A stretch of DNA of 51,370 bases from Gammaproteobacteria bacterium (GCA_030147705.1 JASBUV010000097.1:1-51370), one strand, 5' to 3'; counted from the first letter of the stretch, positions 1-51,370 are shown. The notes: generated by a model from the letters alone, not told the origin. A program made the numbers and translations.

Positions 1-2
1 GT

Positions 3-416
3 GGCTGCCTGATACCTGAGCAGCGTTCGCTATTGGCTCACTCAGATGGTGATGTCGTTCTGCATGCGCTTTGCGATGCGTTACTGGGGGCCGCTGCACT
101 CGGTGATATTGGCGAACACTTTCCGGACACAGACGAACAGATTGCAGGGATTGATAGCGCCAGGATACTGGAGGCGTCTCTCAAGCTGCTCGCTGAGCAC
201 GGTTTCCAGCCAGTGAATATAGATATCACGGTCGTTGCCCAGGTTCCTCGCATTGGACCGCATCGCCAGGCCATGCGTGCACGGCTCGAAGAACTAACCG
301 GCATGGCCAGTGGCACTATCAACGTGAAAGCGACGACAACAGAAAAAATGGGCTACATTGGCAGAGAAGAGGGAATCGCCTGTCATGCCGTCGTCCTGTT
401 GAGTTCGCAGCGCTAA
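3..416 (+). CDS. ispF: 2-C-methyl-D-erythritol 2,4-cyclodiphosphate synthase, 5'-truncated by the window edge
   Basis: Open frame continues upstream of the listed TTG (GCLIPEQRSLLAHSDGDVVLHALCDALLGAAALGDIGEHFPDTD); IspF signature; followed by truD. Confidence 0.95.
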   Translation, partial: GCLIPEQRSLLAHSDGDVVLHALCDALLGAAALGDIGEHFPDTDEQIAGIDSARILEASLKLLAEHGFQPVNIDITVVAQVPRIGPHRQAMRARLEELTGMASGTINVKATTTEKMGYIGREEGIACHAVVLLSSQR

Positions 417-1598
417 ATGCCCGAACAGTCCCCAGCGTTTGCTCAGATGGATAGCCTTGCCTATGTACAGGGCAAGCCCGTTGCGTCGGCTATTCTCAAG
501 CAGAACTTCACTGATTTTATCGTCGACGAGGAACTGGGTTTTGAGCCCAGCGGCTCCGGCGACCACGTGCTCGTGCGGCTCAGGAAACAGGATATCAGTA
601 CGACTGAGCTCGCGAACCAGCTTGCCCGGTCGGCCGGGATAAGTTCTCGCGATGTCGGCTATTCCGGTATGAAAGACCGGCGTGGAGAATGTAGTCAGTG
701 GTTCAGTCTCAAGCTGGCTGGCAAAGAGCCGGCGCAAGTGCGCGGGGCGCTCAGTTCGCTGGAGTCTGACTCTGTTCAGGTGCTGGACTGGCAGCGCAAT
801 CACCGCAAGCTGCGTGTCGGCAGTCATCGAGCCAATCGCTTCAATCTGTTGCTTCGCGACTGTTCCGGCCCCCACGCTGCATTCGAAGAGAGATTACAGC
901 ACCTGGCTTTGGCAGGAATGCCCAATTATTTTGGCCCGCAACGCTTTGGACGCGATTTCAGCAACATGGAGCAAGTACTAGCCTTTTTTCAGGGGCTGGA
1001 GGATGAGTCCGGTGCAAATCAGGCGCCGGGCAAAAGTGAAAGCAGCCGAGATAACAGGGCTGCAACTTCGAAAGGTCGCAAAAGGCAGGGCAAGAAGCAT
1101 GGCATGCTCTTGTCGGCCGCTCGCGCCTACGTATTCAATCAGATTCTGTCTGAGCGGATTCGGGAACAAAGCTGGAATCGGTATGTTGCTGGAGACGTTC
1201 TCAACCTTGATGGCACCGATCGTTTGTTTGCAGTCGGGGCGGATGCCTGGGATGAGCCGCTGGAGCAGCGCTTGCAGACATTTGATATTCATCCAACGGG
1301 GCTATTGCCTGGGGTAATCAAAGCGCAAGATAAGTATCTAACAGTTGGGCGGGCTGCCGATATTGAGAATGCGGTATGCCAAAATTATCCGCAATTAGTC
1401 ACCGGGCTCATGCGCCAGGGTGTAGAAGCCAGTCGGCGCCCGCTACGATGCCGGGTCATGGATTTGCAATGGAGCTGGCCGACTGAAAAAGAATTGCGAG
1501 TTCAGTTCACACTGCCTCGAGGGGCATACGCTACCAGCATGCTCCGGGAAGTTTGTGAACTGCGAGAAGTAGAAGGGTTGCACTTTGAATCACGATAA
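417..1598 (+). CDS. truD: tRNA pseudouridine(13) synthase TruD
   Basis: Motifs [19 protein letters not shown] and [11 protein letters not shown]; directly after ispF. Confidence 0.95.
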
Positions 1599-2256
1599 GA
1601 ATTTGCGAGGCATTGGTATGACCTCGCAGCGCACGCGGGAACGATTGTTGGGGCGTCTTATGGATCAGGGGATCCAGAGTATGCAGGTATTGGACATTAT
1701 CCGTTCAACGCCACGGCATATCTTTCTGGATGAGGCGCTGTCTCACAGGGCCTATGAAGACGTGGCGCTGCCCATCGGCCACAATCAGACAATCTCCCAG
1801 CCGTATGTGGTTGCGCGGATGACAGAGGCAATTGTGAACAGTGGCCCGATTGGCAAAGTGCTGGAAATAGGCACCGGTTGTGGCTATCAAACCGCAGTGA
1901 TTGCCCGCCTTGCCGAGAAAGTGTATTCGGTAGAGCGTATCAAGCCATTACTCGATCGGGCGCGGAAGAATCTTAAAATCCTGGGCGTGCGCAATGTCGA
2001 TACGAAGCACACGGATGGAAGTCTGGGTTGGCCGGAGAAAGGGCCATTCGATGCCATTATTACTACCGCGGCGCCGCAACAAATTCCGACTGAATTGCTG
2101 GAGCAGCTGGCTGATGGCGGGCGACTGGTCATCCCGGTAGGTTCTGATCACCATCAGGAGCTGAAACTGATCACTCGTCGTGGCAACGACTTCGAGTCGC
2201 AAACCCTGGACATGGTGCGCTTTGTTCCGCTGTTAAGGGGGCAGGTACAACACTAA
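1585..2256 (+). CDS. pcm: Protein-L-isoaspartate O-methyltransferase (TTG start at 1585 or ATG at 1618)
   Basis: [53 protein letters not shown]. Confidence 0.96.
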
Positions 2257-2265
2257 TTTTGAATC

Positions 2266-3267
2266 ATGCCAAATTCCTCGCAACCAGAGCATCCAGACCG
2301 GCAGAGAGCTGCAACGCCTGCCGCTAGCGTAATTCTGTACTGCAAGGGAATCGCAATGGGTCTGGGTGACTCTGTGCCGGGTATCTCAGGTGGCACTATC
2401 GCTGTTATTGCCCAGATATACGATGAGCTGATCTACTCGATTCGGTCTGTCGACCTTGATGCCGTGCAATTGTTTGCCGCTGGCAAGTTTCGGGAACTGT
2501 GGCGGCATGTGAATGGTACCTTTCTGCTGCTGGTTGCTCTGGGTATGCTCAGCGGACTTCTGCTTTCCGCCAATACGGTACTCTATCTGCTTACGGAACA
2601 GAGGGTCTTGTTGATGGCCTTCTTTGTCGGCCTGGTTCTCGCGTCCGTGGTGCTACTGAGCCGGGAAATTGCCTTGCAGCGCGTTTCTACATGGTGCTCG
2701 CTGATACTCGGTGCCTGTCTGACTGTCGGGGTTGGGCTTCTGGATGGAGTGCAGGTGACGGTATCTGCCCCCTATCTGTTCCTGTGTGGCTCGCTGGCCA
2801 TCTGCGCAATGATTCTGCCAGGTCTGTCCGGCGCATTTCTTTTGATCCTGCTTGGCGCATATGAACATATGCTGCAGGCACTGGTCAGCTTTCAATGGAT
2901 TGACATCCTCACCTTCTCAGCCGGCGCGGCGTGTGGGTTACTGGCTTTCTCCCGGGTGATTGCCTGGGTTCTCAAGCATTATCACGAGATTGCCTATGCC
3001 TTCATCTGCGGTCTGTTGCTGGGTTCTCTATATGTACTCTGGCCCTGGCAAGAGACGGTCAGCTCTTATCTGGATACCAATGGTGTCACTCACCCCTTGA
3101 GAAATGTGCCAGTCTGGCCGCTAAACTATGCAGAGGTGTCTGGCGAACAGGCCAATGTGCTCGCGGCAGTGCTGGTTGCGCTGGCGGCGATCGCGTTGGT
3201 TATTGTCTTGCACAAGGCATCGACACGAAATTCCAGAAATGTTGCTCACCGCATTGACGGTGAATGA
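2266..3267 (+). CDS. DUF368 domain-containing polytopic membrane protein
   Basis: GIAMGLGDSVPGISGGTIAVIAQIYDELI and a matched downstream AMILPGLSGAFLLILLGAYEHM repeat; many hydrophobic segments. Confidence 0.9.
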   Translation: MPNSSQPEHPDRQRAATPAASVILYCKGIAMGLGDSVPGISGGTIAVIAQIYDELIYSIRSVDLDAVQLFAAGKFRELWRHVNGTFLLLVALGMLSGLLLSANTVLYLLTEQRVLLMAFFVGLVLASVVLLSREIALQRVSTWCSLILGACLTVGVGLLDGVQVTVSAPYLFLCGSLAICAMILPGLSGAFLLILLGAYEHMLQALVSFQWIDILTFSAGAACGLLAFSRVIAWVLKHYHEIAYAFICGLLLGSLYVLWPWQETVSSYLDTNGVTHPLRNVPVWPLNYAEVSGEQANVLAAVLVALAAIALVIVLHKASTRNSRNVAHRIDGE

Positions 3268-3274
3268 GTGAACC

Positions 3275-4186
3275 ATGTTACTCGCAGCTTTGACTCTGCA
3301 AAGGCGCGCGACAGGCAGGCGAATTCTCGTCGCCTCGCTGTGTTGCGTGATGATTTCCGGGTGCGGTAATAATTATCAGGCCCCTGTCACCGAAGCCAGC
3401 GAACGGCAAGTGCTCGTGCCACCGGAAATAGTGGTCAGCTCGCGGGGCGAAGCTAGTCGTCCTGCGCGTACTTCGACAGCGCCTGCGACGCGTAACTCTA
3501 CTGTGAGCACACCAGTGGCCAGCCCAGCTCGAACCCCTGCCAGATCCGGTTCTGTGCATCGTGTGCAGCCCGGAGAGACGCTGTTTTCCATCGCGTTCGA
3601 ATACGACCTCGATTTCAGGAGTCTGGCGATAGCCAATAATTTGCGACCTCCCTATACCATCTACGTGGATCAGGAACTGCGGCTCGATGTGAGTGCGGTT
3701 GCCGCGCCTTCGAGTAGCAGTGGAGTCAGTCGCAATGCCGCAGTGACCGAAACCGGGGTTGTCACTACCCGGGCCGCAAGTGGCGGTGGTGGTGTTTTTC
3801 GGCAACCGATAGGCAGTCAGTCGGCACCGAATTGGCAGTGGCCGCACCGGGGCGCAGTGCTGCGCGATTTCTCGGTAGGTGGTAATGAAGGGCTCGACAT
3901 CGCTGCCAATGTTGGCGATCCGGTACTCGCTGCGGGTGACGGAGATGTGGTGTACACGGGGCGCGGTGTACCCGGTGTCGGCAACCTGATCATCATTCGT
4001 CACAATGATCGCTATCTGAGCGCCTATGGTCACAACAGCACCATACTCGTGGCTCAGGGAGAGCATGTCACCGGTGGGCAGAAGATCTCCGAAGCGGGGC
4101 AGAATGCTGCGGGCGTTCCGATGCTACATTTCGAGATTCGCGAAGAAGGTAAATCAGTGAACCCCGGGCGACTGTTGCCCAGATAG
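3275..4186 (+). CDS. nlpD: NlpD-like lipoprotein, LysM plus M23 peptidase domain
   Basis: Lipobox-like ISGCGNN, LysM segment VHRVQPGETLFSIAFEYDLDFRSLAIANNL, degenerate M23 domain; syntenic position. Confidence 0.9.
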   Translation: MLLAALTLQRRATGRRILVASLCCVMISGCGNNYQAPVTEASERQVLVPPEIVVSSRGEASRPARTSTAPATRNSTVSTPVASPARTPARSGSVHRVQPGETLFSIAFEYDLDFRSLAIANNLRPPYTIYVDQELRLDVSAVAAPSSSSGVSRNAAVTETGVVTTRAASGGGGVFRQPIGSQSAPNWQWPHRGAVLRDFSVGGNEGLDIAANVGDPVLAAGDGDVVYTGRGVPGVGNLIIIRHNDRYLSAYGHNSTILVAQGEHVTGGQKISEAGQNAAGVPMLHFEIREEGKSVNPGRLLPR

Positions 4187-4260
4187 GTGAATCCCTGACT
4201 TCACTATCCAGGCTGATGTGGATTGGCGTAGACGGAGGATGGAGAGAGGGGATGGAGAAA

Positions 4261-4286
4261 CTGGATGAAGAAACTGGATGAAGAAA
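4261..4286. repeat. 13-bp perfect tandem duplication (ctggatgaagaaa x2)
   Basis: Read directly: ctggatgaagaaa|ctggatgaagaaa; a degenerate third copy (gggatggagaaa) precedes it. Confidence 0.95.
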
Positions 4287-4327
4287 GGGCCCCGTGCAGC
4301 AGCTCAGGCTGTGCGATCGGAGCCCTT
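4285..4327 (-). terminator. Probable terminator hairpin for fdxA
   Basis: aagggccccg...cggagccctt (one mismatch) followed on the minus strand by tttcttc; lies between convergent nlpD and fdxA. Confidence 0.55.
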
Positions 4328-4375
4328 CAGTAGCAGGCACTGACGAATCAGTACCGTTGAGCCGCTAGTTCAGGA

Positions 4376-4699
4376 CTAACGCTCCAGATATTGAAGCTTG
4401 TTTGGCTTGTCTGCCCATTCTTCCGCATCGGGCAGGGCGTCTTTCTTCTCAGTAATATTCGGCCAGGTTTCCGCGAGCTCTGCATTGAGCTGCAGGAATT
4501 CCGCCTGATCTTCCGGAAGTTCATCTTCTGCATAAATCGCATCTACCGGGCACTCAGGTTCGCAGAGCGCGCAGTCGATGCACTCATCAGGATGGATGAC
4601 CAGAAAATTGGGACCTTCGTAAAAGCAATCCACTGGACAGACTTCCACACAATCAGTGTGCTTACACTTGATACAATTATCACCAACTACGAATGTCAT
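4376..4699 (-). CDS. fdxA: 7Fe ferredoxin FdxA
   Basis: [55 protein letters not shown]. Confidence 0.96.
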
Positions 4700-4831
4700 G
4701 TTCGTTCTTCCCTATTCACTATTATCCTGCCGCTGACAGCCCTCGCTTCGCGCCGGGACCCGCATTCTAGCAGCTTTTACGCCGATTTACCCACCTGGCC
4801 TTTACTGGATCGCGATACTGGCGTGCCAGTA

Positions 4832-7510
4832 TTAGCTGGTTTTCTTCTTCAGCTGATAGAGAATATCCAGCGCCTCGCGGGCGGTGATTTCATCCGGATT
4901 CAGCCGTTGCAAATATTCAACGGCAGGATGCGGCTCACTCCCAAAGAGTTCGGCCTGCTGCGGTTTTTCTGGAGCACCTTGTACGCTCGGAAGCGCTGCA
5001 TCGGCCTCGAGTTGCTGCAATTTGCTTCTGGCATGGGCAATGACAGCTGCTGGAATGCCGGCCAATTGTGCGACTTGAAGACCATAGCTCTGATTTGCAG
5101 GGCCTTGCTTCAGTGCATGCAGAAAGACAATGCCGTTATCGTGCTCAACCGCGTCGAGATGAACATTGCTAATGGCGTCATAGCTATCGGGCAGGGCCGT
5201 TAACTCGAAATAGTGGGTTGCGAAGAGGGTGAAGCAATGCACTTGTTCGGCGATGTGCAATGCTGCCGCCCAGGCCAATGACAGGCCGTCGAAGGTGCTC
5301 GTGCCGCGTCCGATCTCGTCCATCAGCACCAGACTATTGGCGGTAGCATTGTGGAGGATATTGGCAGTTTCGGTCATTTCTACCATGAACGTCGAGCGGC
5401 CGCCGGCGAGATCGTCGGACGATCCTATGCGCGTAAAAATGCGGTCTACCATGCCGATTCTGGCATGCTGCGCGGGTACAAAACTGCCACACAGAGCGAG
5501 CAGGGTGATGAGCGCGGTTTGCCGCATATAGGTCGACTTACCACCCATGTTGGGTCCGGTGATGATTAGCATACGCCGCTCGTCATTGAGCTCCACATCA
5601 TTGGCGACGAAGCTCTCCTCAGTCACGGTTTCCACGACCGGATGTCGGCCAGCAGTGATGCTGATTCCTGCTTCCGCAACCAGTTCCGGGCGGCTGTAAT
5701 CGAGCGTAACAGCGCGTTCTGCGAAGGTGGCGAGTACATCGAGTTCGGCAATCGCAGTGGCGCTGGTCAGCAATTCGCGCAATGAAGCTGCCAGAGTCTC
5801 CAGTAATTCATCGTAGAGCGCTTTCTCTCTGGCCAATGCCTTGCTGTTGGCCGAGAGCACTTTATCCTCAAACTCCTTGAGTTCCGGAGTGATAAAGCGT
5901 TCTGCGTTCTTCAATGTCTGGCGGCGTACATATTCGGCGGGGAGCTCTCCACCTGCCTGGCCTTTGCTTATTTCGATGTAGTAGCCGTGAACCCGGTTAT
6001 AGCCGACTTTGAGTGTAGACGAGCCGGTACGTGCTTTCTCTTTCTGTTCCAGATCGACGAGAAACTGGCCAGCATTGCTGCTTAAATTTCGCAGTTCGTC
6101 CAGTTCGGTATCGAAGCCCTCGGCGATGACGCCACCTTCGCGAATGACCACTGGTGGATTGTCGATGATCGCGCGTTGCAGCAGCGCCGTTTGTTCCGGG
6201 AACTCCGCAATACGCTGCGCAACAGCGGCAAGCTGTGCATTGTCTATGCGCGCCAGAAGCGCCTGCAGGTCGGGGAGCAGAGCCAGGCCGTCGCGCAAGC
6301 GAGCGAGATCCCGGGGGCGAGCAGAGCGCAGGCCCAGCCTGGCCAGGATGCGTTCAAGATCGCCGATATTGCCAAGTATTTCCCTGACTGTTTCGAAGTG
6401 ATAGTCGTGCAGAAGCGCGGCGATCACTTCCTGACGATCGAGTAGCGCTTGCCGGTCCCGCAAGGGGCGGTTGAGCCAGCGAATCAGGAGTCGGCCGCCC
6501 ATCGCGGTAGAAGTCGTGTCCAGTACCGATGCGAGCGTATTGTCACGCGTGCCGGAAAGATTGGTGTCGATTTCCAGATTGCGCCTGCTGGCGGCATCCA
6601 GGATAACTGCGTCATCCATGCGCTCGAGCTGGATGCTCTGAATATGCGGCAGATCTGATTTCTGGGTTTCTCTTGCATAACTGAACAAACAACCCGCCGC
6701 GCCCAGTGCAGCATGGAGATGGTCGCATTCGAAGGCGCTGAGATCGCGGGTTTTGAAGTGCTGGTTGAGCAAGCGTCGCGCATTGTCCAATTCGAAATCC
6801 CAGACAGGCCGCTTGCGCAGAGCGCTGTGCCGAATACGACTCATCAGTTCTTGCAAGTCGTCTGCGATGAGAATTTCGGATGGCTTGATGCGCTCCAGTT
6901 CGGTCAGCACCGCTTCAATGGAGTGCACCTCATTCAGCACCAGTCTGCCGCTGCTGATGCTGAGCAGTGCCAGACCATAGACTGTTTGTTGTCCTGCGCC
7001 GGGATCGACGCCGCTGCCAATGGCCAGCAAAGAATTTTCCTGCCGGGAGTCCAGCAATGCTTCATCGCTGACGGTTCCCGGAGTGATCACCCGGACTACC
7101 TGGCGCTCTACCGGTCCCTTGCTGGTGGCCGGATCGCCAATCTGCTCGCAAATCGCGACAGCGACGCCTGCTTCAACGAGTTTGCCGAGGTAGCGATCAG
7201 CGGCATGAAAAGGTATCCCGCACATGGGGATTGGCTGGCCTCCGGATTTGCCTCGCGCTGTCAGCGTGATGTCAAGGATATCGGCGGCGCGTTTGGCGTC
7301 GTCGTAAAACAGCTCATAAAAATCGCCCATGCGATAGAACAACAGGTCATCAGGGTGCTGTGCCTTGATGCGAAGAAACTGCTGCATCATGGGGGTGTGA
7401 GATTGCGAATCGGCCAAGGTAGGCGCTACTTCCTGTTGCGGTTGGTTGTTGTTTTCAGTGCTGCTGACGACGTCATTTGCTGCATGGGATTCTACACGGA
7501 TTGCATGCAT
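4832..7510 (-). CDS. mutS: DNA mismatch repair protein MutS
   Basis: [51 protein letters not shown]. Confidence 0.98.
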
Positions 7511-7598
7511 TCTTGGACACCTTCTTGGACACGTTAAGCGGATTCTTTATTTTCGTCCGGGGATTTGCCTCACTCATGACTGGCGTTAAGATGGCTGT

Positions 7599-8108
7599 AT
7601 GACATCCGCTATTGAGCAACAAATTGAAAACTCTGCACAGCAATTGGCAGAGCGGCTGCTGGCCGACGAAATCCTGTTGGCGACGGCAGAGTCTTGCACC
7701 GGTGGTGGCATAGCGGCTGCACTGACGGCATTGCCGGGTAGCTCACGCTGGTTCGACTGCGGATTCGTGACCTACTCCAACGAGGCCAAATCCCATCTGC
7801 TCAATGTTCCCGAAGCACTGTTCGAACTGTGTGGCCCCGGCGCCGTGAGTGAAGAGACCGCTCTGGCGATGGCAAAGGGCGCTGTGGCGAATAGCCGGGC
7901 GCAATTGGCGGTGGCTGTCACCGGTGTTGCGGGCCCCGATGGCGGTACGCCTGAGAAGCCGGTAGGGACCGTATGGATTGCCTGGCACTGGCAGGGGCAT
8001 GGCACGGCGCAATGCTTTCGTTTCGACGGAGACCGCGCAGCGGTGCGCCTGGCGACACAGGCCGCGGCACTGGAAGGCTTGCTAAAAGTGCTCAGCGCTA
8101 CGGCCTGA
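7599..8108 (+). CDS. pncC: CinA C-terminal domain protein, nicotinamide-nucleotide amidohydrolase
   Basis: [60 protein letters not shown]; upstream of recA. Confidence 0.93.
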
Positions 8109-8156
8109 AAATTTTCTGTCAATCGCTCTAAAGGAAATTCCGCCTCGGCCAATATA

Positions 8157-8172
8157 CTGGTTGTATATACAG
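8157..8172. promoter_or_regulatory. LexA (SOS) box 1 upstream of recA
   Basis: CTGGTTGTATATACAG, CTG-N10-CAG; overlaps a candidate -35 TTGTAT. Confidence 0.9.
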
Positions 8173-8189
8173 TAAAATTCTGTTTTAAT
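8161..8189 (+). promoter_or_regulatory. Candidate recA promoter (-35 TTGTAT, -10 TTTAAT, 17-bp spacer)
   Basis: Hexamers read from sequence, bracketed by the two LexA boxes. Confidence 0.5.
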
Positions 8190-8194
8190 TTTTA

Positions 8195-8210
8195 CTGGTT
8201 GGATATACAG
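8195..8210. promoter_or_regulatory. LexA (SOS) box 2 upstream of recA
   Basis: CTGGTTGGATATACAG, CTG-N10-CAG, 38 bp from box 1. Confidence 0.88.
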
Positions 8211-8456
8211 TGGTTTGCAACAAGTGTCCCGGCGTTAGAGCCAACGAGAGCTCTGAGCCAGGACATCCACCGGAAACAGTGACCGGAAGATGTCGGATTA
8301 ACCACGCTATAGACAATTTCCCGGAGAAACCGGGCAAGCAGTTAGGATTGGACTATTCTTAACTCAACATGCTGCTGTATTCAGGTACAGCGCGGGGACA
8401 ACTGCATTACTCAAGGAACCAGGATCAGTTGTAGTGTTACTTACAAGGAAACAACT

Positions 8457-9536
8457 ATGATCGAAGATAACGCAAACAAAGAAAAAGCACTCGCAGCGGC
8501 GCTGTCGCAGATTGAACGCCAGTTCGGCAAGGGCTCCATGATGCGCCTCGGGGATTCCGAGCGCGTTCAGATTCCTTCAATTTCCACTGGCTCACTGGGA
8601 CTCGATATTGCCCTCGGTATCGGCGGCCTTCCTCGCGGCCGGATCGTGGAAATCTATGGCCCGGAATCGTCTGGTAAGACCACCTTGACGCTACAGGTCA
8701 TCGCCGAAGCACAGAAGGCGGGTGGTAGCTGCGCCTTTATCGATGCCGAGCACGCTCTCGATCCGATCTATGCCGGCAATCTCGGTGTGGATGTTGATAA
8801 CCTGCTCGTCAGCCAGCCAGACACCGGTGAACAGGCACTGGAGATTTGCGACATGATTGTGCGCTCTGGTGCGGTAGATGTTGTGGTCGTTGACTCGGTA
8901 GCGGCGCTGACGCCCAAGGCAGAGATCGAAGGCGACATGGGCGACAGCCATATGGGCTTACAGGCTCGCCTGATGTCACAGGCGCTGCGCAAAATGACCG
9001 CCAACATCAAGAATTCCAATACGCTGGTAATCTTTATTAACCAGATCCGCATGAAGATTGGTGTGATGTTTGGATCTCCCGAAACGACTACCGGCGGCAA
9101 CGCACTCAAATTCTATTCTTCCGTCCGTCTGGATATTCGTCGTATAGGCTCAATCAAAGAGGGCGACGAAGTAGTGGGTAACGAGACCCGCGTAAAGGTG
9201 GTCAAGAACAAGGTTGCACCGCCATTTCGTCAGACCGAGTTCCAGATCATGTATGGAGAGGGCATCCATCACCTTGGCGAAGTCATCGATCTGGGTGTCA
9301 AACAGGGTCTGATCGAGAAGTCCGGAGCCTGGTACGCGTACAAGGGCGACAAGATTGGTCAGGGCAAGAAGAATGTCTCGCAATATCTCGAGGAGAATCC
9401 GGAGATTGCGGCTGAGATTGAGACCCAGATCAGGGCGCAACTCCTCAAACCGGCCAAAGGGAAAGGTGAGGAAGAGGCTATCGGGGCAAGTGATGACGTA
9501 GTCGTCCTTGCAGAAGCCAAGTCCAAAAAAGGCTGA
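8457..9536 (+). CDS. recA: Recombinase RecA
   Basis: [65 protein letters not shown]. Confidence 0.99.
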
Positions 9537-9629
9537 TTCACCGGGCTCGCTGCGCAAGACCGCTACCAGTACAGTGCTACTGTGCGGCCACGCAGACGCA
9601 TCGAGCCAATCGGCCGCATCTAGCTGACC

Positions 9630-10106
9630 ATGGCTAGCGAACAACCTATCATCGATGTCCCCGTTCTCCGGCGGGCCGCCATGGATTTCTTGGCCCGCCG
9701 GGAACACTCTTTCTTTGAGCTACAACAAAAACTCTCTCGAAAATTCCCCGAAGCTGATCAGGAAATGCTGGAAGCTGTGCTTGCTGCATTGCGTAGTGAA
9801 AATCTACAGTCCGATGAGCGCTTCGTCGAATCCTATGTGCGCTACAGGAAATCACGCGGATTTGGAATGCTGCATATTCTGGCGGATCTACAAAGCCGCA
9901 AGGTAGGAGACGAACTCATTAGCAGGCATCTGTTCGCAGATGATGAAGACTGGTTACACATTGCTGAAGAGCTGACTGAGCGTCGACTGGGAGATATCCC
10001 GGTGGGGTTTGGTAGCAAAGCACATAAGAAACACCTCAGATTTCTGCAATCACGCGGTTTTTCTCCTCGCGAAATACGCGCCGTGTTGGACAAAAGAGTC
10101 AAGTAA
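9630..10106 (+). CDS. recX: Regulatory protein RecX
   Basis: AMDFLARREHSFFELQQKLSRKF, YVRYRKSRGFG; directly downstream of recA. Confidence 0.93.
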   Translation: MASEQPIIDVPVLRRAAMDFLARREHSFFELQQKLSRKFPEADQEMLEAVLAALRSENLQSDERFVESYVRYRKSRGFGMLHILADLQSRKVGDELISRHLFADDEDWLHIAEELTERRLGDIPVGFGSKAHKKHLRFLQSRGFSPREIRAVLDKRVK

Positions 10107-10259
10107 TCCGGTCACTAGCACTCAGCTTGGCGTTACGTACGCTCTCCTTGTGCGAGAAGCCTCAAAGGGACAACACGTGTGTGCTGTTCAAGAGCTGCGT
10201 GTCATCCATCGATAACTTATACTTGCCACACTAGCTGGAAGTCAGCCTGGAATGAACTG

Positions 10260-11177
10260 ATGTATTCGAAGACAAGGATTCTGCACACCGCGCTATTGAT
10301 TCTCGGCGCAAGCGCTACTCATCACACGAGTTGGGCGAACGAGACTATTCAGCTATCGCTATCAGCTGGTAGCGAAAGTAATGTCACCCGTGGTCTGCAT
10401 GACCCCCATATCAAACCGTCCGGATTCCTGAGTGCCCGATTGGAAGCGGGTAAGCTATTTCAGCTTGGTGTAAATGACTCGCTGTTGTTGGGAGTCGGCG
10501 CCAGTAGCAAGCGATATGGGAAGCTGTCCGGTTTTGACCAGACTGCCGCATCGCTATCCGCAACGTTTGTGCACAAGTTTGGATTTGGTGCCTATGCTCA
10601 TCAGCTCAGTCTATCCGCGTCGCATCAATGGTTGGCTGCGCGAGGAACAGCAAGAGACAGGGAAACCTCAGCGATAAATCTGGGGTGGAGCAAACGACTC
10701 ACGCCGGCATGGTCTTTGTTCGCGTCTGTATCCGCCGAAGAGAATCAGACGCAGGAGCTACCAATGCAGGCTCGTCTGAATGCACTGGGCTATGATCCTC
10801 TGGTGGCATTGCCTTTCAAGCTCTATGACTACAGCAGTAAAGCTCTGCAGATTGGCGCGGATTACACCTTCGCCAACGGATTAATGCTCACGGGGCAGTA
10901 CGAGCGGAGTGATGGGTACTCCATCTCGAGCACCGCTCACCCTTCGCAGTCCATCTATAAAATTGCATCGGCATTTTATATTGAGCCTGCGTTTGCAAAT
11001 GATTGGTACGCCTACCGGCTCAAGGCGGATATCGATTCCTATTCGCTGTCAGTTAGCATTCCACTTGCGCAAGATATGGCCGTGGATATTTCCGGTAACT
11101 GGTTCGATATCTCAGCTCCGGCAGGAAAGCATTATGATAATTCCGAGCTATCGGTTGGTCTGACCTGGGGATTCTAA
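10260..11177 (+). CDS. Predicted outer-membrane beta-barrel protein, first gene of a three-gene operon (start refined to ATG 10260)
   Basis: Signal-peptide-like N-terminus (MYSKTRILHTALLILGASATHHTSWA), alternating amphipathic strands, C-terminal ELSVGLTWGF ending in Phe. Confidence 0.8.
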   Translation: MYSKTRILHTALLILGASATHHTSWANETIQLSLSAGSESNVTRGLHDPHIKPSGFLSARLEAGKLFQLGVNDSLLLGVGASSKRYGKLSGFDQTAASLSATFVHKFGFGAYAHQLSLSASHQWLAARGTARDRETSAINLGWSKRLTPAWSLFASVSAEENQTQELPMQARLNALGYDPLVALPFKLYDYSSKALQIGADYTFANGLMLTGQYERSDGYSISSTAHPSQSIYKIASAFYIEPAFANDWYAYRLKADIDSYSLSVSIPLAQDMAVDISGNWFDISAPAGKHYDNSELSVGLTWGF

Positions 11178-11180
11178 CGC

Positions 11181-11876
11181 ATGACTTTAACAGGGATTAT
11201 ACGTACGCAGTTGCGCCAGTCAGGACGATTTATGGTATTGCTCGTTCTGGGCTTTTGGCAGCAGTACGGGCTAGGGCAGACAATTCAATTTTCTTTGATT
11301 GATAGTGAAGGGCAGCCAGTAGAAGAAGCTGTCATTGAATTGATATTACCGGAGGCGATGCGAGGCGAGTATCAAGCGACAGCAATCCATGAGATCGATC
11401 AAGTGGACAAGGAGTTTGTTCCCCACATTAAAACTGTGGTTGCGGGAAGCCAGATTGGATTTCCAAATAGCGATGCCATCCTGCATCACGTGTATTCCTT
11501 TTCTGCGCCTCGACCGTTCAATATTCCGCTCTATGGCAGGGGCGAAAATGACGACTTTTTTGAGACATTTCCGCAGCCCGGTGTTGTCGAAATAGGTTGT
11601 AACATCCATGACTGGATGCTTGCCTATATCTATATCGGAGAAACCTCGCTAATGAGTATCACTAATGCTGAAGGCGCTGCGAGTTTGAGTGGGCTGCCAG
11701 GCGGAGATTTTCAGCTGCGGATCTGGCACGCTCGTCTGGATGCTCCCGGGAATGTTATGCAAGTGCCTGTTAGCCTGCAGGGTGGCCAGACGAGTAGTGT
11801 AGATCTGCAGGTCTCATTGCAAAGAGATCGCAGGATTCGCCGGGCGCCGTCTGCGAATCGTACGCGATATCGCTAA
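11181..11876 (+). CDS. Cupredoxin-like 'methylamine utilization' type periplasmic protein with a carboxypeptidase-regulatory-like tail
   Basis: Type-1 copper ligand pattern: HHVYSF then GCNIHDWM (C-x2-H-x2-M); TNAEGAASLSGLPGGDFQLRIWHA tail. Confidence 0.85.
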   Translation: MTLTGIIRTQLRQSGRFMVLLVLGFWQQYGLGQTIQFSLIDSEGQPVEEAVIELILPEAMRGEYQATAIHEIDQVDKEFVPHIKTVVAGSQIGFPNSDAILHHVYSFSAPRPFNIPLYGRGENDDFFETFPQPGVVEIGCNIHDWMLAYIYIGETSLMSITNAEGAASLSGLPGGDFQLRIWHARLDAPGNVMQVPVSLQGGQTSSVDLQVSLQRDRRIRRAPSANRTRYR

Positions 11877-11890
11877 GTGGAAGCATCGAA

Positions 11891-13816
11891 GTGAGTGCAA
11901 GCAGAAAATTCTTTGCGTTCACCTCATTTCGCGCTCGCCTTCTGACATTTCTGTCCGCGCTTCTCATCCCCATTCTCGGTGGAACGCTGTATTACGTAAA
12001 TCGCAATAACACGGACTACACAGAAGAAACGATCAATACCTATTTGCAATTGGGCGCCGATGTCTTCGATTACACCAGGAGGCAGGAAGCTGAAAAGCTC
12101 ACATCTATCATCTCCAGTCTGACCTGGGACTATGGTTATCGTACTGCATTCGCAGCCAATGATCCGGCCACCTTGTTTGATGCCTCCCTGAATGTGATTG
12201 AGAGATCCATGGAAAGCACACACATGCTCATGGTAGTCGACCTTAATCACGAAGTGATCATCGATACCGCATTGCAAGGTTTTTCCCGAGTACAAGGCGC
12301 GTTCGAAGAGCTGCTCGTTCGTGCAGAGAACTCGGTTAATTTCCAGGCGGAAACGATTACTGAAGTCAATGGCGTGCCATACCAGCTTATTGCGCACGGA
12401 TTATACTTACCCCGTCAGGTCGCCTGGATCATCGGCGGTTTTGCACTCGATGATGCATTTGTTGAACGTGTTGCGGAAAGTGTTGTTTCTGAGGTCAGTA
12501 TCGTTCGGCATTTCTCCAGTGGTGAGAGGCAAGTTATCACTTCAACGCTTCCGGATGCAGAAAGACAGTTGCTGGCTGAGCAATTGGAGTTTGCTGGTGT
12601 TATAGACCGGATTCAGCTGATCAGCTATCCGAACGAGGATTGGAGCACGCTGTTGCGACCATTGTTTCAATCCGAAACTGATGGCAGCGAAGTGCTGGCA
12701 GTCATTCAGCGCTCCTATGATGAGAATCAGGAAAATGTTGTGCAGTTCCGGCAACTGCTGATCCAGTTTTATCTACTGGTATTTGCGCTGAGTCTGTTCG
12801 CGGTATTGCTGCTGGCGCGCTCTATTTCTCAACCGCTTACTCGGCTGGCAAGCGTGGTGCGCCGTATCGAAGCGGGCGACTATCTGAAGCGAGCAGAGAT
12901 TGAGTCCAGCGACGAATTGGGGGAACTGGCCGAGTCGGTTAACAACATGGCTAGCGGCCTCGCGGAAAAAGAGAAAGTAAGGGATCTGTTAGGCAAAGTC
13001 GTTTCACAGGAAATCGCAGAAGAGCTCTTGAATAACCCGGTCGAGCTGGGTGGTGAAGAGCGTGTAGTGACAGTGCTTTTCTCTGACATCAGAGGCTTTA
13101 CTTCCTATTGCGAGGGTTTGCCGCCGAAAGAGGTTCTGACCGCTCTCAATGAAGTGCTCAGCAGCATCAGTAATATTATTGAAGCGCACAGTGGGGTGGT
13201 GGACAAGTTTCAAGGAGATGCGGTGATGGCGTTGTTCGGCGCGCCCGTTACCGGACAGGACGATGCGAGCAACGCTGTGGCAGCTGCAGCGGAGATCGTT
13301 GCGACCCTGGACAGTCTCGATTCCAGACTGAGTGCTTGTGTCGGCATCAATACGGGTTTGGTTGTCGCCGGAAATCTCGGTTCAAAGAATCGACTGAATT
13401 ATTCTGTCATTGGCGACACTGTCAATCTGGCAGCGCGCCTGGAAAGTCTCACGCGCTACTATGGAACAGCCTCGATCGTCAGTGAGGCTACGGTTCAGGC
13501 CACACCGGAATTTCTGTTCCGCGAGCTGGACGAAGTCGTGGTGGCTGGAAAGCGGAAGCCAGTGAAGATATTTGAGCTCATAGGTCGCAAAAAGGAAGTT
13601 TCTGATGAGAAGAAGGCGGAAGTGAGCCAGTTTGCTTCAGCGCTGCAGTGTTACCGGGAACAAAATTGGCAATCTGCCCGGGAGCAGTTTATTCAGCTGC
13701 AGCGATCATGCGACAATAGCGCTCTCTGCCAGATATTCCTGGATCGTATAGCGCATTTTTCCACGAACCCGCCAGCCGAGAATTGGTCTGGCGTCTACGT
13801 TTTCGACAAGAAGTAG
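11891..13816 (+). CDS. Membrane class III adenylate/guanylate cyclase with large N-terminal sensor region and HAMP domain
   Basis: N-terminal TM, about 240-aa extracytoplasmic region, second TM, HAMP (RSISQPLTRLASVVRRIEAGDY), catalytic VTVLFSDIRGFTSYCEG, VVDKFQGDAVMALFGAP, NYSVIGDTVNLAARLE. Confidence 0.93.
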   Translation: MSASRKFFAFTSFRARLLTFLSALLIPILGGTLYYVNRNNTDYTEETINTYLQLGADVFDYTRRQEAEKLTSIISSLTWDYGYRTAFAANDPATLFDASLNVIERSMESTHMLMVVDLNHEVIIDTALQGFSRVQGAFEELLVRAENSVNFQAETITEVNGVPYQLIAHGLYLPRQVAWIIGGFALDDAFVERVAESVVSEVSIVRHFSSGERQVITSTLPDAERQLLAEQLEFAGVIDRIQLISYPNEDWSTLLRPLFQSETDGSEVLAVIQRSYDENQENVVQFRQLLIQFYLLVFALSLFAVLLLARSISQPLTRLASVVRRIEAGDYLKRAEIESSDELGELAESVNNMASGLAEKEKVRDLLGKVVSQEIAEELLNNPVELGGEERVVTVLFSDIRGFTSYCEGLPPKEVLTALNEVLSSISNIIEAHSGVVDKFQGDAVMALFGAPVTGQDDASNAVAAAAEIVATLDSLDSRLSACVGINTGLVVAGNLGSKNRLNYSVIGDTVNLAARLESLTRYYGTASIVSEATVQATPEFLFRELDEVVVAGKRKPVKIFELIGRKKEVSDEKKAEVSQFASALQCYREQNWQSAREQFIQLQRSCDNSALCQIFLDRIAHFSTNPPAENWSGVYVFDKK

Positions 13817-13829
13817 TTTTCGACAAGAA
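13799..13829. repeat. 14-bp perfect direct repeat (gttttcgacaagaa x2, 17-bp period) spanning the cyclase stop codon
   Basis: gttttcgacaagaagta|gttttcgacaagaaatg. Confidence 0.95.
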
Positions 13830-13927
13830 ATGCAGCCGCGTGTGCCCGACACTGGCTTGCTGGCTAATACCATTGGTTTAACTGAATTAACATAACCGCG
13901 CTTCGCGGAGAATTATTGGACAAACAA

Positions 13928-15184
13928 ATGAAACTGATCAAACCGTTCCGAGGTCTGCGCCCAACTCGCGAACTTGCAGCGCGAGTCGCTGCTCATCCCT
14001 ATGACGTACTCAACAGAGAAGAAGCTTTCGAGTTGGCGAAAGATAATCCGTATAGCTTCTTGCACATCAATAAGCCAGAGGTCGACGTCGACCCGGAAAT
14101 CGATGTCCACGACCCTAGGGTCTATCAAAAAGGGCGTGAGAATCTACAGCGCTTCATCAGCGAAGGCATTCTGCACAGGGACGCAGAAGAGACGCTGTAT
14201 GTGTACAAGCAGGTGATGGGTTCCCATGAGCAGGTCGGTTTGGTCGCAGCTGCGTCGGTAGATGCCTATGACAAGAACCTTATCAAGAAGCATGAATTCA
14301 CCCGCCCGGAAAAGGAAGACGACCGGGTAAATCATATCGATACCCTGTCCGCTCAGGTGGGCCCCGTATTCCTGACTTACGAAGCGCAGGCCGAGATCGA
14401 CGAGATGATAGGCGGCATTGTCAAAGGGGAGCCGGTTTACGATTTCCAGGCGGACGACAATACGCGGCATGTTTTCTGGGTGATCGAAGACAAGGCGCTG
14501 GTGCAGCGGATCGAACAGGCGGTAAACAGTCTCAAGGCGCTCTATGTGGCCGATGGTCATCACCGCTCCGCAGCTGCATCCAGAGTGCAAAAGCTCCGGC
14601 AGCAACGCCAACCTGACTTCGATGGCACTGAGTCGTTCAATTATTTTCTGGTTGTCCTGTTTCCGCATAATCAAATGCAGATTCTCGATTACAATCGCAT
14701 CATCAAAGACCTGAACGGTCACGAAGCTGCGGAATTTCTGGATAAGCTATCGAGGCACTTCGATATTGAGGCGGTAGCAGATGCGAGCGCGGCGAAACCA
14801 GGCAAAGCTCGGGAATTTGCCCTCTATGTGCAAAAGCAATGGTACCGACTGACGGCCAATGCAGCGCTCGAAGCGAGCATCGATAACAATGACCCGGTGC
14901 TGAGCCTGGATGTAAGCATTCTTCAGAACACCGTGCTTGAGCCTTTGTTGGGGATTGTTGATCAGCGTACAGACAAGCGTGTTGATTTTGTCGGTGGCAT
15001 CCGTGGCTTGAAAGAACTCGAAAAGCGAGTCAACAGTGGCGAGTGGGAGTTGGCTATTGCGCTCTACGCAACGTCTATTGAAAGCTTGATGGCTATTGCT
15101 GACGCCAATGAAGTAATGCCACCGAAGTCGACCTGGTTCGAGCCCAAGCTCAAGAGCGGCCTGGTTGTTCACGTGCTCGACTAG
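13928..15184 (+). CDS. DUF1015 family protein (start likely ATG 13928; ORF opens at TTG 13916)
   Basis: MKLIKPFRGLRPTRELAARVAAHPYDVLNREEA, LYVADGHHRSAAASRV, GGIRGLKELE. Confidence 0.9.
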   Translation: MKLIKPFRGLRPTRELAARVAAHPYDVLNREEAFELAKDNPYSFLHINKPEVDVDPEIDVHDPRVYQKGRENLQRFISEGILHRDAEETLYVYKQVMGSHEQVGLVAAASVDAYDKNLIKKHEFTRPEKEDDRVNHIDTLSAQVGPVFLTYEAQAEIDEMIGGIVKGEPVYDFQADDNTRHVFWVIEDKALVQRIEQAVNSLKALYVADGHHRSAAASRVQKLRQQRQPDFDGTESFNYFLVVLFPHNQMQILDYNRIIKDLNGHEAAEFLDKLSRHFDIEAVADASAAKPGKAREFALYVQKQWYRLTANAALEASIDNNDPVLSLDVSILQNTVLEPLLGIVDQRTDKRVDFVGGIRGLKELEKRVNSGEWELAIALYATSIESLMAIADANEVMPPKSTWFEPKLKSGLVVHVLD

Positions 15185-15224
15185 TCTACGAATCCCTACA
15201 CACTGACAAGTAAGCTCTGCCAAT

Positions 15225-15255
15225 AAAAAAGCCGCGGTAATTACCGCGGCTTCAG
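15225..15255. terminator. Bidirectional terminator between convergent DUF1015 and hsp20
   Basis: aaaaaa gccgcggtaa ttaccgcggc ttc: 10-bp perfect inverted repeat flanked by an A-tract. Confidence 0.8.
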
Positions 15256-15285
15256 TTCAAGGAGTTGAAGCAGTTTACTGCGGCT

Positions 15286-15747
15286 TCAGGCAGCGGAGCG
15301 TTTGGCCATATCGATCAATTTGCTACCACCATTATTAATGGGGATGGACTTTGGCTTTTCTGCTTCCGGAATTTCTCGTGCCAGCTCGATATGAAGCATG
15401 CCGTTTTCAAGGCGGGCATTCTTGACTTCAACATGATCTGCTAGCTGAAATCGGCGCTCAAAATTGCGTGCCGCAATTCCGCGATGCAAGAAATTACGCT
15501 CTACCTCTTCCTGGGCCTTCTGGCCTTTCACAGTCAAGGTTTGCTTCTCTGTCTGGATGTTGAGTTCGTCTTGATCGAACCCGGCCACCGCCATGGTGAT
15601 TCGGTACTGGTCTTTCTCCAGCAACTCGATGTTGTAGGGCGGGTAGCCATTTGAATTGTCACTGCGATTTACGGCGTCGAGCAATGAAGAAAGGTGGTCG
15701 AAGCCGACAGTGCTGCGGTACAGGGGTGAAAAATCTAAAGTTCTCAT
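15286..15747 (-). CDS. Small heat-shock protein, Hsp20/IbpA family
   Basis: MRTLDFSPLYRSTVGFDHLSSLLD, YPPYNIELLEKDQYRITMAVAGFDQDEL, YLHRGIAARNFER-type motif (NFLHRGIAARNFERRFQLADHVEV). Confidence 0.96.
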   Translation of the reverse strand: MRTLDFSPLYRSTVGFDHLSSLLDAVNRSDNSNGYPPYNIELLEKDQYRITMAVAGFDQDELNIQTEKQTLTVKGQKAQEEVERNFLHRGIAARNFERRFQLADHVEVKNARLENGMLHIELAREIPEAEKPKSIPINNGGSKLIDMAKRSAA

Positions 15748-15833
15748 AACACATATCCTCTAGTTTAAAAGCAATATGAATGGCGCCCATCGTTTGATCG
15801 GGCCGAATGTTCAGAGCCTCGGTTGAGCGCTCT
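15748..15833 (-). promoter_or_regulatory. ROSE-like RNA thermometer in the hsp20 5' UTR
   Basis: SD-sequestering hairpin ATATTGCTTT...AGAGGATAT with a bulged G in TTGCT (15753-15777), preceded by GCCC[G]ATC/GATGGGC (15785-15803) and AGAGC/GCTCT (15813-15833) hairpins. Confidence 0.75.
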
Positions 15834-15843
15834 GTATGAGAGT

Positions 15844-15875
15844 AGGTAGGGGCTGTGTTGGGGATTTCAAGGGGA
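15844..15875 (-). promoter_or_regulatory. Sigma32 (RpoH)-type promoter for hsp20
   Basis: Minus strand CCTTGAAA - about 12-13 nt - CCCCTACCT, close to CTTGAA-N13-17-CCCCATNT. Confidence 0.7.
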
Positions 15876-15992
15876 GGGATTGCAGAATTTTGCCAATTCG
15901 CTGTAGCAGCCTGAGAATCGGCGGGCACGAGTCAGGCGTAGACAACGCAGCCCCCGATAGAGCGAGGTGCTGCGCCGTGCTGCGTTATTTTG

Positions 15993-17441
15993 CTAGATGA
16001 CCAGCAGGTCCATGAATTCATTGACCGGAGTCTGCTCCAGCTTCTGTTGATCCTTGCAGAGCGCGAAGATGGCTTCGCTACGCTTGGCCGGGAAGCGCGT
16101 TGCCAGATTGCTGCGGAATTTCGCTTCCAGCAGGGGAATGCCTTCTTCGCGTCGCCGACGGTGACCAACAGGATAGTCGATAGCGACTTTGTCAGTGCAA
16201 TTGCCATCCTTGAAGTAAACCTGGAGCGAATTGGCGATTGATCGCTTTTCAGGTTCCAGATATTCCTTACTGTATGTAGGGTTTTCGTGGACTTCCATTT
16301 TCTCTCGCAATTCATCAATGATCGGGTTCGCTTCGTGGAAACTGTCCTCATAGTGTTCGGCGACCAGATTGCCGAAGGCGAGGGGAACCGCTGTCATGTA
16401 TTGCAGGCAATGGTCGCGATCGGCGGGATTATTCAGAGGGCCTGACTTGCTGATGATGCGAATTGCTGACTCGTGGGTGTGAATGACGATCTTGTCGATT
16501 TCGTGCAAACGATCCTTCACCACGGGGTGCAATTTAACCGCTGCCTCTGCGGCGGTTTGAGAGTGGAATTCCGCCGGGAAGGAGATTTTGAAGAGGATGT
16601 TTTCCATTACATAGCTTCCGTAAGGCATTGGAAAGCTGAAACATTTCCCTTTAAAGGAAACGTCATAGAATCCCCAGGTCGGGGCGGTCAGGACGCTGGG
16701 GTAGCCGATTTCGCCGCGCAAGGTCAGATCGGCCAGACGCACCGCCCTTGAGGTGGCATCGCCTGCAGCCCATGACTTGCGAGGGCCTGCATTCGGGGCA
16801 TGGCGGTAAGTCCGCAGGCTGGAGCCATCCAGCCAGGCCTGAGACAAGGCATCAATGACCTGCTCTCGGGTACCACCAAGCATTCTCGTTACCACCGCTG
16901 TTGAGGCGACGCGCACCAGGAGGACGTGGCACAGGCCGACGCGGTTGAAGCTGTTCTCCAGTGCGAGAACTCCTTGAATCTCATGAGCTTTGATCATGGC
17001 GGTGAGCACATCGCGCATGTTGAGAGGGGCTTTTCCAGCAGCGATTCGCGTCTGGGAAAGGTAATCCGCAACAGCCAGTATCGCGCCAAGGTTGTCTGAC
17101 GGGTGGCCCCACTCTGCGGCCAACCAGGTGTCGTTATAGTCCAGCCAGCGCACGATACAGCCGATGTCCCATGCCGCTTTGACCGGATCCAGTCGGAACT
17201 GGGTACCTGGGACACGGGCCCCATTGGGAACCACCGTGCCCTCAACCAGGGGGCCCAGCAGCTTGGTACATTCTGGAAAGCGCAGAGCCAACAGGCCGCA
17301 GCCCAGAGTATCCATCAGGCAATTGCGGGCGGTGTTATAGGCTTCGTCCGAATCTATCTCGTAATCACAGACATAGTTAGCGATATCAACCAGTACCTGA
17401 TCTGGCTCTGGTCGCTGGTTCATGTCAACATTCGCGCTCAT
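15993..17441 (-). CDS. prpD: 2-methylcitrate dehydratase PrpD
   Basis: [69 protein letters not shown]. Confidence 0.96.
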
Positions 17442-17502
17442 AATAGTCCTTTTATAACAATGGGTTACTTTGTTTAATTTATGTAAAAACTAGATTTAGT
17501 AA

Positions 17503-18633
17503 TCAGGCTCCACGCTGCTCAATATCGACCCATTCTGCAGTCTCAGGGCCCGTGTAGTCGGCGCTCGGCCTGATGATGCGGTTATTGGCTCGCTGCTCCT
17601 TCACATGAGCCGCCCAGCCGGTCAGTCGCGACATCACGAAAATTGGGGTGAACAGCTTGGTTGGAATTCCCATGAAGTGGTAGGCAGAGGCATGGAAAAA
17701 ATCTGCGTTGCAGAACAGCTTCTTCTCGCGCCACATCACCTCTTCACAGCGCACAGAAACAGGATACAGCACTGTGTCGCCAACCTGCTCAGCGAGCTTC
17801 TCAGCCCACTGCTTGATAATGACGTTACGCGGGTCTGATTCCCGATAGATCGCGTGTCCAAAACCCATGATTTTCTCTTTGCGTTCCAGCATCCCCAGGA
17901 GCGCCTGCTCCGCTTCGTCCGGGGTTTGCCACTGCGCGATCATGTCCATGGCCGCCTCGTTGGCGCCGCCATGCAAGGGACCGCGCAGACTGCCAATCGC
18001 ACCGGTTATACAAGAGTGCATATCGGACAGAGTCGAGGCGCACACGCGTGCGGTAAATGTCGAGGCATTGAATTCGTGTTCAGCGTAGAGAATCAGGGAG
18101 ACATTCATTACCCGGGTGAAGAGCTCGTCTGGCGCCTTACCATGCAGCATGTGCAGGAAGTGGGCGCCGATAGATTCATCATCCAGGGCGGTTTCAATAC
18201 GCTTGCCCTCATGAGAGAACGCGTACCAGTAGCAGATAATGGAAGGCAGGGCGGCCAGAAGACGGTCGATGGTATCGTCCTGTTGGTCAAAGCTGGTCTC
18301 TGTCTCCAGATTGCCAAGCATAGAGCACCCGGTACGCATCACGTCCATGGGGTGGGCGCTGGCAGGAATGCGCTCCAGAACTTCTTTCAAGGGTTCAGGA
18401 AGTGCTCTCAATGCTATGATTTTATTGTTAAAATCTGTCAGCTCCTGACGAGTGGGCAGATGCCCTCTGAGGATCAGGTATGCCACTTCTGCGAAACTCG
18501 CCTTCTCGGCGAGCACGCTGATGTCATAGCCCCGGTATGTGAGTCCGGTACCGGTCTTGCCAACGGTACACAGCGCGGTTTCTCCAGCTACCTGGCCTCT
18601 CAAGCCAGCGCCGCTTAATTTCTTCTCAGTCAT
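17503..18633 (-). CDS. prpC: 2-methylcitrate synthase PrpC (start refined to MTEKKLSGAGLRGQ)
   Basis: Citrate synthase fold motifs GLTYRGYDI, GSLRGPLHGGANEAAM, MGFGHAIYRESDPRN; between prpB and prpD. Confidence 0.95.
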   Translation of the reverse strand: MTEKKLSGAGLRGQVAGETALCTVGKTGTGLTYRGYDISVLAEKASFAEVAYLILRGHLPTRQELTDFNNKIIALRALPEPLKEVLERIPASAHPMDVMRTGCSMLGNLETETSFDQQDDTIDRLLAALPSIICYWYAFSHEGKRIETALDDESIGAHFLHMLHGKAPDELFTRVMNVSLILYAEHEFNASTFTARVCASTLSDMHSCITGAIGSLRGPLHGGANEAAMDMIAQWQTPDEAEQALLGMLERKEKIMGFGHAIYRESDPRNVIIKQWAEKLAEQVGDTVLYPVSVRCEEVMWREKKLFCNADFFHASAYHFMGIPTKLFTPIFVMSRLTGWAAHVKEQRANNRIIRPSADYTGPETAEWVDIEQRGA

Positions 18634-18726
18634 GGTAATTTCCCCCGAAAATCTGGTTAGCAATCCTGTTCGACAGCTCATTTCTAGCGATGTTTTGCGC
18701 TAGATATGCGCTATAACCTTATGTAT

Positions 18727-19611
18727 TTATGGGTTTTTAAATAGTTCGTCGAGTTTCTGCTCATACGCGTGGTAGCCGAGAACTTCATAGAGTTCAGCCC
18801 GAGTTTGCATGCGCTCCAACACAGCTTGCTGGTCGCCGTTGCTGGCGATGCTGGTGTACACCTCAAGTGCTGCCTTGCTCATGGCACGAAATGCGCTTAG
18901 CGGGTAGAGCGCCATGGCGATGCCGGCCTGTTTCAGTTGTGAGCAGTTGAAGAGCGGTGTCTGTCCAAATTCAGTGATGTTTGCGAGCACCGGAACCTCG
19001 AGAGCGCTGGTAAAGCGTTCGTATTGAGAGAGATCCTGCATCGCTTCAGGAAAAATCGCGTCTGCGCCCGCTTCGACGCAGGCCAAAGCGCGCTCAATGG
19101 CTGCGTCCATGCCTTCGACAGCTAGTGCATCAGTGCGTGCCATGATGACGAAATCCTTGTCAGTTTTGGCGTCGACAGCGGCTTTGACCCGGTCCACCAT
19201 CTCTTCTTTTGACACTATCGCCTTGTTAGGCCGATGACCACAGCGTTTCTGCGCAACCTGGTCTTCGATATGCACAGCAGCTGCGCCAGCTTTTTCCAAT
19301 GTGCGAATGCTTCTTGCGATATTGAAGGCGCCGCCCCAGCCTGTATCGATGTCGACCAGTAGCGGTAACTCGGATGCGGAGCAGATGCGCTCCACATCGA
19401 TTGCGACATCATTCAGGCTGGTAATGCCCAGATCAGGGAGTCCGTAGGACGCGTTCGCGACTCCAGCTCCGGAGAGGTAGATCGCTTTGTGTCCCGCCGC
19501 CTCGGCGAGCATGGCGCAGTACGCATTGATCGTGCCTACAACCTGTAAGGGCTGTTCCTCTTCCAGGGCGATGCGCAATCGCTTCCCGGCGCTAAGATTC
19601 GAAGTGGGCAT
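18727..19611 (-). CDS. prpB: Methylisocitrate lyase PrpB
   Basis: [57 protein letters not shown]. Confidence 0.96.
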
Positions 19612-19635
19612 AGTCGTTCCTGTATTGCTTGATGA

Positions 19636-20316
19636 TCATTCTGTAAGTGTCTGATTTAGCTTGTCTAAAAGGGTTTTCTTGGCGCTGGCAATATGGCGCT
19701 TCATGAGCAGTTCGGACAGCTCTTCATCTTTGTTTGCGATGGCTTCGACAATTTGTTGATGCTCTTTCAGTGCTTGCTCTGGCCGGGATGGCTGGGCACC
19801 CGTTTGGCGCCGATAGAGGCGTAGCAAGTGATAGAGTTCGCCACACAGCAGCTCGAACAAACGCGCATTGCCACTGAGCTGAATGATTTGATAGTGAAAA
19901 TCCAGATCACCTTCTTGTTGATGGTAGGACATCCAGTTGTCTGAGCGGATTTGCGTTTCATGGCGCTCCAGCAGCTGTTGCAGCGCCTGGCAGTCCTCGG
20001 CTGTGGCACGGGCCGCGGCGAGACGGCATGCAAGCCCTTCGAGAGATTCTCTTATTTCATAAATTTCAATGGCTTGAGGGATATCCAGAGAAACTACTTT
20101 AGCGCCAACATTGGGTTGAATCTGAACCAGTTTGCTGCCTTCGAGGCGGCGTATCGCCTCACGCAGAGGGCCTCGGCTGATGCCGTACTGACTGGCCAGA
20201 CTGGCCTCGCTGATTTTTGAGCCAGGGGGAATGTCGCCACGCACGATGGCGGCACGAATCTGCCGAAAGGCTTCGTCGGCGCGTGTGGCTGATAGTTGTT
20301 GCTCGATTTCAGGCAT
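19636..20316 (-). CDS. GntR-family (FCD/FadR-type) regulator of the prp operon
   Basis: ISEASLASQYGISRGPLREAIRRLEGSKLVQIQPNVGAKVV plus FCD C-terminus; first gene of the prp operon. Confidence 0.9.
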   Translation of the reverse strand: MPEIEQQLSATRADEAFRQIRAAIVRGDIPPGSKISEASLASQYGISRGPLREAIRRLEGSKLVQIQPNVGAKVVSLDIPQAIEIYEIRESLEGLACRLAAARATAEDCQALQQLLERHETQIRSDNWMSYHQQEGDLDFHYQIIQLSGNARLFELLCGELYHLLRLYRRQTGAQPSRPEQALKEHQQIVEAIANKDEELSELLMKRHIASAKKTLLDKLNQTLTE

Positions 20317-20322
20317 GAGCTA

Positions 20323-20336
20323 AATTGTCGACAATT
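20323..20336. promoter_or_regulatory. Palindromic operator 1 (AATTGTCGACAATT)
   Basis: 14-bp perfect palindrome, 7 bp upstream of the GntR regulator start codon. Confidence 0.8.
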
Positions 20337-20385
20337 ATTGCGTTCGAGGCGGGATTATCGCGAAATCTTCCGATTTATTCAATGC

Positions 20386-20399
20386 TATTGTCGACAATA
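20386..20399. promoter_or_regulatory. Palindromic operator 2 (TATTGTCGACAATA)
   Basis: Same ATTGTCGACAAT core, 63 bp from operator 1, between the divergent prp regulator and malonyl-CoA decarboxylase genes. Confidence 0.8.
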
Positions 20400-20527
20400 T
20401 GGCCTTGTTGGCTATCGCGATGCCACTGTTGTCAGCCGCAGCTGTTGCCGCGACCGCCATTGCTTGAGCGGGCGGACGACGCTGGAATAGTGTGAGCAAT
20501 TGCCGCGGGATTATTGTTTAATTTACA

Positions 20528-21904
20528 GTGATAGTGCGGCGGTTACTGTTGTACGGCGGCTCTGAACAGAGTCCGAGGGACAAAGAAGAGGCTTCAAGGG
20601 AGAGTCAGGCGTTGGCGTTTGCGCGATTTCAGGATTTTTTGAGCGGTTTGGTCAGTCGCCAGCGTGCATTGTTCACCGGCAGCGAACAATCCCCGATTGA
20701 AGAGCTGTTGGAGCGGCTGATGACCAGCGTTGGCGAAATTTCGGCCATCGTGTTGGCGCGGCAGGTTCTCGATCATTACAAGGAGCTGGACGAAGAGCAG
20801 CAACTGGCCTTTTTCGCCAATCTCGAAGCGAATTTCAATGCCAATGAGGCGCTGGTCAAAGTTGCTTATGATGCGTATTCGCGGGACCCTTCCAGTATTA
20901 ACCTGAACAAACTGTCCAGGGCCACTGAGCCCTCGCGTTTGTCACTCCTGCGTCGACTCAATCAAACTCCCGGGGCAACCCACGATCTGGTGGCTATGCG
21001 CACCGACTTGCTGAATCTGCTCAAGGATCATCCAGAGCTTGCGGCGGTGGATGAGGATTTTCAGCGGGTGTTTCGCTCCTGGTTTGGCAGGGGCTTTCTG
21101 CAGCTGCAGACTATTAACTGGTCGACGTCAGCGGCGATTCTGGAGCGCATCATTCGCTATGAAGCGGTCCATGCGATTCGCGACTGGGATGATTTGCGTC
21201 GCCGAATTGATCCACCGAATCGGCGCTGCTTCGCTTTCTTTCATCCAGCGCTCATCGACGAGCCGCTTATCTTTGTTGAGGTTGCACTTGGCCAGGAGAT
21301 TCCTGATTCCATCGCATCGATTCTCGATAGCCAGGGAGAAGATGCCGACGAAGAGGGTGAATACAAGACTGCCACCTTTTACAGCATCAGCAACTGCCAG
21401 CCAGGTCTGGCGAATGTGTCCTTCGGAAACTTCCTGATCAAACAGGTGGTCCAGGAGTTACGCAGTGAGTTTCCCGGGATCAAGAATTTTGTCACCTTGT
21501 CACCGATTCCAGGCTTCAATCGTTGGCTGAAATCGGATGAACCGGAGGAGTCCAGCGAACTCGCTCAGCTGAAGGCGGAAGTATTGGCACTCGATCGCAG
21601 CCAGGAAGCTATTGTGGAGAATGAGGCCGTTCTGCGCCGATGTGTTTTCAACTACCTCTATCATGCCAAGCGGGGAAAGCATCCACTGGATCCTGTTGCA
21701 CGTTTCCATCTTGGTAATGGTGCGTCAATTTTCAGATTGCATGCTGGTGCAGATCTCAGCGATAAGGGGATGCATCAGTCGTTCGGCACAATGGTCAACT
21801 ACCTCTATGATCCTGCTCAGATCGAAAGCAACCACGAAGCTTATGCCGGACAGGGGAAAATCGAATTCAGCAGCAAGTTGAAATCCTTGCTGCTCAAGCT
21901 TTGA
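20528..21904 (+). CDS. Malonyl-CoA decarboxylase
   Basis: GATHDLVAMRTDLL, SWFGRGFLQLQTINWSTSAAILERIIRYEAVHAIRDWDDLRRRI, RCFAFFHPALIDEPLIFVEVAL, FGTMVNYLYD. Confidence 0.94.
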   Translation: MIVRRLLLYGGSEQSPRDKEEASRESQALAFARFQDFLSGLVSRQRALFTGSEQSPIEELLERLMTSVGEISAIVLARQVLDHYKELDEEQQLAFFANLEANFNANEALVKVAYDAYSRDPSSINLNKLSRATEPSRLSLLRRLNQTPGATHDLVAMRTDLLNLLKDHPELAAVDEDFQRVFRSWFGRGFLQLQTINWSTSAAILERIIRYEAVHAIRDWDDLRRRIDPPNRRCFAFFHPALIDEPLIFVEVALGQEIPDSIASILDSQGEDADEEGEYKTATFYSISNCQPGLANVSFGNFLIKQVVQELRSEFPGIKNFVTLSPIPGFNRWLKSDEPEESSELAQLKAEVLALDRSQEAIVENEAVLRRCVFNYLYHAKRGKHPLDPVARFHLGNGASIFRLHAGADLSDKGMHQSFGTMVNYLYDPAQIESNHEAYAGQGKIEFSSKLKSLLLKL

Positions 21905-22009
21905 TCTCGCCGACTCCGGTAGCACCTCGTTTGAGCGCATTGCCCGACAAGGTAAGGCCATCGCTGGTACAATGCATGCGACTAACAATCTGATATCGCT
22001 ACTCTTACT

Positions 22010-23353
22010 GTGAACACTTCTTCATCAGCACATTCTCCTGACGGCGCACAAGGCGGCTCTGCAGGCAGCTCAACCGCTTTGATGCTCGATGCGGAGCAGC
22101 TGCTCTCGCTGAAGGGGCGCATTATCGAGAGCGGAGTTTTGGGGCGTTCGCGCCACTACGCACGGCTGTTCTCATTTCTTATCGATTGCACAATCGCAGG
22201 CCGTTCACCACGCGAGATTGATCTGGCTACCGAGGGACTGGGGCGAGGCGATGACTACGATGTCGGTTCTGACTCGTCGGTCCGCGTCTATATTCATCAG
22301 CTACGTAAAAAACTCGATATCTATTACGAACAGCATGAGCCAGAGGCAAGGTCTCGAATCACGATTCCCAAGGGGCAATACAGAATTGCGGTTGAAGCAT
22401 TGCAGCCCGAGGCTGGCCGCGAAGCGTCGCATCAAGAGAAGGGAGGCTGGAATCTTAACTCTGTCTTGTTGGGTGTTGTTGCGTTGCTATTGCTTGCGAA
22501 TCTCTATGTGATGCTCAGGCCTGAGAACGAATCGCGCATGTTCGAAGTGTCGCAAACGGTTTCCCATCCTGTGTGGCAATCCTTGTTGGCCGATGATCAG
22601 CCGATATTGCTTGTTATGGGGGACTACTACATCTTTGGCGAATTGAATGCCAACGGCAATGTGGCCCGAATGGTCCGTGAATTCAATGTCAATTCCAGTA
22701 GCGATCTCGAGGAACTTCGGTTCAGTGATATCGCCGCGGCTGAGAGTTATCTCGATCTGGATCTGAGCTACATGCCGGAAAGCAGTGCGTTCGCACTGAC
22801 CAAGATCGTTCCGATTCTTGAGGCGAGCAAGAAGCCGGTGAGTATTACCATGATGTCCGATTTGACCATGGCCGATGTACGCAACAACCATATTGTCTAC
22901 ATAGGCTATCTCTCGGCGTTGGATAAACTATCTGACTTGATGTTCGCGGGCTCGGAACTGGGCCTGGGCCGCAGCTACGATGAGTTGATCAACAAGCGGA
23001 CGCTTGAGTTTTATACGAGTGATGCTGGTTTGCCCGAGCAAGGACAGCGCTTTCGTGATTACGGATTCTTCTCCACGTTCTCTGCCAGCGCCTACAGTCA
23101 CGTGATTCTGATTTCAGGTATGCGCGATGCGGGAGTGATGCACACCGCGCAAGCGCTTTCAAATATCGATTCTATCAACGAGCTGGTGGCCTCTATCGCT
23201 GATGACACAGATGAATCATTGGCGAATTTTGAGGCGCTATTTGAAGTGTATGGCGTGGATCGAATGAATTTCGACGCCAGCATTGTGCACGCCGCTACAC
23301 TCGATAAAGCAGCAGTCTGGTCGCGCCAGGGTACTGTAATCTACGATCAATAA
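22010..23353 (+). CDS. Membrane-anchored winged-helix protein with a long C-terminal extracytoplasmic region
   Basis: DNA-binding-type segment RSPREIDLATEGLGRGDDYDVGSDSSVRVYIHQLRKKLDIYYE...RITIPKGQYRIAVE, single TM NSVLLGVVALLLLANLYVML, about 280-aa remainder. Confidence 0.75.
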   Translation: MNTSSSAHSPDGAQGGSAGSSTALMLDAEQLLSLKGRIIESGVLGRSRHYARLFSFLIDCTIAGRSPREIDLATEGLGRGDDYDVGSDSSVRVYIHQLRKKLDIYYEQHEPEARSRITIPKGQYRIAVEALQPEAGREASHQEKGGWNLNSVLLGVVALLLLANLYVMLRPENESRMFEVSQTVSHPVWQSLLADDQPILLVMGDYYIFGELNANGNVARMVREFNVNSSSDLEELRFSDIAAAESYLDLDLSYMPESSAFALTKIVPILEASKKPVSITMMSDLTMADVRNNHIVYIGYLSALDKLSDLMFAGSELGLGRSYDELINKRTLEFYTSDAGLPEQGQRFRDYGFFSTFSASAYSHVILISGMRDAGVMHTAQALSNIDSINELVASIADDTDESLANFEALFEVYGVDRMNFDASIVHAATLDKAAVWSRQGTVIYDQ

Positions 23354-23371
23354 TTCAAAGGCTTCGCTCAG

Positions 23372-23806
23372 CTAGCTGATTCGGTTGGCTGCTACTGATT
23401 CTCTGCGCTTTTCAATCGCAAGGCGTTTGGCTTTGCTGTCGCCATATTTGTTGATGGAGAAGTACGCGTTCTTTTGCTTGCGTCTGGCGCCTTTTCCTTC
23501 CTGCCAGGTAGCGACCCAGGAGTGATCCTTTTCAGAATAGCTCACTCCGATTTCTCCTGATGAGTTTAGCGGAGAGATGCGGCGTGGGCTGTATTTGGCA
23601 TAGGGCCAGTTGCTGCCGTAGATCTTTCGGCCTTCTTCATCTCTGCGTTTTTTAGCAGCGGCTATCGCTTTTTGCTTGCCGCCATATTTTTTGAACGGAA
23701 ATGATTGTTGGAAGCTTTTGCCGTCGTACTTGATGCGCACCCAGGCGCAATTGGTGCCACGGGACTCGATAATGCTTATATGGTGAAGTGCGCTGAGTTT
23801 TTTCAC
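23372..23806 (-). CDS. Standalone protein with two AP2-like domains (start suggested at GTG 23806; ORF open to 23962)
   Basis: Two repeats: WVRIKYDGKSFQQSFPFKKYGGKQKAIAAAKKRRDEEGRK and GVSYSEKDHSWVATWQEGKGARRKQKNAYFSINKYGDSKAKRLAIEKRRES; SD-like GAGG ahead of the GTG. Confidence 0.7.
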   Translation of the reverse strand: MKKLSALHHISIIESRGTNCAWVRIKYDGKSFQQSFPFKKYGGKQKAIAAAKKRRDEEGRKIYGSNWPYAKYSPRRISPLNSSGEIGVSYSEKDHSWVATWQEGKGARRKQKNAYFSINKYGDSKAKRLAIEKRRESVAANRIS

Positions 23807-23947
23807 GAGAACCTCGCTGTCGATCTTGGTCGTCAATGAAAGCCCTGTATTTACAGGCGTTGAATGACTACTACAGAAAGCTACGAAGGATTCCAGAACG
23901 GAGTATCGCTTCGCGAGTATGGAAATGCTGCTCGTTCTCACAAGTCG

Positions 23948-23983
23948 GTTTGCACCGACCAACTAGCAGTTTACACCGATCAA
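23948..23983. repeat. Two 15-bp direct repeats, 13/15 identical, 21-bp period
   Basis: GTTTGCACCGACCAA (23948-23962) and GTTTACACCGATCAA (23969-23983). Confidence 0.9.
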
Positions 23984-24017
23984 ACGGGCGGGGCTAGGGA
24001 TGTGCTCATCGCCGTGC

Positions 24018-24278
24018 TCAGGCGTGAGCTGCCATGTGCTGGATAACGCCCGGTTTACGACTTTCCACGTGCGAAATCGTGTAAGTGTAGTCTTTGGCGC
24101 AGGGATCAATACCCATGGCCTCATCAATGGCGGCGGCAAGGTCAGCCTGGGCGGCCTGACGCGTCAAGTAGGGGCCAGATATTTTGACCTGGAGACTGGG
24201 CTCGTTTGGAGCAGATGCAACTATGTAAAAATTCTTTGCGTTCACTGACTTGGTTACCACCAGCCGGATCACTGACAT
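24018..24278 (-). CDS. Small hypothetical protein, 86 aa
   Basis: MSVIRLVVTKSVNAKNFYIVASAPNEPSLQVKISGPYLTRQAAQADLAAAIDEAMGIDPCAKDYTYTISHVESRKPGVIQHMAAHA; protein-like composition, no family recognised. Confidence 0.5.
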   Translation of the reverse strand: MSVIRLVVTKSVNAKNFYIVASAPNEPSLQVKISGPYLTRQAAQADLAAAIDEAMGIDPCAKDYTYTISHVESRKPGVIQHMAAHA

Positions 24279-24672
24279 CAGGTGTACCGCCGGCCGAGAA
24301 AACTTTCGTACTCAAGACTTGCTGTTGGCGGCTTTACGGCTATTATCGGCCGCGTATTAGAAACCAACAGCCCCTGTAATACAAGATATATAGACTCGAA
24401 ATTCGTGCCTTTTCTTACCTGTAGATGTCTGTCTACAGTGTCAATCGGCAGCCATGAATCGAAGCTTAATCCCTATTGCACTTTGACAGATGTGTCCCGC
24501 ATCACAGCGCTGCGCATCTGGCTCGAATACCGCTAAAATCGGGTCTCTTGATGTAGTTTACGACTCCGAAGGGCTGTGGGTTCAGTGAAATCGATCGAAA
24601 TTGTTGAAAAATGCCTCCAGCCGTCTCCCTCAATGCGCCTGCAAGTCATGTGCCACCCGCCATATTCCGGAA

Positions 24673-25422
24673 ATGATGCCAGCTGAATCGACGCGACCTT
24701 TATCCTCTATCAGTCTGGTGATACCGGTGCTGAATGAGGCGGCCCAGATGAGAGCGCGACTGTCCCGTTTGCAGGCGTTTCGCGAGCAGGGCGTTGAGGT
24801 CATTGTGATTGACGGGGGAAGTACGGATGGCAGTCAGGAGCTGGCGGGCCCGCTGGTGGACAAGCTGCTTGTCTCGGGTCGCGGCCGCGCACTGCAAATG
24901 AATACTGGTGCTGAATCGGCGCAGGGCGAATGGCTGGTTTTTCTGCATCTCGATACTGAGTTGCCCGAGTTGGCACTGAGCGTTCTGAGGCAGGCCACTG
25001 CCGACGCAACATGCTCGTGGGGGTGGTTTGACGTGGAAATGGAGAATCGTGCATGGCCCTTCAGGATGATCGCGGCCTGCATGAACGCACGCGCCCGAGT
25101 GACTCGCGTCTGTACAGGAGATCAGACGCTCTTTGTGCAAAGGAGTTTGTTCTCGGCTGTCGGCGGTTTCCCTGCCATACCCCTCATGGAAGATGTCGCA
25201 ATCAGCAAATTGCTTCGCAGTCGCGCTCGTCCTGCAGTTCTCGACTCGCGCGTGAGAACGTCGAGTCGACGTTGGGAGAAGCACGGCATCTTGCGAACGA
25301 TTTTGCTGATGTGGCGTCTCAGGCTACTTTATTTTCTCGGCGTGGAGCCTGAGCGCCTGCTACGGCGCTATTATCCGCATCAAGGTCCTGAGCAAGCCAG
25401 CTCCGGGAGAGGCAAGTCATGA
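24673..25422 (+). CDS. TIGR04283-type family 2 glycosyltransferase (annotated elsewhere as arsenosugar-associated)
   Basis: SISLVIPVLNEAAQMRARLSRLQAF, VIVIDGGSTDGSQELA, GRALQMNTGAESAQGEWLVFLHLDTELP. Confidence 0.88.
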   Translation: MMPAESTRPLSSISLVIPVLNEAAQMRARLSRLQAFREQGVEVIVIDGGSTDGSQELAGPLVDKLLVSGRGRALQMNTGAESAQGEWLVFLHLDTELPELALSVLRQATADATCSWGWFDVEMENRAWPFRMIAACMNARARVTRVCTGDQTLFVQRSLFSAVGGFPAIPLMEDVAISKLLRSRARPAVLDSRVRTSSRRWEKHGILRTILLMWRLRLLYFLGVEPERLLRRYYPHQGPEQASSGRGKS

Positions 25423-26084
25423 CGCTATGGCGCTATCCAAATGCCAGAATTCTGGTGTTTGCTCGCGCACCGGAACCAGGCCGGGTAAAAACGCGTTTGC
25501 AACCTTTATTGGGTGAGCAGACCTGTTTACGCCTATACCGGGAACTGCTGCACTCGGTAATTGCGACCGTGCAGTCTGCAAATCTGGCACCGATGCAATT
25601 ATGGGTTGACCGAAATCCCGATCATGAGGAATTCACAACGCTGTGTGACAGAGACTCGATACACGAACAGCTTGGTGCCGACCTTGGAGAGCGCATGAGT
25701 CACGCGCTTCACACTGCCCTGAGTCAGCCTGGCGTTGACAGTGCCGTTTTGATCGGGTCGGACTGCCCGGCCATGGGCGCGGAACATCTGGAGGCTGCGC
25801 TAGGCAGGATGCAAGGGGTTGGTGAAGCGGTGATCACTCCCGCCAGCGACGGCGGCTACGTCCTGATTGGCGTTCGGGGCTTTGTTCCTGATGTGTTCAG
25901 CCATGTGAAGTGGGGAGAGGCGAGTGTCTATGCGCAGACTTTGCAGCGGTTTGCCCAAAGCGAAGCACTTTTGCATGTGCTGCCAGAGCTCTGGGATGTG
26001 GATCGGCCTGAAGATCTGGGCAGGCTGGTGGAGCTTGATCCCGGGCAATACAGCTTCATCAATGATGTGCTATCACGAGCGTGA
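25419..26084 (+). CDS. TIGR04282/DUF2064-type glycosyltransferase-like protein
   Basis: ILVFARAPEPGRVKTRLQPLLGEQ, VLIGSDCPAMGAEHLEAAL, ITPASDGGYVLIGVR; overlaps the preceding gene by 4 nt. Confidence 0.9.
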   Translation: MTLWRYPNARILVFARAPEPGRVKTRLQPLLGEQTCLRLYRELLHSVIATVQSANLAPMQLWVDRNPDHEEFTTLCDRDSIHEQLGADLGERMSHALHTALSQPGVDSAVLIGSDCPAMGAEHLEAALGRMQGVGEAVITPASDGGYVLIGVRGFVPDVFSHVKWGEASVYAQTLQRFAQSEALLHVLPELWDVDRPEDLGRLVELDPGQYSFINDVLSRA

Positions 26085-26092
26085 TGCGCGGC

Positions 26093-26434
26093 TTACTCTT
26101 TATTGAGGGTCGATTCCAACGCCAGCAGCTTGTCCGTGAGCCTTTCCAGATCGATCACGTATTCTTCAGCCACGATGCGCTGATGTAACTGCACGACGCG
26201 AGTGGCATTGATCTCAGGGAGTTGGTCGATGGTGTCTCGCAAATCCTTGAGCGTCTGCTCTGGGATATCTGTCCTGGCAGTGCTTGCATTGCGCTGTTCT
26301 GCTTTAGCTGCTTCGGCTCTTTTTCGTCGCTTGGCCTGAAACGCAGTAACAACGCCGGATTTGGATCGCGGCGAGGCATTTTTTGATGATGAGGGGCCTG
26401 GCTTATTCACTGCGCTGACACTTTTCTGAAGCAA
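26093..26434 (-). CDS. FlgM-like anti-sigma-28 factor
   Basis: C-terminus IDQLPEINATRVVQLHQRIVAEEYVIDLERLTDKLLALE fits the FlgM sigma-binding region; basic N-terminal tail. Confidence 0.7.
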   Translation of the reverse strand: MLQKSVSAVNKPGPSSSKNASPRSKSGVVTAFQAKRRKRAEAAKAEQRNASTARTDIPEQTLKDLRDTIDQLPEINATRVVQLHQRIVAEEYVIDLERLTDKLLALESTLNKE

Positions 26435-26627
26435 GAAATCTTGTTATCCGGAGAGAGAAGCGCTCTGCCAGAGTCCTGAATACCGCACCTTCTGCTGCCC
26501 TGAATTGCTGCTCTGAGGCGGGTTAAATCTATAACGACTGGTGCAATAATATCTTTATAGCAGCATCCGGATTGATTCCAGAAAGCCAATCCAGCGGCTG
26601 GCAATTCTATTGATGCTGCATTGCCTG

Positions 26628-27062
26628 TTATTTTGAGATCACAGCTGAACCGTACACTGCAACAAATTCCGGGGGAAAGCGGGCAGGTTTACCGGTTGTG
26701 AGATTGATGCCGATCAGGACCCAATGGCCGCGCAGCAGGGTTTGTGCGGTTTCGGCGTGCCGAATCTGGAAGCGCCTTTCCAGACGAAGACGGCCGTCAC
26801 AGTGGACGAGCCAAGTTGCGATTTCCAGTGGCTCTCCTGCGAAGCTGGGTAACAGGTACTCGTATTCGGCGCGCTGAATTGCAACGCCGCGATTGAGTCT
26901 GCGGTAGTCATCCATGCCCAGACCCAGACGTCGTGAATGTGCCCATGCGCAGTGCTCACACCAGACTACATAGCTGGCGTTGTTGGTATGTCCCATCTCG
27001 TCTATGTCGTTTTCCGACACAGTAATCCGTTCGATGTAAGGGTTGGCAAAATCCCAGTGCAT
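26628..27062 (-). CDS. Acyl-CoA thioesterase, 4HBT hotdog family
   Basis: MHWDFANPYIERITVSENDIDEMGHTNNASYVVWCEHCAW...GVAIQRAEYEYLLPSFAGEPLEIATWL. Confidence 0.85.
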   Translation of the reverse strand: MHWDFANPYIERITVSENDIDEMGHTNNASYVVWCEHCAWAHSRRLGLGMDDYRRLNRGVAIQRAEYEYLLPSFAGEPLEIATWLVHCDGRLRLERRFQIRHAETAQTLLRGHWVLIGINLTTGKPARFPPEFVAVYGSAVISK

Positions 27063-27480
27063 AGTCGTTCTCCGTGGCCGCGAGGATTCTAGCACGGTCG
27101 AACGGCTCATGAAGGGGCTGCCCAACCGCCTGGATGGGGGGTTCCCGGGTAAAAAACGTGTCTTTTGAAGGGAATGGTTATCGCAAATGCGTTACCGAAT
27201 CCCTGAATTGTGCCATTCTTGGCTCAAGTTCTGATATGACTGAAGCCGTACAACATCAGGGAAGGTTGCGTTGTAGGAGTAATCTCGACAGATCGGGCCC
27301 AGAGAGGAAGCCGGGTCGGGAATGACAAGCAGGTCGAACAATTGCTCGCCAAAAATATCTCGCGAGCCATGGTTTGCAGATGTGCCACGCCTGTCACAGT
27401 ATTTGTGGGTTAATTGCAGCAATATTTGCATCAGATCCATTGCCAATATCGGAAAATAGTGCGGAAAACGGGAGAGAACA

Positions 27481-28455
27481 GTGCGCGTGCATGCCGTAAT
27501 AGAGTCCTCAGACAATCAATTTCAGCAGTATTGGGACAAGTTGATCGCTTCTGATCCACTACAAAATCCGCTCTATGCCCCTCCAGTATCACTGTCCGCA
27601 AAATCAGCCGTGGACACTGATCGTTATCAGAATCATTCGTTTATGGTGGTCAGGGAGGAAGAGCCGGTATTCGGTTGTTCGGTGACGTCGAACACGGATG
27701 CCAATGGGCGGCGACGACTCGGTTTCTATGGCCGCGAGGCATCCACCTTGATGAACCGCGGGCAGATGGCCGCGCCCAGCAATAGTTTCGCGCCTGAAGC
27801 CATCGAGTTGCTCATGGAGCATTTTACCAAGCTGATGCAGGACATCAGTCCTGATGTGCTTGAGTATCTGGATCCTGTGAGTTGCGGTCTCATGTCTCCT
27901 TTGACGCAGGTCTTATTGGAAAAAGGGGCGCGGCCACACATCCATAAGAGCCAGGTAATTCGTCTGGGGCTTTCCGAAAACGCCTTGCTCGCTTGCATGG
28001 ATGCCGAATACAGCAGGCAGATCAAGTGGGGGGTTGAACACATTGCCATGAAAACACTTGCTGGTGAGCGGACCGGCGAAGTGGACTCCATTCTTGCTGA
28101 TCTATGCAATGCTTACTGCGCGAATCTCGAGTGTGGTCAAGCGTTCTTTCATTCCTGCGCGAACCTGATCAGTAATCGACAGGGCTTCATTGTTCAGAGT
28201 GGTCTGGAGTCAAATGACAGGGCTTTGTTTGTGCACAACTCTCATACCTGCCACCTGGTGATTGCGGACACGCCTGGTCAGAGTGAAAACCTTCCAGCGC
28301 TTCAGGCGATACTTTGGCAGGCAATCTGCTATAGCAAACTTTCCGGTTGTACTTACTTCGATCTCGGCGGCAAGCTCATTCCATCTTCGGATTTGGATTT
28401 GAAAAAATTTGGTGGTTCAGAGCACACCAAGATTCGGGTTTCCTATTCCCAGTAA
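27481..28455 (+). CDS. FemAB/GNAT-like acyltransferase-fold protein of unknown role
   Basis: C-terminal pattern LWQAICYSKLSGCTYFDLGGKLIP...LKKFGGSEHTKIRVSYSQ resembles the FemAB/GNAT C-terminal half. Confidence 0.5.
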   Translation: MRVHAVIESSDNQFQQYWDKLIASDPLQNPLYAPPVSLSAKSAVDTDRYQNHSFMVVREEEPVFGCSVTSNTDANGRRRLGFYGREASTLMNRGQMAAPSNSFAPEAIELLMEHFTKLMQDISPDVLEYLDPVSCGLMSPLTQVLLEKGARPHIHKSQVIRLGLSENALLACMDAEYSRQIKWGVEHIAMKTLAGERTGEVDSILADLCNAYCANLECGQAFFHSCANLISNRQGFIVQSGLESNDRALFVHNSHTCHLVIADTPGQSENLPALQAILWQAICYSKLSGCTYFDLGGKLIPSSDLDLKKFGGSEHTKIRVSYSQ

Positions 28456-28633
28456 GCGTTTGTGTTCACTGTTTTCAGTGGCTAATCGAAACGTGTGATT
28501 TTAATTCTCAATGCCGTTTCGTTGCGCGTTGACTATCTTTTCGCTTGCGGTTCTAATGACACGGGCAGTGTGCTGACGCATACTGCTCGCTTCTTGTATA
28601 GGTTTCGAATTCACACTTCACAATCGTAAATAG

Positions 28634-30211
28634 ATGACTGCCACCAACAAAGTTTTAGTTATTGACGACGACGCGAATCGTCGCCATGACTTGAGCACGA
28701 TTCTGAATTTTCTTGGTGAGAATTTGCTCACTTCTCAAAGTTCCGACTGGTTGTCAGTTTGCAATGAAACAGAAACTTCGCCGACCGAAATCTGTGTCGC
28801 ATTACTGGCAAGTTCTACCCAAGTCGCGTTGCCGGATCTCATGGCAGAGCTCTATGAATGGGATGCCGGGATTCCTTTTGTATTGCTTGGTGATCAGGAA
28901 CCGGATTCGGCGTTACCGTCACCTTTGCTAACCCGTATCACTGCCAAGCTGCCAGACCCTCTGACCTATCAGTTACTTCTCGACGCTCTGCACAAGGCAA
29001 AGCTGTTCCACGAGCACTACAATCGTTTGCGCGACGTCGGTGGCATCAAAGATTTCAATATGTTTCACAGTCTGGTTGGCAAATCAAAACCCATTCAGAA
29101 GATCAGACATATGATGGGGCAGGTGGCTGCCAAAGAAGTTAGCGTACTGATCACGGGTGAGTCGGGAACCGGTAAGGAAGTGGTAGCGCGCAACTTGCAT
29201 CTGAATTCTCCGCGAGCAGACAAACCGTTTATCCCGATCAACTGTGGTGCGATTCCAAGAGAGTTGCTGGAGAGCGAGTTGTTTGGCCACGTAAAAGGGG
29301 CATTCACGGGTGCGATCTCGGACCGGGCCGGTCGATTTGAGCTGGCTGATGGTGGAACACTTTTCCTTGATGAGATCGGTGATATGCCACTGAGCATGCA
29401 AGTGAAACTGTTGCGTGTGTTGCAGGAGCGGAGCTTTGAACGCGTGGGTGGTGTCAAAACCATTCAGTCAGACGTGCGAATCCTCGCTGCGACTCACAAA
29501 AATCTTGAGGCGATGATCAGTCAGGGAGAGTTTCGCCAGGATCTGTATTATCGATTGAATGTCTTCCCCATCGAGATGCCGCCATTACGCGACCGGGCCG
29601 AGGATGTTCCTCTCTTGCTCAATGAGTTGCTCACTATTATGGAACGTGAACAGCGCGGGTCGGTACGTTTTAATTCTGCCGCTATCGAATGTCTGTGTCG
29701 CTATGACTGGCCTGGCAACGTTCGTGAGCTGGCCAACCTGGTGGAAAGAATGGCTATCCTGTATCCACACGGGATCGTCGGTGTGAACGACTTGCCAGAA
29801 AAATTCAGAAACCTGACTGATGCTGCAAGTAGTAGCAAGCAAGGAACAGAGCCCACTCCGGTTGCTGAACCACAAGCGCAACAAGAGCCTGCAGAATATG
29901 CCGAGCAAGTACTGCCAATTGAGAGCTCGTCACTGCTGCCCTTAAATGGCATAGACTTGAAAGAGTATCTTACCAATCTTGAGAAGGACCTGATTGAAAA
30001 GGCGCTGAATGATAGCGAAGGTGTTGTTGCTCGCGCGGCCGACCGATTACATATCAGGCGCACGACGCTCGTGGAAAAAATGCGAAAATTCAATCTGAGC
30101 AAACAGCAGTTTGATGAATCAGAGCAATACGATCAAGCTGACGATCAAGAGGAGGGAGCAGAACAAAGCCCGCATACCGATACCGGACAGGCTGGCACTC
30201 TTAGACATTAG
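28634..30211 (+). CDS. fleQ: Sigma-54-dependent regulator, FleQ/FlrA type
   Basis: FleQ-type N-terminus [26 protein letters not shown]+ [33 protein letters not shown]-terminal [24 protein letters not shown]. Confidence 0.88.
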
Positions 30212-30229
30212 TCAGGCATTAGTCAGGCA
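30206..30229. repeat. 11-bp perfect tandem repeat (cattagtcagg x2 + ca) spanning the fleQ stop codon
   Basis: cattagtcagg|cattagtcagg|ca; TAG stop at 30209-30211. Confidence 0.95.
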
Positions 30230-30263
30230 CTGGGCTCACTCAAACCAAGCCATAATCTACGCT

Positions 30264-30992
30264 TCAATCAGTAAGCGCCATTACCTCTTCGCCCGCCACC
30301 AGCGCATTTTCCAACTCCAGTTCTATGCGCAATCCGGAAGGATTGATCTGTTCAATTCGCGTTAACAGAAAATCCCAGTCATCTGCCAGCCAGATCAAGG
30401 TTTTTCTGCCATTGTTCTCTTCGCGCACCCTTTCGAGCTTGGTGGTATTCAGCAGGCCCAGGGGTGTTTCCAGCTTCTCACTGCCGAGCACGCGATAGCG
30501 ATGCGTTTCAATGCTGCTACCATCCACGAGCCTGAATTCGAACTCTTCTTCGCTGTGCTGTTTTAGTCGCAGGGCAAGTGCTGCCTGATAACTGAGTTGA
30601 TCGAGTACGCCAGACTCGAGCTGTAATGACCAGCTCTGCTCATCTTCGCTGCTAAGCGCAACTTCGTCTTCCCAATTGAAGCTGACAGACTGTTGCTCTC
30701 TCCTGATCCCTTTGACCAGATAGCTATAGTTATGAGGAATGATCTCACCATTGGCGATACTGAATTCGCTGCTTTGTTCCAGATCGCCGATGCTGATCAA
30801 TGCGAGCTTGGCTTCCAGAGAGATATTCAGCTTATAGTGATCATTGTCCTGGCGAATCAGATGGCGCTCGGCCTTGCCGCGCAAGCCATTGGTATTGGCC
30901 TGATAGTAAGCTGAGAATTCCTGTAGCTCTGTTGCGTTTGCCAGGCAACAAGTGCTGAGCAGTGCGAACAGTGAGCTACGCAAGAATTTCAT
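30264..30992 (-). CDS. DUF3108 domain-containing periplasmic protein
   Basis: Signal peptide; FSAYYQANTNGLRGKAERHLIRQ; downstream of purN as often seen in gammaproteobacteria. Confidence 0.85.
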   Translation of the reverse strand: MKFLRSSLFALLSTCCLANATELQEFSAYYQANTNGLRGKAERHLIRQDNDHYKLNISLEAKLALISIGDLEQSSEFSIANGEIIPHNYSYLVKGIRREQQSVSFNWEDEVALSSEDEQSWSLQLESGVLDQLSYQAALALRLKQHSEEEFEFRLVDGSSIETHRYRVLGSEKLETPLGLLNTTKLERVREENNGRKTLIWLADDWDFLLTRIEQINPSGLRIELELENALVAGEEVMALTD

Positions 30993-31657
30993 TACTGGTT
31001 CGCCTCTGCCCCATGGGGAGGCAATACAGCATTGTCGAGCAATGCTTTGTTGTCAGCCATCTGTAATCGGCCCGTGGCAAACCAGTTGACGACTGCTGGA
31101 TAAAGCAGGTGCTCTTTCTCGAGGACACGAGCTGCCAGCACCTCGGGCGTGTCATCTGCGCGTATTGGCACCCGTTGTTGCGCGATAACCGGGCCGCCGT
31201 CCATTTCTTCAGTAACGAAGTGCACGGAAACGCCATGTTCTTTCTCGCCTGCTTCAATTGCACGCTGATGAGTGTGAGTGCCCGGGTACTTGGGCAGTAG
31301 AGAAGGGTGGATGTTGATAATTCGGCCAGCGAAGTAATTGACGAAGTCACCGCCCAACAAGCGCATGAAGCCTGCCAGGACTACCAGCGCGGGCTGGTAT
31401 TCATCGATAGCGGACCGTAGCGCAACGTCAAACTCGTCGCGATTGCCAAAACCAGTGTGATCGACAACGCGGGTAGCGATACCCGCGCGGGCAGCGCGCT
31501 CCAGTCCGTAAGCCTGGGGCCGGTTGGAAATCACTGCGCTGATCGTATAGTCAGACTTCTCACTGGCATCGATAAGCGCTTGCAGATTCGAGCCATTCCC
31601 GGAGATCAGGACAACTATTGGGCATTTGTTCAATGTCATGTCGATAAATTCGCCCAT
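30992..31657 (-). CDS. purN: Phosphoribosylglycinamide formyltransferase PurN
   Basis: VVLISGNGSNLQALID, INIHPSLLPKYPGTHTHQRAIEAGEKEHGVSVHFV. Confidence 0.97.
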   Translation of the reverse strand: MGEFIDMTLNKCPIVVLISGNGSNLQALIDASEKSDYTISAVISNRPQAYGLERAARAGIATRVVDHTGFGNRDEFDVALRSAIDEYQPALVVLAGFMRLLGGDFVNYFAGRIINIHPSLLPKYPGTHTHQRAIEAGEKEHGVSVHFVTEEMDGGPVIAQQRVPIRADDTPEVLAARVLEKEHLLYPAVVNWFATGRLQMADNKALLDNAVLPPHGAEANQ

Positions 31658-32721
31658 TACGTAAACCGAATTGCTTCTTTGCTAGCGCCGCGTTCTTGTA
31701 TCTGACCGATCAGGAACGCGCAATCTTCCGTGCGATTCAGTACGTCGAGTGCCACCTGACTGTCTTTCTCGGGCACGCACAGCACCATGCCTATTCCGCA
31801 GTTGAATGTGCGTAGCATCTCATGATCAGCGACGTTGCCCTGCTCCTGCAGCCAGTTGAAAATAGCAGGCCGAGTCCAACTGTCCCGGTTTATCACAGCA
31901 CAGGCGTTGTCTGGCAGAACCCGTGGCAAATTCTCTATGAGGCCGCCGCCGGTGATATGGGCAATTCCGTGAATGCTGACAGTTGCCGCAAGCTCTCTGA
32001 CAGTGTTGACGTAAATAATAGTCGGAGCCAACAGGGTTTCTCCAAGCGTGCTGCCTTCGAATGGTTCGGACAAATCAGCACCGCTGACTTCGAGGATTTT
32101 CCGAATCAGGGAGTAACCATTGGAGTGTGGTCCGGAAGAACGTAAACCGATCAGGCAGTCGCCGATCTGCACATCATTGACATCAATGATCTTGCTCTTC
32201 TCCACTACGCCTACCGAAAAACCGGCCAGGTCATAATCGCCAGGCTGATACATACCGGGCATTTCGGCAGTCTCGCCCCCGATCAGCGCGCAACCTGCTT
32301 GCTCGCAACCGACTCCAATACCGCTAACGACAGATTTGGCCACCGCGACATCAAGCCCGCCTGTTGCATAGTAGTCGAGGAAAAAGAGCGGTTCAGCGCC
32401 ACACACGATCAGGTCGTTGACGCACATCGCCACCAGATCAATGCCTATGGTGTCATGCTTGGCCATCTGCATCGCAAGCTTCAGTTTCGTTCCGACTCCA
32501 TCTGTTGCCGAGACCAATACCGGTTGCTGATATTTGGCGGGAATCTCGCAGAGTGCGCCGAACCCGCCGAGTTGTGACAGGACTTCCGGTCGGTGGGTGC
32601 GCTTGGTGATCTGCTTGATCTCATCTACCAGCGTGTTTCCGGCATCAATATCCACGCCTGCATCACGATAGCTCAGTGCCTGCTTTGCTGCCGATTGCGT
32701 GGTGCCCTTGTCGCTTGCCAT
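31657..32721 (-). CDS. purM: Phosphoribosylformylglycinamidine cyclo-ligase PurM
   Basis: [61 protein letters not shown]. Confidence 0.98.
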
Positions 32722-32898
32722 GCTTGTTTTCCTTTGCTTGATTTCGCGCTGTGCGCAACAGGCGTGAAGTTTACCAAGAAGCGCGCACTGAGTCAGGAAT
32801 CTTGCAATCTGCTTACAGTTCAACAAATCCTTGATGAACCCTGGCTGAAGCTGCCTTGTCCAGGTCCAGCTTGGCGGGATCAGGAGGGGTGAAGTATT

Positions 32899-34119
32899 AT
32901 GCCGCCCATGAAGAAATTTGTGACATCAGTCAGTTCCCGGTCTTTCAGGCTGTTGCTGGCCGTGGCGCTCGTGGTCATGCCACTACATGGCTGGGCGCTA
33001 CCCGTAACTGGCCTCTACAGTCATCGTGTCGCGGTTGCCAATGAGAGCGATGGAGAACGCAACCGGGCGTTCCGCGAGGCGTTCGAGGCAGTAGTGCTGA
33101 AAGTGACTGGGGATCCACGCTGGCTTGAGCACGCCGCCGTGCAGTCTGCAGTAGCGAATGCCCAGAGCTACGTAGAAGCCATAAGCTATACCAGTCAGAT
33201 GGTGCCGGTGGAGCAAGTGCCGCAGGAAGCGACGCCCGATAACCAGGGCGATGCCGTGAATGGCCAGGCAGACACATCACAACTTGATGAAAACCTTGCT
33301 GACCAGCAGCCTGCCAATCCCGTTCCCACGCCAACTGAACGGGAGCAGCGCTTTATCAATGTGGATTTCGCACAGAATCTGATCAATCAGATGCTCGTTT
33401 CCGCCGACATTCCAATCTGGGACAACAACCGACCCAGCGTATTGGTGTGGATGGTCTTGCAGGACCCTGGTGGTCAGCGCACCATGCTGACCGCCGACGG
33501 CAACCCGGAAATTATCTCGATCATGCAGGATTTTGCACAGAGCCGCGGTTTGCCGATTATTTTCCCCGTACTGGATTTTGAAGACCGGCGAGCGCTGAGC
33601 GAGGATCAGGTCTGGGCACTGGAAACTGACGCCATACGTCAGGCGAGTGCGCGCTATGGTGCAGACAGCATGTTGGCTGGTCGTGTCTATTTTACAGCAG
33701 CGGGGCAGCTAGTCGGGCTCTGGCAGTTCATTTTTCAAGATCAGGTAGAGATGTTCGACGGAGTGGATACCAGTTTACAGAGCTATCTGAACGCACCGCT
33801 CAACAGAATCACCAGCAATCTGGCTGCCTATTTTGCGATCACGCCGGAGGCAGCGCTGCGCGAGAAAGTGCTGGTTCGGGTCGATGGCGTTGACAATATC
33901 TCTGAGTATTCCGCGCTACTAGCCTATGTTCGAAACCTCGGTCTGGTAGAGTCAGTTGCCACTACCGGGTTGGATGGAGAGCGCATCGAACTCACCCTCA
34001 GTCTGATTGGTAATGCCATGCAGCTCAATGAACTGATCGCCCTGGATCGCGGCCTGCTGCCCGTCGGTGGAGCGGTAGCGCCAGATTCGGGTCTGCTCCA
34101 TTACCGATGGACGCGTTAG
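32899..34119 (+). CDS. DUF2066 domain-containing protein
   Basis: Signal-peptide-like N-terminus, [34 protein letters not shown]; upstream of hda as in related genomes. Confidence 0.88.
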
Positions 34120-34143
34120 ACCAGAGAGTTTGATGCACTAGTT

Positions 34144-34827
34144 ATGCAATCATTACAACTTCCCCTCGGCATTCGTTTAAACGATGAAGCCAGATTCGAG
34201 AACTACTTCATCTCAGCCAGCAATCAACTGTTGGTTGAGCAACTGCTGGAGCAACCCCGGTTAATCTATATCCGCGCCAATGCTGGTGTCGGACTCAGTC
34301 ATCTTCTGCAAGCGATCTGTCATCAGAGTAATCTCATCTCCCACTCGGCAATGTATCTACCATTGGCGGAGCGGGATGCCTTTACTCCGGAAATTCTTGA
34401 AGGGTTGGATTCGGTGGATCTGGTCTGTCTGGACGATGTTGACAGCATTGCCGGGGATGCGGATTGGGAGGCTGGCTTGTTCAATGCATTCAATCACATC
34501 GCAGCGTCTGATACCTGTCTGGTGCTGGGCGGCAAGCAAGCGCCGGGAACTGCGCAATTTGCTCTGGCCGATTTGCAATCCCGCTTGCAATTGGCGCCCA
34601 TCTACCAGTTGTGTGAGCTCGATGACAACGAGAAAAAACAATTGCTGCAATTGCGCGCGCACGGGCGAGGGATGAACCTCAGCCCAGCGGTAGCGGACTA
34701 CATTGTTGCCCGTACAGAGCGAAGTGTGGGAGCTCTGATCTCGGTGCTGGACAAGCTTGATGCCAGCACACTCTCTCACCAACGTCCTCTGACGATACCG
34801 CTGGTGAAAGACACCATGAATTGGTAG
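34144..34827 (+). CDS. hda: DnaA regulatory inactivator Hda
   Basis: DnaA-like AAA+ without the DnaA DNA-binding domain: LPLGIRLNDEARFENYFISASNQ, IRANAGVGLSHLLQAI, LVCLDDVDSIAGD. Confidence 0.92.
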   Translation: MQSLQLPLGIRLNDEARFENYFISASNQLLVEQLLEQPRLIYIRANAGVGLSHLLQAICHQSNLISHSAMYLPLAERDAFTPEILEGLDSVDLVCLDDVDSIAGDADWEAGLFNAFNHIAASDTCLVLGGKQAPGTAQFALADLQSRLQLAPIYQLCELDDNEKKQLLQLRAHGRGMNLSPAVADYIVARTERSVGALISVLDKLDASTLSHQRPLTIPLVKDTMNW

Positions 34828-34836
34828 TTGCCCTTG

Positions 34837-35214
34837 TCAGATTCCGGTATTGAAGTGCGTGCGATACGCGCGGATGAACAGAATCAAATACACGAAAAGG
34901 GCAACGCACAATAAGACCTCAATAAAGCCCAATACGCGTCGCTGTGCATCGAATGCAAGCAAGACGCCGTGAATAAAATAAAGAAGAATGACAAAACTGA
35001 GCCAGGCATAGCTGCGTGCGTTTCCTCTGCGCAGCCCGGGAAGAAAAATTAACAGAGGCACTGTTTGCAGTAACCAGACAACTGGTACAGCAATACTGGC
35101 ACCTAGCGCGACAACGCTGTTCACTGCGAAGTAGACGAGGAGTGCATAGTACAGGGTCAGGATATAGCGGCGCGTCTGCGCCAGCTGCGGTGGGAAATCA
35201 TTAAGCTCAGGCAT
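34837..35214 (-). CDS. DUF2069-type membrane protein
   Basis: About 125 aa, four hydrophobic helices, position next to wrbA. Confidence 0.75.
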   Translation of the reverse strand: MPELNDFPPQLAQTRRYILTLYYALLVYFAVNSVVALGASIAVPVVWLLQTVPLLIFLPGLRRGNARSYAWLSFVILLYFIHGVLLAFDAQRRVLGFIEVLLCVALFVYLILFIRAYRTHFNTGI

Positions 35215-35220
35215 GGTTAC

Positions 35221-36179
<959 letters not shown>

Positions 36180-36205
36180 TGGTAACCTCGTGGGCTAGCG
36201 GCTGT

Positions 36206-37537
36206 TTATTCGGCAATTCGCACATCGCCAAGTCGTTCTTCAATGGTAGCATCCAATTGTGCCTGGAACTCCCTGATTCGCCGCATTTCCGCAGAATCAC
36301 CCAATGGGTCGATCTCATCAGAGTTGGCCATCCGCAACGCCTTCCAGATTGCTACCATCGAGTTTTTCTCAACGCTATGGGTGGGCAAGAAGCGCGGGGG
36401 GTCCCCAGCAGTGGCCGTAATTATGCCAATTTCCAGCAGAGAATTCAGAGCCAACTCCAGTGCGGCGGGATTGCTATCGAGCAACTCCAGCAGTTCTTCC
36501 TCATCGAGCGGATCACCTCCCGAATTGAAGCGGCGGATAATGGCTTCAGCAACGGCCAGTGCAATGCTCTCTTTTTGAGCAGTGCTCATATTGAGCTTTT
36601 CTCTCCCTGTACGCGCTTTGGCAGGATGCTGGTGGTAGAACGCGATACTGCTGCCAACCAATGCAACCAGCCATCCGATATAGAGAAAGAGCAGTATCGC
36701 AATAGGTGATGCAAACGCGAGATAGATAGATTCCCGTGCAGAGGAAACGAAATACTCCTGAAAAAACGTGCCCATCATTTTCCAGATGAGAGTTGTTACG
36801 AGGCCGCCAATGAATGCGGAAGCAAACTCCACCTTGGTGTTAGGCAAGAAGCTATAGGCGAATGCGAATGCGAGTGACATCAGGAGAATCGGCGCCAGAA
36901 CTGCCGTGACCTGAATGATCACGCTGCCGTACACGAGATTTTCCAGAAACGCTTCGAAGAAATTGGTGTTCACATAGGACGTGATGCTTATCGAGATAAA
37001 GAGCAGCAGCGGGGAGACGATGACCGCAAACATGTATTCACTGATTCGGTTTGCCCATGTCCGACCCTTCTTCACCGCCCAGATATAATTAAACGCCGCC
37101 TCGATTTTGCGCATCATATCAATGACAAAATACAGAAGGAGTCCGACGCTGGTGATCCCGATGATTTCAACACGCAAATTATCGACATAGGAGAGGATTT
37201 GGCTGGTCACCTCGGTACTGCGTTCGCCGAGTGGTTCGAGCAGTGTAAGTAGCGTCGGTTCCATCGCATTGTGTGCACCAAAACTCTTGAGAACGGCGAA
37301 GGTGAGCGCAAACAGCGGAATAAATCCGATGAGTGTCGTGAACACAAGACTCATGGCGCGCAGAGAAAGTTGCTCCTGGAACAGATCACGAATAATCGCG
37401 ATGCTGATCTGAGCGCTCCGGATCAATGTGCGGCGCCACAGTGGAGCGTCTTGCAGATGAGGTTGCCACAGGAGCGATTTGAAGCGTTTGAACAGTTGTC
37501 CAGCTTGCTTCTGAAGTTCTGCTAATTGCAAAGCCAT
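36206..37537 (-). CDS. YihY/virulence factor BrkB-family membrane protein with a C-terminal cytoplasmic extension
   Basis: FTTLIGFIPLFALTFAVLKSFG, AFNYIWAVKKGRTWANRISEYM plus about 130-aa soluble tail. Confidence 0.88.
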   Translation of the reverse strand: MALQLAELQKQAGQLFKRFKSLLWQPHLQDAPLWRRTLIRSAQISIAIIRDLFQEQLSLRAMSLVFTTLIGFIPLFALTFAVLKSFGAHNAMEPTLLTLLEPLGERSTEVTSQILSYVDNLRVEIIGITSVGLLLYFVIDMMRKIEAAFNYIWAVKKGRTWANRISEYMFAVIVSPLLLFISISITSYVNTNFFEAFLENLVYGSVIIQVTAVLAPILLMSLAFAFAYSFLPNTKVEFASAFIGGLVTTLIWKMMGTFFQEYFVSSARESIYLAFASPIAILLFLYIGWLVALVGSSIAFYHQHPAKARTGREKLNMSTAQKESIALAVAEAIIRRFNSGGDPLDEEELLELLDSNPAALELALNSLLEIGIITATAGDPPRFLPTHSVEKNSMVAIWKALRMANSDEIDPLGDSAEMRRIREFQAQLDATIEERLGDVRIAE

Positions 37538-37683
37538 GAATAGGTCCGTCGCGACGATGATTCCGCCATTATAAGGCATAGCGTGAGCTCGCATGCCAGC
37601 CTCTAGCGCGTCTCGGATCACATTACTGAGCAGGAGCGGGGTGATATAGTGCCGGGAAAGTACTCTTAATGAGGCTGACAAGT

Positions 37684-37965
37684 ATGCAAAAGGCGCTTAG
37701 CGGCCGCATCACTGGTCGGGTGCAAGGGGTTTGTTTTCGTGCAGAAACCTGCAAGCTGGCCCGGCGCCTGGGTTTGACAGGCTGGGTGCGCAATTGTGGC
37801 AATGGTGATGTTGAGCTGCTGATCGCAGGGCCAGACGCCATGCTCGAGCAAATGTGTCACTGGCTGCAGCAAGGCCCTGATCATGCCAGAGTCGACACGG
37901 TCTCCTTACAGAGCTGCGCTGATCCTGGCCTGACCGGGTTTGATATTCTCTCAGACAGCCGCTGA
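37684..37965 (+). CDS. Acylphosphatase
   Basis: [43 protein letters not shown]. Confidence 0.95.
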
Positions 37966-39708
37966 ATCGAGCTGAACGGCGTCGCGCAAAAAGTCGAGGA
38001 TGGCCTCTTTTTTGATGAGTTGTTTCTCACCCTCTCTGCGATTGGTGTATTCAACGACGCCATCGGCAAGGCTGCGTGGCGAAATGACCAGGCGATGAGG
38101 GATACCCAATAGTTCAGATTCAGCGAATTTCACCCCAGGACTGGTTTTCTTGTCGCGATCATCCAGCAGGGTCTCAATGCCATTGGCCTTGGCCTGTTCA
38201 TAGAGTGATTCAGAAAACTCCACCACCTGCTCAGACTTCTGTGCATCCAGCACAATGATCATGAGGTGAAATGGGGCGAGGTTGTCTGGCCAGATAATGC
38301 CACGCTCATCATTGTTCTGCTCAATGCAGGCGGCGATGATGCGGGTGACGCCAATTCCGTAGCAACCCATCGTCATCAGGACAGATTTGCCGTTCTCATC
38401 AAGTACGGATGCATTCATCGCTTCGCTGTATTTTTTGCCCAATTGAAAAATGTGGCCTACTTCGATGCCGCGTTTGATGGCGAGTGTGCCTTTGCCGTCG
38501 GGGCTCAGGTCTCCTTCATTGACATTGCGGATATCGGCTGTTTCAGTGTATTTGCAGTCCCGATCCCAATTGGCATTACGCAGATGCAGACCGTCCTGAT
38601 TGGCACCGCAAACGAAGTTTTTGCATTGCGCTGCGCTCAGATCGGCGATGACACGTAGCGAGAGTTGCGGACTATCAAGTGGCCCCAGACAACCGGCTGG
38701 GCATGAAAAAGCAGCACGAATAGCTTCATCGCTCGCAAATTCCAATGGGCTCGCTATTCCTTTGAGCTTGGCAAGTTTGGTCTCGTTGAGTTCTTGATCT
38801 CCCCGTAGAACCAGAGCGACAAGCTCTTCGGTTCTGACACCATCCTCATCTGCAGCATGAACGACCAGCGTCTTGAGAGTGGCACTCGCCGGAATATTGA
38901 GCAGCGCACACAACTCATCAATAGAGTGTGCGTCACCGGTCTGCACAGTTTCACTCTCGAGAAGCGCAACATCAGTCTGCAAGTCGGGTAGATCGCCGAC
39001 AGCCAGTTCGCGATTGGCTGCATAGTCGCTGTCGCTGGCAAAGACAATTTCATCTTCACCTGACTCCGCCAGCACATGAAATTCATGAGAGGTGCTGCCC
39101 CCTATGTTTCCCGTGTCTGCCAGTACCGGACGGAAATCGAGACCCAGTCGGCTAAAAATTGCGCAGTAAGTCTGAAACATCTGCTGGTAGGTGTTTTCCA
39201 GGCATTCATCGCTGATATGGAAGGAATAGGCGTCCTTCATTATGAACTCACGTGCACGCATGACGCCGAAACGGGGGCGGCGCTCATCGCGGAATTTGGT
39301 CTGAATCTGATAGAGATTGGCGGGCAATTGCTTGTAGCTGGCATATTCGCCGCGCACAAGATCTGTAATGACTTCTTCGTGGGTTGGGCCAAGACAGAAG
39401 TCACGCTCATGCCGGTCCTTGATGCGCAGTAATTCGGGCCCCATGGCGTCCCAGCGCCCGGACTCGTGCCAGAGCTCAGCGGGTTGCACAACCGGCATGG
39501 ACACTTCCATTGCGCCGGCTTTGTTCATTTCATCGCGGACGATCTCGGTCACTTTATGCAATACGCGCAGCCCCATCGGCAGCCATGTATACAGGCCGCT
39601 GGCGAGTTTGCGGATCAGTCCCGCTCTGAGCATAAGTTGGTGGCTGACGGTTTCAGCGTCGGCCGGTGTCTCTTTGACTGTGGCCAGCAAGAATTGAGTG
39701 GTGCGCAT
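37951..39708 (-). CDS. proS: Prolyl-tRNA synthetase
   Basis: [76 protein letters not shown]. Confidence 0.98.
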
Positions 39709-39733
39709 TGCTATTCCTATATGCAGAAAAAAA

Positions 39734-39758
39734 GAAAGGCAGCCTATGGCTGCCTTTC
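39734..39758 (-). terminator. Rho-independent terminator of the HU-like gene
   Basis: Minus strand gaaaggcagcc-ata-ggctgcctttc (11-bp perfect stem) followed by tttttttctgc. Confidence 0.9.
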
Positions 39759-39827
39759 CGTTACTACTTGTACTGTTCGAGCTTGCTAGAAAGAATGCCT
39801 GCTGTCGAAACAGCAGGGCAAACCTCA

Positions 39828-40217
39828 TTAAACAGCAAATTCTTTCAGTTTCTTCAGAGGCAGAACCTTGACGCGAGTAGTAGCTGGCTTCCGTGGAATG
39901 TCCATGGTTTCACCTGGACGGAAGGGATTAGGTACGTTCTTGCGAGCAGGTCGTGCTGGACGAACTACAGATTTGATTTTCAGCAAGCCTGGCAGTGTGA
40001 ATTCGCCAACGGCACGCTTCTTGATGTGACGCTCAATCAGTACAGCCAGTTCGTCGAGAACCGCGGCTACTTCTTTCTTGCTGACATCAGTATTCTGCGC
40101 GATTTCGTTCAGAATCTCAGTCTTGGTGTACTTCTTTTGGATCGCAGGAGCTTTACGCACTGCGGTTGCTGCTTTTTTCTTGGCAGCGGTCTTAGCGGAT
40201 TTTTTCTTTACAGCCAT
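39828..40217 (-). CDS. HU-family DNA-binding protein with a lysine/alanine-rich N-terminal extension
   Basis: [29 protein letters not shown] followed by HU fold [28 protein letters not shown]. Confidence 0.9.
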
Positions 40218-41308
40218 GCCCAGTCTCTTTTTATTTCCAGTTAACGAGTCATTGGCAGTGATCGGTGTCTTCGCGAGTCACCTGACAGCTGCCGGTTTTT
40301 GGTTAGTGGTAATTCAGCGGGTGTTGCCACTCCATGTTGCTTTCTTACAACCTTCCTGCCTTGCCTAACTTAATCACGATCGTCCCGTTTTTTTAATTAA
40401 CTCTATGAGTAATCGAGACACTCATCACACTTCAACTTAAAGTTGTTTCTGAGGTTCTGGTGAACTCAGTAGCAAGCAATGGGTGAAGTATAATTCGATT
40501 GATTCGTAAAGTCGCCTGATCAATGATTTTGTTGCTGCGCCATTTACACTACCTGCAGGTAAAGTGTCATGGCTGTCAGGGGGTGTAGTTATAAAACATT
40601 CACCCATGCCAAGCAAGCATATTCAAGCAGATTGGATAAATTTGCGATAGACAAAAAGCTCGGAAAATTTAGTGTTATTCGTCTAGTTGGAAGTTTTCTT
40701 AAACCTGAATTACGTGCCTCTTAGCTTCCTTGAGAAATGTACAGAATCCATTCCTCAAATTCAGGCAAAACCAGAGAAGACCAGAGTGGCCAATAATCTC
40801 AAAAAGTCGGTTTTTGAAATTCTGAAATTTGTACTCTTTCGGATTGCGCATCGAGTGAAATGCTTCTGGCAGAGTGTGCGCGCGAGGTCTTGCTCGTCAT
40901 TTCAGCTATCAAAACAAGCGGACACTGTCGTTCATTCAGGGAGTGATCAGGGTTGGTGCTTGCCCTGCATCTGGCGGCTTCGTCTGGAATTCAGGAGTTA
41001 ATGGTCAGGGCGTGTCCCGTGGCAGAAGTCTGGCTCCGGGGACCGATCAGGCTGACTCCCGCATTGAAACAGGTATCCTGCATGTGTCAGACACCGGACA
41101 AATCCCCATAATCTAGCCAATTACGCCGGAAAACAGGGTGCGTGGCAAAAAACATATAAGGTATAATCGCCGGTTTTCGTGGCTCGGCCGCCTGCTATCA
41201 GAAACTCATTTCCGAGGACTTCTCCGAGGTTTTCACAATGCTGGGGACGGTATGCACAAGCGGTCAGATCAAAACCAGTTGGGTTAGAAATCAGGATCAT
41301 TTCGGGTA

Positions 41309-41668
41309 ATGCCAATCTACGAGTATCAATGTTCAAAATGTGAGCATCAGTTGGAAGCAATTCAAAAGTTCAGTGATGCCCCTCTGACTGATTGTCCAGC
41401 CTGTCACGAACCCGCTTTAAAAAAGCTGGTTTCTGCGGCCAGTTTCAGGCTCAAGGGCGGCGGCTGGTATGAGACCGACTTTAAAAAGGAAGGTCGAAAG
41501 CAGTTGGCCGAGTCTGATTCCGCAGCGTCGACGCCTTCTGCGACTGACAGCTCGGGTACCGGCAATGCCGCTACAGGCAATTCCAAGAGCGCGACAGCGG
41601 CAACTGATTCGGGCAAGAAAGCTGACTCAGCAGCGAAGAAATCCGGTAGCGATACAGTAAAAAATTGA
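41309..41668 (+). CDS. FmdB-family zinc-ribbon protein with low-complexity C-terminus
   Basis: MPIYEYQCSKCEHQLEAIQKFSDAPLTDCPACHEPALKKLVSAASFRLKGGGWYETDF. Confidence 0.93.
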   Translation: MPIYEYQCSKCEHQLEAIQKFSDAPLTDCPACHEPALKKLVSAASFRLKGGGWYETDFKKEGRKQLAESDSAASTPSATDSSGTGNAATGNSKSATAATDSGKKADSAAKKSGSDTVKN

Positions 41669-41725
41669 TTTGAAGTGGGCAGCGGTGCGTACCGTGTACC
41701 CGGGAAAACAGGACAGGAAACCAAT

Positions 41726-43492
41726 ATGCGAAGTCACTATTGTGGTGAATTAAACGAGTCACACGTCGATCAGGAAGTCACTCTTTGTGGATGGGTGCAC
41801 CGTCGACGTGACCACGGCGGCGTAATCTTTCTCGACGTGCGCGATCGGGATGGCATTACCCAGGTGGTCTTTGACCCGGATACTAAGGAGAGTTTTGCCA
41901 CAGCCGAAGGCGTGCGTAATGAATTCGTCCTGAAAATTGTCGGTCGCGTCAGACTTCGCCCTGAAGGAACCGTTAACAAGGATATGGCAACTGGCCAAAT
42001 TGAAGTATTGGGCAAAGAGCTCGAAATCCTGAATGCGGCTAACACGCCTCCAATGCAGCTGGATGAGCACGAAACTGTTGGCGAAGACGTGCGCCTGCGT
42101 CATCGCTATATCGATCTGCGTCGCCCTGAAATGTTGCAGCGGCTCCGTTTCCGTTCAAAAGTCGTTAATACGGTACGCAACTTTCTCGACGAAAATGGCT
42201 TTCTTGATATCGAGACGCCACTTTTGACCAAAGCAACCCCGGAAGGCGCGCGCGACTATCTGGTGCCCAGCCGTACTCATCCGCATCGGTTTTTTGCCCT
42301 GCCACAATCGCCGCAGCTGTTTAAGCAGATTCTGATGGCCGCTGGAATGGATCGTTATTACCAGATAGCCAAGTGTTTTCGTGACGAAGACCTGCGTGCC
42401 GATCGCCAGCCAGAATTTACCCAGATCGATGTCGAAACATCGTTTATGGATGAAGAAGGCATCATGTCGATTATGGAAGCACTGATCGTGAAGGTGTTTG
42501 CAACGCACCTGAATGTAGATCTCGGTGAATTTCCACGTATGAGCTATGCCGAAGCCATGCAGCGCTACGGCTCCGACAAACCCGATTTGCGCATTGACCT
42601 GGAATTGGTCGACATCGCTGAGCAGATGAAATCGGTCGACTTCAAGGTCTTCAGCGGGCCTGCCAATGATCCCGAGTGCCGGGTTGCCGCACTCCGCGTG
42701 CCAGGTGGTGCGAGCCTCAGTCGCAAGGTAATTGATGACTACACAGATTATGTCGGGATTTTTGGTGCCAAAGGTCTGGCATGGATCAAGGTCAATGATC
42801 TGAGTGCGGGCATCGAAGGGCTGCAATCTCCCATCATCAAATTCATTGGTGAAGACGTGGTGAGCAAGTTGGTTGATCAGCTTGGTGCAGAGACCGGTGA
42901 CATCATCTTCTTCGGTGCCGACAAGACCACAGTAGTTAACGAAGCACTCGGCGCCTTACGCTTGAAAGTGGCTGCCGATCTCGGGCTGGTCAAGGACATA
43001 TGGGCACCGCTCTGGGTCGTCGATTTCCCCATGTTTGAGGCGGACAGCGAAGGTGGGCTTACCTCTCTTCATCACCCCTTTACGGCGCCTTCCTGCAGCG
43101 CTGAAGAGTTGGCCGCCAATCCGGCAAATGCCTTGTCTCGCGCCTACGATATGGTTCTGAACGGGACCGAACTCGGAGGTGGATCGGTGCGTATCAACAA
43201 GCCAGAAATGCAGCAGGCCGTCTTCAAAGTGCTGGGTATCGGCGAAGAAGAAGCTGACGAAAAATTCGGATTCTTGCTCAACGCGTTGAGCTACGGCTGT
43301 CCTCCGCATGGTGGCATCGCGTTTGGTCTGGACCGCCTGATCATGCTCATGACTGGTGCGAGTTCCATTCGAGACGTGATTGCGTTCCCCAAAACACAGT
43401 CAGCGGCCTGTCCGCTGACAGACGCGCCGGGCGCCGTGTCCAGCAAGCAACTGCGTGAACTCAATATCCGGCTGCGCGAACAAGCCAAGTAG
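41726..43492 (+). CDS. aspS: Aspartyl-tRNA synthetase
   Basis: [68 protein letters not shown]. Confidence 0.98.
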
Positions 43493-43506
43493 AATTGGAG
43501 TCCCCA

Positions 43507-43542
43507 ACAGTTCGCTATACACAGTTGTGAATAGCGAACTGT
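43507..43542. repeat. Near-perfect 36-bp inverted repeat in the aspS-yebC gap
   Basis: ACAGTTCGCTAT - acacagttgtga - ATAGCGAACTGT, 12-bp perfect arms; no T-tract. Confidence 0.95.
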
Positions 43543-43625
43543 AGTTAGTCAAAACAAGAATAAACACACCAGATCGAGCCGGTACTCGACAGGTGTGAGC
43601 AGTAGCAAAGCAGTTGGAGAGAGCG

Positions 43626-44369
43626 ATGGCAGGTCACAGTAAGTGGGCCAATATCAAACACCGCAAGGCGGGCCAGGACGCCAAGCGCGGGAAGGTTTTT
43701 ACCAAAATCATTCGGGAATTGACGGTTGCTGCCAAAATGGGTGGCGGCAATATTGCTGATAATCCGAGGTTGCGAGCGGTCGTCGATAAGGCGCTTGGCG
43801 CCAACATGACACGGGACACAATTGATCGCGCAATTGCCCGAGGCGCAGGAACTGCCGAGAGCGACAATCTCGAAGAACTCGTTTATGAGGGTTACGGCCC
43901 CGGTGGTGTCGCGGTCCTGTGCGAGTGTCTTACCGACAACAAGAATCGAACCGTTGCTGAAGTGCGCCATGGCTTCAATAAATATGGTGGCTCACTGGGC
44001 ACAAGTGGCTCTGTTGCCTATCTGTTCGAAAAAACCGGGGTGATTTCGTTCCCAGCAGGTACCAGCGAAGAGCTGCTGATGGAGATAACGCTGGATGCCG
44101 GCGCACACGACGTGGTCAGTTATGAAGGTGGTGGCGTCGAAGTGCATACCACACTCGAGACATTTGGTTCGGTGCTGGATGCCTTGAAAGCGAAGCAGCT
44201 GGAACCCGAGCGAGCTGAAATGACCATGCTGCCTTCTACCGAAGTTGATCTGGATCTCGATGGGGCAGAAAGCCTGTTAAAGCTCACCGAGCACCTGGAA
44301 GAATTGGATGACGTGCAAAACGTTTATACCAATGGCAACATCTCCGACGAGATCGCGGCTCAGCTCTGA
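43626..44369 (+). CDS. yebC: YebC/PmpR-family regulator
   Basis: [41 protein letters not shown]. Confidence 0.97.
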
Positions 44370-44432
44370 GCGCGAGAAATTCAGGGGAGCCCAGGCGACA
44401 CATTGCTGCTTCCACGACGAGACTGATTCTTC

Positions 44433-44951
44433 ATGGCCATTATTCTGGGCATCGATCCTGGATCGCGAGTTACCGGTTACGGCCTGATCAACAGCGTCGG
44501 TAACAAGCTGCAATATATCGATTGTGGCTGCATCCGCACCGAGAGCAAGTCATTCCCGCAGCGACTGCATACAATCTTCAACGACTTGAATGACTTGATT
44601 GAGCGACATGCGCCTCAACAGGCTGCTATAGAAGAAGTGTTCATGGGCAGGAATGCCTCATCAGCACTGAAGCTGGGTCAGGCTCGTGGCAGCGCGATGG
44701 TGGCCTGCCTCTCACATGAACTGGAGATCGCCGAGTATTCTGCTCGCCAGGTGAAGCAAGCAGTCGTTGGTGCAGGCGCAGCAGACAAAACACAGGTGCA
44801 GCACATGGTTAAAGCCTTGCTTGGAATCAGTGATACACTGGCAGAAGACGCAGCAGATGCGCTGGCAGTTGCAATCTGCCATGCCAACACGCAGGCCAGT
44901 CTCATTCGCATGGCTGGTGCGAAAGCCTTTAGTCGAAAACGACTGCGTTAG
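44433..44951 (+). CDS. ruvC: Holliday junction resolvase RuvC
   Basis: ILGIDPGSRVTGYGLI, AIEEVFMGRNASSALKLGQARG. Confidence 0.97.
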   Translation: MAIILGIDPGSRVTGYGLINSVGNKLQYIDCGCIRTESKSFPQRLHTIFNDLNDLIERHAPQQAAIEEVFMGRNASSALKLGQARGSAMVACLSHELEIAEYSARQVKQAVVGAGAADKTQVQHMVKALLGISDTLAEDAADALAVAICHANTQASLIRMAGAKAFSRKRLR

Positions 44952-44974
44952 CACGCAACAGGAGCAGGGCAGCT

Positions 44975-45586
44975 TTGATAGGACAAATTACCGGTATTCT
45001 GGTTGACAAGACGCCTCCAGAAATCCTCGTCGATGTCGGCGGTCTTTGCTACGAAATCCAGGTTCCGATGAATACCCTGTTTCAGTTACCTGAAGCGGGC
45101 AAACAAGTCACCTTGCATACCCATTTTGTTGTACGCGAAGACGCGCAACTTCTCTACGGCTTTATCGCCGGTAAAGACAAGGCGCTGTTCAGGGCACTGA
45201 TTAAGGTAAATGGTGTCGGCCCGAAGATGGCTCTGGCTATTCTGTCGGGAATGGATGCTGACGAGTTTGTGCGCACGGTACGTGGTAACAACGTAGCCGC
45301 GCTGACGACTATGCCAGGAGTCGGCAAGAAGACAGCGGAACGGTTAATCGTGGAAATGCGGGATCGCCTGAAGGAGTGGGGTGACAGCGGCGACGAGAGC
45401 CTTGTAGCCTCGGAGAGCGGTGCTGGACGTAACTCGCTGATGAGTCAGGAGGCTGAGTCCGCCCTGGTGAGCCTGGGTTACAAGCCCCAGCAGGCAACGC
45501 GGGCGATTGACCGTGTACTGAAGGACAATCCGGGCCTGGCCGATAGTGAAGCGCTGATACGTCTCGCGCTGAAGAGTATGTTGTGA
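44975..45586 (+). CDS. ruvA: Holliday junction branch migration protein RuvA
   Basis: [64 protein letters not shown]. Confidence 0.97.
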
Positions 45587-46626
45587 TGATGGAAGAAGAC
45601 CGACTCGTGATGCCTGGCTCCATGCCGATGGAGGATTCGCAAGATCGTGCGATACGCCCTTTGACCCTCGAAGATTATGTGGGTCAGCAGGAGATGAAGG
45701 CACAGATGGATATCTTCATCAATGCGGCACGCAATCGCAACGAGCCACTCGATCACACTCTGGTGTTCGGGCCTCCTGGACTCGGCAAGACGACTCTGGC
45801 CAATATCATTGCCAATGAACTCAAGGTAGCGATCAAGACAACTTCCGGACCGGTGCTGGAAAAGGCCGGCGACCTCGCAGCCATGTTGACCAATCTCGAC
45901 GCGGGCGATGTCCTGTTTATTGACGAGATCCACCGTTTGAGTCCTGCCATTGAAGAGATTCTCTATCCGGCCATGGAGGACTATCAGCTCGACATCATGA
46001 TTGGAGAAGGGCCAGCGGCAAGGTCGATCAAGCTCGATCTGCCACCCTTTACCCTTGTTGGTGCAACTACTCGGGCTGGCTTGCTGACTTCGCCGCTGCG
46101 CGATCGCTTCGGCATTATTCAGCGTCTTGAGTTCTATTCGGTGGATGAGTTGAGTCGCATTGTTTTGCGCTCGGGGCGAATTCTTGGTTCGCAGATCGAC
46201 GAGTCCGGTGCCAGGGAGATCGCACAGCGATCCCGCGGAACGCCGCGCATCGCCAATCGCCTGCTGCGCCGGGTGCGGGATTTCGCAGAAGTCAAAGCTG
46301 ATGGCTGTGTCAATTTCGATGCGGCATCGCAGGCGCTGGACATGCTGAATATCGACACGCATGGATTTGATCAGATGGACAGACGCCTGTTGCTGACGAT
46401 GATCGAGAAATTCGAGGGTGGGCCAGTCGGCATCGATAGTCTGGCTGCAGCCATCAGCGAGGAACGGGATACGCTTGAGGATGTCATCGAACCGTATCTG
46501 ATCCAGCAAGGGTTCATCATGCGCACGCCAAGAGGGCGGGTTGTTACCCAGTTCGCGTACCGTCATTTTGGCCTCAAGCCTGCCAATCAGGCTCAGGATT
46601 TGTTCAATTCCGAGCAGTCAGAATAA
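45583..46626 (+). CDS. ruvB: Holliday junction branch migration helicase RuvB
   Basis: [64 protein letters not shown]. Confidence 0.98.
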
Positions 46627-46790
46627 ACCCATTGAAAAAACGTCAATTGCCACAATTAGGTCAGAATTAACCTGTTTTTTGCCCTAATTGATCGCTTCGC
46701 GGCAAGTTTTTGGCAGTTAAATGCCAATTCCCGAAACTATTTCATAATTTGGCCGAATTAATGCCTTAGACTCGCGGATTTCGGGCAGAG

Positions 46791-46816
46791 AGGAACTTCT
46801 TCAGCAGGAAGTTCCT
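46791..46816. repeat. 9-bp perfect inverted repeat (AGGAACTTC/GAAGTTCCT) in the tolQ leader
   Basis: aggaacttc-ttcagcag-gaagttcct, about 57 bp upstream of the tolQ start. Confidence 0.85.
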
Positions 46817-46873
46817 CAAAAGGTCAGGCAGGTGAACTGCTCGCCGCGATGAACGCTTTGGAGAGGCATTAGA

Positions 46874-47557
46874 GTGAATGAATTAAGTCCGATACAACTG
46901 ATTCTTGACGCCAGTTTTGAGGTCAAGATCGTCATGATTATCTTGTTGGCGTTATCTGTGATTTCCTGGGTCATTATTGTGCAGCGCTATCTGGTGCTCA
47001 ATGCTGCAAAATCTGGCGTGCGCAGTTTTGAAGAGCGGTTCTGGTCCGGCATGGACCTGAGTCAGCTCTACAAAGAAGGCACGCAGATGCAAAAGGAAGA
47101 CATCCAGATCGTCGGCATGGAGAACATCTTTCGGGCGGGATTCAAAGAATTCATGCGCCTGCGCCAACAGGCGTCAGTCGACAAGGAAGCGATCATGGAG
47201 GGTGCTCAGCGCGCCATGCGCGTGGCTTTTGCGCGTGAGGAAGAGAAACTGGAGCGACATCTCCCGTTTCTGGCAACAGTTGGCTCGGTATCGCCCTACA
47301 TCGGACTGTTCGGCACGGTAATTGGTATCATGTATGCCTTCATCGGACTGGCGGGACAATCTCAGGCCACGCTGCAGGTTGTTGCCCCCGGTATTGCTGA
47401 GGCGCTGATTGCAACGGCTATGGGCCTGTTCGCAGCGATTCCTGCGGTTGTTGCCTATAACCGCTATTCCGCGCTGCTGGATGCAATTACCAGCAGCTAT
47501 GTCACATTCAGTGATGAATTTTCCAGCATCCTGCATCGCCAGGTGCACAGCAATTAA
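46874..47557 (+). CDS. tolQ: Tol-Pal system protein TolQ
   Basis: Proton-channel motifs FLATVGSVSPYIGLFGTVIGIMYAFIGLA; operon order. Confidence 0.96.
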   Translation: MNELSPIQLILDASFEVKIVMIILLALSVISWVIIVQRYLVLNAAKSGVRSFEERFWSGMDLSQLYKEGTQMQKEDIQIVGMENIFRAGFKEFMRLRQQASVDKEAIMEGAQRAMRVAFAREEEKLERHLPFLATVGSVSPYIGLFGTVIGIMYAFIGLAGQSQATLQVVAPGIAEALIATAMGLFAAIPAVVAYNRYSALLDAITSSYVTFSDEFSSILHRQVHSN

Positions 47558-47582
47558 GCGTACCGGATAGAGGGCTACTGAC

Positions 47583-48023
47583 GTGGAAACAATGGTACGC
47601 AAAAAGCGCAAGCCGATGGCCGACATTAATGTGGTGCCTTATATCGATGTCATGCTGGTATTGCTGATTGTGTTTATGGTGACGGCTCCCCTGCTGAATC
47701 AGGGGATCGAAGTCGACTTGCCGCAGGCTAACAACGAACCGTTGGATATTGATGAGAACCTCGAAACTCTTGTGGTCTCGATTACGTCTAACGGGGAGTA
47801 TTTTCTGAGTGTTGGCGCCACCGGAGAGGAGCGGCAATCGGTCACGCTGGATACTGTGGGCGAGCAGGTGAGTCGCATAATCGGCGCCAACCCGCAAATC
47901 CAGGTTCTGGTAGAAGGTGATACGAGTGCTGATTGGGGTGCCATGATCAATCTCATCACCACACTGCAGCGAGCTGGTGTGAGCAACCCGAATTTCATTA
48001 CTCAGCCCATGGATTCATTGTAA
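47583..48023 (+). CDS. tolR: Tol-Pal system protein TolR (start GTG/ATG near 47583)
   Basis: KPMADINVVPYIDVMLVLLIVFMVTAPLLNQGIEVDLPQA. Confidence 0.95.
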   Translation: METMVRKKRKPMADINVVPYIDVMLVLLIVFMVTAPLLNQGIEVDLPQANNEPLDIDENLETLVVSITSNGEYFLSVGATGEERQSVTLDTVGEQVSRIIGANPQIQVLVEGDTSADWGAMINLITTLQRAGVSNPNFITQPMDSL

Positions 48024-48043
48024 GCGGAATTTATCAGGAACAA

Positions 48044-48919
48044 ATGAATAACGCGTTTAACAATCTGGTGATCTTCAACGGCTATCCCCTCGCGATAGTG
48101 GTTGCGGTAACCATGCATGCAGGTCTGTTGATGCTGCTGCTGTATCTGCAGTCGGGAAATCGGGTGGAAGCGCTCGAACTCGTCCAGCCGACTGTCGTGA
48201 AAGCGTTGTTCATCGACGAGAATCCACAAGTGCGCAATCAGCGCGTGATCGAACAACGGCGAATCCAGCGCGAGCAAGAGCAGCGTCAGGCAGCTGAGGC
48301 GCAGCGCCGCCGTGAGGAGCAACAAGCCGAACAAGCGCGCCGCGACGCCGCGGAACAGGCTCGGCAAGAACAGGCAAGGCAGGAAGAGGCGCGCGCTGAA
48401 GCACAGCGTCAGGCGGCGCTACGGGAACAGGAGTTGCGCGATCAACGCCGTGCAGAGGAATTGCGCCAACAGCGAGAGCAGGAAGTGCGCGACGCTGAAC
48501 AACGTCGTCAGCAAGAGCTTGCCGAGGCTGAACGCCGACGCCAGCGTGAGGAAGCCGAGCGGGCACGGCAGGCAGAAGCGGAGGCGGCAGCTGCAGCCGA
48601 AGCGGCTCGTAACGAATTTGAATTGGTGCAAAGTGCGACCGGTTTGATTCAGCAATTGGTGCAGGAGCACTGGTCACGTCCGCCGAGTGCACGCAATGGT
48701 ATGCGTGCCATCATTCAGATCAGGATGCTGCCTACTGGAGAGGTCACGGAAGCGATTATCACCCAGTCGAGTGGCGACCCGGCATTCGATCGTTCTGCGG
48801 AAAACGCAGTGCATCGGGCCGCGCCTTTTTCTGAATTGCAGGATTTGCCAATCAACGTGTTTAACGCCAATTTTCGAAGTCTTTCACTCATCTTTGAACC
48901 CCAGGATTTACTGAACTGA
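48044..48919 (+). CDS. tolA: Cell envelope protein TolA
   Basis: N-terminal TM, long E/Q/R/A-rich helix, C-terminal TonB/TolA domain (IIQIRMLPTGEVTEAIITQSSGDPAFDRSAENAVHRAAPF). Confidence 0.93.
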   Translation: MNNAFNNLVIFNGYPLAIVVAVTMHAGLLMLLLYLQSGNRVEALELVQPTVVKALFIDENPQVRNQRVIEQRRIQREQEQRQAAEAQRRREEQQAEQARRDAAEQARQEQARQEEARAEAQRQAALREQELRDQRRAEELRQQREQEVRDAEQRRQQELAEAERRRQREEAERARQAEAEAAAAAEAARNEFELVQSATGLIQQLVQEHWSRPPSARNGMRAIIQIRMLPTGEVTEAIITQSSGDPAFDRSAENAVHRAAPFSELQDLPINVFNANFRSLSLIFEPQDLLN

Positions 48920-48921
48920 TC

Positions 48922-50229
48922 ATGCGAAATTTTTTACTGACCTTACTACTGACCGTCTATTCCGTTTCAGTGATGGCGGAGCTGAGTATTCAGATCACGC
49001 AGGGCGTGGATAACCCGATTCCAATTGCTGTTGTTCCATTCTCCTGGCAGGGCGATGGCGTGCTGAGTGAGGATATTGCACAAATCGTGGTTAACGATCT
49101 GGAGCAGGTGGGAGAGTTCCGTGCGCTGTCGCCGGGCAACATGCTGTCCATGCCCAGTGAAGAAAATGAGGTGTTCTACCGTGATTGGCGCGTGTTGGCG
49201 CAGGATTATTTGTTGGTCGGGAAAATCGATCGCGCTCCGGGCAGTCAGCTAGTTCAGGTGCAGTATGAGTTCTTCGATATTAACCGCGAGCTGAAACTCG
49301 CTGGTGAAATCCTGACGGGCAGTGTGAGCCAGTTGCGCGACATCGGCCATGAAATCAGCAATGTGGTGTACGAGGCAGTTACGGGGACACGTGGCGCCTT
49401 TACCACGCAAATCCTCTACATAGTCGCGGATTATTCACCCACCGGAGAGGTTCTCTATCGCCTGGAAAAAGCAGACTACGATGGACAAAGAGCCCAGGTG
49501 CTCCTGGAGTCAGTAGAGCCGATTATGTCGCCGAGCTGGTCGCCCGATGGTGAGGACGTGGCGTATGTGTCGTTTGAGACAGACCTGCCGAGAATCTATA
49601 TCCAGAATATTGTATCAGGCCAGCGCAGACAGATTACCAATTATCCGAACATTAACAGCTCACCCGTGTTTTCCCCGGATGGCACGAAGCTGGCGATGGT
49701 CTTGTCCAAGGATGGCAGCCCGGACATCTACGTGCAGGATCTGGTCAGCAATGAGTTGATTCGGGTGACAGAGCATCCGGCGATCGATACGGAGCCGAGT
49801 TGGTCGACCGACGGTCGTTCCATCGTGTTCATGTCTGATCGTACCGGTCAGCCGCAGATCTATCAGCTGGAACTGGGTGCCCCTTCCTATCAGGTTGAGC
49901 GACTGACGTACGACTGCTTTCAGTGTCTGAAAGCCAAGTTCCTGCCTGATGGGGTCAATCTGGTGCATGTGCGCCGGGAAACCCGCCAGGATCCGAACTA
50001 TCAGATCGCGATCATGAATATCGATACTCTGCGGGTTATTACCCTGACGGATACGGCGCTCGACGAATCGCCGAGCATTGCGCCGAACGGCAGCATGATC
50101 ATGTATGCAACAAAGTTTGGCGGAAGAGGGGTGCTGGACGCGGTCTCCATTGACGGTCGAGTTAAGTTCCGTTTACCATCTTCACGAGGCGACGTGCGGG
50201 AACCGGCATGGTCGCCGTTTTTCAATTAG
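48922..50229 (+). CDS. tolB: Tol-Pal system beta-propeller protein TolB
   Basis: Signal peptide, IPIAVVPFSWQGDG, WSPDGEDVAYVSFE / FSPDGTKLAMVLSKDGSPDIYVQDL repeats. Confidence 0.97.
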   Translation: MRNFLLTLLLTVYSVSVMAELSIQITQGVDNPIPIAVVPFSWQGDGVLSEDIAQIVVNDLEQVGEFRALSPGNMLSMPSEENEVFYRDWRVLAQDYLLVGKIDRAPGSQLVQVQYEFFDINRELKLAGEILTGSVSQLRDIGHEISNVVYEAVTGTRGAFTTQILYIVADYSPTGEVLYRLEKADYDGQRAQVLLESVEPIMSPSWSPDGEDVAYVSFETDLPRIYIQNIVSGQRRQITNYPNINSSPVFSPDGTKLAMVLSKDGSPDIYVQDLVSNELIRVTEHPAIDTEPSWSTDGRSIVFMSDRTGQPQIYQLELGAPSYQVERLTYDCFQCLKAKFLPDGVNLVHVRRETRQDPNYQIAIMNIDTLRVITLTDTALDESPSIAPNGSMIMYATKFGGRGVLDAVSIDGRVKFRLPSSRGDVREPAWSPFFN

Positions 50230-50438
50230 GAGCCGGAAAAAACCGAGGTGAAAAGCACCTCAACCGGAGCCTGATTGACGCGATCACCTTGCCCTGACCA
50301 AGGGCGGAATCGCGGAAAAAGGTGTTGTTGTAAATCGCCAGCGCAAGCGCGTTGGCAAAGCACAGAAGCATGGCAACATGTTTCATTTTCGATGTTTGAT
50401 CTGTTGGATAGCCCTGGTGCTATCGGAGGAAGAAACGA

Positions 50439-50981
50439 GTGGTAACGCAAGGAAACAAGCTTATTAAGCTGAGTTTTGTTGTAATTTCAATGCTGGCGCT
50501 GGCAGCGTGTAGTTCAAGCAGCGAAACTGATGACGCAGATGGCTCTGCAATGACATCAACAGGTGGGTCCGGTTCCGGTAATTCCGCTCAGCCTTCTGGT
50601 GCGGGTAACAATCAGGCGCTTACTCAGGAAGAGATTCGTGCACAGAATGCCCTGCGTCAGAATGTTTTCTATTTTGATTTTGACGTTGCAGAATTCAAGC
50701 CAGAAGATCGACAAACGCTGACTTACCATGCGCGTGATCTGGCAGGTAATTCAGGCAAGCGTGTACGTCTGGAAGGCCATGCTGATGAGCGCGGCACCAG
50801 AGAGTACAACCTCGCCCTGGGTGAGCGTCGTGCGAACAGCATTCTGAACTACCTGATTGTAAATGGCGCTTCGCGTTCACAGATTGAAGTTGTGAGCTAT
50901 GGTGAAGAGCGACCTGATGCAACTGGTCAAACTGAACAAGCCTTCAGCCGCAATCGTCGCGTTGAAGTAGTCGTTCGCTAA
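50439..50981 (+). CDS. pal: Peptidoglycan-associated lipoprotein Pal
   Basis: Lipobox LALAACSS; OmpA-like VRLEGHADERGTREYNLALGERRANSILNYL. Confidence 0.97.
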   Translation: MVTQGNKLIKLSFVVISMLALAACSSSSETDDADGSAMTSTGGSGSGNSAQPSGAGNNQALTQEEIRAQNALRQNVFYFDFDVAEFKPEDRQTLTYHARDLAGNSGKRVRLEGHADERGTREYNLALGERRANSILNYLIVNGASRSQIEVVSYGEERPDATGQTEQAFSRNRRVEVVVR

Positions 50982-51081
50982 TCGCTTAGCGCGCAGAGTG
51001 ACTGGACAGGCAATAGTGAGTCAGTGATTGAACATCAATGACAGAAATGCAGTTAACGAACTGCAGCGAATATAGAGAATC

Positions 51082-51370
51082 ATGATGAAACAAAACCTCC
51101 TGAAGATTAAGCTGGCATCGGTGGCGATCAGTGCCGCTATGCTTAGTCCATCTCTACAGGCGCAAGTCGGTGGCGATTCCAATAGTGATGCTCTGGCACT
51201 GTTGCTGGAACAGAATCAACAATTGCGTGCTGAGTTACAAGCATTGCGGGGGATGATCGAAGAGCAGGGTTTCGAGGTTCGAAAACTGCAACGCGACTCT
51301 CTCAATCGATATACCAATATCGATGACCGCCTGACGGCACTGGAATCAGCTGCCGTCAGTGCTCCTGCTG
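51082..51370 (+). CDS. cpoB: Tol-Pal associated protein CpoB/YbgF, 3'-truncated by the window edge
   Basis: Open frame MMKQNLLKIKLASVAISAAMLSPSLQAQVGGDSNSDALALLLEQNQQLRAELQALRGMIEEQGFEVRKLQRD; after pal. Confidence 0.85.
   Translation, partial: MMKQNLLKIKLASVAISAAMLSPSLQAQVGGDSNSDALALLLEQNQQLRAELQALRGMIEEQGFEVRKLQRDSLNRYTNIDDRLTALESAAVSAPA

Follow-up and report, generated by a model that had tools for sequence, protein, structure and literature searches.

We consider it rather probable that a compact operon in a 51,370-nucleotide stretch of DNA from a gammaproteobacterium (GCA_030147705.1 JASBUV010000097.1:1-51370; this whole stretch is called the window here) encodes a signalling unit that spans the envelope with three parts and whose periplasmic copper protein would, judging from sequence, act as the input subunit of a membrane receptor. 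We give about even chances to the broader proposal that the operon belongs to a widespread superfamily of dCache receptors with a periplasmic blue-copper protein as exchangeable input; copper or redox conditions at the cell surface would then be converted, depending on the lineage, into cAMP, c-di-GMP, His-Asp phosphorylation or Ser/Thr phosphorylation.

Organization of the operon

The genes for an outer-membrane barrel, a cupredoxin and a class III cyclase lie on the same strand, separated by spacers of 3 and 14 bp (Table 1); coordinates, strand and gaps are exactly those given in the first-pass annotation. recA and recX lie on the 5′ side of the operon and a DUF1015 gene on its 3′ side. We note that a gene like this DUF1015 gene also adjoins a dCache_3 receptor that has no cupredoxin (L193:3305-5629). 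A scan for promoters and terminators returned sites no more frequently than in shuffled sequence. The window corresponds to contig C204 of the source genome, which is 78% complete and consists of 295 contigs.

Table 1. Features of the operon in window coordinates (aa, amino acids)
Feature	Position	Strand	Basis
Outer-membrane 12-stranded beta-barrel, 305 aa, signal peptide, C-terminal Phe	10260..11177	+	AlphaFold2, Foldseek, homologues
Exported cupredoxin protein, 231 aa, signal peptide	11181..11876	+	AlphaFold2; Foldseek; A1 profile
CarboxypepD_reg (transthyretin-like) domain, first half, about aa 33-56	11277..11348	+	Pfam match of joined halves
Nested cupredoxin domain, about aa 67-153	11379..11639	+	Ligand spacing, model, conserved block in A1/A3
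Copper ligand His102 (NSDAILH), predicted	11484..11486	+	Invariant, 67-row alignment
Copper ligand loop C140-N-I-H143-D-W-M146 (C-x2-H-x2-M), predicted	11598..11618	+	Invariant in 67 rows
CarboxypepD_reg domain, second half, about aa 155-211	11643..11813	+	Pfam PF13620
C-terminal tail RRAP...RYR, conserved, low-confidence, flexible	11823..11873	+	Conservation among loci
Membrane class III adenylate cyclase receptor, 641 aa, TM-sensor-TM-HAMP-cyclase	11891..13816	+	Pfam PF00211, PF00672; PDB class III cyclases
Periplasmic sensor region, aa 38-282 (245 aa), probably a divergent dCache_3	12002..12736	+	PF14827 in relatives
HAMP domain, aa 307-357	12809..12961	+	PF00672 E 1.9e-14
Class III cyclase catalytic domain with D399, K439, D443, D509, N512, R516	13064..13573	+	Pfam, alignment

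The cupredoxin

What kind of copper protein does the operon encode? No Pfam cupredoxin family matches it significantly, and an NCBIfam match (E 0.034, an unrelated family) falls far under that family's cut-off and was set aside. The AlphaFold2 model (pLDDT 89.8) is matched by Foldseek (E 2.2e-6) to purple cupredoxin, pseudoazurin, plastocyanin and amicyanin, with FtrB, a cupredoxin-fold iron-transport protein, also among the structural matches, and the cupredoxin profile (A1) matches the cupredoxin domains of CuNIR. The four predicted type-1 copper ligands, H102, C140, H143 and M146, do not vary in the 67-row alignment, and the full set is kept in 118 of 121 loci. The exported type-1 copper protein claimed earlier is therefore borne out in its predicted signal peptide, its modelled fold and its His/Cys/His/Met set, and where a cupredoxin that binds no copper would have told against the earlier interpretation, the ligands are in place as far as sequence tells. 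In two cupredoxins that adjoin GGDEF-EAL receptors (L074:6236-6946 and L076) the loop reads C-x2-H-x2-S; the Met is gone, and the copper site is possibly altered or lost.

The predicted cupredoxin domain interrupts a CarboxypepD_reg domain, within which it is nested. Taken in full, the protein matches CarboxypepD_reg at E 5.8e-4 over profile positions 28-81 only, whereas the flanks joined without the cupredoxin insert match at E 3.6e-7 over positions 5-81; the joined flanks of two relatives match at 1.1e-10 and 2e-8, above the cut-off. The protein ends in a conserved tail with an R-x-P...Y pattern, which occurs in 59 of the 68 loci that have a barrel of the window's type and in 6 of the 34 that do not. 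This raw association is strong, but it loses significance when phylogeny is taken into account, with only three independent pairs on supported branches, and we keep the idea that the tail is a barrel-docking peptide only as a hint.

The first-pass annotation mentioned 'methylamine utilization protein' genes beside signalling enzymes in other marine gammaproteobacteria. The C-x2-H-x2-M spacing is that of the amicyanin loop, and an amicyanin-like ligand loop would explain this database name. The link probably goes no further than that: no methylamine dehydrogenase gene adjoins the cupredoxin gene, and we set aside a role in methylamine metabolism. The methylamine dehydrogenase families PF06433 and PF02975 have no match in the 78% complete genome, a weak absence, as the control genomes matched neither.

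The source genome has one cupredoxin of this family. Elsewhere, a separate cupredoxin subfamily with a CDAHDFM-type loop (L070, L075 and relatives) adjoins large HEAT-repeat proteins, and other distant cupredoxins adjoin c-type cytochromes.

The receptor

The third gene encodes a receptor whose periplasmic region is bounded by two transmembrane segments and followed by HAMP and cyclase domains. The sensor itself has no Pfam match; 15 of 19 aligned relatives match dCache_3 (PF14827), the best at 5.9e-19. The cyclase domain matches PF00211 at E 2.6e-23, and its relatives of solved structure in the PDB are bacterial class III adenylate cyclases. All six catalytic residues (two metal-binding Asp, the adenine-recognizing Lys/Asp pair and the transition-state Asn/Arg pair) are present, and each is shared by 45-50 of 50 cyclase-type relatives, a count that leaves out the row of L061, a Ser/Thr kinase. 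The cyclase looks active and ATP-type. The residues had been picked out in the first-pass annotation, for which an inactive cyclase would have been a serious objection; the predicted catalytic residues are intact.

The genome encodes five class III cyclases in all, the further four lying on contigs C9, C147, C72 and C155 of the assembly (G000), which suggests elaborate cAMP (or cGMP) signalling in the organism. It also encodes four cNMP-binding proteins and CRP (352 bits against a cut-off of 266), so the organism should have the means to read a cAMP signal.

The barrel

The barrel gene starts at the ATG at 10260, and its product has a signal peptide. An in-frame GTG at 10179 would make the product longer. 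The AlphaFold2 model, built with 53 relatives, has 12 strands and a pLDDT of 92.8. Foldseek matches it to many outer-membrane channels and singles out none; the best TM-score among the matches listed belongs to the COG4313 channel 4rl8 (0.59/0.66). The outer-membrane barrel proposed earlier is consistent with this predicted fold and with the signal peptide. In Pfam, the window's barrel matches barrel families below threshold only, and OMP_b-brl is matched by 12 of 53 members of its family. An MtrB-like conduit was considered and dropped, as the MtrB_PioB match (E 0.0034) is below the cut-off and the fold search gave it no backing; likewise, an NCBIfam match at E 4.7e-4 is to an unrelated family and far under its cut-off.

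Is the barrel an obligatory and specific partner? Its profile finds 22 matches in 274 gammaproteobacterial genomes, of which 4 adjoin a cupredoxin and 18 lie elsewhere, and this weakens the idea. Strongly scoring barrels of the window's family with no adjoining cupredoxin are found in G003, G086, G093, G120, G137, G154, G210, G218 and G246. Because the family also occurs apart from cupredoxins, we regard the barrel as a looser partner. In this respect the first-pass interpretation has to be amended; its conserved three-gene unit, its active-looking ATP-type cyclase and its kept copper site stand.

Conservation of the linkage

Two samples bear on whether these genes belong together. The first comprises 80 loci from named genomes, picked by cupredoxin similarity alone from at least 595 candidate stretches; the second comprises 274 gammaproteobacterial genomes, drawn evenly. 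Among the 80 loci, a sensor homologue is found in 69, a barrel homologue in 61, and both together in 54. The loci span nine phyla (Pseudomonadota, Verrucomicrobiota, Nitrospirota, Rokuibacteriota, Myxococcota, Thermodesulfobacteriota, Methylomirabilota, Rifleibacteriota and Nitrospinota, the last with barrel and cupredoxin only); most are metagenome bins, and single taxonomic placements may be wrong. A locus recorded as a Klebsiella pneumoniae MAG (L090) is of the uncultured gammaproteobacterial type, and that bin is probably mislabelled or contaminated. The order barrel, cupredoxin, receptor occurs in 41 loci, with median gaps of 5 and 7 nt. In the evenly drawn genomes, 21 of 25 sensor matches are clustered with a cupredoxin and 4 have none nearby, while all 16 of the best cupredoxin matches (>140 bits) adjoin a sensor.

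The neighbourhood search that the first-pass annotation had suggested thus returns conserved co-occurrence, and the linkage proves real and far wider than that annotation had guessed. An accidental neighbourhood of three genes in one lineage would be in keeping with the finding that only 4 of 19 genomes searched in the genus carry the cupredoxin, the window's own included and many of them incomplete. The identical order and short gaps in several phyla, together with the pairings just given, refute this explanation, to which we attach next to no probability. Furthermore, since the genome has five class III cyclases and one such cupredoxin, and the pairing recurs across phyla, it goes beyond chance.

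The linkage has exceptions. Eight loci with enough flanking sequence have cupredoxin and barrel without a neighbouring sensor, and in three others the contig breaks off. Among the eight, L095, L112, L132 and L137 have this sensor-less arrangement, and in the four alteromonad loci (Pseudoalteromonas) the cupredoxin accompanies another, third type of barrel with no adjoining sensor.

Exchange of the output

Which part of the receptor does the cupredoxin serve? A profile of the sensor alone, built without HAMP from the periplasmic regions of near relatives' cyclases, finds partners with class III cyclase, GGDEF-EAL and histidine-kinase outputs. The 80 loci divide into 43 with a class III cyclase, 20 with GGDEF-EAL, 3 with a histidine kinase, 3 with an unresolved output and 11 without a sensor. 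More distant gammaproteobacterial cupredoxins adjoin receptors that Pfam resolves as dCache-HAMP-Ser/Thr kinase. Loci of this eukaryote-like kinase type include L061:6814-9420, L062:4548-6674 and L064:3139-5898, and the L062 and L063 cupredoxins have long N-terminal extensions. Relatives retain the cupredoxin and the sensor and replace the output; our case rests chiefly on this pattern, from which we propose that the cupredoxin works for the sensor rather than for the cyclase. The link between cupredoxin and receptor is also wider than had been proposed, as one and the same pair is joined to GGDEF-EAL, histidine-kinase and Ser/Thr-kinase outputs.

The cupredoxin tree needs at least 12 (about 12) changes of output, of which the starred branches force only a few, the deep branches being weak. 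In the cyclase loci, cupredoxin distances correlate with those of the sensor at rho 0.69 and with those of the cyclase domain at 0.55; the coevolution argument is limited by low sensor identity and by weak support for the deep branches of the cupredoxin tree.

Several GGDEF-EAL loci have a barrel of another family (DUF3034), followed by a Bac_globin gene. In four of five such loci (L156:5887-10289, L058, L057, L049 and L044), cupredoxin, receptor, second barrel and Bac_globin follow one another; the DUF3034 barrel is confirmed in L156 and L058, and L044 has no receptor in between. The Bac_globin gene suggests an oxygen, NO or redox/gas theme for the GGDEF-EAL form, whose cultured carriers include Pseudomonas chlororaphis, Aromatoleum and Undibacterium.

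Proposed mechanism and alternatives

We propose that the copper-loaded or redox state of the cupredoxin would set whether, or how, it docks on the dCache domain. TM2 and HAMP would transmit the docking movement to the cyclase dimer, altering the formation of cAMP from ATP; from what is known of the family, the genome's CRP would read this cAMP. By analogy with the outer-membrane partner in YfiBNR, the barrel may anchor the copper protein or admit its ligand.

The main rival to a cupredoxin acting as receptor input is a cupredoxin with a job of its own. Alone or with the barrel, it would be an independent periplasmic electron carrier or a handler of copper or ferrous metal; the receptor would sense some other ligand and regulate that job, the two sharing a regulon and making no contact. 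dCache_1 domains usually bind small ligands (PMC8846402), and the sensor-less loci, the cytochrome and HEAT-repeat neighbours of distant superfamily members and the structural match to FtrB would all fit such a role. We nevertheless judge it unlikely, though worth keeping in mind: one cupredoxin-sensor pair is common to four output types, no constant metabolic enzyme or transporter adjoins these pairs, and the linkage of sensor and cupredoxin is near total both ways.

Alternatively, the cupredoxin could be an inhibitor like YfiR, repressing the receptor by binding it until captured at the barrel, with copper in a structural role and envelope stress as the signal. The layout across outer membrane, periplasm and inner membrane is that of YfiBNR (PMC4992967), and the flexible tail that tends to accompany the window's barrel would suit capture. 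That association fades on independent lineages, however, the Pfam scans reveal no homology to YfiR or YfiB, and copper that is merely structural would not need four near-invariant ligands. This reading seems to us distinctly improbable, and we retain the copper protein as sensing input as our preferred one.

Blue-copper proteins have an established role in electron transfer, and their use as a sensing subunit in second-messenger receptors would be new. To our knowledge, most dCache receptors have no assigned signal, and the pairing offers a candidate input for hundreds of receptors. A single cupredoxin-sensor pair with several outputs is a natural record of how an input is rewired to different cytoplasmic signals, and its conservation while outputs are swapped suggests an unstudied route by which extracellular copper or redox conditions could give rise to an intracellular signal.

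Comparison with known systems

We found no description of a cupredoxin-receptor pairing in the open-access literature searched; neither a 2022 census of c-di-GMP sensing nor a 2026 preprint on metal-cofactor Cache domains mentions copper or cupredoxins. The parts are of known kinds, and their combination and exchangeable wiring appear undescribed in the literature searched.

The closest parallels in layout are YfiBNR (TpbB), in which a redox-sensitive periplasmic protein inhibits an inner-membrane cyclase until an outer-membrane partner relieves the inhibition (PMC4992967), and the parallel HmsCD (HmsCDE) system (PMC8846402). In these systems, as in the window's operon, a component in the outer membrane and a regulator in the periplasm (a putative one here) go together with a receptor of the inner membrane that has a periplasmic sensor, HAMP and a nucleotide cyclase. 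The resemblance of the receptors is an analogy only: there the periplasmic domain is PAS/Cache-like, and here the output is a class III cyclase, exchanged among relatives, some of which have GGDEF-EAL. The periplasmic part is the cysteine-paired YfiR there and a type-1 copper protein here; the outer-membrane part is the OmpA-like lipoprotein YfiB there and a 12-stranded barrel here. In Pfam, the periplasmic protein matches CarboxypepD_reg only and the outer-membrane protein only weak barrel families. Because these two parts are unrelated to those of YfiBNR, the operon is not a member of that system.

With other class III adenylate cyclases (PF00211, e.g., the CyaB type) the receptor shares the six canonical residues and the HAMP-linked architecture; it differs in its divergent, dCache_3-like sensor with a dedicated cupredoxin gene. 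Similarly, the cupredoxin shares its fold with amicyanin (MauC) and pseudoazurin, and its C-x2-H-x2-M loop with amicyanin, but it is nested in CarboxypepD_reg, carries a conserved C-terminal tail and adjoins a receptor instead of methylamine dehydrogenase. Finally, the sCache_heme (DUF3365/Tll0287) sensors also combine Cache-type envelope sensing with a metal cofactor (PMC12889525); there the heme lies within the Cache domain, whereas here the predicted copper centre would reside on a separate protein.
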